A stretch of 64,000 nt of DNA from Irpex lacteus (taxonomy: Eukaryota > Basidiomycota > Agaricomycetes > Polyporales > Irpicaceae): NCBI GenBank assembly GCA_001986395.2, contig MQVO02000023.1, positions 1 through 64,000 on the forward strand, given 5' to 3'. Positions 1-64,000 of this stretch are shown here, piece after piece; positions within the stretch are counted from its first letter, which is position 1; each line of letters opens with the position of its first letter. The notes beneath the pieces were generated by a model, which saw only the letters and a program-made list of their open reading frames with translations, ran no database searches and was not told where the DNA came from. A program made the translations under genes and the position numbers.

Positions 1-1443
1 TCTGCTCGTAGAACGCTTGGGCACGACATATCGTGCAGTAGAGGCTCTTCTCATCTTTGAGGCGATCTACGTACTCCGTGCCATGCGGGTCGATGTGTTG
101 CAAGCTCTTGGTGAATTCATCGTCGAGGCGGTCGATGAAGCTGATAATACTTCCGCGAATGAGGACAGTGTTGTTCTTCTCTGTGTCAGGCGATCTTTCC
201 ACAAGTTCATCGTAGTCTTCGGTTATCTCCTGAACAGCATACTTCGGATTGTGAACCAGGGTACCGACGAGCAGATCGACCTCCTTCTGCGCAGAGGTCC
301 ACATTTCCACCGGCATATACGAGGAGACGGAGGAGTTGTAATCGAAAACGCGCAGAGATAAGAGCTAGAAGAACGCGAAGTTGTTGGTACGGCGTTGCTG
401 CGACTTCGAGCAGTTTCTCCAAGATACGTATTTGCTCCGCTCGATCCGTGTTCTACACACATATCAGCATATGTAATGTGCGTCCTATGTGCATACAAAC
501 CTTTCTTTCCACGAGCCTCTTGCACCGCCTGGAGATTTTGAGGATGGTTTCTGGCGTGAACTGGTAGGATTTACCACCTTTTCCGACGTAGTAAACTCGT
601 CATCTCCCTCGTCTTCTTCATCGGCAGCCTTCTTTTTCTGGGCTTCGGTGCAGTAGGAGCCTCAGTCGCCACTGAGGCGCTGTACTCACGCTCAAACGCT
701 TCGGGATCCTACGACAAATGAACACGAATTCGGCTGATCATAGCTGTACACACACCTCTGAATACTTTTTGAGATCGGCCTCATATTCCTTCGTCACTTT
801 CTTCACCTTTTGCTTCATGGCTGTGAGGGGCGCGGGCATTACTGGCGTTCATCTTCTTTTTGGCTTCCTTCTCCCTTTGCAACAGCCGCAGTGAGCGAGG
901 CCTCAAGGTTCTGGAGTTGGCGAAGATAAAATGGTGGGACTGGCTCTGAAAGGTTCTGCTGCCGTTGTACCATCCGTACGAGCTTATCGAATTCTGGGCC
1001 CAAGATGAGACGGCAGAGGATACAGAAAGTGGATAGGCAAACATACCATTGGAGATCGCAACCCAGTCATTGATCTTGAGAGCATTATCCATCTGCTTCC
1101 CCGAGGCCTCCATCTCTTCCAGTCTCTTGTCGCGCGCACTCTTGACCACCCTCTTGCCCTCGTCTTCATCGCTATCTTCGTCGGAATCCTCAGTCCTCAA
1201 GAATCGAGACTTCTTCTTCCCCTTCCCCTCTTCCTCTGACATACTCTCCTCATCGCTCTCGCTGTCAGATTCACTCTCACTCTCAGAGTCATCATCAGAG
1301 GTGCGAAGGAAACGGGATTTCGCCGGTTTTGCGGTTGATGCCGCGGCCTTGGGTGCTTCATCGTCGCTGGACATGAGCTCCTCCTCAGAGGAAGACTCAG
1401 TGTCGCTGTCCGAGTCGTCTGCTTTTCTGAAGAATCGAGACAT
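1..1443 (-). CDS. NIP1: Eukaryotic translation initiation factor 3 subunit C (eIF3c/Nip1), 3' end outside the window
   Basis: Core scaffold subunit of eIF3, which binds the 40S ribosome and recruits the initiator tRNA complex in the cytosol. The start codon at 1441-1443 begins MSRFFRK, the usual Nip1 start. Long Asp/Glu/Ser acidic runs follow, with the repeated SRFLRT motif, then [14 protein letters not shown], an intron (about 1045-988) and [18 protein letters not shown]. Further exons carry [26 protein letters not shown] and [19 protein letters not shown], and the frame runs off the left edge. The family is about 850 residues, so only the N-terminal part is present. Oddity: six single-base frame changes are needed between about 345 and 880 (near 345-348, 536-539, 589, 640-642, 827-830 and 876-878) although the encoded protein stays conserved. 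Identity is certain. Whether the copy is functional or the sequence locally wrong is not. Confidence 0.95.
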
Positions 1444-1730
1444 AATGCGCTTGCGATCGCTGGCTTGTAATGAGATGTAAAGGAGACAAGGGCGACTGTC
1501 TGTGAAGACTTTGTCGTCGAGGACGTGAGGAACGATGAGCACAGCGTCCACAAAAATTAAAGTTCTCGGTGTTTGCCGCAATCGAAGCGCCCAATAACGA
1601 TTATCTCGCTAGCGCTGGCAATCAACTAGGTACATATCTCGAGCTCGTCGCAGATCTAGACATACAAATAACAAGTACAGATTCCAACATCGCCAAGTTG
1701 CAGGAATTGGTGTGTGAGCTGACTATAACC

Positions 1731-2500
1731 TCAAGAGGCGAAATGCTCAGCGGACTTGAGCTTGTTCAGGTACTCGATCCTGTGTTGGTTGTGATCCGTC
1801 TCTGCATTGCGATAATGTGCGATCCATGTTGGTTCCTCCTGGTTGTTATTGTTCAAAAGGTGCTCTCGGGTATAACTCTAATTTGTTTGAAAGGAGCGTA
1901 CCTTGAACAGCCGCTTTGTCTGGATATACTCGCCAGAATCCAGTGCGAAACGATGGTATATGCCAGCGGGGAGGATGAGCAGATCGCCTGCTTCTACGTG
2001 GATACGTATCCACTTGTCGGTGGGCAGCTCTGCGTTCGAGCGCGACAAGATTACGATCATGCCAATGATTAGCTTCCGCCCTCAGCCGTGCCCCTGATAT
2101 TGACAAGCCAGTTACCTCGTATGTCAAAATAGCCACCTCCAGCCAAAGGGTAACGAATCTCTTCATCTTCGTGCATATGTCTGCCAGGCGTTGCAAAGAT
2201 TAGACGACATATATTTGTCTAAGCTGTCAAAGTCGATTTCACTTACTCTCGCCAGACCTTGTCCATGGTTTCGTCATACGTCTCCCCTAGCAGCTTCCTA
2301 CTCGTTTCCACGACATCTGAATATCTATATCCCCTGCTGGTGGCAATACGCTGTACCTGCGCCTCCCACTTTCCTTCAGAATCAATGGGAATATGGTTGA
2401 ACAGTACGCCCAACGCTGCGAGGACAGCAGGATCGACTGGATCACCTTCATGAGGCAAAGTTGAATCTCCTGGGGAACTGTCATAGTAGTAAGAACGCAT
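1731..2500 (-). CDS. ADI1: Acireductone dioxygenase (methionine salvage)
   Basis: Cupin-fold metalloenzyme that oxidises the acireductone of the methionine salvage pathway to the 2-oxo acid precursor of methionine plus formate (Fe form). The ATG at 2498-2500 starts [12 protein letters not shown], the standard family start. Four exons join cleanly to about 184 residues, a normal family length. Exon 1 ends in DKVWRE, with donor GTAAGT at about 2238. Exon 2 carries the metal site [10 protein letters not shown] (HxHxxxxE pattern). Exon 3 has [19 protein letters not shown] followed by IYHRF, which gives the fourth ligand. Exon 4 begins [11 protein letters not shown] and ends with TGA at 1731-1733. 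All metal ligands are visible and there is no internal stop. It lies head-to-tail with eIF3c, 287 bp upstream of the eIF3c start. Recognition is very secure. Confidence 0.96.
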
Positions 2501-3092
2501 ATCGAATTCACTGAGATATCAGTTAGCGTGATGAAGGTGGAAGTCAGAGTCGAAGGCGATCTACCAAGCAAGCGCCTACATCATCCGATTACTAAGTACA
2601 GAGTGTAGTCGATGGTTTGGGACAGTTCCTGGCAGTCGGCTGTACACGTATGTACCAATCATGGTCAACTTGTCATAGTGGACAAGTTTTAATCAATACC
2701 ATTTGTCACGTAACAGAGAGAGTAGTATGTGTCTTTGGACTGGTGCTACTCACGGTCATTCGATGTATTAGCAACGAGCTCAAGCTACTGAGCAGATCTC
2801 GAGCGGATCCAATATTCATATGTTTATCTCTGGCATACAGGTTTACTTAATTTATGGATTAGTGGGGAACGCCGATCAGACATCCAATGGTAGTGCTGAG
2901 GGGAATGCATGCTGTAAGAATACAAACGAGTGAAAGGACATGCGGTGGTATCGAGATGATTGGGAGTAGATAAAAGTTATGGGAACAAGAAACTAAGAAA
3001 AGCAATAATGATAGGAATGAATGGCTGGGTACCGGCTGGGACTAACTACTACGTGGCTGTAAGCAAGGATGGCGAAGAGAAGCTAGATAAAC
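2501..3092. other. Intergenic region without a recognised gene
   Basis: This is the upstream region of the acireductone dioxygenase gene and the 3' flank of the CLIP-170 gene. Short open frames on both strands show no domain, no splice-consistent extension and no repeat. It presumably holds the dioxygenase promoter and the CLIP 3' UTR. Confidence 0.5.
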
Positions 3093-6000
3093 TCAGAAAA
3101 CGTCCATGGAATGGGGGCAGTTGGCAGCTGTATGACCCCTTTCCTCACAATCCTCACAAAGCAGCTCCTCGTCGCTATTGAGGTTCTTGGTATCGCCTAG
3201 ACTGGTAACGCTAAGAGGCCTCTCATCCTTCAATAGATCGCAGGTGAATATGTCGTGCCCCGGCCGTTCACAGATCTCGCAGACATCTTCGCCTGTCGCA
3301 CTATCTGTCTTGTCAGAGTCGGAGAACTTTTGGGCACGTGTGGGGAATGGCTGCATGGGAAATGGCTGCATAGATGTCGACGAGGTGAATGTGGAGGCTG
3401 AGGACACTGAAGACCTGATATCGTCTGGGGGGCTCGTCTTGGAGACCTTCTTCTGAGATTTTGCGAGGCGCTCTTTCAGGCGTTCGATTTCGGATTCAAG
3501 CTCGTCCTATGGACTTATTAGGTTGACAAATATCACCTAGAATGAGGGCACATACCTCACGGTATATCTGTTTGGTTGAATAAAAGGTGAGTGTGAGCTC
3601 GTGATGAAAATTCCCGCGAACTCTGACCTTCGTCTCTATGAGATTTTCTAACTCCCCGATCTCCTTGTTCAGCTGAGGAAAAGGTTTGAGATGATCAAAT
3701 AAGAGACAACGCATTTCGATGGACTCACATCGTGTACGGTTCGAGCATTCTTCATCTCTGCTTCAGATATACTCCTTCGCAACTGTTCGATCTCCGCCTG
3801 TCGTGACGACGTTGAGACGTGATAGCAGGAGTGACGGTGTGTGCCATACCTCGTATCTCGCCTTCAGATCTTTCATAGATTTCTGCGACGTTATACCATC
3901 TTCTTCCACCTCTCCGTCCAAGTCTGTAGCAAGCTCCTGCTCTTCGCGCATCAAGGTCTGCTCAAAGGTGTCTTCAAGCTTTTTCATGTCCTGAAAAGCG
4001 TTGTCAGCATCTGCTGAGAAGTCATTTCTCAGACATACCTCGCGAAGTTGGGCAATTTCTGTAAGGAGTAGTTTGTTCTCGGACTCCAACACTTTATTAC
4101 GCTGATTCTCCTGCGTAAGCTCCTTTTGCAGCTCTTGAATGATGTGCCTAGAATATGATGAGTATTCGACCAACATGAGTAACTGTCGTAATTTTACTTG
4201 TGACCCTTAATCTCCTCCTTGTGGCTTTTAAGATCATCCTTGAGTGCAGTTAGTTCTTTGGATAGTGAAGAATTGGGTATCGATGAGTCTGAACCACTGT
4301 TAATAGCAACTTCGCGATTGAGCTTCTTGCGTGCAGCATCCAGTTCAGAGCTCTGCTCTTCGATGGTCTGGCGTAACGTCGCGCATGCTTCCTGAAGCTT
4401 TGCGAGTTCAACTTCCTGGTCCTTCCGAGCTTGTTCAATCTATTGCGTAAGCGTCAGCACAGAACTGATGAGACAGCAAAGGGATGAACCTCGTGCTTCT
4501 CGGCCTTAAGCAACTCATAATCGCCTGTAGGTTGTGCTGACCGAAAACATTTAGAGGGCATACGGCGTTACAATTTTTGGAAATACCTACCAGTGGACCG
4601 GTTTGGTACCTTTGGGGGACTCCCTGCGACGGCAGTAATACCGTCCAAATCCTGCGTCGGCATATCAGCTTTGACACTAATTAGTCGCTTGGGAAAGTAA
4701 CATACGGCGATCTCTGCGCGAAGACCTTCGATCTCTGCTCTGGCGTTTTCCAACGCAACCGTGTTTTCGCGCAAGGCCTCTTCGATCTCTGTAGTGCGCA
4801 TCCGAGCACTCTCCTCCAATCTGGAAATTCGCTCGACTTCCTTCTGACTTTCCACCAGCTCCTTTCTGATAGTATCTTCGCGTTCTTTGTATCGTAATAT
4901 GCGCTCACGTACGGCGAGTTCCTCTTTCTCCGCAGAGACTTGAGCATCCTCGAGAGCATCTTCAAGTGAAGCAAGCTTCTTCTGCAGATGCTGAACCTGC
5001 TCCTTGAGCGCTTCATTGTCGATTTCTGCGGCCGAAACGGCATGTCGTGCAACGGTGGCCGGTGATACTGGCCGTGCTTGGACACGTAGCTGTTCTTCGA
5101 GGGAAGCAACATGATCCTCTAACTCAAAACGCCTAGCGTCTGCGACACTCAATCTTTCCTCGTACAAGGCGATCGTTTCCTGTGGGTATGCACCAATGCG
5201 TGTTAGCGCATTCACGAGACCTCTTTTCAGAGTCACATACCTGACCGGCTTTCCTTAGCTCATCGACCTGGCATCCTAGGTCACGTCGCTCCTCTTCTAG
5301 CTCGGCGTATGCCTTCTGCACTCGACTCTCCAGCAACATGATTTCGGCATCCTTGGCAGCCAAAACCGCGGCATTCTCGCTCTGAAGGCCGTCCTTGGTC
5401 TCGATCAGCTCCTTCAGCTGAATAATTAGTTGCTCTTTGTCATCGAGTTTCGACTGTATATCGCGTAAACGTGCCTCTCCATCGAGCTTGACTTTTTCGA
5501 CATCCGTACATGCTTCTTTCGTGGATCGTTCAAGGGCCTCGATCGTGGAATCCCGCTCGCCGAGGGTCCTTTCCACTGCGCGCAACGAAGACTCTAGTTC
5601 TACAATCCTCGAGGCTGACTTCTCGCCAGCTTCGCTGGCTGCCATGAGACGGGTTGTCATTGTCGCTATAGATGACTCTGCTGTATCTGCACTAGCACGC
5701 AGACGCTTATTCTCGTCTTGCAAAGCGTCGAACCTCGCCTGCAGACGTTCATTCTGTAGTTGCAATTGTTGTTCGGCGAATAATGAGGAGGTGATAGAGG
5801 CTGAAGAAGGTGGGCGTGAAGACGGAGATCGACCGGACATGAGATTTCCAATCATATCTTGAATGGTCCTGCCGCTCACAGCCAGGTCAATATCTGTTTT
5901 AGCGGAAGGGTCATTGAGCGAGACAGCTCTACCAGTCAACGAAGCGGAGGGAGAGGGGGGAGGGGGCATGGAAACTGAGCTGGGGAGACGTGCACGAGGT

Positions 6001-7240
6001 GTACCCGGGCCATTCCTCGTTCGGGTTGGCGTTCCGTGAGTGCCTCCGGCCAAAGTGCCTTGAGAACGAGTTCCTCGAGGTGTGAAAGGCCCGCTGATGG
6101 TGCGAGCGCGAGTTGGTGAAGTTGCATTGGGATGTATATGAGGAGGCGAAGCAAGACCAAAAGACGTAGGGCTGCCAACGGACTTCCTACTTGGACTGAC
6201 CGCATCGGCACGGCTGGTACTGAGCTGCTTGGCCGTCATACCGACATACTTTGATGCGCGAGAACCGGGTGTGATTATGGATTCTGGGGCTTTGTTCTTG
6301 GCGGGGGTGATATTGTTTCTTGTGAGGGTGGTTGTCCTCGTTCTAGCTGAAGGCACGACTGTAGCTGGTGTGTTTCTGTTGGAATATACAACTGGTGTAA
6401 TTCGCCCCGCAGGAGTAACGCGGCCAGTAGTGACGGAGTGAGAAGGCGTCTTGCGACCATTAGAAACATTGGAAGGTAAGGAGGGTGTTGCACGTCCACT
6501 GCGCATTGACGCGACAGATGCTGATCGTGAGTGGCTGCCGTGTCCTATCGTGGGGGGAGAAAGCTTGGAAGATAAAATGAAGATACCACAACCGGGTGGA
6601 CATAAGAAATATCGCTTCCTGCAGTATCCTTCGTTATGGAGTACAAACATGGCAGATGGGCGTAGTTCACTAACCCATTGACTGAGCCATCGTTTTTGCC
6701 TTTGCCCGCAAATCCTCCGCTAAGTTCAACGCCCGCAAAAATTCCAGCTTTTCCGTCTATCTCTCCTATGAAGCGCAAGATACCTTCGAATCCGAGAGAC
6801 TCTACGCGTACGTTGTCTCCAATATCAAAGGTCTTAGCAGCCCGACTGGAGCTTCTAGTGAAGACATCGGAAGTACGACTTGCTGGACGAGGAGGAGGCT
6901 TCCCGTAGCGCGATGCGGAAACGCTGGCAATGGATGATGAGGAAGCGACCGAAGATGGCCTACCTGCCACGGAACGTCGACCTGAGTGAGCAGGAAACTG
7001 GGGAGAAGACGGAGGAAAAGATGAATCGTGAGAGGCACGATGGTTTGCAGGATCGTTCGCCTTGAGTGCATCTGCGAATGCCCTGGACACATACTCGTCC
7101 TCTGCCCCCGAGCCTACCGCAGAATTACTGTGGATGCTGGATGCTGAGCGCGGTCTGCCTGGCGTAGGAATCCCGCTGGTCCTGCCAGGAGCGGGTAGTG
7201 CTGAGGAGGATGCACGGCTTTTGCCTGGCGTTATCGGCAT
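3093..7240 (-). CDS. CLIP1: CLIP-170 family microtubule plus-end tracking protein (CAP-Gly, coiled coil, two zinc knuckles)
   Basis: Binds growing microtubule plus ends through a CAP-Gly domain (compare S. pombe Tip1, S. cerevisiae Bik1). The start ATG is at 7238-7240. The Ser/Pro/Arg-rich head (residues 1-135) is typical of microtubule-binding linkers. The CAP-Gly domain (about 138-205) contains the hallmark GKNDG and continues across an intron (6674-6619) into NGKRYFLCPPGCGIF. A second low-complexity basic region precedes long heptad-type coiled coils covering most exons from about 5850 to 3450. The C-terminus has two CX2CX4HX4C knuckles, CEICERPGHDIFTC and CEDCEERGHTAANC, then SMDVF and a stop. 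In the family these knuckles recruit dynactin or LIS1-type partners. At least eight introns, no disruption seen. There is only one CAP-Gly, as in fungi, versus two in animals. Very secure assignment; inner exon borders are approximate. Confidence 0.93.
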
Positions 7241-7503
7241 CGCTTCGACGCCGCCAACAACGTCTGCAAGTCTTCCAGCTAAAATATAACACGAGTAGAA
7301 AGCAGAGAACCGACCGAAACAGAATTGAAACAGACAGAGTCAAAACAGACACATAAGTTGCGCAGATCGCCAGCGCTAGCACACAGCAGAGGCCGTGACG
7401 TGCTGTGACAATAGTCACAACACGCCCAGTCACACCTTTCTGCAGCCCAACCCAGCGACCACCACCGCCGCCGGACAGATCCACCTCTTCGTCGTCAGCG
7501 ACG
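7241..7503. promoter_or_regulatory. Divergent promoter region between CLIP-170 and bL34m genes
   Basis: 263 bp separate the CLIP ATG (minus strand) from the bL34m ATG (plus strand), so both promoters and 5' UTRs must share this interval. It is CA-rich near the middle. No clear TATA box was identified, so the regulatory label rests only on gene geometry. Confidence 0.55.
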
Positions 7504-7890
7504 ATGCCCAGAATACCCCATCAACTCGCCGCCGTCCTCAGGCAAGGACCCTCTGCCCTTCGTGCGGTGACGCTACCCAAAGCCGTGCCCCCGTCGACGG
7601 CGTCATGGAGAACTACTTTTGCAGACTTCGCTCGAAGCTCAATGTCTTTCGTGTGCACAATTCGTAACCCACTCGCCGTCTCGCCGTCAACTATGCTTGG
7701 TGGCAGCACACCGTCTCCGGTACTGACTATGGTCCAACAAGTCCGGCACGCCTCGCGGGGTGCAGAGTACCAACCCTCGCAGCGGAAACGGAAGCGCAAA
7801 CACGGGTTCCTTGCAAGGAAGCGCAGCGTAAATGGGAGGAAAATACTACTACGGAGGGCCGCAAAGTCTCGGAAGTACCTCTCCCATTAG
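7504..7890 (+). CDS. MRPL34: Mitochondrial large ribosomal subunit protein bL34m
   Basis: Component of the mitochondrial 54S large subunit. The single uninterrupted frame from ATG 7504 to TAG 7888-7890 gives 128 residues. The C-terminal 40-odd residues are the whole bL34 domain: [18 protein letters not shown], then [19 protein letters not shown], with the universally conserved QPS and HGF motifs. The 80-residue N-terminal extension is rich in Arg, Ser and Ala and nearly free of acidic residues, as expected for a mitochondrial targeting presequence. In-frame codons upstream of 7504 include no ATG, only a GTG at 7405, so 7504 is the natural start. It is divergent from the CLIP gene and convergent with the CLASP gene (about 200 bp between stops). 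Secure identification. Confidence 0.95.
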
Positions 7891-8090
7891 ATGCGAGAAT
7901 CAGAGGAGCTGGTACGTGGTTTCGACGTTTGTGAGGGGCAATCTACTCACTCACTGTTAGTCACCCTCACATGGCGGAGCAGCGAAACGTTGCGGTGGAA
8001 TCATAGCATATCATTGCAGGCTGTCAGTATCTCAGGAATAATGTATACATGCGTTCTAATATCGCGATACAACGTTTCCGCATGCCACTG

Positions 8091-10237
8091 CTACGGCGTA
8101 TCAGCCTTACGTGCCCAGTTTAGCGGGGAGACGTGCCAACGCGGCAGGTTGTCAGCTCTGAAGGTGACATCCGCCTCCTCGTCGTAATCATCGGCAAAGT
8201 TGTCATTAGCCTGCGGTGTGAAGATGAACCCGTCCCTGATTGAATCCACCAAAGCGGTGATGGGTGTTTGTTCCACGGAAGGTATTGGTGGTAGTGTTCT
8301 GGCAGCCACCGGTGTTACGGGATCGACAGAAGAGCGTGCTTCTGAAGATGTGATGCGTCGCGGGGTTAGTTCATTATCCTGAGTAGCTGGAAGTGCGTTG
8401 CCTGTAGTGTGATCCGTTGAAGCCACTGACGATGATGAAGGCTCTGTAGGGGATGGAGGTAAAGGAATCTCCGCAGGCTGGGTGATCTTTGAAATGAGGG
8501 GGTCGATGACATTGTCCCGCTGGACTCGCGAGGTAGATGACGGCTTCGATTTCGTAAGTAAGGCGGGACCTTGTTTGTAATCTTTTGCTGCCTTGGATGG
8601 TGGGTGACTTTTCGCCTTCATGGCGGCCTCGACTCGTGGTTGATGCGAAACAGTCGTGGTGCTTTGGCGCGCGAGCTGGGACATAGTAGGTTTCGTAAGA
8701 CGGCTGCCCTCTTTTCTATGTTGGGGATTGCCAGCTGGCTTGTCAGCTTTGGGATGTGGTTTAGACACAGGTGGCGGGGGCTTAGATTTCCCTGGTCGCT
8801 TTTCCGATGAACTTGCGGTGTGGTCCGCTCGTGGTGCGGTTGTTACGCCGGATGAGGGGTGACTTATCCTTTCAGTTCCCGCGAGGGTCAGAGCGGTTAC
8901 AGAGGATGCGTTGGTCGGCATGGGGTTGGGCACGCTCTGAGAAGACGGCCGGACAGGTCCCTTCGAATGAGTCATCAGCTCAGCCTCTGGCAGTTGCTCC
9001 GGACGCAGCACACGTCTTGCGCCTCTGGCACGCCCATGCACTATGTCGTCGTGAACTTGAATGGCAGTCATCGGGACTGCTTGATGCTGGGTTAGGCCGG
9101 GCCTGAGAGGGCCATGCTTCGGCTTCTGTAGCTGCATATCACCATCATGTCTTGAACGAGGCTGCGATTCGACACGCTTTACGCCAAGGGGCTTGGAGTA
9201 TGATGCTGTGACCATGCTTTCCGCAGAGGTAGTACTACTGTACGATTCTGCGGGACTACGAGATCGTTCCGGAGCTTGGGCTATGTCTCGTGAATGCAAG
9301 GTTGACGACGGCAGAGCAGTATTTATCCCAGACACACTCAGTTGAGAGCCCGAGCGAGACCGAGCCGACGCGACGGGATTGCCAGATCGATATGTGCTAG
9401 TCGAGCGGACGACCTCCGGCTGACTTCGTTTGTTGTCATTGCCTGAGCCTGTAGACAGGGAGGACGTCGGGCGTGAGGTGGGCTGAGACGATAGACCAGA
9501 AGTAGCCCCTATATTAAGATACTTCCGAATAGTAGGAGTCATGGGTGCTGTGAAACTAACTGGATGTAAGCCGTTGGATTCACGCGACTCACACGTACAT
9601 CGCACCTGTTGATTCTTTCAGGGAGCAATACTTTGTAGGCATCAAACATCTGGCGACCGTATTTTCGAACGTCTGCGTTGGCATCCACCGCAGCGGTTTT
9701 GATGAGCAATTCCACCTCTTTGGCGCGAGCTTCCTTCTGTACGTCTGGTGGGTTTGCACAGTTGAGATACGTTAACGCCGCTTCAACTACCGTCAGGCGT
9801 ACTGATACCGCTTTATCGTGCGCATGCTGCGCGAGAAACGGCAGGAGCCACGGAGACTGAGTGGAAGAGATAATGGTTTTGAGACAAGTTCGTGCACGAT
9901 TCACGAAAACTTTGTTCGGTCTTGACGAGAGTGTTAGGAGAGTCGGCACAAACAGTGGGAGCAATGGATTGAAGGCATTTCCGAGCTCCATAACAGATGT
10001 TGAAAGAAGATCAATCGCATGGCCAGACAGGCGAGATCGCTCGGAAGAGACGGCGCTGTTGATAGCTTGCTCTTGAGAACGTAGAGCAAGTATGAGTTCG
10101 TCTGGAAGAACCGAAGAGTTCCATTCTACAATCCGTTTCAGCGTTTCAAGCCCGTTCGCAATGGTATTCCACGTGTCTTCCGATTCTTTCAATATAAGAG
10201 CGTCCTTTACTTGTCGAAGCTGTGGCTCTAAAGTCAT
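8091..10237 (-). CDS. CLASP-type TOG-domain microtubule-stabilising protein
   Basis: CLASP/Stu1 family proteins bind tubulin through TOG HEAT arrays and promote microtubule rescue at plus ends and kinetochores. The first exon (ATG 10235-10237, MTLEPQLRQVKDAL) encodes a helical HEAT/TOG domain of about 210 residues. It shows HAIDLLSTSVMELGNAFNPL, KVFVNRARTCLKTII and DANADVRKYGRQMFDAYKVL, the usual CLASP_N signature with consecutive helices. A short intron around 9590-9548 leads to PMTPTIRKYLNIG and a basic Ser/Pro/Lys-rich tail of about 480 residues that ends at TAG 8091-8093. The tail is unstructured and probably binds microtubules or EB1. The exact donor of the intron is ambiguous. A single TOG domain is short for the family (animal CLASPs have several). 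Only 200 bp separate its stop from that of bL34m. Confidence 0.85.
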
Positions 10238-10470
10238 CTGAAAACTCCTGTAAATCGGGGACAGCGGTTCGTTACTACAAGACTGTCTTACCTTCGGGAT
10301 TGTGTAACAGCTTGAGTGCACTAATTCAACACGTACGATGAGACGCGTGACATAACGCGCACAAGTGTTTCCCACGGTTGCGTTGTGATTCAGCTGGCGT
10401 CTCTAAGCATTCAGGGGTATATACAAAGGTTATCAGGGAATGTATAAGTAGGGCTGCACTCGCAGCAAAA

Positions 10471-10901
10471 CCCGCTACCAGGTGCATTGGGGAATATTTA
10501 TGCAACTCGCAGTGTCACAGTCATAGTCATGGTGAACACAAGTAATTACCCTGTGGGTCCTGCACTGCCGGCGCATGCCGCTGCAGGCCTTCGCGCCTTC
10601 GGCGCTCCGGCCAGCAGCTTCATGCGCCCCAGCGAACCCATGCATCACCGACATTAAATTGCTAACAGAATGAAACAAGGCTGTATATTCTCGCATGCCA
10701 ATATATATGTCGTTCAAACGAAGATCATCCAGTACTCTCACAAGCGCGCGGGAGTGGTCCGGGGTCTTCGAAGGCACAGAGCGACCGAGCACGCAATTCC
10801 TGGGTGAGGGCACGTGACGTTGCGTTTTTGGCGTAAAAGTTGGCCAAATAGTGGGCCCCTGCAACCCTAAGACCCTCTACCAAGCTAGCGCTGGTAGCGG
10901 G
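10471..10901. mobile_element. Short non-autonomous element, copy 1 (TIR CCCGCTACCAG)
   Basis: A 431-bp unit starts CCCGCTACCAG at 10471-10481 and ends with its exact inverted complement CTGGTAGCGGG at 10891-10901. The whole unit recurs at 61047-61504 in the same orientation with high identity apart from small indels. The two copies also share about 25 bp of left flank (ATAAGTAGGGCTGCA and the following bases), so the mobile unit may start further left. It contains a GC-rich palindromic core around 10570-10615. The apparent ORF on the minus strand is not conserved in frame between copies and is not called a gene. It lies 234 bp upstream of the CLASP start codon. Confidence 0.7.
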
Positions 10902-10905
10902 AATG

Positions 10906-11681
10906 AGCATAAAATTGATACCAGTATAGCTAAGTATGTTCTCTATACAAATACATATTTATGCTGCTATCCTGTGTTTATCAGCTGTGCTACAAATATT
11001 CTACGAGAGTAACTCTGACATTTGCCCAAACTGGAAGGTTGGACACTGCCTATCTACTTGTGTGTATTTGTTGCCTGAATAGTGCCTGCAACAGGGTCAA
11101 GGTGTTATTTTTAATATTTTTATGACATTGCCACACGTCTCTTTGATTGATGGTCCATGCTGGACAAAACTATGAAATTTATGCGCACTAAGATATCTAG
11201 CTGCATCCGGAAGACAACCAAGTTGAACCAACTAACCACCTAACCCCTAGAAGGAGCATTAATGTGGCTAGTATAATGGGGGGAGTGTATGAAAGATGTG
11301 AGGAGTCTCTGAGTCCCAAGTCTGACTCTATAAGCTCTATACAGGAATAGAAACTGCAATAAGAATAATGGAGCCACAACGAACAGATGGAATACAAAGA
11401 GCGGAATGGAATGGAACACGTAAAATGGACAAAACAGAATAGAAAAGGGTGCAACAGCAGCACAGCTAGAAGGGTGGAATGTAATGGATAGAACACAGTG
11501 TAAGCTCAGTGCAACAGAATGGAACCACAATGGAACAGATGATATGAAGTAGAAACTGTAGGGAGAGGGTGGAACAAGCACAGTGCAAAAGGAACTCAAA
11601 GCAATCACAACAGAACATAGGAAAGAAGCAAAGAAACCAAGGGGGAGTTAGAAACACAGTCCAGACACACCGAGAACACAA
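10906..11681. other. AT-rich intergenic region with purine-rich GGAAT-like tract
   Basis: No gene is seen. From about 11340 to 11640 the plus strand is strongly purine-biased, with irregular repeats of GGAATGGAAC- and ACAGAATGG-like words. This produces long meaningless pyrimidine-rich open frames on the minus strand. Confidence 0.5.
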
Positions 11682-12861
11682 TACTGTACTTTTTTGACCT
11701 TAACGGGGCTGGGTGTGACCTGTGACACGGTGTGTTGCTAAATTTTAGCAACGTTGGCGAGGGTAGGACCGTGACACCCGCTACTTTACCAACATTGGGT
11801 GCCGCAGGCCCGCCAAAATTGTGACCGTATGAGACGAGGTAGTGCCCCATTCCACCAAAATTTAACAACATACCCTCACCGTGACCCGTGACAAGTGTCC
11901 AAATACAATAGCGGCAAAAAGTCCTGCAACATCTTTATATGGAAGGTGCACTTTGTACGCTTTCGTTGTGATTTCAGGCAGCGTCGATGTACGTAAAGTC
12001 ACCGAAATATTTACTGTAGGAGTAGTTGATATATACTGTAATGCTGCGTAAAAACTACCTGAGATGAGTGAGGATACATTGAGATATACAACACATACAA
12101 AAACTACCATCAATCCTGTAGTTGGACAAATATTACCCTCTGAATCACGCAGGGAACAATAGTTCTATAGCATATCGCAAGGATAAGATGCTCCTATACA
12201 TGGTGAAAGAGCGCCTGCACAATTTCATTCCAAAATCAATGTCTTAGGTGGATTAATTTGTGCATCTGTGGTTGGCCTGAAAGCTCTCTTGTGTCTAGAA
12301 ATTGTACATGGACATGCAGATTCTCAGTTTATATTCCATAATTATCTTGGCATCTATAGTAGCCTGTATTAATGTTTATGGATCCAATTTGCCTGGTTCC
12401 CAAATTTTAATGAGCATGTAGTGATTTGTAACGTAAAGACAGTATATTTTGAGCCAACCTCTCAAGCCACCTTCTCAGCGGAATCATCCAATCACATCAG
12501 GGTTGTGTCAAGGAGTACTTGAGCATTATTATCAGCTACAGACCTACTGTTTCCTGCTTGATTCAGAGGGTAATATTTGTCCAACTGCAGGATTTATGGT
12601 AGTTGTTGTATGTGTTGTATATCTCAATGTACCCTCATTCATCTTGGGCGGGTTTTACGCAGCATTACAGTATATATCAACTACTCCTACAGTAAATATT
12701 TTGGTGATTTTACGTACATTGACGCTGCCCGAAATCACAACGAAAGCGTACAAAGTGCACCTTCCATATAAGAATGTTGCAGGACTTTTTGCCGCTACTG
12801 TAGCATCATGCGAGGGCTCTCCGTGACCCATGACTCCTGTTAAGGTCAAAAAAGTACAGTA
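11682..12861. mobile_element. Foldback (large inverted repeat) element, about 1.18 kb
   Basis: The element is bounded by a perfect 23-bp inverted repeat that begins TACTGTACTTTTTTGACC at 11682-11704; its complement lies at 12839-12861. Inside, about 250 bp at 11905-12155 match the reverse complement of 12550-12800 (for example CAATCCTGTAGTTGGACAAA against a close partner in the other arm). It is therefore a long hairpin with a spacer of about 390 bp. AACACA occurs on both flanks and is a possible target-site duplication. No coding capacity is visible. Foldback or MITE-like DNA transposon derivative. Confidence 0.75.
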
Positions 12862-14594
12862 AACACAGCTGCAGTTACAAACACAGTAGTCAGGTGGTTC
12901 ACCAATGACCACTTGTGGGAGTGAGGCCATCAAGTGGCAGGTCACGATTCCTGAGATTTTTAATAAGTTTCAAGAACAGAAAACACCTTCTACATCAATA
13001 TATATTGCTCTAACAAATATAAAGTTACTTACAAAGCTGGTGTAAATTGAAGCAGGAATAAGCGTCAAGTATTACTTCAAAGAGAAATAGTTAGGCATAA
13101 CAAAGAAACCATATAAAAGTTTTGATAGTTATTTAAGCCATTTGTATCACATTTGACTACTGATTTGATTAGCTTGAATTAAAAATTCTGCAGAGGGATA
13201 AACTCACCAGGAGTTGATATTTTGAATCATGATATTATGTTTTGTAAAGTGTATATAATAAACAGCCTATACTTAATGAATGGTGAACTATGACCAAATT
13301 CTGAGTATAAATTTAGAATCCTAGGAGAGATTCGGTCCAGAAAACATATACTTGTGGTTTTCATCAAAAAATATTGATGTCATGTGATCTGATTCAAAGT
13401 GTATAAAAATGTCAAAATAAGCGCCCATAATCTACTGATCCTATTGCCTTTTTAGGCAACTCTTATATGTCGGCACACAACGAGCTAATTTTTTAATGTG
13501 ATTGAACATAACCATTGATAACAATTTTAAACATATATTAGACATGGTATAAAAGCAGTTACATGCATTTTGTGCCCTACTTTCCATATTATTCTCATGT
13601 ACATAAGTAATTTTATGTACACTAATAACATATTCAAACTTATGTTGCATTTTATTTAATCATACTTCAGATCACGTCTAATGTGTTTCAATTTTCATGT
13701 TTCAACTTTTTATATGTTGACTTTTTTTACTCTCATTACAAACATAATTGATACTACTTACTTTAATAAAGCTTCAAAACTTACCTTAAAGATCATTCAA
13801 ATAAAGGTGCTTTTTGTATTTTGAAGTTCTAGTTAACAAACTTTTGTTACAGTTATTATATACATAAGTAGTATTTGTTACCTTTCTTACTAGAGTAAAC
13901 AATAATACTTACTGTCACACTGCGTAACCAGCGCCATATTTCCCTCCGAAATATCTCAACATATGGAGTGAAAAACGGTAGCTATTTTTCCCCACTTTTC
14001 CGACTGAAATATACAGCACAATTCCAATGTATTTGTCCTCCAGAAAACTGTGAGAAATACAACTTCTTTTGCCACTGAATTTTCTTGACATTTTTCCTGA
14101 CATCTTCCTTACCTTTTTCGATCGCTTTTGCCACGGCAATCGTCGGCATTTTTCTGCCGGGTTTTTCCACGTTTTTGATGACATCTTTCCTCGAGAAAAA
14201 GGGCTCGTAAATACAGGATCTATTTCCCACGTGTTTTTCTAGAAGAAAAAGGCGTCCTTTTTCAGACGTATTTCTCACCGAAAAAAGCTGAGGTAATCCT
14301 GTCTTTGTAAATCCGGATTCCCGTTCTTATATATATGTCTGTATTCTGATATTCGTCCGTTCGGGAATCTCTAAACTCTTATAATTATACATGTATGTCG
14401 GAAACTCCTGCATTCCGCTTTCGAGAAGACCTGTATTCTTCCCTGTGGATTTCTGTATTCGCCCTGCTAAGTACCTCTCGCGGCATCACAGGCTATCCAT
14501 TGATATGAGACACATACCCAGGTTGCTGAGCGACGGGGGCAGGTGCGGTGGGAGGGCGCCCAACGTCCGCCCTCAGGCCTCAGAGGCGACGCTC
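12862..14594. other. AT-rich gene desert
   Basis: No gene, RNA or complete repeat is recognised. 12950-13900 is strongly AT-rich with short open frames only. 13910-14300 has dense TTTTTC/GAAAAA words and partly self-complementary segments, which produce artificial Lys/Arg-rich minus-strand frames. 14390-14594 is the 3' flank of the RBR ligase gene. Confidence 0.5.
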
Positions 14595-17062
14595 CTATGG
14601 CCGCTGAGCTTGTGCGGCCTGAGCTTGCGCCTGCTCCTGGGCATGCCGAGCCCGGACGCGCTGTCTCTCCCTCTCGAACTTCTGTCTGAGGGCCAGCAGC
14701 CGTTGTTGATCGACTTGGGCGTTGAATCCGTGGCGGGCCGGCCCAACCGCCAGTGCCGGTGCGGCGTGGTGGTGCACATGTACATGATGAGCCCCGCCGC
14801 CGCGTACGACTGCAGCACCACCACCGACGACTTGCGCTCCCGGACGGGCTACGATGTTCGAGGGGCCTGCGACGGCGTTCGGCAGTTCGACATGAAGCTC
14901 CTTTTCCTCCACTCCAGGATTGGTGCGTTTCATCTCCTCGAGAGCTTTCTTGGCTGCAGAGGCCACCTGTTGATGAGGCAGATGTCTTGTCAATATGTGC
15001 AGAGTAGCGAGTGTTGACGGCACCGAGGCTGCTCTTACGAACCTCATCAGCATGTTGCTGTTCGATGTTAACTTGGTCCCACAACAAACACTTATTGGGA
15101 TCTGTGATTGCATTATTGCCTGGCATCTACAGTCGCGGAGTGTATTAGCCACGCCGGGCCGACTGCGTATGGAGACGAACCTGGTTGAAGTGGTTGTACC
15201 CCTTGATGATCTTGCGACAGATGTAACAGGATAAGGTCTTGCAGTTGGGACAGGTCATCTTGTTGCACTAAAATCGGATGCAGACGTGTCAATGATAGTA
15301 AGTCTAACGAAGGAAGGTACGTACGCCAGCCTCTTTCATGAAGGCTATAAGGAATAGCTTGTATGTAAGTCGCCGCCACAGAAGAAGAGAATTGATGTTT
15401 GTTTACTGACCTTTACTGCAGCGTGGACAGTTCCTTAACAGCGCTCGTGCTATCCAAAATTGTCAGAGGGTTGTCTATCAAGAGTCTATCGCTCACTCAT
15501 GGCTTCCTCGACGGCATGTCTAGCATGCAATGTCTTGTCGCTTTCGGCCTCTGTGCAACGGCACAACCAGTTAGACCGAGAAAAGAGCAATACGACGCTT
15601 GAAACGTTACCTTGACAGCCCTTTGGCAGATGGTCCTGATACGTAATTCAGCATGCACACCGCACACATACGCACACGAACCTAACATACAGGTTTCTTG
15701 CACGCCCGGCAGCTGACAACACCACAGTCATCCCTCGCGCATCTGAACAGCTTCTCGTGGGGGTTCTCGATGATCACCTTATAATCGCAGAACGGACATT
15801 CTTCCAGGTTCTCGACACCGGCGGCCTCGATCTCCTTCCTTTGCTTCACACGAAAATACAGTTCGAGTAACTTCTCCGGTAGAAACTTCTTCAGCTCATC
15901 TTCGTAGAAGGCGAGCTTGCATCCGGATTGGTCCATACAGATGATGTTTATGTCGTGTTCTCCGAGTTTGGTCTCTGAGTAGTGAGTCATGCAATCTCTA
16001 CAAAAAATATGAGCGTCGGGACATTGGATCATCTTCCGCTGAGATCCATATCGTCGTCAATATATGCTGGAATAAAAGGGGGAAGCAACTTACGAGAGAG
16101 TACTCGGAAAAGCAGCACCCGCACTCTATTCGACAGTCATCGGCATCCTGGACCTGTTCCGTCAGCTGTTCATCCCGAGCGACCGTATCCATCTCAGCCT
16201 TGTCAATAATCCAACGCTTCTCCTTCTCCAGCTCTTCGTCTACGCGGTCAGCCTGTTTGCCCTTCGCTCTGGCTCGAGATGACGCCGAACCACTGGTAAG
16301 ACGTTGGTACGGAAGCTGGCCACTGCGAAGTTCCGCTTCCAGGGCGAGGTAGGTCGGGGCGTAGAATGCATTGTGCTGAGTGAAAGTCCGTCGGATATGC
16401 GCCATTGGAGTGCAAGGGAAGCTAGCACGTAGTTGCTCCTGGAAACTCTGTCAGCTGGCGAAGCATCTCTTCAGTTTATTGCTGTGATTTACGATGGCGA
16501 GTTCATGGTATGATGGCCCACCCATACGTCGTCTGTCTTTACTGGCGTAGTCGATCTTCACCGCTTTCGATGCACCTGGGCACCCTTCTACACGCTCGTC
16601 GTCCTTCTTCCTCTTACCCTTTCCTTTGTTCTGCACCTTCGGGTAGTCAGGGTTCTCCAGTAGGAGGTTGACTACTTGCCCGACGACGTCTCCCTCACCC
16701 TTCTGCACAAGACCAGTGACATATGCGAGATCGACGTCCGGAATAATATCGAGTACCTTCACTACATAACGGTCAATGCGTTCCTGCACGCCTTCGGTCG
16801 ACGGCACGGGTGGCGCGACTCGTTTCTCATTGCCAGCGTCTTCGCTGTCGGACAGAAAGAGCGGATTATGGGGCCTCTCAGCTAGTCTACGCTGCACTGC
16901 GGGCCCTGCTTGGCGTCGATTTTCCTCGTCGTCAGAGAAGATCTCTATGACATCGGCCGACGCAGTGAACGGTGCCCTTCGTGCTCCTTGTATGTGACCG
17001 CCGCCTCGCACCCTAAAGCTTGAGCCCATAAACTCAATGTCGGAATCAGAATCGTCATTCAT
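14595..17062 (-). CDS. RBR-type E3 ubiquitin ligase of the RNF216/TRIAD3 group
   Basis: RING-between-RING ligases pass ubiquitin from E2 through a catalytic Cys in RING2. ATG 17060-17062. The acidic N-terminus (MNDDSDSDIEFMGSS) includes VIEIFSDDEE, which resembles a SUMO-interacting motif. A middle helical region follows (ERIDRYVVKVLDIIPDVDLA). RING1 begins ECGCCFSEYSL and continues across an intron into RKMIQCPDAHIFCRDCMTHY. The IBR is ECPFCDYKVI...LFRCARDDCGVVSCRACKKP, then DHLPKGCQ, DKTLHARHAVEEAM, RALLRNCPRC, and RING2 CNKMTCPNCKTLSCYICRK with GYNHFN. This linear order and the DHLP, HAVEEAM and GY.HF motifs match RNF216 rather than Parkin or HHARI. The C-terminal tail is Gln/Ala/His-rich and coiled. 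About nine short introns, no disruption. The transposon described next ends about 110 bp upstream of the start. Confidence 0.9.
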
Positions 17063-17172
17063 GAAGGTAAGACGGTGATGAAGGGAAGGAATAAGGCAAG
17101 AAAAGAACCGGCGGGAGGTGGTCGTTCTGGTCTGGGTTTATATGTCTGAGCTTTGACGCCCCACTTATCGAG

Positions 17173-17400
17173 GGCGGTTCACAATTTAACTTGGGCGTGT
17201 AACTTTTGCTAACTTTTCTATTAACAAAGTAACTTCCAAGTTAACTTAGCTAACTTGCGGGCAAAAAGTTAACAAAAGTAACTTGCGTAACTTCCAAGTT
17301 AGCAGAAGACCGGAATGCAAGTTAGATAGTTGAGTGGGCAAGTTAGGGCTCGCGTGCGCAAGTTAAGTGCGATGCGAATTAACTTGCGCGCTTGGACATC
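17173..17400. repeat. Left subterminal array of TAACTT/AAGTTA motifs
   Basis: About 15 copies of the 6-mer in both orientations in about 210 bp, often as CAAGTTAAC or GTAACTTGC and spaced irregularly. Probable transposase or zinc-finger binding array of the surrounding transposon. The spacing pattern is seen directly; the binding role is inferred. Confidence 0.8.
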
Positions 17401-18238
17401 CGAGCCGAACGGCCATGAGATTCTATTCACGGCGTGTGCTTTGTACGCATCTATGGCCCAGTTGGTTAACTCTTCGTGCTGCATCAGCGGAACTTGTGTA
17501 CCCGGGCTATTGAGCGTAAGTTCGACTCCCGCTGAAGGAGTGATCTGTCCGCTGAGGTAAGCGGACTTGCGTGGCTTATGAGTGCCGTCTACTGATGGTG
17601 TTCTGCTCCCACGCGATGACGATTATGTCAACCCTTTTCTTTCATTCAACTTGGACCTGAACGACGACGAGCATCAAAGGTAGCGTTACTTTTAGTCCGC
17701 CGCACTTACCAGATGTTGAACAACTACACATTTCTTCAGCTTTATACACAGCAGTCATGCACGATCGCTCCTTGTTGCCATCTCGTAGGTCCTCACGTTG
17801 AGAGACTACGCCAGGCCTGAGATGGCTTCGAGTTCGTCTAAGGTGCGGGACATGGGACTTTGTGTCCTATAGCCCTTACCTTTGACGAGTTTGAATGCCA
17901 TCCACTTGTTACGCGTATGCGTGCAAGCCGCCACTAACTCGCTGGTCCGCTGGATCAACTCAACGTGGCCAGCGGGGGCCTGTCGTACATGTGCAAGTAC
18001 AAGTCCACCTGGGATCGTTGGATTCCTGGTCTGTAGTACGTTCGTGTCATCTATTTGTTTTGTTTATTACCCATTTGCCCAGTGAACGACTTGCTTTACA
18101 CTACACCGCGATCGTCTCCAGATAGACGATTTACTTCCGTTGATCGAGAGCGCTAAGTATTTTCCATGATTTTCCCTCGATCTCGTCCCACAGCTCAGTC
18201 CGCCACCTTCATCATCCTCTGCAGCAGCTAGGCATATC

Positions 18239-21200
18239 ATGCTTGACGCTGCGCTAGCTTTCTTTGGGCTCCAGCGCAGAGGTTCCGCTCAAGTATTCGA
18301 AGGCGCCAATGCACCAGCGCTACGTTGGACTGTGGAAAACGGTCAAATTTGGGGTGTAGTTCTCTACTGTTAATATAAGTTCTTGTTCGTTTCTGATTCC
18401 ATTCACATATAGCTAGCTTTCCGTTTACGGGAGGGCCTGTCTCCACCGGGTCCAGTGCTGGTAATAATCCTCCACCTCCTGCGGCCCCCTCGCTCGTACC
18501 TCCCGGAACAGCTGCTTCATCACCAATACCTGCTGTTTCTTCTCATGGTGAGTCCTCATAGTCTCAATTAATTTTTTGAATATTCAGCCCACTGATTCAC
18601 CTTGTATTTGGCGGTCAGGAGTTCCTTCGACCTCAAGTCAGCTTGCTTCACCACCTCGGGACGAAGCAGTGGGCACAGAGCCAGGCTTGCATAGCACAGC
18701 GCCATCGGAGTCTCCCGAAGGTAATTCCACAAACCAAACCGGTGAGTCTTAATCTGGCAATTATAACGGGCCGGTGTACCTTTACCGTAGCACGGTTTCT
18801 GACAGTATTGGGGTCCCCTTGTATAGATTGGCCCAACGGATATCAGCGCCGTGAAATCCCACTCGACAACGTTATAAACGTTCCACGTAACCGTCGGTCT
18901 CAAACGAAGTGGGTGACACGATCAACTGGAAATCGTGCGCATGCCGAATCTGCGAATCGAAAGGCTGAACGGCGTGGGTGTCTTGGTGTCTTGCAATGCG
19001 AGACTTGTCGGTCTCTCAAGCGGCCATACACTCAGCCGGATAGTCTGAAACAGCAGCTCATCAAGAACTGCACCTATGCACGCTGTAGGGACCCTCGACT
19101 GCAACACATACAATGCGGTGCTTACACTCTCCAGTGGGAGGCACAAACTGATGGCGGTGTTGTCCTGATATGGGAGCACCATGGCGAGCATGATCACGGT
19201 CAACCTCCGGATGCTCGGCTCTCTCAAGAAGAGCAGGAGCGTGTAGATGCGCAAGTTGCACTTCGTCCTGACGCCTCCGCGCATCAACTGCGCACCGGCT
19301 CCCTAACTCCTGGATCTGTTCCGCTGGGAGAAATCTCAGAGAAATTAGCTAACCCCAGGAAAGCTCGAGCTGCGCTTTCAAAGAGCCGTGAACGTCTCGG
19401 TTTGCAGCCGGAGTCTCACAAAGGAGCAGCCGGATTTCTAAAGGGCGTTGAAACGCTCTTCGAGGAGACTATCAAGGAGCCGTTCCTCATTGGGTCTGGA
19501 CTTGTTCGCCCCGCCTACATCTGCGTACAAACAGACTTTATGCGAAAGGTGCTGTACGACGCTGTGCAAGACTGGCTACGTGCTGCTGCTGAGGGACCCG
19601 ACGTTGGGCGACATGGATCTGTCACAGATGGTGATAACTCGTTTTTCAGTCAAGGCAATGTCATTACAACATGCATGTTCAACCTGACTGCGAACCAATG
19701 GGCACCGGTGCTCTATACCTGGATGTTTCACGTCGACACCGATCACTATCGCATTCACTTCCTTCAGCTAAACCGTGATCTCATCAAGGCTGCCGGTGAT
19801 AAGTTTGACCGCCGTCTCCTCAGCGGTGTAAGTGTTAAGCTCTTCATGTCTATACCTTTCTAATCATGGTTTTACTGAGATATAGGTCTTCGACTTCTCC
19901 GCTGCACAACGTCTAGCTCACGAACAGGCGTTCGCGGATGCCATCATCGGTACTATGCCCCAGTGGTCTATGCTTGGGCCCAAAGCGCAGGAAGCGCAGA
20001 GGCAAGAGCTATGCGAGGAAGCACGAAAGCACCAGAAGGGATGCGAAAGTCATTTTCGCACCTCGGTAAAACGTGTGAAGCAGAGCCATGAGCTAGTTCC
20101 GCCTGACCAGCGAGAAAGCTTCGATGACCTCATCGCCACATTTCTCTCCTCTGACACCACGTCCGAGGAATTTGATGATGCTGCTCACACAATGCGGAAG
20201 CGTTTCCCGAAAGTCAATTCTTGGCTTTCTTGGTGGTTGTCGAAACAGTTCGCCTCGATGATCTTTCCCGCCAAGCGCTCTATGTCTACTGCACTAGCTC
20301 GCGAGTTGCCCAACACTTCCAACCCTGTTGAGAATCGCCACTCCCAACTACATCATGGTACAGGAGTACATCAGGATATCATACCCGGGCTTCACAACCT
20401 GTATTTACACGTCAAGGCCCTGGAAAGAGAAACAAAGAGTATTATTGGTATAGTTATCATTTTACTTTTGATGAGCGAAAGCATTAGCGTGACGTTCTAA
20501 CACCTGAATATTACAGATGGGCATGCAACTGCGAGTGCAAGAATAGAGACGAAACGGCCGCCGCGAAATGTGCATTTTTACGAGAACGATGGGCGTGCTC
20601 CCGACACAGTCGAACGCTTACAGGCCACAGAAGCTTCCACATCTGGCACTGGCAAGCGGCGAGCTCGAGGCTCAAATCGCAGCAGCGGTACTAAGAAACA
20701 AACCGTCGCCACACCTACCCCACCGAAGAACACGGCGACTGCATTCAAAGCAGAAGATGATTCGCGATCGCTTTCGCTAGTAGACCCGAGTCGTGCTCAG
20801 CTGCGTCGGCTTCAATCGTACCAGTGGGCTAACAACTCTTGCTTCATTGATGTAGGACTCGAATTATGGTTCGAGGCATACTCGCGGTGGACAACTGAGG
20901 AGCAGCTGAGTTTCCTCCGAGATCAGGCAATGCTCGGCAGTCCACTACACTCAATTTGCTTGAACTTCAAGAACCGAGCGAGCTGGATAGCAGCACCTGG
21001 ACTTCCTACAAAGCAGCCCGGTGCACAGGTTGCGTCATCGTTAAAAGGCAAAACCAGAGAAGTGTGGTATGCAGAAGAAGACAACATTGCGAGAGGGTTC
21101 GATATCCTTGATGTCAGCCAGCGTGCAGTTCGTCATGCGGTAATCGAGTGGGCGAAGTCTCCTAACAATCAAGCACTCGAGACGTTTCGTGACGGCCCCG

Positions 21201-24200
21201 CATCTTTCGGGGAGACTCGAGCTGTGTTCAAGAATGCGATCATGGTATGTTTCCTTTGCAGAAGTCAGCAAACTAGAGGCTTATATTGCCTTGTAGGATA
21301 AGACGACCCTGCGCGCAAAGCTACAGTTCGCGATTCGTCATCGTGTTCTATTCAATTGCACTCATGGCCACGATACGTCGTCCTACACCACAATCCCCAC
21401 ACCTATCCTTCCACTGTGCAGTCATGACAACGCACGCGCTGGACTTGCATGTGGACTTGACACTGTCGGATTGGATGATGGCCCGGGTGTCGACATTGGA
21501 AGATATCTCTCGCACCTTCTTCCTCGCCTTCAGGGGAGTTCTGTCGCATCATACAACTCGGGCGAACGACTCTGCGAGATAGAACCTCCCACTTGCGCGT
21601 ATCCACAATGTGGTCAAGATACTACCCTTCAGGCCATCCGAACCGAGTGGCCGCGTGTATTACACGTTGTGCCTGAAACATCTCACAACAGCGATCCCCA
21701 ATCGGCAAGTATCAATCCTTCTCCAGTTCAGTTCACAATCGCTTTTGATGTCTGGTCGCAGAGACATGACGCTGCTGGATACGTCAATCCGGCTAGTCTT
21801 GAAGCAGAGTGGGGATCACAACCGGCGGTATCGGTGCGCTATGAGCTTTTTGGAAGGCTCATCTTCCATGAAGATCGAGCTCACTACACGGCTCAAGTTA
21901 TCATTGGTGACCGATCATACTTGTATGACGACATGGTTCGGGAGGGAGTCCTGGCCGATATAGGACCCAAAGAAGCCATTCTTGCACCAACTGCCGGAGT
22001 CGCCATGGTTTTGTATCATCGTGTCTCTGAGAGTAATGTGCGACATTTTATTAAGTAAACTTACTTTCGCGGCTACACTGATAATTGATACGCAGGTTAC
22101 CGAACAAGACATTGAATATTTGAGAAACACGCCAAAAGATATTTCACACATAGTCGCTAAGCAGAAGCCCATTGAGATTTCCGATAACTCAGATGATTCT
22201 TCGGTCGGACAGCCTCTTGCTCAGATCCGAAAGGCTGTGAGAAAGCCAAAACAAACGAAGTCAAAGGTGCGTAGTATGGTCAACTCGTACCTCATGCCTT
22301 CATATTTACCTAGTATCGTCATAAGACACAGGCTCAAGGCAATCCAGGCCCCACCGTGGCTGGTCCTAATGTGTCTCCTCCACGTCACACTAACCCTCAA
22401 TCACTTCTGAACAAGCACGGGGACCTCGAAGAGGACCAGAAATTCGAAACCTTTCTCCAGGGAATAGGCCAGCTTCATTACCGACCCAGTGCCGAACCAT
22501 CTGTTGCAAGCTCTGGCGACAAATCGGTTGTCAACTGCAGTGGGTGCGACATAACTGAAGACGTTGGTAACATGATCCAATGCAGTGCATGTGGCGAGTG
22601 GTCCCATCAAGACTGCATCAGAGTCCAACACGGTCTCCCTCTATCGGCGGTTGCAAATCTCGATGCACGTTGGGACTGTCCACGGTGCGATACAAACACA
22701 CCCTTATGGGACGATTCTATGTAAGTCATGATGGAGTCGCCGGACACATCAAATCGCTTTCTATATCAATGTGACAACGAGCTTCGAGTCTGATCATTTG
22801 GATTCCAGTATAGGGCAATACATTCTTCACACGACGATTCCAGATGGTCCACTCTACCCAGCACAAATACTTCGGCGTGAAGGTTTCAACGCAGTTGTCG
22901 AGTGGTACTATGGTAATCACTATGGAGGTTCAGGCAGACGGGGCAGCCGAAAGGAGCAGCCAAAGTCGAATCTGATCAAGATTCCTATTCACCGGTGCGC
23001 TGCCGCTGCTCGAGATCGTGAATGGACTCATGGGAGAAAAGCGGTAAGCATCTGAATTTCCTGCTAGAATTGGAGATAACTCACGTTATCATGGCACCTA
23101 CTGCAGCGTATAGGCATGATAAAGTGGCCACTGCGTCTTTTTGACAACGCACATGACCTATACAGCTATACAAATGCCGAGATCACCACTGCGCTTGAAG
23201 ACGCATTTCCCTCAGTACTTGGCATACTGTGCAGGGAACGCGAACATCCTATTATCGAGAAGTTCACCGAGGGCCTACGGAAGGGTATTCCCAAGATCGA
23301 CGACTCATTAGACTTCGTTCAGAAGTTCAATGCCCTTGTATTACCAGGGGACGACTCGTTAATCCATACTTACATCACCCTCCTGAATAGAATCATGTAT
23401 CGGCGTATGCTCGTATCAGGTACACTACCCGTGCCTGGCACTGGACGAGCATGGACAGGCGATTGGATCACCGCACTCGTGAACGGTCCTGGAATTGTTC
23501 TATTTCGGCTCGTTATTCTTCGGCTCTACCTGCAGAAATCGCCGTCCTATGACTACGAGATCTATCGTATAGTAATTGGAGCACTCGACGAAACTACTGC
23601 CCACGAGGAGCAAGTCAAAGCCCAGAGAGCCGAGAACTCACAGTTAGACAACTTGGAGTTGTCAGCAGATCTTTCCAGTAGCGCATCTGGTACTTGGTCT
23701 GACTCCCAGAACGACATCCTTGCAGCAGCGGATGCACCATTCCAGCCATCACTTCGCATCACACGCCGCATGACAGTTCCCGAACAAGCCTATGCAGCAT
23801 GCCTGCATTGGCGAATCACGGACTCATGGGACGGGCAAGAATCCCAGCCGTCATTGGAGCCAACAAAACAGAGAGTGCAGAAAGATGATGCTCTTGTTTT
23901 ACGCTATGATCCCCCGCTTGCGTTCGTGGAAACTAGGCCTGGAACGGATGCATATGCATGGCCAGACGTGGGAGCTCAGGTTGAGCCAGGCGAGCACGGA
24001 CTGACAGGAGGGACTCCCTTTGCGACGTTGGTTCAGGAAGTTGATGGAGCGGGACCAGATGCCGAACTCCGAGGCCCCAAACCTCGACCACGACCGGTGG
24101 CTAAAAAGTCGATACCACCGACTGCTGATGGACCAAGAGAAGGAGGGAAAGTGTCCGAGTCCGGCACCACGACACGGGGGAGCATCAAGCAGGGAGAGCA

Positions 24201-24297
24201 GCCCGAGGAGGAGATTGGCAAAAAGCGCAAGTCAGCCCGGCTCTCTGGTGTTATGATGGCTAGCGGGTCGACGACGAAGAAGACAAAGAAAGGTTAG
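18239..24297 (+). CDS. Giant transposon protein: WRKY-GCM1-type zinc finger, D-D-E transposase, USP-like peptidase, PHD finger
   Basis: Frame and splice signals can be followed from a putative ATG at 18239 to TAG 24295-24297 through about ten short introns, giving roughly 1,600 residues. In order: a Pro/Ser-rich head; a GCM-like finger (DWPNGYQRREIPLDN, GCLGVLQCETC, NCTYARC, GEHDHGQPP); an RNase H-fold core with D in VTDGDNSFF (19627), D in VFDFSAAQR (19892), CESHF, and E in TSNPVENRHSQL (20330); and a papain-like USP module with Cys in WANNSCFIDVGLELWF (20840) and His in RAHYTAQVIIGDRSYLYDDM (21882). Then come a PHD finger (CSGCD, MIQCSACGEWSHQDC, WDCPRC), a small beta-rich domain (YPAQILRREGFNAVVEWYYG), a helical domain and a Lys/Arg tail. 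Proteins pairing these fingers with transposases are known as WRKY-GCM1 elements; the peptidase and PHD on the same chain are unusual. The start and the first two exons are least certain. It could also be split into two genes near 20500. Confidence 0.78.
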
Positions 24298-25363
24298 ATG
24301 GACGATACAGTACAGTGGTGTAGTTGTGTAAATTTGCATTCGTACCGTTACCCTTGTGTCTCTGCATCAGACTAGGCCACAGTAGCTCAGCCAAAGATCC
24401 CTAGTACGACACATAAAGGTCAATATACAAGTTAATGAAGTATCATTACAAGTTAGTGAAGTGTCCTTACAAGTTACATAACAAGTTACGTTACAAGTTA
24501 CGTTACAAGTTAGCACAAGTTACAAGCAAGTTGGCACAAGTTACGACCAAGTTAGCCCAAGTAAGCACCAAGTAAGCACCAAGTTAGCAACGATTCGCAA
24601 GTTAGTAGCAAGAATCGAATTGTAGGTTAGCAATGAGGAGACTAGTTGAACAACCAATGTACCATTGCAGTCAGATAATATGTACAGGACATGATCAATA
24701 CGGAGATGAGAATCAGAGTCGCGGTGTGAGGACCCTGACAACGAGCGGACACATCGAGGATTTCTTCTGACGGCCCGAACATCGGTGGCGCACCATAAAT
24801 GGTATTTATTGAATGTCGTACTTACATTCTATGCTATAAAACACCTGAATGCGTGCGCGCAATGAGATGAAGCATGTTCGATGAGTAGAGGTCGTTTGGG
24901 CGCTTATACAAACGATATCGTCGACGCAGCACGTCCTACTCCCCGATTAAGAGCTGGCTACTCCAGGGAGCCGGCGGGAAGCATATGTGAGTACCGGACA
25001 AACACAACGGTGAACAGCTCACTGCTTAACTTAGTAGCCCTCCTCCCAGCGAAGCAGAACCGGCGGCGTACGGTGTTATCCGAGTCCGAGTCACTGTTCC
25101 AGTCGTAGTGCACATAGTGAGTCGGTTACGAACCCCATTTTATGTGGCTAGCAACAGTGACCTAACGGTATGTACTGAGGGCAAATCCAGTGTTGCAATT
25201 GCCAGTGTAGGGGTGGACTCAAGCATCGACCAAGCCCAAGTTAACGATCCAAGTTAACGATCCAAGCGCCCGCAAGTTACGCAAGTTAACGCTACAAATT
25301 TGGCGGGGAAAAAGTTAAACAAGTTAGGCAAGTTAGCGCGGACAAGTAACTTTGCGCGCCCTC
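24298..25363. repeat. Right subterminal region with CAAGTTA arrays
   Basis: Two clusters, 24420-24610 and 25240-25350, contain about 19 copies of AAGTTA, mostly as CAAGTTA and in one orientation, some in near-tandem form (ACGTTACAAGTT and CCAAGTTAACGAT repeats). The stretch between them is the 3' flank of the transposase gene plus a small possible ORF. The array ends at the right terminus of the transposon. Confidence 0.8.
24881..25108 (+). CDS. Small possible ORF inside the transposon 3' region
   Basis: An ATG-initiated frame starts MSRGRLGAYTNDIVD. It could be read straight through, or spliced at ATAT|GTGAGT with acceptor CTTAG at about 25033-25035, which would give about 60 residues ending LSESESLFQS. 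No domain is recognised. It lies on the transposase strand, about 580 bp after its stop and between the two motif arrays. It may be a second small transposon protein or chance; the evidence is weak. Confidence 0.25.
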   Translation: MSRGRLGAYTNDIVDAARPTPRLRAGYSREPAGSICEYRTNTTVNSSLLNLVALLPAKQNRRRTVLSESESLFQS

Positions 25364-25424
25364 CTTATCGAGAAGTCCCCAATCTGGACGACCGCACCAT
25401 TTTTGGACACAGCGCTCGTAAAAT

Positions 25425-25966
25425 ATGAGACGCTTGCTGCTGTATAATAGTGTTATCGGTTCCACGTTCGCGTCATGTATTCGACTTTCCACGTCAACTC
25501 CGAGTCGCACGACACACAAATACATGATATTCAAGTTCAAGCGTTTGACGCAGAACCTGTACCCGCCGCCGCTAGCAGCCAACCATTCGACTACGTCCTG
25601 TACTAATGCCATCAAGACGCAGGGCTTCAAGTCCTTCAAGTTAGGCCGCTTCCTCGTCGAACTGTTTAAATTCGGTTCGACACGCGCACCTAAATCAAGG
25701 TCTCTTGCGCACTCAGGCTTTGTTTCCAGCTTCTGGCTGCACCGAAGACTATGATGTAATCATGGATAAGGCCTATAAGAAGGCAGAGAAATTGGCTTTA
25801 CTTGGTGGAGGTGACGAGTCAACACGCGCAGCTCATGGGCCTCGATGTCGGGCCTTATCCCGGAGGAACATAACTTGGAGGTATTCAGGGACAAGTATAA
25901 GCCTCCTAAAAAGAGGAAAGAGCCCCTCGTAGATGCTGCACAGATTGTTATTGATGTAAATGACTA
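25425..25966 (+). pseudogene. Unidentified coding remnant
   Basis: Plus-strand frames change from MDKAYKKAEKLALLGG to GLIPEEHNLEVFRDKYKPP and a Lys-rich end (VDAAQIVIDVND, stop near 25966) without a credible splice path joining all parts. The codon-like composition and basic tail suggest the 3' end of a real gene, possibly of another mobile element. I do not recognise the family. Confidence 0.3.
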
Positions 25967-26179
25967 AAATGTAACTAAATTGATATTATTATACGTTGAC
26001 CCATGCATCAACTTCAATACTGCCTGACCTGCACTCTTGCTTGACTTATGCCTTAGGTATCTATGACCTTCAGGTTTAGACACCCATAGGTAACCGCACG
26101 GAGCCACCTGCGACGATTCACAGGTAACCCGTACCCGTGCAGAGCTTTAGCACTGGAGGCTTGTGTTTGTCTGAGATAA

Positions 26180-27122
26180 TGACATGGGACTCTGCTACAG
26201 GTTAAGAAAATCGCAGAGACCGTTCGTAATGTGGGGACGACTTGCTTTCGGCTTCTTCAAGCGGTAGCTATTCCCGCAGCACTTCGCCGTTCCTCCAACA
26301 CTTCTCGCGAAGATGGACCATCGAATTCCAGCCCTGACTCCGGCAGTAGTGCACCAACTACAGTCTTGGCACTTGGTGAAGATCATCAAACAAATAGTCA
26401 GCAGAGATCGATTAATTGTAAGTTGATGTTAGCTGCCAGTTCATGTAGCACGCACTGCTATTGGATAATGATGCCGGCTCTCATGATGCCTTTGAACGCT
26501 CGGAATCTACGCTTCACGGCGTTCCAGAAACTTATATATCAGGGTGTCGCTTTTTGCTAACTCAGCATCGCGGCACATATAAGATGTGCTTGGAAGGATT
26601 GGCCTCTCCGTTTCATCATACACGGTTCGCAAGGTTCTGCGGCAGCTTACTGAATCCGCGCAGACCTCCATTCGCATATCGGCTGCTCTTAGGAACTTTT
26701 TATTTGCCTACGACAACATCAACCCCCAGCGTCGTGTGTACGATGTCGAGATGGGCGAAACCGATATCATGGATAGCGGAACCGCAGCAGCATTCAAGTT
26801 TGTCGTCACTGAGGACTGCGATCCCGAGGTTGCGTTTGATGCACACGCACTTGACAAAGCAAGAGCTAAGCCACAGCGAAGTCAGTTAAGGGTTGAAGTG
26901 CTGAAGAAATGAGTCGATTGGACAAGTCTCCGAAATGTTATGGCGGTCCATGTCGATTTTCTCCTTAGTAGCCAACACGTCTCGTCTCTTGCAGGATTAC
27001 AGAAAGACTTGAACAATCGCCTTCGAACTCAGCTTGCTAAACAGTGCTCAGCGGCGTTCCGGCAGAATTTGTTGATACCCTACACGATTGAAGGCCAGAC
27101 AATACTAGAGGCCTACAGATAG
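26180..27122 (+). pseudogene. DUF6589-type protein remnant
   Basis: DUF6589 proteins are a large agaricomycete family of unknown, probably mobile-element-related function. Recognisable in plus-strand frames: RGTYKMCLEGL at 26569, then after a likely splice GLSVSSYTVRKVLRQL, FLFAYDNINPQRRVYDVE and NGTAA-like DSGTAAAFKFV (26600-26830), and VMAVHVDFLL...SLAGLQKDLNNRLRT (26937-27040). The signature FAYDNIN is typical. The frame stops at 27121 soon after, far short of the 700 or more residues normal for the family, and the upstream exons are only partly joinable. It is therefore a 3'-truncated relic. Confidence 0.6.
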
Positions 27123-27319
27123 CTAATCTGTATAAGAAGAAACCGCACACCTTTCGTAGAGTAATCGCGAGGTCAAGAAGATCATACATCGAACCCCATC
27201 GGGTGCAAACCCACTTCAGAAGTTGTAACGTCTTGAGACCCTCTTCTGCGCAAGTTGTCTCGAAATAAGCTCGAGCCTGGGGAGACGCACGTATCTGAAA
27301 ATGGTTGTAAGGGATCGTA

Positions 27320-28537
27320 TCAACATTTCACAAATATGCATACCTGATTGATAAGAGCGAGAAGTTTTCCGAGAGGGTCACTGGGCTCGAAACTCGCAGG
27401 TTCTTCTGGGTCCCCATTGTCATCTTCACTCTCATCAAAGCTGTTGTCCCCGTTGATATCTTCGTCCGATGACTGCTGCGCCTTCTTGAACTGAGTTGGA
27501 GTTGGACAAACAGTTGTAACGACATCTCTTGCACAGATCTGCACGATATGCTCAATGCACCGAGCACGGCGCTCAGAAGCGACTCGGCGATACACGTTGG
27601 ATCTTGGAGACAGCGCTGGAGAATGCTCATACACTTGTCGTTCACACGCACGTTATCCGAAGTGATCCACCCCAACTTTATAGAATGATTAGCCTGCGCT
27701 CATATGCTACACAGAGACCGCTAGAACATACCTTCCTACGGATGCCGTAGCGATCGACAACTCGCAGAATCAGGGTCGCTGTGTTTGCACTCCCATGATT
27801 AACTTTGATAGGCAAGAAGCTTAAGATTCTCGACTTCAGCTCCCACCTAGGATGACTTGAAGCTTGGAGAGAGGCACTAATATAGTGATCTTTTATAGCT
27901 AGATATGGATTTGCGCTTGTGCGTGCGTTTCACTTGCTGGGTTTTTCGCTTCTTTTTTGGCTGCGCAAGTTTCTTTTCAGCTGTTCAAATAAATTCGTAG
28001 TAAACATCCCACACGCCTTTTCGAGGATAACCTCTTCGTCGCTGCTGACTGCAGGAGCTTCGTCGTCTTCATCAGAACTCTCCATGCTCGAAGGCTGAAA
28101 CTGCTCTCCATCGGAAACAGCAGCTGGTCCGGCAGGCGCCGCGTTGGGTGAGTTGGGCTTGGGACGTCCGACCTGAGACTTCTTTCGTGAGTTCTTGTCA
28201 CCACTCCGGTCAGTAGACGTAGTTTTCTTTGCTGTGGTTGTAGATGTGGGAGGGAAGTACTTGGTGATTGGCTCCAACGGACCTTGCCTGCATGCTTCCA
28301 CGTCGGCCGTGATGTACGCAATGGACGAGCACCGTCGTTGATAGCTGGGTCTAAAGTTGAGGACTGTGAGGGCGAATTAGTTAGAATTTCATAGTACGTA
28401 CCTGCACGCGGCGCCTTCTGGAGGGGAGTAAGATCAGACTCAGAGTCATAGAAGTCAATTTCGTCAGTCTCCTTCAGCCTGTCATCGGCATCAATGGCAC
28501 ACCCGCGAGAGTCTGCAGCGGTTTGCTCGTCAGTCAT
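27320..28537 (-). pseudogene. hAT-superfamily transposase remnant
   Basis: The minus-strand segment about 27675-27320 shows KLGWITSDNVRVNDKCMSILQ followed, in a second frame, by ERRARCIEHIVQICARDVV and PTPTQFKKAQQ with an acidic stretch. This matches the middle of hAT transposases around the second catalytic Asp (GW.T.DN..ND) and the conserved C..H block. One frameshift separates the two halves. Upstream, 28537-27930, two overlapping frames encode a Ser/Lys-rich N-terminus (MTDEQTAADSRG; a Pro/Ser/Asp tail) that may belong to the same gene. The RNase H C-terminal part and dimerisation region are absent, so the gene is dead. Confidence 0.55.
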
Positions 28538-28559
28538 ACTTGGGCGAACTTGTATACAG

Positions 28560-30823
28560 TAGTTGAGCTATAAAAAGCGCAGTCAGAATTATGCCCGACC
28601 TGAAGATGACCGCACTTGCCTTATTTATATGGCCTGGAGGGTTTGCGGTCATACTGTATGCACATGTCACATAGTTCTAGACTCTTCTCTGAAACCATTA
28701 TCAGCGGAAAATACGATGAAGAGCAAAACAACGAAGAAATTGACAAGACGACCGATCAGGGACCGACGGGAGTATGTTTGGGAGCATTGCCCTTTCAGGC
28801 AATACTTCCAAACAAGACGTGCACACAATTGGAACTATGAACCCGACGCAGTCAACATGTTCCCTTGGCTTCCAGCAAGTAACCATTGTCGGAAACGACG
28901 GTCCTAGAGAGATGAACATGCACGCAGTGAGTCACTTCTGGTATAAGATGGTACGAGCGAAGAAGCAGATTTAGTATACATACCGCAAGCTTGCCTATCA
29001 GAGCAGCTTGTGCTCATTTCACGTTCGTTAGTTATGGGCCACATGGTTATGCATTTATGTTCGGACAGCTGCAGGCGTCGGGAATAAGATGACCATCGAC
29101 GTGGAAGTGAAGCACGATGGGGCTGTGCTAGCTGTAATCACGGGTGATGTCATAGGGCTGTGTTTCCCAGGAAATGCCAGCCGCATGACGTCACTCAAAG
29201 TAAGCTGCCCACAATTGGTTCTGGTGGTTCAAACCAGTTCAGAACTGGCTCACATATAAGAGTGTCCACCGAACCAGAACCAAACTCACCTTCGAGTACG
29301 TTGAACGGGACTGGTACTGAACGTGACCAGACCGACGGTTCGGTTCAGCGGTTCGGGGTCCGGACCTCGGTTCAGAACTGAACTATGGCATCACTAGAGC
29401 CTGCTGTACATGTCTAAACTCGACAGAAAAGGATACTTACTATAATAGAGCTGTGTCTGATGGTGTCCTGTGTATATATATATATATATGTATCTCAATA
29501 AACATGTTTCATCTGAGATGACCATTGTCGGGCGTCGGTGAGCGGCGGTGCCTGACAATGACCGTTGATCGCACAATTTTCGTGAAAGCGAACAACTGTA
29601 AACGACGCGACGACGCGTCTACTAATGTATATGAGTATTGAAAGTAAAAGAAACAATATAATAACATACCTCAGTCGAGCTGCGATGGAGCGAAACGACT
29701 GAGGAAAGAAGAAAGAAAGAGAGGTCGCGCAAGCGACCTGGGCGGAGGCTGTGCTCGCACTACCGGCCCGAAAAGGCAACTATCTACAATGGCCGTTTTT
29801 GACAACAATGATCAATAAAGGCCATCGGCCGCCAGTGCCCCCAAGCCCCACTGACAAGTGCCGGACACTGAGACAGTGCGCACCACTGGCCACTAGCGGA
29901 AGCCGCTATAAACAAGCTTCTGGTCGTGTCTAGAAATGAGGTTGTGAAAGCGATAGACAGAGTATACATATTGAACACTACCAGCGGACAGCTGCAGTGG
30001 TGGACGTTGTCAGCTTACCGTTGTCCCACGTTGTCTACCACCATCTCACATCGACAGCCCGCAGATGTCACCCCCGATAGTCACTGTCTCCCAGTGGGCC
30101 ACGCCGATATCCATGCCAGTCACCAATGGAAGTCATCGCCGAGCATGAGGTGCAAGTATACTCACGGTAGGCCATTGACGTCATTGACATCCATCGAACG
30201 TCATCGGACGCTAGGTAGATGGCCACCGAGGATCACTGGCGGTTGGTGACCCGGTATGTGCGAGGGTCGGTGGTGGGCAATGCGGCGCACTGGAAACCGA
30301 CAACTGACGACGGGCGCGATCAAGTGCTTCCACCGACGATCCTCCCGCCCTTTGACTAGATTGAGCCACATATATATCCGCCATCCACGCTCCCGTCGAT
30401 ACGCAGTATTCTTAAATTAATATTCCCAGGTAGTAGTGAATGCTCTCCAAAATGAAACTGGTCATTAATATTTAATCTTCGTTCCCACAGGTTGGTGGTG
30501 CTGCAACCGGTACCATGCCTGTAAACTCGAGGAGGAAATATACTTGCCCTCAAAGTGTGGAAAGGTAAGGCGACCAAGGTATAGAGCCCATGCCCTGACT
30601 TGGGCTTTCCTCGTAGCTTTCCTCGCCTTTCCACGTCCTTGCCAACCCTCAGGCTCCACACATGCCTGACTCGCCATAGCTGTATTCATCCTTAACTTCT
30701 TGTTCCATTCACTGTAGTACTACTGCTTCTGACGAACATCACAAAAGAGAGCTTGTAGTAGATACCGCAAAATATCAAAATGATATTCGAATTCGTTTTA
30801 CATACACTGGCTGGATAGAGACT
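28560..30823. other. Gene-poor stretch with small motif-rich elements
   Basis: No gene is supported. 29215-29395 has many GGTTC/GAACC words with self-complementary GGTTCAGAACTGAAC, resembling the ends of a small inverted-repeat element. 29470-29492 is a (TA)n microsatellite. 29830-30300 is rich in CACTGG/CCAGTG words, possibly a relic of a hAT-like non-autonomous element. Confidence 0.45.
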
Positions 30824-32997
30824 TCAACTAGCTGACGAAGACGGCGTAGCATTGAATGTAAACATTCCATTTTCAAGAGCCTTCTGCGCATCATAAGCTG
30901 TATCGATTAAGGCTGCACCTCTGCGTTTGGCCTTCTTGTTCAGCTCCTTCGCCTGAGAAACTGTGTCGGTAGGCAATTCCCCACTCTGAAGCATGCTGGC
31001 CTGGGTGAACCAGACTATACTCCCCCTGCCTCCGTTTGCCTCATTTGAAGGGCAGAAAGGGATGCTGTTCTCTTTCGTTGGCCTGCTTCCATCTTTGGTC
31101 ATCACAAGGACGTCTGTATTATATGAGAATATGAGTTCAAACACTTATTAGTGATTAGACAAAAGATAAAGCTTACCATTGATATCAACGTTGAAATGAA
31201 GAAGCAAGGCACTGGGATAGATGATGAAGGTCCCTGCGGGGATCTGGACAATAATCCCAGCTTCCCAGAAGACCAGCCAGATGCGCTCATCTGCATTTGT
31301 CTTGCCTAGAAATAAGGTCAGTTCTGCCTTAGCTTAACAAGGCAGATACTCACAATTGCCGAAGTAGTAGACCATAACCACACACACCAGCAAGGCTCCG
31401 TTCTTGGCGTCACTGTGTGGTAGGGTAAAGACATCAAATTGGAGCTCCTTGAAGACCGGAGAGTTGATGCAGAAGTTGAAGAACAAGCCGAAGCGTCCTG
31501 TACTGATGTCATATTTCTTCTTGATAGACCCTGCACACCTCTCCATACGGTCAGCGGCAGAAGGGAAATGCTCCCTTACCAGGCTTGAAGCGCAGACACT
31601 GGTAAATTTACGATTGATGCTATCATGTCAAATTTAAAGGAGGGATTAAAACATACTTGATTTTACACATAGCCGGGTCCTGAAATAGCTCGTCCAATGC
31701 CTCTTCATGGCCTTCCTGTGTCTGCCAACTGGAGATGGTCGGTATCTGTGGCCATTGGTAAGTAGGGAAAGGAGACTTTAATTGGGATATCCAACCGTCT
31801 TCCTCTGCCGATCATGACCAGCAATGCAAAACTCATGCATGCCCCTTCTATTCTTCTCCCGATCCTGGACGGTTTGTTGAGTTGCCTCTGCAAAACGTTG
31901 GATGGCAGCTGCGAGCTGAGGTAAACAATCTTTCTGCCATTGGGTAACTCGTGAACGGAAAATGAACAAGCGGCCCTGACTGTCCACAATACGAGTTGGA
32001 CCACGAGCGCTATCATGCATGTTAGCGAGATTCTGCGACCAAGCTTTATAGCTGAACACGGGCTTACTGGTCATCATACCACACAAGAACGAACTTGGCG
32101 AGCGTCATCATTAACTCTGCGCTCTTACGTTCTAGTGCCGCCTTGATTCTCTGCCTCTCCAGCTTCTTGGCGTCTTGACCCTGCCAGTTCTGCGAGCTCA
32201 TAGGAGCCTGAGTCACATCCCAGCTCTGAGCCCGCAGAACGATTGAGTGTTGTGCATCGTATCGAATTGGCTTACGTGTGGCTCCCCGCTGCATCTGTTT
32301 AGCTTTATGCTTAGACCTTGAATGTACATCGCAATGTATCTAGTTAACAATGTTTTACCAGTAGCAACAAGCACATTTAACACTTACCGGTACCGTGATA
32401 CAATTTGTACCTTTGAAGGAGTGTCTTCTGCCGGCGTTGCTATCGCACTCCTTTTGCCGGGATGATTCGCAGCGCCAGGACTTCAGTTCTGTAAGTACTT
32501 GGGACGGGAACTTATGCGGTGCTTGACTCACAGGTATGTCTCATAGTGGAGTAGTGTGGCACTCTCAATTCCATCATCAGGGGCAGAAAGAGCTTGAGGA
32601 TTCTTCGCCTCGTTCTTGAAGCGTCCGGGGGTGAGTGAGTGCCAGCGCATGCGCGCAAGCTCAAGGTATTTCGTGTCAATGAGCGGATCTTCACATGTAT
32701 CTTCCTCACTCTCCTCCAGGAGATGCGCTAATGCCCACTGCTGAAGACACCCTGCAGTCTTGTGAACGAATTCTCCTGACTTAGGCATGCTTACAATGGG
32801 GAAAGCATCAGCCATGTGAAAAAGCAATAGAATAATGATTTACTTACGTGTCTTCGATTGCCCTACTAAGAGCAGCCTCCAGGAGAGGTCGGCCTTCACT
32901 TCTAAGCTAAGGCATGGTGAGTTGATGCGGTGCATTATCGAAACGTGCTCACCTTAGCTTGCAACAGAGGGATTTCTTCTTCACTATCGGAATCCAT
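30824..32997 (-). CDS. 2-oxoglutarate/Fe(II) oxygenase-like protein of an expanded agaricomycete family
   Basis: ATG 32995-32997 begins MDSDSEEEIPLLQAK. About nine exons join in frame to a stop at 30824, roughly 550 residues. The N-terminal half is helical and basic (KLERQRIKAALERKSAELMM). Next come RGPTRIVDSQGRLFIF and QWQKDCLPQLAAAIQRFAE. The C-terminal half reads as a double-stranded beta-helix: FDVFTLPHSDAKN supplies the HxD pair, then IWLVFWEAGIIVQIPAGTF and YPSALLLHFNVDIN supply the distal His. ENSIPFCPSNE, GRGSIVWFTQASM and a Ser-rich end follow. HxD...H is the Fe(II) triad of 2OG oxygenases. Related agaricomycete families include the TET/JBP-like DNA base oxygenases, but the substrate cannot be inferred from sequence alone. 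No disruption seen. Domain call moderately secure; function open. Confidence 0.65.
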
Positions 32998-33530
32998 GTT
33001 TGTGCGAGTCTTGTGGAACAGTTGAGGAAGCTTTCGAAGCGCAAGCGTCAGCTTGAAGTTGTGGCACCAAGGCAGAGTAGACACGTAGACACGTTCAACC
33101 TGCGGGGCTCAGAATCTTGTGTCAGACGCGTCTGACAGCAACAGGCATCACGGAATCTAAGGGACGAACTTACTGTACTTTCCGAACACCCCGATTACGC
33201 GGTAGTAATGCTGTAAGCGCGAGCGTGACCGCCGGCCCGGGCGCAGTGAGCAGCGAGAGTGTACTTAGGCACAGGGACAACTCACATACCACAAAGAGCA
33301 AAATGCTGCTATATTCGCTTTGACGGCAGTCCGGATGCTTGTCGCAACTTGCGAGCACAATCAGTGAGTACTACAGTGAGTGCTGAGCCTTACTGAGTAC
33401 TGAGTACTGAGTGCCAGGCTGTGGCAAGCCCCGTGCCTGATTCGATTTGTAAGTGTTCCTGCCAGCGCAACCGGCGCCTTCCATATCTGGTACGTGTTGA
33501 ATTTCCCTCAGGCTCCGCATACTGGATCAG
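32998..33530. other. Intergenic region, no gene seen
   Basis: Upstream region of the oxygenase-like gene. It contains a short irregular tract of TGAGTACTGAGTACTGAGTG around 33363-33416, echoed near 39550. No conserved protein or RNA is recognised. Confidence 0.4.
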
Positions 33531-33539
33531 GGTCCTTCA

Positions 33540-33840
33540 ATCGTTCGCTCAACTAGTATCACTGCAGTGAACGCCGGATTCAACGTGTTCAAATTGTCTT
33601 ATCAGGAGTGTTGCATTCCTCGATAGCCTTCTTCGATACACCGCCTATGGGAATGTTACGCCCTCTGTCTTCAACCCTTCATCTTCCGAGTCGTACTATA
33701 TGGCTAGGTCGCGTACTTTCCCGTCTATCGAAGGGTCAAGATAACACTCAGGCTATCGACGTTGAACTTGCAGGCGTCGTCTTTCCACTGCTCTCGTTCC
33801 TCAGGTGCGTCCTGCTTTACATAGACAATCTGCTTTAGTG
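33540..33840 (+). pseudogene. ABC transporter (ABCC/MRP type) fragment
   Basis: The frame around 33608 contains MLHSSIAFFDTPPMGML and, about 30 residues later, GRVLSRLSKGQD...ELAGVVFPLLSF. MRP-type transporters have IAFFDTTPMGRI(L/V)SRLSKDQDT in the first cytosolic loop of a transmembrane domain. Here the motif is split by inserted sequence that could be an unremoved intron. Nothing else of the roughly 1,400-residue protein is found on either side. Confidence 0.45.
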
Positions 33841-33849
33841 GATCTAATC

Positions 33850-34940
33850 AGACGAATAGCTCCATGGTCGGCACCGCCGCCCCCCGAGGAGGACATCCTC
33901 ACCCATGCTTGTGTCTGCTAGATCAGTACGTATCTATGTATTTCTTTGCTGGCTTGAATTGACTCAAGTGCACAGAGTTAGAACTCTTCCGCGGTTACTA
34001 TCCCAACAGGAAGATATTCAACTAGGAACTCCTGATCTCTGAGGCTTCGAGGCTTCCGAGACCGACGCGGAATGCTAACGGTACGACCATCACAAGAAGT
34101 GCGATACATGTTTAGCTGAGAGTCGACAGCGATTCGTCAAGTTGAACAATGCTTATTCTGAATCATGCGCCCAAATTCCTGCCAGTGTTTTAGCATAACC
34201 CGCACATCGTCACTTGCTGTACTGCCCAGTGGTGACTGGATTCCATCGATTCTCTTGAACTTAGTCCCTTCTGTTCCTCTGGGTTCTTTACGACGAGGAC
34301 CGGATCTGGGGCGTAGCGAGGCGGCAGCCCTCTGTTTCTGATCAATATCCTAAGTACCAGCGGTAAGTTTGTTTGATAGTAGTTGGTGTAAACATTGACA
34401 TCGTAATCTTTTGACACGCTTCTAATTGGCTCAGTCTATGTATATGGCAGTCCGTTGCCTAACTTCACTATAGTAATATCAGGCACTGAAGTACATTTAT
34501 CTGAGTTAGGCCTCTTAAGCTTGTTAGTAGACTACACTTGATACTCACGCCATTCCGCAATGGCTTCAAGTTTAAGTGTTCACTTCTGTGAGTTTATATT
34601 AGCTTACATAGTGCTTGTCTAGAGATCATGCACCGATATCATTGTTTTTTTCCGCAAAAACAGCGAATCAATGATTGGATGGTATACTGCAGTAGCGGAT
34701 AACATGTATTGTCTTGTTTGTCCATGCCTACAGCTTGCCAGTGCATATCGACGCAACTCAAGGAATCCTTATTTGCCGGAGAACGACTGAAGAATTCAAC
34801 ACTTATGTGCTTCCGTAACATCCCAAAAAATCCCTAGTTATCTACCGTCATGTATCCCTTCCCTCCACATCATCCATACCGCAATCATATTGGCCAATGC
34901 TCAAAAATGAGTGCCCAGTAGCGGACGATAGATTTACGCC
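33850..34940. other. Intergenic region, no gene seen
   Basis: Short open frames only, no domain, no clear repeat. It includes the 3' flank of the DUF262 gene. Confidence 0.4.
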
Positions 34941-34951
34941 TTAGAAACTAT

Positions 34952-36499
34952 TCAGCGACTGTAATAAGCACTGCGAAAGCGAGACATACCTTGCAAATCA
35001 AAGCTGTTTGTTGAAGGCATAGCATGGGGAACAGGTGCGTGTATACTAGGCAGCTGCGCCTGCCGTTGTGAAGACTGGTATATGGATGCCTGAGCGTTTG
35101 CCTTTGCCTTCCTAAGCGCAGCCAGACGGTCTGTGACAACACCAGACCCCGGTGGTGGGGAGAGGAAGGAGGATGTGGGAATAGAAGGAGGCCCAAGCGC
35201 ATGCAAAGGGGTTTCACTGAGAAAGGAAGACATCGGCGTGCGACTGGGGTACGAGTGGCCACGTAGAGGAACGGCAGTGTCGCTCTGAACTGCCTGTAAT
35301 CTTTCTGAAAATTACCTGTGAGCAAGCTACAGATGATAACTCGTTCTGACACTTACCTGCAGTTGTGAGGGGCATTCCAAGTTGCAAGCGCTATGAACTA
35401 TGAGCCTGATGAATAAGTTCAACCAAGAAGTAACTCACCTGGAATACTTCCCTCTGATTGGCCTCTGACAGATCCTCGTACTCCATGCAGGCCTGTACAC
35501 ACCATGAGACAGTGCTGCAAGCGGCACACTGAGCATAAGACATACAATTTGTTTGCTCTCGAAAATCTTGCGGTCTTTCGCGGGCAGAAGCTCTCCCTTT
35601 TCCTGTCGACCAACCAGTTCACAGAAGAAGTATTGTTTTCCTGAAGTCCTATTCGGAGATGAACGGTGTAACCATGTCAATTAGCAGCGAAATACCTACG
35701 GGTCCTTATCTGTGACACTTTCCGTGTTAGTAATTGTACAAAAAAAAACCGGGAAAACGACACTACAGGGGATCTACAAATAGGTAAGCACAGAACAGAT
35801 GATACAGGGAACATGAAATGTGGCGTACAAGTCCATCCATGAACCTGTTGACATTGCAGAAGCACACCCCGATTACTGATTTATCCAACTGCATCATCAC
35901 TAGGAATGACGAGCGCGCACCTCCATATCGACATCAAACGCTGCTTTCCATCGATACAGACTCGAGTTACGGACCCATCTGGCGCTTCTGTTGCAGCTGG
36001 GTAACTGTTAGTGGCGCGGGCAGGGACAAAGATCGAAAGACTCACAGAAAATGACCGGTGGGATGTAAAAATTGTGCATCATGGAGTCAATGAGGGCTGG
36101 TGTAACACAAGACACTCTGAGGATAACTGCTAGTGCACCCTTGATAACAGGATGCACTCACCCATCTGCTTGGATATAGGCCACACAACATCTGTAAACG
36201 TTAGTCAGCGTCTCATCCTTCTTATTGTCAACTTATCCTCTTACCTCGCTGGTAGTTGGCGTCCAAAGAGATGTCGTTCTCATGCAACTGCTCTAGAGTT
36301 TCAAAGGCCATCAGAGTGAGGATAAATCCACCGATCTCTGCGTACCGAACAAGTGACGAGCGGATATTATTGTAGACCTAGGAGCTTTCAGAGCTCCGCG
36401 TACCAGACTCGCTGGGCCATTGTATTGCGGCGTTCTCTCCGACGCTGGAGTAGCTTGTGCATAGCTCTCAGAGTTTTCTTCAAAGTCAGAGTCCACCAT
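34952..36499 (-). CDS. DUF262-domain (GmrSD N-terminal/ParB-like fold) protein
   Basis: ATG 36497-36499 begins MVDSDFEENSESYAQ. About nine small exons join: ISLDANYQR + DVVWPISKQMG, LIDSMMHNFYIPPVIF, then VTRVCIDGKQRLMSIW, RFMDGL, SGKQYFFCELVGRQEKG, KIFESKQI, ACMEYEDLSEANQREVFQ, RLQLGMPLTTA and ERLQAVQSD. The pattern NYQR...VVWP...Y.PP..F...DGKQR is the classic DUF262 core, which in bacteria forms the nucleotide-hydrolysing half of GmrSD-type modification-dependent restriction enzymes. The DGKQR motif is intact. The tail of about 100 residues is Ser/Pro/Ala-rich (PGSGVVTDRLAALRKAKA). No nuclease (DUF1524 HNH) domain is seen. Fungal members are common in Agaricomycetes but their role is unknown. 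The final stop could be 34948 or 34952, depending on a possible very small intron. Confidence 0.8.
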
Positions 36500-36646
36500 G
36501 GTGGTTCCCGAATGAGGTGGAAACAGAAGGCGAGCAGGGTAACTGTGTCAGGGCGTGACCCGGAACTTGAAGTAGACTAGTTGGTTTAAAACGCTCAATC
36601 CCGCGGGAATTCTGGTCTCAAGGCAGAATAATGAACTTCCAGCCAG

Positions 36647-36845
36647 ATTCAAAACGATAGACCCCCTTCGCCAAACACACACATAGTCGGACTTTGCTGA
36701 AACACGCAACCGGCTCTCTTCTCGCCCTCCCTAGTAAATAGGAACAAGGCGGCCATCACAATTCTTTCGTCCCGCCTACCTCCGCCAGTGCTCAGCTCGA
36801 ACCGAGTCTGTGCGATTTATCCGTTACGGGTCTATCGTTTTGAAT
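36647..36845. mobile_element. MITE copy A, TIR ATTCAAAACGATAGACCC
   Basis: A 199-bp element whose first 18 bases (36647-36664) are the exact inverted complement of its last 18 (36828-36845). Two related copies occur, near 45436-45610 (right end degraded) and at 56835-56953 (internal deletion, TIR variant ATTCAGAACGATAG). No coding capacity. It lies 148 bp upstream of the DUF262 start codon. Confidence 0.75.
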
Positions 36846-36989
36846 TCGGCTGTCAAACAAATAAGTCCGCATACACGGCGACTTGGCACTGATGATAACT
36901 TAGTGTTTGAGTAGGAGTATGAGAGAATGGAGCTTACCGATTCGCCTCAGGCTGGGCCAATGGGCAGGAGTGTGACAAGGCCAAACATC

Positions 36990-37215
36990 GCGCGCGCCGA
37001 TCGAGATATCACTGACACCGCACTTATTATGTACCAAGTACCAAACTTCTTGCTGCGCGAATCAAGATACCACTGACACTGCACTTCTTGCTGCGCAGAT
37101 CAAGATACCACTGACATTGCACGTATTTATGTGCAATGCCAACACCGTGTCAGCCATCAATTACGTAAGTCCAAATTTATTGTCTCTGCGCCCATACCAC
37201 TGACACCGTCACCTT
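36990..37215 (+). repeat. Short tandem/dispersed repeat, GATACCACTGACACYGCAC unit
   Basis: Four imperfect units of about 45 bp sharing (GAT)CAAGATACCACTGACAC(T/C)GCAC. Related sequence appears at 45175-45280 in inverse orientation and at 60670-60800 in direct orientation, in the last two together with GAGTTCCATTGAT and GAACACCGCTCCATCAATC. Dispersed repeat family of unknown type. Confidence 0.6.
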
Positions 37216-37275
37216 GATCTTTTCAGTTGTTACTTAAATAAGCATCCTAGAGTCTGCCCTATTACTGGACAGCAA

Positions 37276-38640
37276 ATGGTTGGCAAGGCTCGCTCTCCTT
37301 TTTGTTCGAAGTCCAATCCGTCTGATCACGAGATTAGGAGGTTATATCATTGCGCAGCAGTCTTCTATCGATATCTCGGCTTCTTGTCGCTAAAGTTATG
37401 CGTGGGCTTCTTTCCAGGAGTTTTGAGCGGGGTCTCATTCAATAGACGCCGCTCGGGAGGGTCAAAATCGGGGAAAGGCCTGGGTCGTCGCACGTGTACG
37501 CGTCACTTCGAATTCCAGAAGCTGGGAGCTCGGCGAACCCTAGACATCTCGACCTCCGGGAGTTCCTTCCATGTCCGCAGGCATCGCGACTCAACACGGA
37601 TGTTCGTGCTGAGCTTCATATGTACGTCGCGATGTACTGTAATATCCCGTTATACTCCCTTCCAGTCAACATCCTCCCCATCATTAATCATTATCGTTGA
37701 TCTTTTACCGCATTCCAATCACTCATTTTACGCATTCAGACTCAGGGTGCTGCGGGATCAATCCAGATTGTCACACCTGTTCAAACTCCGTCGTTTCGTC
37801 CACACCTGGACCAAATCCTTACCCTTGACTTTCGAACAGCATGGTCCTTGCGATTCCCGCTACCAGCTTACTGGTGTAGCGGGTCTTTGGGGTCTGGGGT
37901 TAGGCTGTGTGCACGCTTGTGTGTTGCACGTGCCGCACGTGACTATAGTAAGCATGAATGACATACCGAGGATCCTGCGCCCGTCGGGTGGTTGTGCTCA
38001 CTACTCGTACCGAGCAGGTCCACCTTCGCAATTATCAGTCCTGGGAACGCAACATGGACGATCTTATCCTTCGCGCGGCGATATGGCAAACGAATCATTG
38101 GGCAGACAGATCGGTCTTCTCGTAGTCCAATGGCCGCAAGCACTGGCACGACACCACAAACACATCGAAAGTGGTATTACTTACTTTCGATCGCATGCGT
38201 AAGTGCTTCAATGTCATTTAAATGATTTGAACTGTGCCAATTGACGTCTTCGGCCGAAGATCCATCCGCCCTGTATTCCTATTACTCTACCTTGCCTTAG
38301 TAGGTCAGACGGGGCTCTTAATCGGACATCTCGCGAGCTCGCCTACTCGCATCCATATCAAACAAGTCCAAAATATCTCATTCTAGACTACAAGCGGCGC
38401 ATTCCGATGCTTGAGCTGCAGGCCGTTGGGAAACTACCGCTACTCATCTGTGACTATGAGGTATGTCAGTGTATCCCTCTTGAGTCTTGCCTTTTCTGAC
38501 GCTTCTCAGGAGAAGGGGCAAGAATGCTGCCATAGATTATCCCTTCAACTGCAGCTCGGGATTGATTGGAACCCGCGACGTTAGTCTTTGGACTCTCTGG
38601 AATAACTGTGGGGTAATGGTATCACTGGCGGATATAAGAC
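37276..38640. other. Region with uncertain coding content
   Basis: A 308-codon open frame (37276-38202) exists but has poor codon-like composition, several plausible splice sites and better-looking segments in other frames (EAGSSANPRHLDLREFLPCP near 37510; KYLILDYKRRIPMLELQAVG near 38370, ending at a GTATGT donor at 38461). It may be a decayed multi-exon gene. I could not identify a family or a consistent model. Confidence 0.3.
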
Positions 38641-38699
38641 ACTAACACCCGGAACTCACTAAAAGGCAGAGAGTTGTGGTCTAGCGTCGGTGTAGCTCC

Positions 38700-39560
38700 A
38701 TTTCTGGAAACGTCTGCAACAGGTTGAGCGTCGGATAGACTCTTGCCGATGGATGTGATTACTGCGTGAAACTCTGAGAGAGATCCTTGGCGCCATGGCG
38801 GAAGGACTTGAAGTGGGGGTCATTGAGGTAGGTTATGATTCCATAGAGGGTGGGCAATACTTTCGAGACGTCATGCTGAAGTCTCTTTGTTAGCTGTAGT
38901 CCTACCGCTTTGCGGTTTTCAGAGAGTTAGAGATACAGTACTAGTATACTGTGAGTGCAATTGAATTCATGAGAGAGCGCGTGATTTACATGGACTGGGA
39001 TCTACCTGCTCTTTGACATCCAGACCTACAGGAGCGCCATCCGCTGTATCAGGCTGAGCAAGGGTGGTATCTCCACTAAGGCGCATAACATTTGATACTC
39101 TCTCCGCCTCCATCTCAAGCGTGGTTTCAACCAGAGGACGAGTAGGTGGTAGCAGTTGTGGAGCATGTTCGCTGTTCTGTAAGTGCTTTCTAGCGGACTG
39201 AAGATGCTGTGGGAGAGTTGATCTGGAGGTGCCACTGCGAGTGGTTTGGTAACGTCTCTGGGTGCCAGTGTGCTGGGACCGCTGTCGATCGATGCGAGTA
39301 ATGGCGAAGTCGCTGATCTGTCATATCCAGCCAAGCGCGGCTGCGGGCTTCAACTGACTCAGCCGGCGATTAAAGGGACAAATGATGAACTTGAGTGGGC
39401 TGAGAACGCACATGAGAAGGTAAAAACTCGTCGATGGGCTGGGGGCCGGAGGCCAGAGATGGTCGTCGCTCCTGACAGCGCCAGAAGCTGTGCCATCGTC
39501 TGATCGTACCGATCGGGTGGAGGGCACAATCAGCGCAAGGGCCAAGTAGGTGAGCACTGA
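38700..39560 (-). CDS. Hypothetical multi-exon protein
   Basis: Minus-strand segments join at reasonable splice signals: RSVRSDDGTASGAVRSDDHLW (about 39500), GYDRSATSPLLASIDSGPST (39330-39180), then acceptor CTTACAG to SEHAPQLLPPTRPLVETTLE...GLDVKEQ (39175-39010), and LTKRLQHDVSKVLPTLYGII and LNDPHFKSFRHGAKDLSQS (38890-38770). The later exons look like genuine helical protein and the earlier ones are Ser/Thr-rich. No family is recognised. Ends and start are undefined and the gene may be decayed. Confidence 0.35.
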
Positions 39561-39599
39561 GTACTGAGCAGTGAGCAGAGGTTTGGTAGACAGACGAGC

Positions 39600-40915
39600 G
39601 TGGGTATGTCATTGAGGTGGGCGGTGAAAAAGACTAATGACGTACAGAAAGGGGAGCAGCCGCTTAGCGTCGAGGTAGTGTTCACTGTGCAGAAATCGGG
39701 TCAGGAAGGGAAGGTGCACTGTCTTTCCACGGGCGGTGTGCAGCAACGAGGTTGGAGGGAAGCTTGGTGAGACGATCATCTTGCGAATGCCATGGGGATG
39801 AACTGTGACGAACATGCGCATCTTCATAGTTGAACACAATCAGTAGCTGACTCGGAGTACGGAGGACTCGAATATCAAAGCAACGCACCTGTGCGCCATG
39901 CTAAGTCTCACACCCGCCGACCAATCTCCAGGCTCGAAGAGGTCAAGGGCGTGCTCTGGGCTTCATCGAGTAGCACGCGTTGACCTTCTTGATGCTTCTA
40001 CGGACAAGGAGTTTGTCTCTGTCCGATGGAGAGCTGAGCCGTGGACGAGAATGCGTGGAGGACGTATGAGAGCTGGTGGGATGGGGACATATTGGGTGGG
40101 CTCAGGGAGCGGGGTAGAGAGGTCGTCGCACCAGTACTGTGCTGTGACATTCGAGTGGGCCATCCGCACAAGTGGACGAGGCAGGTGCCGTGGGCAGAGC
40201 TTAAGGCAATCGTCGTGGTGAGCGACGAGAACCGTGTACGCTCAACAGAGGCGAACCAAGTTAACGTTAATAGACAGTGCCTGCATCCAAGGCGCATGTG
40301 AAGCCGTGACTCGGAGCACGACAGGGGAGGTCATCTGCACACAATGACCGCTCTCAGTTTGTCTCTCCTTCTCACACTGTTCTCAAACGCTCAGTCGAAC
40401 GATGCGATTATGTTGTGGAACCACCTGGTAGGCTGAGGGCGACGGCATCTGTGCTGGGTGAGTGCTTTCTGAAAACATTCAGTCTCTCAATAGCTCATCA
40501 CATACTACAGGGAGATTGTTCCCCATTAAAGCATATCATCACTCCATGGGCCAGTACTGTTCTAATCTCCTGCGCTCTCACACGCTGGCCTCGACGGCCG
40601 GACGCCAATTTGCGGTCTCAATTGCCACTCCCGCCTCATTCCACTCCCTCATGCGGCGTCACACCAAAGGACCCTTCGCTATGTCGGCACTAAGTCCGTT
40701 ACGCTGCAAAGTACGGCTATATCTCTGAAATGCGGGCGACCAAGGACAGCTACGAAACGGACTCTATTGCCTGGTACATGCCCTCGAGACGCGTCCCTGA
40801 CGTATCGTTATTCGGTGTGGTAAGCTTGCTCTGAGAGCAAGAACATCGTTAAGAAAGAAAGGGTTCTCTGACAGGCATACATGAGCAATTCGAATCACAG
40901 GGTGCAGCATACCAA
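39600..40915. other. No confident gene
   Basis: Open frames on both strands overlap without domain support. Candidates noted are KMIVSPSFPPTSLLHTARGK on the minus strand near 39760 and WWDGDILGGLRERGREVVAP on the plus strand near 40075. They conflict with each other, so neither is called. Confidence 0.3.
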
Positions 40916-40920
40916 GATAC

Positions 40921-42238
40921 TTACATGTATGATCCATAGCCGTAGACCTGGTTGGCACGTCTGGGCTTGATGAGGAATGTGTACGGAAGTTCATCCCATA
41001 TGTAACGACGCAACGCAGGAATGATCTCGAGGAAGTGAGTTCTACAGCCATAGCATATACCGTCGGAAACTGCGATCATACTTTGTTCAAATAGTCTCTT
41101 CAAGAGATTGAATCCGCGCAGAGGGTCATCGAACCATTGACAGGTGGAAGGGCTATTTGTGTAGATTGTTCCTCGCACTTTGCCATACCATTCACGGGCC
41201 GCTGTGGCGCAGGACGTGCCCTCGGTAGACGTTCCCCCATAGCAACCTCTGAAGTTACCAATGCTTTGCTCGATAATGCTATTCACCAATAGAGAGGTCA
41301 TGGTTCGGAGCAATTCGCGGCCATAGATGAGCTGGCTCATCTGCAAAGGCTGTAGCCGACTAAGCAAAGCATCGAGCGGCGTAGAGGTACCTGGAGTATG
41401 GTCGCTTGAGACCGATCCTGGAACAATGTGGACAGCAGATATGCTAGTGGCATTGGAATGGAGCCTAGTTGAATGAGCTAGGTGAGCGTTGAGAATATAA
41501 AACGCTGCGGGTAGGATATCCGAGATTTCCATGTCAAGCGCGATTTTGATGGCGATGTCTATGAAGTATAAAGCTGGTTATTCGAGCGAGATAATTTTGC
41601 AGGATAGTATAATCACCTGCGCTTGAGTATTGATCACAAAGACCTCTATTATCCGCGGAAACCGATTGCTCCCAGCGATCATACCGTTCAAGGGTAGTAG
41701 GCCAATACGACTTCATGGACCGCCTGATGGTCATTTGTAGCCGTATGAGCTCATATTTCGCTGCTAGATGCACTAGGCCTTCGATCTGAAGCATCGCCGC
41801 ACGTCTTTGGGTTGGGTCCCAAGGGCATTCTGGGTCGGCGTGTGGCATCTCACTTGTACGAAGTCCGGGTTAAGTGAAGTGTTCCTAAGGTTATAGGCAA
41901 AGGCGTGCTTACTATCTAGGGTCGTACAGCAAGCGCAGAAATGTTTTGACATCCACGTAAGCGTCCGGAAGAGCTACTAGTGGTAGACCATCGTATAAAT
42001 CCCCTGCGTCACTTGACGCAGGGATACTAAACATTCCTTCAAAGATCTGAGAATGCTTTGCGAGGACACCGCAATGGCATTTGAAGCCACGCATGATCGT
42101 CTCGTTGGAAGTGTTGTCGGCAACGGCGATGACTACATTCCCATCTGCCATCCACAAGTCTAGGTCTTGTACAAGTTCATGCGATACCCTGCGTCGTTTG
42201 AGAGTGTTATGGGAGTTGGTTTCGGGGGTAGAGGACAT
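40921..42238 (-). CDS. BTB/POZ domain protein
   Basis: ATG 42236-42238. Exon 1 gives a BTB fold: DLWMADGNVVIAVADNT, FKCHCGVLAKHSQIFEGMF, LPLVALPDAYVDVKTFLRLL. Donor ATA|GTAAGC joins to YEMPHADPECPWDPTQRRAA and GLVHLAAKYELIRL (the usual region after the BTB domain), then through a second intron (GCAG|GTGATT) to DIAIKIALDMEISDILPAAF and a helical C-terminal domain ending DELPYTFLIKPRRANQVYGY. About 390 residues in three exons, uninterrupted. Fungal BTB proteins of this layout are abundant in Agaricomycetes. BTB domains dimerise or bind cullin-3, but no Kelch, MATH or zinc-finger partner domain is present, so the function is unknown. The terminal TAA overlaps a GTAAGT donor, so a further short exon is possible. 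Confidence 0.82.
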
Positions 42239-43500
42239 TTTGACGATTCTTGCTGGCAGGAACTTAAGCCAGCCACCACATGCAATCCACTCTGAAGGAG
42301 TGATATTCCCACGATCACGCGACTATCTAAGGGTAAGTAAGGGCTGACACCCCGCCATCAGGAACGACTTTCCGATAAGGAAGTGATGGGCGTACAACGC
42401 CTGGGCGGCGATCGGACCGAGTGACGTCAAGGGATCAGACACGCGACGGGACGTCCATACGGACGATTCTCCAGGCTCGTGTCCTGATCCGCCACTCCAT
42501 AGACACTGCCCCCTTCTTATCCCGCCACTCCTTGTCAGAACCTCGCGTCATGCTGCGCATGACGTCGAGAGGAATCCTTTCATACTTCGTATTCTCTTTG
42601 TCCAACAATCTCAATCTTTTGTCTTTTCTCTAACTCGTGTCGTCCTCGTAGCTAACTCGTGTAGATAACAACTCATAAACCTGAATCTCGTAGGTAGAAT
42701 AGATTTCCCAGACGATGTATAAATACATGTACTGTAGCTACAGGACGACGCAAGTCCTTCGAATCGGAACACATAACTACTCACTCCTCGCCCGAACTCG
42801 AAGCTCACTTCCCGTGTTATCGCCGATCTCGACGCTCCTCGACATCTCATCTCGTCTCTAGCGCCGAACGCTCGCCAATACTTCACAGGGGGACATGGTT
42901 AATAACACGGAGTAAGTAATAAGTAATAATACACCGCCGGTGCACCAAAATCTACAAATCGTGAAGCATCAAGCTCAGTTGCAGCATCTATCGCGCCCTT
43001 AGAGATCGCCAGAGTCGGTTGCGCCGAAGGTACTAGGGGTGGATTGATGGCAAAGACATTCGATAGGTCTTTCTTTGTTACGGTAGGGTAATAAGAAGTA
43101 TGTCATAATCTAAGCACCGCACATTCCTGTTACTCTTTTTCTGTAACGATGTTTAGGCAACCTACGCTCTCGCTCTTCCCGCAGAGTCTCCCACCTCGGG
43201 TATTTACCATTTCGGCCGGAGCGATCCTGCTCTTGATACAGAGCGGAGAGGTAGGGGTTCTGTCTTGAAACTATGGGGGACGTGAGGCTTGCGATACAAG
43301 CTGTGACAAGAATAAATATCCATATAGTTCGGTGCCAAGACTCTGACACAAACATTAAGTACAGCAACCTCAATTTACAGTAACGCATATACGGGACACT
43401 TACGGCTGCGGGGTACGCTATGGAGAGACGATTGTTCAACTGTGATCGCTGTTGTGACTAGACCTCTTTGGGTAAGGCCGCGCGATTCCGCCCTCACCGA
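42239..43500. other. Intergenic region, no gene seen
   Basis: Upstream flank of the BTB gene and 3' flank of the next gene. Open frames are short and low in quality; no repeat family is recognised. Confidence 0.4.
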
Positions 43501-43502
43501 GG

Positions 43503-44360
43503 TTAAGTGGGCAGGAGTAGCCTCCAGCTCTGAGCGTGCGTCTGAGCGTAACTTATCTGAGAAGTGCTATAGAGCGTCTTACCAGATGCAACAGGGCCGA
43601 ATTCACTAGCATTGGCTGAGAACGGCATGACTGCCCGCGTTAACGGCAGGTTTGTGGAAGTATCGATAGTGAATTGCACAGTAGCAGCGGGGTCAAGGTG
43701 ATTCCATGTAGGTGGGCTCTGTGATAACATAATAAAACAAAAATAAAAACCCAGAGATAAATCGATACTTACGTCCTCAACATCCGTCCTGTTCTTCACG
43801 TTATCTCCGTCTGTATCGCCACTGTCCTTTCCAGTATTGTCAGTGTTATAAGGTCCTTCCCGGATTGATGAGACAATATTGCTGCCCGAGGATTCTGTCT
43901 CATCTGTAAAAGATCCTTCGTCGATAGGTTTGACTGAGAGCTTGGAGAACTGGGAGTTGAACAGGTCGAGCCCGTTCTCACTGTGGTCGTCTTTGTCAAT
44001 ACTGTGGTAGCTGAACTCATCTTCGTCTCCATCCTGGTCTGTGTCGCTGTCGCTCCCTGGGTCTATATCCGTGTCAATAGACCGTACGGATAGTTGCGAA
44101 GTATGATGCGAGTTCGACGGCATTGTGGAAAAGTGTTCTTGCTGCGACGTCGTCGACACAGCGAGATTGAGAGTCGCGATGGACTCAGATTCGGAAGTGC
44201 CCTAATGATATTGTTTGTTAGCACAGTATCTGGTTAGGAGGAGGTGATTGTTGTTCACCTGGTGTGGGTGCTGAGTCTCTGGCGTCCGAGCTCTGGACGG
44301 CACCGTCAAGCGTACAGGAGCGACATTTCTAGCCGGCCTGTTCAAGCCGATGTATGGCAT
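43503..44360 (-). CDS. Hypothetical acidic Ser/Asp-rich protein
   Basis: ATG 44358-44360 (MPYIGLNRPARNVAPVRL), intron after TQHPHQ, then a long exon with DIDPGSDSDTDQDGDEDEF, SENGLDLFNSQFSKLSV and similar acidic stretches. Another donor (GAC|GTAAGT near 43773) leads to SPPTWNHLDPAATVQFTID and TRAVMPFSANASEFGPVAS. No domain is recognised. The protein is predicted to be disordered. The end is uncertain: either 43503 or further left after another GTAAGA donor at about 43580. Confidence 0.45.
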
Positions 44361-45755
44361 GGTTCAATTATAAGACATGGGTTGTGACTTGTGCACCTAC
44401 GGAGGCGTTACAATGTCCCGATTCTCATACGTTGTGTGTTGTGTCATGACTGAAGTACTCAGTATTCGCTGGCAGATGTTATGTTAACCTACCGTTATCA
44501 ATGCTTTGTAAGCAGCCACGAGTGGTCACTTTACGGTCACTTCTCTGTCACACACTGTAACATGGTCGATCTTGAGGTTACTTTCTGATTGTTCTGAGTG
44601 ATAGTGCGTATTAAAAAAAACAATAAGTGACAAGAATTATTTGTACGACTAGCACGGTAATTGAGGCCTATATAATATTGAGGGCCAGCAGGACCAATTA
44701 CGGCGAAGAAAACTCAGAGTCAATAACGCGCAGTGACAAGTGTCTGCGGCGTGGAAAGGTAACGCGGCGCTTCGAGTTTGATGCATGATATCTAGACTCG
44801 CCAGCCTAGGCTCGTAACGAGCCGGTCGCTCGCCCTCCTTTGCCTGTCTCGCTCATCAGCTTGCGACCGGACTGGCTGGCGAGCCTAATACCATGTGGGT
44901 ATACAGAGAGAAAAATTTGGGCGAGGACCGATCACAAACCCCACCCTGCCCGAAAGCAACACCTGCAGCGCGAAACGTTCAGTCCCAGAACGACCCCGGA
45001 ACCAGACAGGTATTCCACAATCAAAAAAAAAAGCAGACTGTAAGAAATCATTGATAGTCGCGAGGGCCATAGGCCGCCAGGTAGTAAGTAGAAACTGAGG
45101 AGGTTGGACAGACAGTGTGACTGTACAGGAAATTCCCGCCTTGCTGGAATAGCGTGAGTGCAGAGTCATGACGTCAGTTATATCTCGATTGATGGAGCGG
45201 TGTTCGGATCACAAGTAAGTGCGATGTCAGTGGTATCTCGATTAGCACAGACATTAATCAATGGAACTCCAATATGTATACCGGACGGAGAACATGCACT
45301 GCGACGAGGACCCCAAACGAAGCAAGACTCGGAGGTACCATTCCAAGAGACAGGCAAAAAAAGGTTTTGAGACAAGAACCGTAAAAGTTTTGGGGCAGAG
45401 TTACCCCACTAAGAAACGGCCAATATCACAGCCAGATCCAAACGATAGGCCCCCATCGCTAAACACACCCATAGTCGGACTTCGCTGCGTCTGGCTCTCT
45501 TCTAGCCTTCCCTAGCGAATGGGAACGAGACGGCCATCACGATTCTTTCGTCCCGCTCACCTGCGCCAGTGATCAGCTCGAAGCGAGCCTGTGCGATTTT
45601 TGAGCTATGTATATATGGGCCTCTCTCTCTCTCTCTCTCTCTCCCTTCTCACGCTTTCTTTTCCGTTCGTTTATACCACATTCTAACTCAAACCTCACAT
45701 TCCTTTTACTATTGCGCCTCTACTCCCTAATAACCGAATAATATTTCCCCATCTG
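44361..45755. other. Intergenic region with repeat copies and microsatellite
   Basis: Contains the inverse copy of the CCACTGACACCGCACT repeat (about 45175-45280), a degraded copy of the ATTCAAAACGATAG MITE (about 45436-45610) and a (CT)n run at about 45622-45644. No gene is supported. Confidence 0.5.
45436..45610. mobile_element. MITE copy B, right end degraded
   Basis: Shares with 36647-36845 the successive words ACGATAGGCCCCC, ACACCCATAGTCGGACTT, TTCTTTCGTCCCGC and CAGTGATCAGCTCGAA. The left TIR is altered (GATCCAAACGATAGG) and the right TIR is missing. Confidence 0.6.
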
Positions 45756-45756
45756 C

Positions 45757-46483
45757 ATGGGCCTTCTCACCGTTGTGGGTGTGAGCATCGGTCAATGCTT
45801 CGTCCGGTGTCCAGAAACGCCGAGGCCGCGCCCAAGGCCGCGCCCAAGGATCGCTCATCCGCCCCCATTTCTACTGGATTTATCGTTCAGTACCACACGC
45901 CATGAGATCACTCCCGTAAGCGAGTCTCACAAAAAAACTGGTCCATTATCTGACACTATGTTTTAGATGTGTTTCACCCACAGCACCACTTATCAGGGAA
46001 AGTTGTTAGCTGATGCTGTACCCGACGACCCCAAAAAGCTAAGACAGCTTCGGGATGCGGCGCGCACACCGGAGGCTTTACAGAGGGCCAGGGAGATCAA
46101 CGAAAAGGTAGTTAGTGCACTTTTTAACCCCACCGCCAACTAAAGCACGCCCTCAGATCCCAAACAATTCAGCTTGGGTGCTGAGCCTCAGGGTCAAACG
46201 AAAGAGAGAGGATGACGTTGATGATTTGAAACCGAGGAAGAGGCAGAGAACTAGGTATCTTCTGGCAGGAAAAGAATCCCAGCTCATTCAACACAGGCGA
46301 TCTCAACGAAAAACTAGGCCCAATATTCCGTCAAATCAAGTCTTTCCTTCATCACAGGGCAAGGGTGGTTGCCAGTGCCTGCTACCCATGCTCCTCCGTA
46401 CTCATCCCTGCATGTCTTCCGCGAGCCCCCGTCTATGTTCTTTCCGAAAATGGCGGCCGCTCGGCTGTTTGCTCTACTAGTCC
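45757..46483 (+). pseudogene. Small hypothetical gene or gene fragment
   Basis: A frame after acceptor CCCACAG (about 45978) reads YQGKLLADAVPDDPKKLRQL and REINEK. It continues after a small intron (46109-46157) with SLRVKRKREDDVDDLKPRKR, a strong nuclear localisation-like basic cluster, and then loses protein character. The first exon is unclear. Family not recognised; it may be a truncated relative of a nuclear protein. Confidence 0.3.
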
Positions 46484-46489
46484 TTCATC

Positions 46490-47810
46490 TGAATAGCCAG
46501 TCGCAGAGAATACTATCTTTTATTTTGGCGGCAGACTGGCTGAGTTGAAGTTGAATCTCGCCGGAATGAGTGGCTCGGAATCCAGAGCTTTACTTAATTC
46601 CGTCTCAGAGGTAGTTCAACATCCAGTGCCAATCACCGTCAGTCATTAATTTACGATCGGCGCGCATACTGGATCCAACTCTCACCAATTCCCAATCGGC
46701 TCTCCTAGTGCTTTCTCGCTCGTGCTTCGGGAGCCAGCATGCTCTCACGCTCGTGACGGACGGCTTCTTGCTTGCGAACTACCGCATCCAGCATCAGGAT
46801 TCCGTGACAATATTGCAAGACCTTTGCTATCAGTGCGTCTAACCTGACAATTCCCTAAAACGGCTCTTCGAAGTCCGGACAAAATTGGGCTTTTGGAAGC
46901 CGTAGGCTTCCCCGAGTCCGGATAAAATTGGACCTCGAGGGCCGTTACTAGTAGTAAGTAGTCTCGCTCCCGGACCCTCGACCGCCGCTGAGACAGGGAG
47001 ACAGGGGAGAGAAAAGTTGCCATAAATGGTAGTCTCATACCCAAAGACTTCAGGCAGCGCGAAGATTTCTTACCGTTTTGGGACAAGTCCGTGGCAAAAG
47101 AGAAACATGACCTGGGAGCCTGAATGACAACCTATCAAGCTATTAGGTCACGGCCTCCATTAGAAGATGTATAGGGAACGTACCCTTGGTCGTCGGGCGT
47201 CGAAATCCAGCGTCGAAAGTGCGGGAGAGGACGTGAGGGCTGGACGACAGAGTCGCGGGAATATAGAAGTCTCAACGGCTCAAACACCAGCGATTAGAAG
47301 GTGCATCGTAGCCCGTTTGGATGCAGCTAGAGTGCTGTTCTACATGCTTTCCTTTCTTGTTGAGAGTCGATTGCTAATGCCGTAACATACAATACAGACA
47401 ACGATAGCATTATCACGGCGTACGCTGGTCGTATCTACAGCTAAGACAAGATGAAGATAAATCAGCCTCGTATTTGAGACTAATAAGTCCGTCGTATCAC
47501 TTACCATGTCGAGAACACGGGTGAGTATGTGCTCGCCTAGGTGTGTGTTATTAGCAAAGTCAGCTACGCTCCAGTTGAATAAAGTTGACATACCTAGATA
47601 ATATTGAAAGTTGAAATATCTCTACATCGACATACGCGCTGCAGGAGTGGGAGACAGAGTGAGAGAGAAGGAAAGAGAAAGCCCAACATATCGAGACATA
47701 GTAGCGCCGCTTACCACTAGCGCCCAATACTCACGCGAGCACGTGGCTTCGACCGAGCTCTGCTCTCAGGCTGCGCGACTCTCCTTTCCTCCGCCCTTTC
47801 TTTCACCAAG
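46490..47810. other. Intergenic region, no gene seen
   Basis: Short open frames only. Near 46865-46935 the words AGTCCGGACAAAATTGG and AGTCCGGATAAAATTGG flank a small inverted segment. Similar GTCCGGACAAA words recur near 50790-50822. Confidence 0.4.
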
Positions 47811-47817
47811 TACCACC

Positions 47818-50130
47818 ATGTCCGAGTTTGACCTCAGTTTCCTCTCTAGTCCGAGCGCGGCTTTGGCCTCTGCTTCGAGTCCTTTCGAATGTGAATCGCG
47901 ATCCATGAGCCTCACATCGCGGTCCATGAGCCTCACATCACCAGAGACGGAGCACACGCAGCTCGATCCGTTAATGTTCCCGCTCGGCAACCCCAGATAG
48001 CTCGTTACGCGGTCTCGAAAGCGAACATGTCAGCTTCTTATTAGGATCCCGTGTGGGTGTGATTTGAATTCTCAAAAACTGATGTTGATTCTGCTGTTGT
48101 GCAGTCGGCCGCGTCGCCGAGCCCGAATCTCAATGCGACGACGCATATAAGCCATCAGATACTTCGCAACGCATCCCACAGTGCTTCGATCTCTGTCGCA
48201 ATCGCCCACCATGCGCTGTTATATCAGAAGTACCAAGCATTACAACAAACTCGGTGAGCTTCGTGATTATTATAGTGCATATACCTTAACTTGCACTCAC
48301 CACAGGGACACACATACAAAAATTCGTGAAACAATTCTACGGCTCGAGAAATAAGTGCAAGGTCTTGAAGGTCGCATCGAGAAAGCGCATACATCGACAG
48401 AGTCAAGTGTAAAGAGGTATGTAATTCATGAATCTACGTGCATTATACTCAGAACAGCGGCCATAGGTCTCAGGTGCAATCAGACAAAGCATCTAGCTTA
48501 ACTCCGGACAGCATATGTTTCCTCTTCTCGCAACTGGCAAGGATCGCCACAATAACCTACTCGTTCAAGCGAGAGTGGATGCCACTCTGATACCGTCCCA
48601 GTCACATTACAGAAGACGGGATAAAGCTCAAATGGCACGAGTTTGTCCAAGACGCGGACGGAGTGCCTATAACTGACGAGAGGCGCTCCGATATCAACAA
48701 TGTCTTAGAGCTCTGTTACGCTGAGCTTTTGATATGGTCTCGCATGCCGGGTGGCAGTTCCATAGAGCATTGGGAGCGCGATTCATATATGGGAGCATTC
48801 AATTATATTGTCGCTAACGTATACCCTTGATTCCCCGAGTTCCGTCTTGGCCATGGCGACTGGAAGCTCCAACAGTATCTTAAAAATCATCATCCGTCGT
48901 GGCTGAAGAACCGGAAAGGCGAGTTGGAACTCGACACAACAGCTCCAAACGACGAAGACCGCGAGAGCTCGGCTACGCCGGCGCTTGCCGCTGCATCGAA
49001 AGTTAGTGTAAGAGTTTTTCCCTCGCATGAGCTGATCCTTAGATTTCGTGCAACGACGTCCATAGGTTCAGCTACCCGGACCTTCGGCACAAACCAGTAC
49101 TGTCGGAAACTCACTCAATAAGGGTAAACGACGCGTAGACGAACCATCGTCGGCGAACGCTGGTGCTCCCAAACGCGCTAGGTTTGGTTCTCTGTAAGTA
49201 CTTGATTGCTCCGCGTCATACCCCACTACTAAAGCGACCGTTGATAGCAAAAAAAAGGTTGCTCAGACTATCTCGCCTCCAACTCGCCAGGGGGTACTGT
49301 GAAGACACGAAACCAATGCACCATCGGCCTTGGCTACTCATGCCGTTCGCAACGCTGCGCCATCGACGGTACGTTTTTGACAGTTTTAGATACATTACGA
49401 ACTCAACACGTTCAAACTCATCGAGGAACCCGCGGCCAGTTCCTCGACGAGTTCAGCCAGTACGGCTATGTCGGGAATCAGCCCATCTATGGCAGGGCCA
49501 ACGCAGGCAGCACCAGCTGCCACCCCACCCCCCTCCGGGTTCTCTCGACTCACCAGCTTCTCCATCTCATCATGTCCACCAGCAGCAACTACGGCCTCGG
49601 CTACAGCATCAGCCCCATCAGGTGACGCGCTGCCATCCTTGATTACAGAAAAGCCGGCAGACGGCTTGGATATACAAGCTACCAACCCCGCCATGACGAC
49701 TTCGTTCAATTGTCCGTTGAAGGCACTCGCCAGCATCAGACTCAGAGTCGCAGACGAGGAAAGTAGTATCGGCTGGCACCGCAGTAGCTCACACAGGTCT
49801 GGCCGCATGGGACGGTGGTGTCAGGGTCTCGCAGCAAATCGAAACAACGCCGTACGTGTATTCTCACACCTCAGCAGGTTACTCACTCTTTTACCACAGT
49901 CACAGTGCCGCTTGTGACGCAACAAGTAGCGCGACAACAGAGGTCAAGGCAACCACAGCAAAGTAAGTCGCAACATTATATTCATCACACAAGTAAGTCG
50001 AGCTCGGCGAAGGTCTTTGTGCAAGCAAAAATGGATGCGTGACAATCGCAACGGGTCCGGCAAGACTTTTCAGGAGCATTGGAAAGGTCACAAAGATGGT
50101 CCAGCATTCAAACCAGCCTTATCCTAGCCG
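47818..50130 (+). pseudogene. Decayed multi-exon gene of an agaricomycete-specific family
   Basis: It begins with a good context ACCACCATG (MSEFDLSFLSSPSAALASA). Splice-compatible exons follow: LNATTHISHQILRNASHSAS, RLEK*VQGLEGRIEKAHTST, ARIATITYSFKREWMPL* directly followed by YRPSHITEDGIKLKWHEFVQ, NNVLELCYAELLIWSRMPGG, YIVANVYP*FPEFRLGHGDW, LQQYLKNHHPSWLKNRKG, a Ser/Ala/Pro-rich tail (about 49470-49790), and a final segment resembling WMRDNRNGSGKTFQEHWKG. At least three in-frame stops (asterisks; about 48355, 48590 and 48830) interrupt otherwise continuous protein. The family has no known function. The reading is consistent with a recently inactivated gene. Confidence 0.5.
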
Positions 50131-50139
50131 AACACCTTG

Positions 50140-50840
50140 CTGATGTTATATGTAATAAACTTCCCACACAGGAATGGAACAATGTTGCGGCTACTGCGGT
50201 AGGTTTTTTTTTGGCTTGTTGCGACGGAATTGATATTAATTGTACTCCTCTTGCCAGAGACGGTGTGCTCTCAGGGGAGGGAAGCAATGTGGCCAACTTG
50301 CTCATGCGAAGGAATAAGCTACGTCGTCTCAAGGTATTAGGCTTCAATATAACGAACGGCGCAGTGGTCGATGGGCGTAAGCGAGGATGCGAGGACAGTA
50401 GAGTACAGTATATGGTGCACGAGAACGGACGCGATTCATTATGTAGACTGGAGTAGATTGTGGTATATTGCAATACAGTAAGATATGTTCGATACCAGTA
50501 GACGTAAGAAAATTTCGGTCATGCGCCCTAGTACTGGTGTTTACTGTCAACAAGCTGGCGGAGAAGAGAAAATTCGAAGTCAGTGGGTCCGGGTAGATCC
50601 TATTCTCACTGGGATGCTATGGATGTCAGCGGCAGACAGACGCGTCTACTACGAGACTTCAACGCTCAGACACAACCCAGAGGCCTCAGAATAGTAAGGA
50701 AAGTCGAAAACAGCGCGAAATGAGGCGTCTTGGGCGAATGCGGACGAAATTTGGAGCCTCTGTTTGAAGGCGTCCGGACAAGCGAAGCGGCCGAGCCAGC
50801 GCTGATGGAGTCCGGACAAAACAAAAGAGGCCTGTGTAAG
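50140..50840. other. No gene seen
   Basis: Low-quality open frames on both strands. GTCCGGACAAA-type words at 50790-50822 match those near 46870. Nothing else is recognised. Confidence 0.4.
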
Positions 50841-50869
50841 TATTGTCAGGGTTAACACGTGAATTTTGT

Positions 50870-51390
50870 GGCTCAGGGTTAGTGTTGCTCCGAGTTGAGT
50901 TGAGTCGAGTCGACCCAACTCGGAAAAACTTGAGATCACGAGTTGAACCGAGTCTGATCACGCCGAGCCTCGGATATTTCCTTGCATTTTTTGGGTATCG
51001 ACCTGTAGGCTTTGTCCACTCCGGATTTTGTGCACAGAGCTATTCATAATCAGTTTAAACTCTATCTACCTGGTATTCCGCAGGTGAAAGCTAGCTATAG
51101 CGTGGAGAATGCGTGCATATGCGTCCAAGGTGGTATTAAGTACACTGCCCGCGTGTTAGCGCCAGACATGGCAACGCGAACGGATAAATGGACTGACGTC
51201 AGGAACCGGATGCGAATGGGATCACAGGAAACCAATCAGAGGCTCGCTACGTAAGCCCATCAGCAACTCGCGAGTCAACTCGGGTTTGCCACTCGACTCG
51301 ACTCGTTTTCCGAGTTTTGCTAGGCGAACTCGCAAGTCGAGTTAACTCGTGAGTTGGACTCGACTCGAGGGTACCCCTCGCCAGCCTCGT
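50870..51390. mobile_element. Inverted-repeat-like element with ACTCG/CGAGT-rich ends
   Basis: The left end (50890-50975) has GAGTTGAGTCGAGTCGACCC and related words. The right end (51250-51370) has CGACTCGACTCGTTTTCCGAG and more copies in the opposite orientation. The middle is ordinary sequence. The architecture (short motif arrays near both ends) is like the large transposon, at about 0.5 kb, so it is probably a non-autonomous element. Termini not defined. Confidence 0.5.
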
Positions 51391-51399
51391 CCCTGTCCT

Positions 51400-52470
51400 C
51401 GTCCTTTCTAAACAGTGAGACGCGCCGATTGTATGCTCAAGTTCATGTACGCGGAGCTCAAGCAATTGTGCGATACCAAGTACACATCAATATCCTGGCG
51501 TTTAAGCAAAGCTCTGTAGATTGACAAGCTGTCAAATAATGAGGGACATCCGGGCTGATGAGGGTAACATAGGGAAACTGAAACTCGCAACGCATTCAGG
51601 GCCACGAATCACGTTCTCGCGGTGTAACTTTCAACGCGACGCGTCACTATATAAGGGGCCGAGCGTATATAACTGCACCAGCGGCATCCTCTCGCTCCCA
51701 TCCCCTTCCCCCAAAAGAGCTGCAGCTGCTGCAGTTCTACCTCTAGCTGCTAAGCCTGCCGCGCCTTGAGGTGTCGGCTCATGGGGCCCATCCCCCATTT
51801 CCATTCTTCTACTTCGAACCCAGTTCCCTTGCGGTGGCACGCCTTGAGGCTATCGGCGTACACCATGCTTGTGGGCTGAGGGAACTATGGCAGCACGCCT
51901 TGGGCTGTCCAATCTTTGTCGCCGTGCTATTCGCGCACTTCGGGTTTTGGACGATCGTCAGGCGGCAGTTAAACGTCACAAACTGGGGCCTCCCCGTTGC
52001 ACCTTAAGAACCACAGCGGCGGCGACCGTTGGACTCCTTCGACTTGTGAGTTGTTTGAGCTCAGTGGGCGCTCCAAGTGCTCACAATCTCTTCAGGGATT
52101 AAGTTCTGCAGGAAATGCGCGCTGTGTTCGCGCGCCCCGTTGTGTCGCTTTAGCCAGCATGCCATTAGATGGGAAGGATCCAAGTTTCACGTGCGCGGTA
52201 TGCGAGTCAGACTCAGAACCGTTGTCGCCTACGCAGGCACTCTCGCTTGTTGTAGGGCTCTCCATCCTGAGCATGTTCCCTGACCGGTCAGGACGGTCAA
52301 GGCCCTTTATATTTATTGTTACTGAAGAAGCGTTAGTGCTGTAGCACATGTACTCTATACAGGCGTACTTACTTGGGAGCGGAGCGAGCATCGATACAGT
52401 AACGCACGAGTTCTGGGTCTGGTAGTTTGGCCTCACTACAGCCTCGTATTGACGCAAATTCCATCAATAC
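51400..52470. other. No confident gene
   Basis: A possible promoter-like stretch (ACTATATAAGGGGC at 51646) precedes a short Pro/Ala/Ser-rich frame at 51680-51770. No family is recognised and no convincing gene model could be built. Confidence 0.35.
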
Positions 52471-52471
52471 T

Positions 52472-53142
52472 ATGGGGTGACGGGTTTTGCAAACGCGTTT
52501 GCAAAGTAGCGGCTGCGAACCGTGTAACTCGTCGTATACTTAGGCGATAGACGTAATTTTTGCACTGATGGATAGCCTAGGATCTATTCTACGATTTCCG
52601 GAGGACCTGGTATCCCGAAAATGATAAGGGCGATGAGAGAAACGTTTCTGGCGACGAGAGTGGAGGTTTTGCAAAACCTGTCGCGGTTCTCGTCACAGAT
52701 TGATGTCTCATGGTAACGAAAGTCACAGCGCTTCAGTGCTGTATGAAGCTGTCCGTGACGATGGGTAACGTCACTCCCATCCTCCGTTGGTCACGCATAT
52801 GAAAGACTATCGTCCATACATCCCCACAGCGACGCAATTTATTTTGTTTGAGTATGCACATGCAACGCTGATGATGCTACCGTTTACTTCTGAGAGTCTC
52901 AGGCCGACCGCTCTATAAGATCTCTCGGATCTCGCCAGATCCTCTCTCACTTCAGCTGCAAAATCTACCGGTAGTAGTCGGCTGGACGGAGAACAACACT
53001 AATAAATATAAAAACTGCATTGAAATAGACGTGAGAGTCATCTCTTTTCATGGCGCATTATACCGGTACGGAAGGGCTCATGTCGTGAATACAGGATAGC
53101 GATTTGCAAACTCTGTCGCGTTTGCAAAACCCGTCACCCCAT
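52472..53142. mobile_element. Non-autonomous TIR element with perfect 26-bp ends
   Basis: The first 26 bases (52472-52497, starting ATGGGGTGACGGGTTTTGCA) are the exact inverted complement of the last 26 (53117-53142). The 671-bp interior contains further TTTGCAAA-type words, such as GGTTTTGCAAAACCTGTCGC near 52667-52686, and no gene. The target-site duplication is not obvious. Perfect ends imply recent or selectively maintained mobility. Confidence 0.8.
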
Positions 53143-53149
53143 CAGTAGA

Positions 53150-54435
53150 GATCATCACTGACGTGCGACTGATCCGAAAGCGCGTTTACCACCGTTGTGA
53201 CCCTACTAGCTATTCAGCCAACACAGAACGTATAAAGCGTCGCGCAACAGCAATAGTAGGCGTCGCTTACCTTATATCCTGCATAGTCCGGGTCCGGGTG
53301 CTGGTCTATGGAGCAAATAGATGGTCGCACGGGCCCGGGTATTGGTGGCTTGTCCGTTCGCAAGTGGCTGCTATACAGTATGAGAGTAGAAAGCTATCCG
53401 AAACAACTAACCGCACAGCGATTGAAACATACCTGATAGCTAAGTTATCAAGCCGTGATGACTTGCATCCCCAAAGTCCGCATCTCTGGTGTGCGCAGTA
53501 ATCACACTACTAGTATGCTATCATTGGCAGTGCGCTCGATGTTCCAAAGTGATCAATATTGGCAGTGAAGCTGACAGACTCAGAGTTGCTTGTAGCTGAT
53601 GGGCGCATTCAAGTTGGGCTGCGTGCGTCAACAAACAAAGTACCTTGAAAGTCCTACAAGATCTTGGAAGCTGTTCACGCTCAACGCCAAAGTTGCTGCG
53701 TCTGACACTGGCAGTCCCCGACTCATTGTCAGCTCACGTGGAAGATGCTCCCAAACTCGACACGACGATTGCCGAAAGTATCTCACACACCACCCAACAG
53801 TTCTGGTAGGTGAGAATATCAATTCCGCACAAATGTCAAAGCACGATGCGTGGTCATCGGAGGCCGCCTTGCGAAAAGAAGGAAACACATTAGTAATTGC
53901 GCAGCTAGGAATAACTCAAGCGAACTCTACTTTTATGGGGAAATGGACACATATGGTGTGGCGCTAGATGATAAGACAAGGACAACCCAAGTCTCCAGTT
54001 AATGACCTGGCGGTGAGAGGGCTGCGCACATTAACCACAGCGCGTCATATTGACCTAAACTATCGCTTGAAATTGTTACGGTGCTTCCATTTCATCGTTG
54101 TCCCTTGGGTGTGCTACCAAAGCATGAAGCAATTTGACATGGACTAACCTGCACAGCGAACTGCCTGACTTCATGCTTCCGCGGATGTTGCACGAGTGGA
54201 GATAGCAAATTATAAAATTATAGAGCCTCGTGATGGGTAGGAGGGGGGGGGGGAGTAGCTGGTCATCGACTCCTCATAAGGTACAAAGCAGCGAAGACTA
54301 ACAAAAGATTCAACAAGATCTTGAGATGGAGAGCAGGTCAGGCTCAAATTGAAAGAGCTATTTCATGCACAGACTGACCATCATGATCGACCAGCTAGTT
54401 GCGGGCACATCGGACTCTACTTCGCCTGTTCAGGA
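53150..54435. other. No gene seen
   Basis: Several open frames of about 110-120 codons lack domains and protein-like composition. There is a run of G at 54243-54254. Nothing further is recognised. Confidence 0.4.
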
Positions 54436-54440
54436 ACAAG

Positions 54441-55783
54441 TCAATATAGCTGACAGGTTACGAATGCTTGTGGGGACCTTCCTTCCATACTCCACTTTCG
54501 AATGGAGCTCTCAGTAGCCGTTACGATGATCGAACGCCCTTCCTTCTTAAACTCATGGTGCTGAGCGATCGAGGCAGTCAACGTGGAGAAAATACAAGAG
54601 CAGAAGGCGTTGCACCTACGGCAAGTGCAAGGATTCTTTGACCGGTGGCTGAAGAACGCATTCGACTCAATTATAGCTGGGCCGACAGGAAAGTGATGAT
54701 GAAAGCTCACTGGAGTGTGCAAGCGCAAACGTTTCACTTGGCACGGAGCCCTCTTGTTTCACAGCCCAGCCCTGCGCGATACCACCACTGCAGGCTCCCA
54801 CAAGTACTCTCCCGCCGTGGATGAATGCTGTACAAGGATTGCTATCCTGGTAATCATGATCGAAAGACACCACATAGCTTCCGTATCCAGATCTGAGAGT
54901 GTAAATGTCAAACTTGAAGGGTTGTGCCACCACCAGGATTTCAGAAGAGTCACAGTAGTTGATAGTGCCTCTGAAACCAAAATTCATGTAAGAATAGGCA
55001 TTGCGAAAGCCAACATAATGAACGCACATTGAGGTTTGAAAAGGTATGATTTGACGCAACACAGTACTGCTCTTGGGCTCCCATAGCCTAGACAGCTACT
55101 ATCAGCCTTGGGATGATATCTTTGCATTAATAGGACTTACTGCACGCCGTACTCCGTATAACCGATCAATAGATGGTCCGATTTCACCCAGTGCATTCCC
55201 GTGATCTTGATGGAGTCCTTCCCACGTCGCCCGTCGTAAGGCCATGGCCAGACGAGGTGGCTATAGTTGCTCCACCTCTCTACTACGGCGTAAGCAAGAA
55301 CGAATTGTCCATAAAAACGAAGGTGTCTTACTTTCTCTCAGGCACCAGATAAGCGTGGTGGGTCCAGCTCCTGCGGCGAGAAACATTCCTCCCGTGCTTG
55401 TCGCGAAGTGCGACGCGTGATACCCCTCAATCTGAATCACTTGCACCAATATGCTTTTCTATCATGAGAGATATAGTACGAACTATGAGGATGCTAGGGA
55501 TAATGTTGGGCCTTACCTCCGGTTTTTGAAGCCAAAGATTCATCAAGGAGCCATCCTCATAAGCACAAACGAGTACGTCGTTGTCCCAGTTTATTCCGAC
55601 GCTCTTCTCAGGGTAGAATAAACGTGCGAGCAGACTTCCAGACATAGCACAAAGAATGTAGATGCATTCCGAGCCACGTGCGGCAAGCCACGCCCCATCC
55701 ACACTGATAGCCAGGTCACACAGCCCAACCAGGGAGAGCTGCTTTGATTTGGTATTCCATTCAGAGAGGTATTGTTCGGCCAT
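54441..55783 (-). CDS. Degenerate WD40-repeat-like protein
   Basis: ATG 55781-55783 (MAEQYLSEWNTKSKQLSL). Exons: LCDLAISVDGAWLAARGSEC and WDNDVLVCAYEDGSLMNLWL; after GAG|GTAAGG, IQIEGYHASHFATSTGGMF and PTTLIWCLRE; then WSNYSHLVWPWPYDGRRG and ITGMHWVKSDHLLIGYTEYG; then LWEPKSSTVL, NYCDSSEILVVAQPFKFDIY and SFDHDYQDSNPCTAFIHGGR with LVGACSGGIAQGW; last, EGRSIIVTATESSIRKWSME. The spaced G-S/W-D-like blades and the FDVY and VLVGAC motifs match agaricomycete WD40-like proteins with weak repeats. About 350-400 residues. Five introns are assumed. The last exon junction (near 54690-54590) is uncertain: the frame could instead stop at 54667. Scaffold role presumed from the fold only. Confidence 0.6.
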
Positions 55784-57200
55784 GTGTGTTGGCGTTGGCG
55801 TCGTAGCTTGTCGTCTCGGAAATAGAATCGTGAGGTGCCAGCGCAAACGACCTCATGCTTAACCAGCGCTTGGGCGCGGCGTCCCTCGGATCAGAATTGA
55901 TAGGTCACAGTCACACGTGGTGGCTTGGAGTTGGTTGCCAGCTGCAGAAGTTCCTTGAAGGAGATGAGCGGCCGGCCATCATGCATCATGATGCATGACA
56001 AGGGTTGCCGATGTCTCCTAATACAGCGCAGTACAATTTACTGACTTTTTATCCATGCCCAGCTGCACACATCCAACATCATTTCCTCTCGCCCGGCGAT
56101 GCCAATAGGACAGCTTGGAAGTTAGCTATGATGGCACAGGTAAGCATCCACTTCTCTCGATATCACGGAGGTCACTTACTTGAGGCTTACGGCTTGGTCT
56201 GTCTGCCCGCTTCCAACCACTATGACTCTATGATCGACAGTTACGTTGTTCTCGTCCCGCAGCGGTTTTGCTGTCCGGCGAGCGAGGTCCGGCTGTCTAG
56301 TTGATGTGCTTGACATGACAGCTAAAACCAGAACGTTAGGCCACATTTTGTCGTACATACACAGAGCGGATCACCAAAGACCTCCGGCCGCTGGGCCAGG
56401 ATCGAGCTTGAGCGAATGGGACGCGTCGATGTCTCTGCCGCCATCATCCCGCCAAGTCCGCCTATGTGTAAATTGATGGCAAGTGGCCTAATGTTCTGGT
56501 TTTAGCTGGAATCTTTGGATAGTAAGTTGTTCGGAAGCTCGCGCCTCCCTTGATGTCTTTGGTGGACACCTAGGGCTTATGATCGGATCTGGCTGGCAAG
56601 TCTTAAGAAGGTCGCCTAAGCGTTGTTACAGAAAAAAGGAACAGGACTCCCTGGCCCTTAGATAATGACAAAATGCCTCTTATTATCCTACATTGACCAA
56701 GAAAGACTTTGTAATTGAGTCGGAACACCAGAATCATAGGTCGTGTGCAGTCAAGGTAGGTAAGAGCTGCTAATTTTCCTTGTTGCTGGTCAAGGCACCC
56801 ACAGGGACGGCCCTCGGCCGCTTCTCACAGCCAGATTCAGAACGATAGGCCCACTTCGCTGAAACACGCATCCGGCTCTCTTCTCGCCCTCCCTAGCGAA
56901 TAGTAGCCAGCCAGAGATCACAATTCCCCACCTCTGCCTCTATCGTTCTGAATTCCGCCGCAATGACGCGCCTGCATGTCTAGATTGGATCTCTACCAGG
57001 TCAGAAATCGCTTGGTCGGACCTCGTTTGTTCGAGACATCGCCAAGACACGGAACTGACACATTTTACAGAAGTGCACCAGGCATCCCTATTCTCCCCTA
57101 TAACACGTAAAGCTGTACCGCCTCGGCTTTCGCCGGGTCGTGTCTTTAAAGCCCTCCCCAGCAGTCTTCGCTTGTTAACCAAACCCCTAGCTTCACTTGG
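55784..57200. other. Intergenic region with MITE copy C
   Basis: No gene is seen. Contains the deleted MITE copy at 56835-56953 and short open frames without support. Confidence 0.4.
56835..56953. mobile_element. MITE copy C (internal deletion)
   Basis: The ends are ATTCAGAACGATAG and its inverted complement CTATCGTTCTGAAT. The 119-bp interior shares GAAACACGCATCCGGCTCTC and TTCTCGCCCTCCCTAG with copy A but lacks about 80 bp. Confidence 0.7.
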
Positions 57201-57201
57201 C

Positions 57202-58908
57202 ATGGCCCACGACCATAGCCTTATAGCTCAGCCCAATGGTATGTGGGGGCCTTGCTGCTATTTCGACCTATAGAATGATCTCATGTTGCATTTCCAGACT
57301 CTGACTGTAGTGTAGACTACAAGCGTCAAACCAATGACTCCGGCGCGAGCGAGGAGACTTCTCGCCCTGGCTCTTTGTTTGGTCAAGACACTCTTTTGAA
57401 TTCCGTCCTTTTTCATTCCGGGTCCGCTCGTCCTCTTCTTAATTCTTCCACATATACCCTCTCCGCTCTAGACAACTCCCTTACCATGGAACTCACACCC
57501 TCTTTTCATGAAGAACCAAGCGCCATATGTGAGTATAATGCGCCTGAGTCACTGTAAGCACTCTGAATCCGACTGGAACTTTCACAGATGGAGAGGCAGG
57601 GAGAGACACGCTTGCGGAAAGCGTTGACCGTCGGTGTTTAGCTGTCACAAGTAAGCATCCGGCATGTTTTTCATTTGAAGTGAGCTGACAATATTATGCA
57701 CTAGCCACCGTTCTCATACAATCGGCTGACCTTCTTCTCGGAGTCACCAAGACGCTGTACAGCCTGTTCAGATGGCCGATGGCACTCTGTCTAGCATGGC
57801 TAGTCGCAAACATCCTCATCTTCTCAAAGATACGTCGGAGTATTGACACACCTCTCTCGCCGTTCGAAATCGTATGCGAGCTCCCCATTACATCCTCCTA
57901 TTGGAGTGGTTGGCCGTGCAATTCACCTCGCTCATTGCGTGTTGTGGTGGGCGTTGTAGACTTTCATCGACTCTCTGAAGCGGAAGGTGACTTCCTTCAA
58001 AACCTGCTTGAGGAATCAATAGGGATTTCCGAGGTGGTTTGGGACCTTTGGAGGTCGGATATCACCATAGGAGACCTTATGAGCCATGCGCACAGGAGTA
58101 GCCTCAAACCTAATGATCCTTTGCTAGACACTCTACATGACTTGCAGCATCAAATCCGAGACTCTATGATTACCCTTCGAGCTGTCCAGGCGTCCATTAA
58201 CATATCGGTGAAAAGGTAAGCAAGCATGTTCTGTGTTTTCTCAAGATGTGCTGAAGCATAGCTATCAGTACCATGGCCGCCAATGACTATACTCTGCATA
58301 CCCTGAAACATCTTGCTCCATCTTGGCTTTCTTTTGTCTTTCCCGCGCTACATTTTCGTGCGGCGGTGCTATTTCAGCATGGCTTTGATCACTCAATCGA
58401 CGCCTTAATTAACGGGACAACTCAGATCCTGGCTCACTGCCGGATCTCGCTGGATAGTCTGGAATCCATCACTGATAGTCTCTCCGTCGCCCACGCTCTC
58501 ACCTCCCGCGAGGACGTCATGCCCGTCGAGGAACATGATCACACACTGCGTCCTTTTTGGACGGCGCCTGGAGATAACAGGGACCGTCTGCGGGCGTTAG
58601 GTCAGCAGCTGAGTTTTCTGAAGGGAATGGTGAACCATCGTGCAAAGGCCCTCAGACACATCCAATGGATCATGGACGGTGTGCTGGATATCCGGGTCAA
58701 GGTCTCGCTGATTCAAGCTCAACTCGCGGAAGTGGATCGATCTGCGTTTGGCGAGATGGCTCAGGATATAGAGGTGCAACTCTACAGCATATCTGAAGCA
58801 ATAACACGAGTATCCGAGTGCATGGAGGACACGCGCAAGAAGAAACAAAGGCTGGAGGCGAACGCAGGGCTGGAGTGGGGTCGCGGTGATACCGAAGTTA
58901 CTTTATAA
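57202..58908 (+). CDS. Hypothetical single-pass membrane protein, agaricomycete type
   Basis: ATG 57202 (MAHDHSLIAQPN), then donor G|GTATGT and acceptor TTCCAG to DSDCSVDYKRQTNDSGAS; the frame continues LTMELTPSFHEEPSAI, Y|GEAGRDTLAESVDRRCLAV, TTVLIQSADLLLGVTKTLYS and, after the last intron (58217-58268), MAANDYTLHTLKHLAPSWLS to TAA 58906-58908. Five exons join without any disruption to about 450 residues. One clear hydrophobic segment, MALCLAWLVANILIFSKI (57778-57831), is followed by a long helical region with heptad character (ILAHCRISLDSLESITDSL; VSLIQAQLAEVDRSAFGEM), probably a coiled coil. The acidic N-terminus would be on one side of the membrane and the helical part on the other. No known domain. 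Such proteins are frequent in mushroom genomes. Confidence 0.75.
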
Positions 58909-58917
58909 TAGTCAATT

Positions 58918-61020
58918 CATATAATGGCCATATCCTTAACACCACTTCGGCGGGAAGCCCAGAGCTCCTGACATTTCCCCTCTATCACTTGTCTTTCCCA
59001 TGCGCGTGATCCTCAGCTATATAGCCCTGCTAACAAACTAAAGCGTTAAGATAATTATCTTATCCATGCGAATGGAACTGCCGTGAACGCCTTCTAGCTT
59101 CAAACCTAGCTATCAAAGCCGTCGTCGATAATGACTTAAGGTTTCAACTGGAATTGAACATCGTCGGCTAAGCTGGGGGCGAGGGTATTTTTTTTCCATC
59201 TAAATTTACGTCTACCGTGTACATAACACATGTAAGACTGGGGGCGAGGGTATGACAAGGAGAAATGGTAGAACAAACTAAACTACCGCTATGACGATGA
59301 CTGGAAGTCGCGACACGCGGAGGACCGCGTTAATAGGTGTGCCGTTACTGTATGTAGGGCTAGAAAGGTGCATCAACAAATGAGAATGCGGAACGGAACT
59401 GGGATTGAATAGTAGTCGGCGCACTAGATACAGTAGTCCCATCAGTAAAATACGAAATTCTTGGAGAATTCTAACAATCTTATATTAAAACATGTGGTAG
59501 GTCTGCTTGCTGAGAGTTATATTGACCGGACGTCTGAGACTGACAATACTAGGGTGGCTGGATAGGAGCCTAGAGCTGACTGGACTTGCCAGCTCGCGCA
59601 AAGCAAAACTAGGAAATCCAGCGGTCTCATGTGAAAAGGGGCAGGTATACTACCTAATCATCCTGCCACAGATGGTGTCTCCCTCAACTAGGACCAGTAA
59701 ACATTGACATGAACATTGACATCTCTCAGATAATGTAGTATTTCGGGTTATACGTGAATGAAAAGAGTGTGCCAGTATTTCGACCTGCTCTGGAATTCAC
59801 AAATACTCGTGAGCTTTTCCATGCTTGAACGTGACAGTGATACTTGCCTGAAGTTGAGCCCATTTACTGATTGTGTGAAGAGTGTACCACAGGGTCCCCT
59901 TTGCCTGTTAGAGCGGGATTGTCTTTGCAATGAGATGGAATATATTGTAATTCCTGTGGTGCAAGCTGGTCAACAGGTATGGCCAGAAACAGTTGTATGA
60001 GTTGGGAACACATAGTAGTTAAGTGGTAACGCACACGAAGTTGACCAACAGGTAGAACCGATAAAACGAATGGTACAGCACAACAGCGACCATCAATGCC
60101 GGATGGGATGAATAGGACAACCGGTGCTGCCTGAACCTGATTGGGAAGGCAGCTTTGCATTCCAGTCTGAGCAGCGTCGAAGCTGAAACGAATGGGGTGG
60201 TGTTCAGACATAGAAAGCAGAAATAGCGCAGACCAGTGCTATCATACACAGAGGTACGTGCATTCGGAATTTTATATCGTCCGAATTCTGTGTGAACTCA
60301 GTGTTTCTGGTACCCGGATCTTTCCATCCTTCTGCCCTTCGGAATTCCTCCGCCCTTGGGAAGTCGGTAATCTGATTTGATCGCTGACATGGCCAATCAC
60401 ACAGCATTCCTTGGTCACTCTTCTCAATGTTTCACATCGCCGGATCTCTCCGTCCTTATGCCTTTTCGATAATCAGGCCTCAGGTTTGATTGCGGACAAG
60501 GCAAGATCTGAAACCTGGGGTATACTGTAGCGCTCTCGCCTGCGAGCGTGGGATCTTCGTGTCCTGTGGTCTCGAGCCCCTGCTCGAAACTTTTGCAGCC
60601 TCTCAAACTTTTTTTGCCTGTCTCTTGGACCAGATACAGTACCTCCTAGTCTTGCTTCTTTCGGGGTCCTCGGTAAGTATACATATTGGAGTTCCATTGA
60701 TCAACGTCTGCGCCAATCGAGATACCACTGACACCACACTCACTGGTGATGCGAACACCGCTCCATCAATCCAGATACAACTGACACCGCACTGTTACCA
60801 GGTACATGACATCTGGCGTCTATCACAGATCGCGATTTTGGGTTCTAAGCATATCACCGCCGCTGTCCCGCCGCCTTCCATATCCAATTAGTCTTGCTCC
60901 CAGAAGTCTACCATTTGTTCTTCCTTTATCTTTCACCATGAGCGTCGTAAGCAACGCTACTTTGTATTTTAGACCCGCTGTACGTGACATGTCTTGTCTG
61001 GCATACCACGCTGTTACCAA
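58918..61020. other. Intergenic region with repeat copy
   Basis: No gene is supported. 60670-60800 carries a direct copy of the CCACTGACACC repeat with GAGTTCCATTGATCAACGTC. 60290-60480 has two related segments with the pattern GGATCTYTCCRTCCTTMTGC. Otherwise featureless. Confidence 0.4.
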
Positions 61021-61046
61021 TAAGTAGGGCTGCATTCGCAGCAAAA

Positions 61047-61504
61047 CCCGCTACCAGGGGCATTGGGGAATATTTATGCAACCCACAGTGTCACAGTCAT
61101 AGTCATGGTGAACACAAGTAATTATCCTGTGGGTCCCGCACTGCCGGCGCATGCCGCTGCAGGCCTTCGCGCCTTCGGCGCTCCGGCCAGCAGCTTCATG
61201 CGCCCCAGCGAATCCATGCATCACCGACATTAAATTGTTCCCAAAATGAATCAAGGCTGTATATTCTCGCATGCCAATATGTATGTCGTTCAAACGAAGA
61301 TCTACCAACACGCCGCATTGCTGCAGAATACTCTCACAAGCGCGCGGGAGTGGTCCGGGGTCTTCGAAGGCAAAGAGCGCCCGAGCACGCAATTCCTGGG
61401 TGAGGGCACGTGACGTTGCGTTTTTGGCGTAAAAGTTGGCCAAATAGTGGGCCCCTGCAAACCCTAAGGCTAAGACCCTCTACCAAGCTAGCGCTGGTAG
61501 CGGG
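61047..61504. mobile_element. Short non-autonomous element, copy 2 (TIR CCCGCTACCAG)
   Basis: The same element as 10471-10901, in the same orientation. TIRs are at 61047-61057 and 61494-61504. It differs by a segment of about 25 bp near 61305 (CCAACACGCCGCATTGCTGC) and a few substitutions. It sits directly at the 5' break of the Old Yellow Enzyme relic. Confidence 0.7.
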
Positions 61505-61509
61505 AATGG

Positions 61510-62255
<746 letters not shown>

Positions 62256-62260
<5 letters not shown>

Positions 62261-62790
62261 CCCCGGCCGTTTCTTCATCCAAAAGAATATCGTCGACAAC
62301 CGTCCCCCCATCCCTCCTGGTTCCTTGATGCGCCTTCCTTACCTGCTTGACTACCCTGAGCGCACCCTTCACGGATGGGCACAGAATCGGTCCTTAACTC
62401 TTTCTTCTTGGGGAATCTGTTATACATCGTCGTCTCCGATACGAACATTGCTTGTGAGCTCCTCGTCAACGACGGTGCCATCTTTTCTAGCTGTAAGCAA
62501 TACTTCGTCGAAAACCAGACCATCCTGAACGGACGCGCCATTACCGCTTCCCCCTGTGGTGAAACTTGGTATGTCTGTTCAGCTATTTATAGGTGCGGTC
62601 AGTGACACTCATGAAACAACCGGAGGAACCACCGCAAAATCGCTGCTCAGCTCTTGACCCAGAAGGCCTTCGCGGGATAGAATCACACTCTGACTATGGG
62701 TGTCGTATCACGCTGCGCTCCTTGTATAAGGAATCTCAGAACTGTGCATCACAACGAGTGTCGAGCAGCGCTACGAGGACCTGTAAGTGC
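62256..62790 (+). pseudogene. Cytochrome P450 N-terminal fragment
   Basis: Shows PPIPPGSLMRLPYLLDYPER (proline-rich hinge of microsomal P450s) and TLHGWAQ, then a frame change to FFLGNLLYIVVSDTNIACEL, VNDGAIFSSCKQYFVENQTI and LNGRAITASPCGETW, then NHRKIAAQLLTQKAFAG with a stop, and ITLRSLYKESQN. This corresponds to roughly residues 40-160 of an agaricomycete P450. The I-helix, ExxR and heme-Cys regions are missing. It follows the Old Yellow Enzyme relic directly; both may come from one former metabolic gene pair. Confidence 0.75.
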
Positions 62791-62799
62791 CTACGCAAT

Positions 62800-64000
62800 G
62801 TACCAACGGTGATGAACAATTGACTTAACCTTGCTCACAGGCATGCTTTCAATCTCAGTCGCAACATCGGTGATAATCTTAGTTCTGTGGAGTCCGCTCA
62901 CAAAGCCCACGCAGTGGGGTACGACCACTGGAGTTTCGGTTCTCTGTAAGTGCATAGGTTGTCCTTCATATATTCTCGCGGTTTCTAATGCCCAATTCAG
63001 TCGACGTACAGGCATTAACACTATTCTCTTCCCACCATCAATCAGGCCCCGCACACTGTCTCATCCACGCACGCAAATCAACGGTTTCTTGCGTGGTATG
63101 ACCTTGATGGACCTCGAAAATGAATACGACGGACCTGAACGGAGGCCCTCTATTCATTCAGAACCTCTGGTTCCTCCCCACCTCTTTGACTCTCTGACAC
63201 TTCCCGCTCTACCGCAGCCATCTCAAACAATCCTGCACACCCCGCCCATACATTGCCCGCTTTCGCCACGCCAGCTCCTCTCTCTTCTTCGGGCTCTCTG
63301 TCCATTTTCCTATATCGCACGTCATTGCCGCCGACGCGGCGACGTCCCTTGAACTGAGGCTAAGATCTTGCAGTTCGGAACACGTATGCCTGAACAATAC
63401 CGTGCCTTTTCCAGCTCATTAACAAACGTCTCAACGCACTCTACGTAACCTGGGTGATCGTACTTGTAGTCCCAAGCAGAGGAACACCCTCGCTACAATA
63501 CCTGCACTCTATCATCAAGCCGTATACCGGTGGCCTACCGAGTGCCTTGACTTACGCTGCACAATACGCACAACGAGGAGCTCAACAAGGTCCTGCAGGC
63601 CGTGTATAATAGTGTGTCATTAGACCTTTTCATGACGGTACCCTTGTAACCGATGATCTGAGTATTGAACATTCTAGCAGATTCCTTATGAGCGCAGGTT
63701 GCAGAGGGTTGCAACCCTCGTTTCCATGGTCGCGACTCGCCATGATGGCTCGAGGTAGGCTGTGCCTTTTCCTTGCATGTCCAGACCTTCAAATGACGGT
63801 GTCAAACAGTGAAATTCAACCTTTATTCCGCACACCGACGTCATTCCTTGGCTCTCAATCCCAATGTCTGAACATCAGAGTTTTGATGTGTCTCGGAGTT
63901 GCAGTTTGCTCGTAAACACTTCATCACGTAAGTTTCGCTACAAGAGGACTAGCGGTCACTAATCTTTTCACCTCTCAGGCCACAAGAAGTATATTCAAGA
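62800..64000 (+). other. Possible decayed exons, unidentified
   Basis: Splice-like signals separate HAFNLSRNIGDNLSSVESAH and AVGYDHWSFGSL (62850-62950), and later segments such as YLHSIIKPYTGGLPSALTYA and AQYAQRGAQQGPAGRV (63500-63606). They cannot be joined into one model and no family is recognised. A gene running off the right edge is possible. Confidence 0.25.

What the first reader, a model, noticed from the sequence alone, without database searches (positions are those of the whole stretch)
17173..25363. Large DNA transposon encoding a GCM-finger transposase, a USP-like peptidase and a PHD reader in one gene
Seen: a nearly perfect boundary pair (CTTATCGAG on both sides), motif arrays at both ends and one long multi-exon frame with D-D-E residues. 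Known: WRKY-GCM1 zinc fingers are shared between transposases and transcription factors. Inferred: this is an intact, possibly recently active, MULE-like element with an unusually modular transposase. The combination of finger, transposase, ubiquitin peptidase and histone reader on one chain is the most novel feature in the window.
Basis: partly seen in the sequence, partly recalled or inferred. Interest (0 to 1): 0.92.

Follow-up and report, generated by a model that had tools for sequence, protein, structure and literature searches.

The report
Mushroom transposon with built-in ubiquitin peptidase
A jumping gene in a wood-decay mushroom makes one long protein that appears to join a DNA-cutting enzyme to a ubiquitin-removing enzyme and a histone-reading finger, and the same combination recurs in other mushroom genomes, so it offers a way to study how a jumping gene may deal with the host's chromatin and protein-tagging systems.

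Summary
Window 17173-25363 is a DNA transposon with a perfect 9-bp target-site duplication. Five short non-autonomous copies in the same genome share both ends, each with its own 9-10-bp duplication. Its single gene (11 exons, 1796 aa) encodes, on one chain, a GCM zinc finger, a DDE transposase, a ubiquitin-specific-protease (USP) fold with Cys-His-Asp triad, and a PHD finger; a further conserved domain may be Tudor-like (not established). Of 43 relatives found, all 42 with a named source are mushroom-forming fungi; 17 of them keep the DDE, USP and PHD residues on one chain. Module divergences are correlated, so the fusion looks old and co-inherited. Models of two homologues support GCM and USP strongly and a DDE nuclease fold moderately. 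The MULE label fits duplication size and fold, but Pfam MULE does not match and profile comparison with this genome's MULEs is marginal. What peptidase and reader do is inferred: probably acting on chromatin-bound ubiquitin, or protecting the transposase. Transposons with other deubiquitinases or Ulp1 are known; ten searches of an open-licence library found no USP-DDE fusion. New variant of a known kind.

The parts
17164..17172 (.). left target-site duplication CTTATCGAG
   Evidence: direct repeat with 25364-25372
17173..25363 (+). whole transposon, 8191 bp
   Evidence: ends shared with five non-autonomous copies in the same genome
17173..17400 (.). left subterminal array: CAAGTTA 9 times, on both strands
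18239..24297 (+). transposase gene, 11 exons: 18239-18353, 18413-18547, 18619-18741, 18827-19827, 19886-20447, 20517-21244, 21297-22037, 22096-22266, 22332-22720, 22809-23043, 23107-24297; 1796 aa
   Evidence: first exons chosen to match annotated homologue P0001
18979..19197 (+). GCM zinc finger (aa 176-248, C and H ligands)
19627..19629 (+). first catalytic Asp (D392)
   Evidence: D in 43 of 44 sequences, E in one
19892..19894 (+). second catalytic Asp (D461)
   Evidence: D in 41 of 41 sequences without a gap there; 3 gaps
20042..20053 (+). CxxH motif (C511, H514) between the second Asp and the Glu
   Evidence: C and H in 39 of 39 sequences without a gap there; 5 gaps
20330..20332 (+). catalytic Glu (E607, SNPVENRHS)
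   Evidence: E in 42 of 42 sequences without a gap there; 2 gaps
20801..22037 (+). USP-like peptidase region (from aa ~741, over two exons)
20840..20842 (+). USP catalytic Cys (C754, NNSCFID)
   Evidence: C in 35 of 36 sequences without a gap there; 8 gaps
21882..21929 (+). USP catalytic His (H1084) and Asp (D1099), HYTAQ...YDD
   Evidence: H in 31 of 32 (12 gaps); D or N in 31 of 33 (11 gaps); whole triad in 29 of 44
22536..22691 (+). PHD finger (C4-H-C3, aa 1261-1311)
   Evidence: Pfam PHD E 3.9e-7, 30.4 bits over the 24-bit cut-off; family profile vs solved PHD fingers, e.g. Cph2 8i02 E 3.2e-8 and TAF3 2k16 E 1.7e-7
22809..23043 (+). conserved WYxGNxY domain, tentatively Tudor/chromo-barrel-like
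   Evidence: conserved in 11 aligned pieces; best PDB match KDM4B E 1.3, not significant
24426..24610 (+). right inner array, CAAGTTA 11 times, all on + strand, with 11-, 12- and 21-bp periods
25237..25340 (+). right terminal array, CAAGTTA 6 times, all on + strand
25364..25372 (.). right target-site duplication CTTATCGAG

Best explanation
This is an intact-looking autonomous cut-and-paste DNA transposon of a family found so far only in mushroom-forming fungi. Shown: the element's ends and duplications, the single open gene, GCM, DDE, USP and PHD modules with conserved active-site residues, short copies with the same ends and their own duplications, and correlated divergence of the modules. 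Inferred: the GCM finger binds the CAAGTTA arrays near the ends, the RNase H domain cuts and joins with a 9-10-bp stagger, and the C-terminal half works in cis at the integration or excision site. There the PHD (and perhaps the following Tudor-like domain) would dock the complex on histone H3 tails, and the USP would strip ubiquitin from nearby chromatin proteins (H2A/H2B) or from the transpososome, favouring access, target choice or persistence.
For: Ends and duplications. Open gene with ten GT-AG introns and a matching annotated architecture in other species. DDE triad in 39, USP triad in 29, all eight PHD ligands in 21, and all of these together in 18 of 44 sequences, window included; most misses are alignment gaps, as expected from short or differently annotated gene models. 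Fold matches for GCM and USP, and moderate ones for DDE. PHD over Pfam cut-off. Pairwise distances correlate: DDE-USP r 0.88 over 32 sequences; DDE-GCM 0.91, DDE-PHD/Tudor 0.76 and USP-PHD/Tudor 0.76 over 20 sequences; 0 of 2000 permutations reached the value in each of the four tests. No relative of the USP+PHD piece on its own scored among 7418 candidates of similar length. A paralogue in the same genome, about 25% identical (C255 from about 62002), shows GCM, D/D/E, USP Cys and His boxes, PHD-like cysteines and a VRWWRHC motif in order in its frames.
Confidence: 0.68

Rival explanations
1. The USP acts mainly on the transposase itself or on its partners, protecting them from ubiquitin-dependent degradation, with no histone role; the PHD is only a chromatin anchor.
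For: Erven et al. 2022 suggest this kind of role for deubiquitinases encoded by Helitrons (PMC9741609, passages read). The USP is fused to the transposase and its divergence follows it.
Against: Does not explain why a PHD finger and a further conserved domain are kept on the same chain.
Confidence: 0.3
2. The peptidase removes SUMO or another ubiquitin-like tag rather than ubiquitin, comparable in role to the Ulp1 domain of plant Kaonashi MULEs, and serves to escape silencing.
Confidence: 0.12
3. The transposase does not belong to the Mutator superfamily but forms its own DDE lineage with GCM finger and 9-10-bp duplications.
For: 0 of 21 members scanned match Pfam MULE at E 0.1 or better. Profile comparison with this genome's canonical MULEs is marginal: score 24.2, against a 95% point of 23.4 and a maximum of 26.2 in 100 shuffles. 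P element and RAG1 tie with ISCth4.
Against: 9-10-bp duplications, a helical insertion with CxxH motif, and ISCth4 (IS256 family, recalled as the bacterial relative of Mutator) among the top fold matches. With a smaller family alignment the comparison gave E 0.027 and aligned both the CxxH and the Glu motif.
Confidence: 0.3
4. It is a domesticated host gene or a dead relic rather than a mobile element.
For: Only one full-length copy with these exact ends was found; no transposition observed.
Against: Perfect target-site duplication, open frame, non-autonomous copies with the same ends and own duplications, and further gene copies in the genome.
Confidence: 0.05

Closest known systems
Mutator-like elements (MULE/MuDR superfamily)
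   Same: 9-10-bp target-site duplication, DDE core with helical insertion, zinc finger of the WRKY-GCM class (class recalled), subterminal repeats
   Different: no Pfam MULE match; extra USP and PHD modules on the chain; short imperfect inverted ends
Rehavkus elements
   Same: 9-bp duplication, PHD finger in the transposase and a minisatellite before the 3' inverted repeat, as described by Dupeyron et al. 2019 (PMC6446971, passages and outline with abstract read)
   Different: reported there from arthropods and annelids; no GCM finger or USP mentioned in the passages seen; no sequence comparison could be made here
Plant Kaonashi/VANDAL MULEs with Ulp1 peptidase
   Same: a MULE-type element carrying a peptidase for a ubiquitin-like protein, with an anti-silencing role discussed (PMC13317346, passages read)
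   Different: Ulp1, a different peptidase family (recalled), in one of three separate genes, not a USP fused to the transposase; no PHD mentioned in the passages seen
Helitrons with VTD or OTU deubiquitinase domains
   Same: transposon protein carrying a deubiquitinase on the same chain (Erven et al. 2022, PMC9741609, abstract and passages read)
   Different: rolling-circle elements; VTD/OTU folds, not USP; no DDE transposase, GCM or PHD mentioned in the passages seen
Fungal DNA transposons with TET/JBP dioxygenase
   Same: fungal elements carrying an epigenetic enzyme (PMC12730594, start of abstract in a listing and one passage read)
   Different: acts on methylcytosine, not ubiquitin; the words GCM, ubiquitin, PHD and protease do not occur in its main text
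ISCth4, P element, RAG1 and Hermes transposases
   Different: 6-10% sequence identity in the aligned parts; no GCM or USP known in them (recalled)

Membership tests
Mutator-like (MULE) superfamily | target-site duplication of about 8-11 bp | tested here: met
   9 or 10 bp at six of six insertions with both ends
Mutator-like (MULE) superfamily | RNase H-type DDE core with a helical insertion before the Glu | tested here: met
Mutator-like (MULE) superfamily | CxxH motif between second Asp and Glu (recalled as shared by several superfamilies, so not exclusive) | tested here: met
   39 of 39 sequences without a gap; 5 gaps
Mutator-like (MULE) superfamily | sequence match to the MULE transposase profile PF10551 or to MULEs of the same genome | tested here: inconclusive
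   no match at E 0.1 in 21 of 21 members scanned; hhalign score 24.2 vs shuffled 95% point 23.4 and maximum 26.2 of 100, reversed 19.6; E 0.027 with a smaller alignment
Mutator-like (MULE) superfamily | placement inside a MULE phylogeny | not tested
   no reference MULE alignment was at hand
USP (peptidase C19) fold | Cys box, His box with following Asp/Asn | tested here: met
   C 35/36, H 31/32, D or N 31/33 of sequences without a gap; all three in 29 of 44
USP (peptidase C19) fold | USP three-dimensional fold | tested here: met
USP (peptidase C19) fold | sequence profile match (Pfam) | tested here: inconclusive
   no UCH/USP family listed for window exons or 21 homologues
USP (peptidase C19) fold | cleavage of ubiquitin | not testable with these tools
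   needs an enzyme assay
GCM zinc finger | GCM sequence and fold with zinc ligands | tested here: met
PHD finger | C4-H-C3 and profile match | tested here: met
   30.4 bits against a 24-bit cut-off
Rehavkus | relatedness of the transposase core | not testable with these tools
Tudor/chromo-barrel domain | profile or fold match | tested here: inconclusive
   PDB E 1.3 at best; one Pfam Tudor_3 hit at E 0.12 in 1 of 11; not folded

The most novel reading that the evidence does not exclude
The family is a separate DDE lineage whose transposase is a self-contained chromatin-editing machine: one chain finds its own ends (GCM), cuts DNA (DDE), reads histone marks (PHD and a Tudor-like domain) and removes histone ubiquitin (USP), so that excision or integration is coupled to local chromatin state. 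It has been kept as a unit in many lineages of mushroom-forming fungi.
Probability: 0.25. Interest if true: 0.8.

Novelty: new variant of a known kind. Interest (0 to 1): 0.62.

Why it matters
Transposons that carry an epigenetic or ubiquitin-pathway enzyme are known, in the cases I saw as a separate gene or in rolling-circle elements. Here a USP-type peptidase and a histone-reader finger appear covalently joined to a DDE transposase, with active sites conserved across many genera of mushroom-forming fungi and with ready-made short substrates in the genome. If confirmed, it would make directly testable why mobile elements recruit deubiquitinases, and it would offer a natural fusion of a DNA-joining enzyme with a chromatin-targeting module. 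It also suggests that some fungal proteins labelled only 'GCM domain-containing' or 'PHD-type' are transposases.

Tried and rejected
Gene-model artefact: rejected, because 17 homologues and the window keep the DDE triad, USP triad and all eight PHD ligands on one chain, although the PHD positions are gaps in 21-22 of 43 homologues. Chance boundary repeat: rejected by independent copies. My first view that the C58 and C313 short copies had lost their right ends was wrong: their right ends lie 10.6 and 7.9 kb from the left ends because other sequences are inserted in them. Relatives of USP+PHD on its own: none scored (limited to proteins of 0.55-1.75 times query length). Profile comparison with this genome's MULEs: marginal; groups G2 and G3 of those MULEs scored lower (21.3 and 11.0). 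dN/dS against the C32 paralogue: synonymous sites saturated (pS 0.78-0.92), no ratio obtainable. Right end of the C32 sister copy: not found. Tudor identity: not established. A tRNA-like look of 17455-17540: no tRNA by ARAGORN (bacterial code) and no Rfam match. Alignment A3 was made but not used further. Literature: ten searches in an open-licence library showed no report of a USP-carrying DDE transposase in their listings; two papers recalled as relevant (a 2006 WRKY-GCM1 paper and a 2014 fungal KDZ paper) were not held, and Repbase was not searchable.
Full report
WHAT IS THERE. The window lies in a 44.3-Mb genome of 317 contigs. The closest protein found is from Irpex lacteus, 96% identical over 64% of the query, so the host is probably an Irpex or close relative (inference). 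The 8191-bp element at 17173-25363 is flanked by CTTATCGAG on both sides.

The ends are confirmed from outside the window. Searching the genome with the element's DNA gave short copies that share 79-89% identity over about 100-135 bp of the left and 56-125 bp of the right end. Six insertions, the window's included, have both ends, and each is flanked by its own perfect 9- or 10-bp direct repeat. The other five are non-autonomous elements of about 0.87-0.90 kb; two of these are interrupted by other insertions. End-pattern searches with up to 2 mismatches found 9 left and 8 right ends, and none for the reversed patterns. Two right ends (both on C308) and two left ends (C32 and C308, sister subfamily) could not be paired. 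A second short family, GAGGGTT...ACCCTC, 954-964 bp, has perfect 9-bp duplications at three of three complete copies; a fourth copy aligns only over its first 555 bp or so.

The terminal inverted repeat is short and imperfect. Instead, CAAGTTA crowds the ends: 26 of the window's 32 occurrences lie in 631 bp of them.

THE GENE. Eleven exons with ten GT-AG introns of 52-88 bp give 1796 aa without an internal stop. The first exons were chosen among many possible splice combinations (1368) to match annotated homologue P0001. P0002 (Irpex rosettiformis, 1815 aa) is 55% identical over the whole query length.

In order, the chain carries: a GCM finger (Pfam E 3.1e-4, under its cut-off; family profile vs the solved MGCM1 E 5e-13); a DDE core (D392, D461, E607) with a CxxH motif; a USP region with C754, H1084, D1099; a PHD finger (Pfam 30.4 bits over 24); a conserved domain with W-Y-x-G-N-x-Y that might be Tudor-like (unproven); and a C-terminal part ending in a basic tail.

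Among 44 aligned sequences (43 homologues and the window): first Asp 43 of 44; second Asp 41 of 41 and Glu 42 of 42 without gaps; peptidase Cys 35 of 36, His 31 of 32, Asp or Asn 31 of 33 without gaps. Counting gaps as misses, the DDE triad is complete in 39, the USP triad in 29, the eight PHD ligands in 21, and all of these in 18 of 44. The D/N alternation at the last USP position is typical of USPs (recalled).

RELATIVES. Two searches gave 43 proteins; all 42 with a named source are from mushroom-forming fungi by my knowledge of the genera. Only the candidates sharing most words were scored, so the list is not complete. The same genome holds a sister copy on C32 with all coding modules but no right end found, and one on C308 that matches it at 99.4% over 4.9 kb and 95.3% over 1.3 kb but is split by about 35 kb and lacks the 3' part in the stretch fetched. 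A distant paralogue on C255 (about 25% identity) has the modules recognisable in its frames. Distances in the modules rise together (DDE-USP r 0.88, n 32; DDE-GCM 0.91, DDE-PHD/Tudor 0.76, USP-PHD/Tudor 0.76, n 20), which fits one old fusion inherited as a unit. The permutation test shows co-divergence, not the direction or date of the fusion.

HOW IT MAY WORK. Shown: ends, duplications, open frame, modules, conserved active sites, short copies with the same ends. Inferred: the GCM finger binds the CAAGTTA arrays; the DDE core makes 9-10-bp staggered joins; PHD and the following domain dock on chromatin; the USP removes ubiquitin (or a relative) from chromatin proteins or from the transposase. 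I give about 0.4 to a chromatin substrate, 0.3 to self-protection, 0.12 to a SUMO-like substrate, the rest open. One observation fits, but does not prove, promoter targeting: the element sits 101 bp upstream of the likely start codon of an RBR-like gene (ATG at 17062, minus strand). Only this one site was examined.

AGAINST. No expression or activity data. Pfam sees neither MULE nor USP by sequence. Profile comparison with canonical MULEs of the genome is marginal, so I call it Mutator-like by duplication size and fold, not a proven member. The PHD positions are gaps in 21-22 of 43 homologues.

NOVELTY. Precedents seen in print: PHD-bearing Rehavkus (PMC6446971, passages and outline with abstract); Ulp1-bearing plant MULEs (PMC13317346, passages); deubiquitinase-bearing Helitrons (PMC9741609, abstract and passages); TET-bearing fungal transposons (PMC12730594, abstract start in a listing and one passage). 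The ten literature searches listed under Tried and rejected showed no USP fused to a DDE transposase. The combination is therefore judged a new variant of a known kind.

Noticed in passing
L052-L056 (G000:C308:2782876-2818244): A sister copy is split by about 35.4 kb with inverted ends AGTGAACGACAAGGGTA and an about 10-bp direct repeat; inside lies a 2568-aa frame with Helitron_like_N, DUF6570 and PIF1 helicase domains. Whether this is one giant element or nested ones was not resolved.
   Followed up: partly
L050 (about C58:1495033-1504739) and L051 (about C313:42008-49005): Two short copies of the family are each interrupted at nearly the same position (856-857 of 885 bp) by 9.7-kb and 7.0-kb insertions that do not match each other; the C58 insert holds an 814-bp inverted repeat, the C313 insert a 90-bp one.
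   Followed up: partly
window 15682-17062, minus strand: RING-between-RING-like E3 ligase gene (by motif; Pfam zf-RING_14 E 0.013, under cut-off) starts about 101 bp from the element. Erven et al. describe an RBR-deubiquitinase fusion gene in Agaricomycetes; whether this is that gene was not checked.
   Followed up: partly
L016, L017, L018, L019: Second non-autonomous family (954-964 bp, GAGGGTT...ACCCTC) with perfect 9-bp duplications at three copies; its left end resembles the C32/C308 sister copies, which may have moved it (inference).
   Followed up: partly
window 25829-26152 and 27048-27392: Stretches right of the element match other contigs at 66-80% identity, so further repeats lie there.
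   Followed up: no
L037-L048: At least 12 places with a Pfam MULE transposase match over the cut-off exist in the same genome, distinct from this family.
   Followed up: partly
L029 (C32), reverse complement 8124-8575: Direct repeats spaced 175 bp, 90% identical, follow the sister copy's coding region.
   Followed up: no
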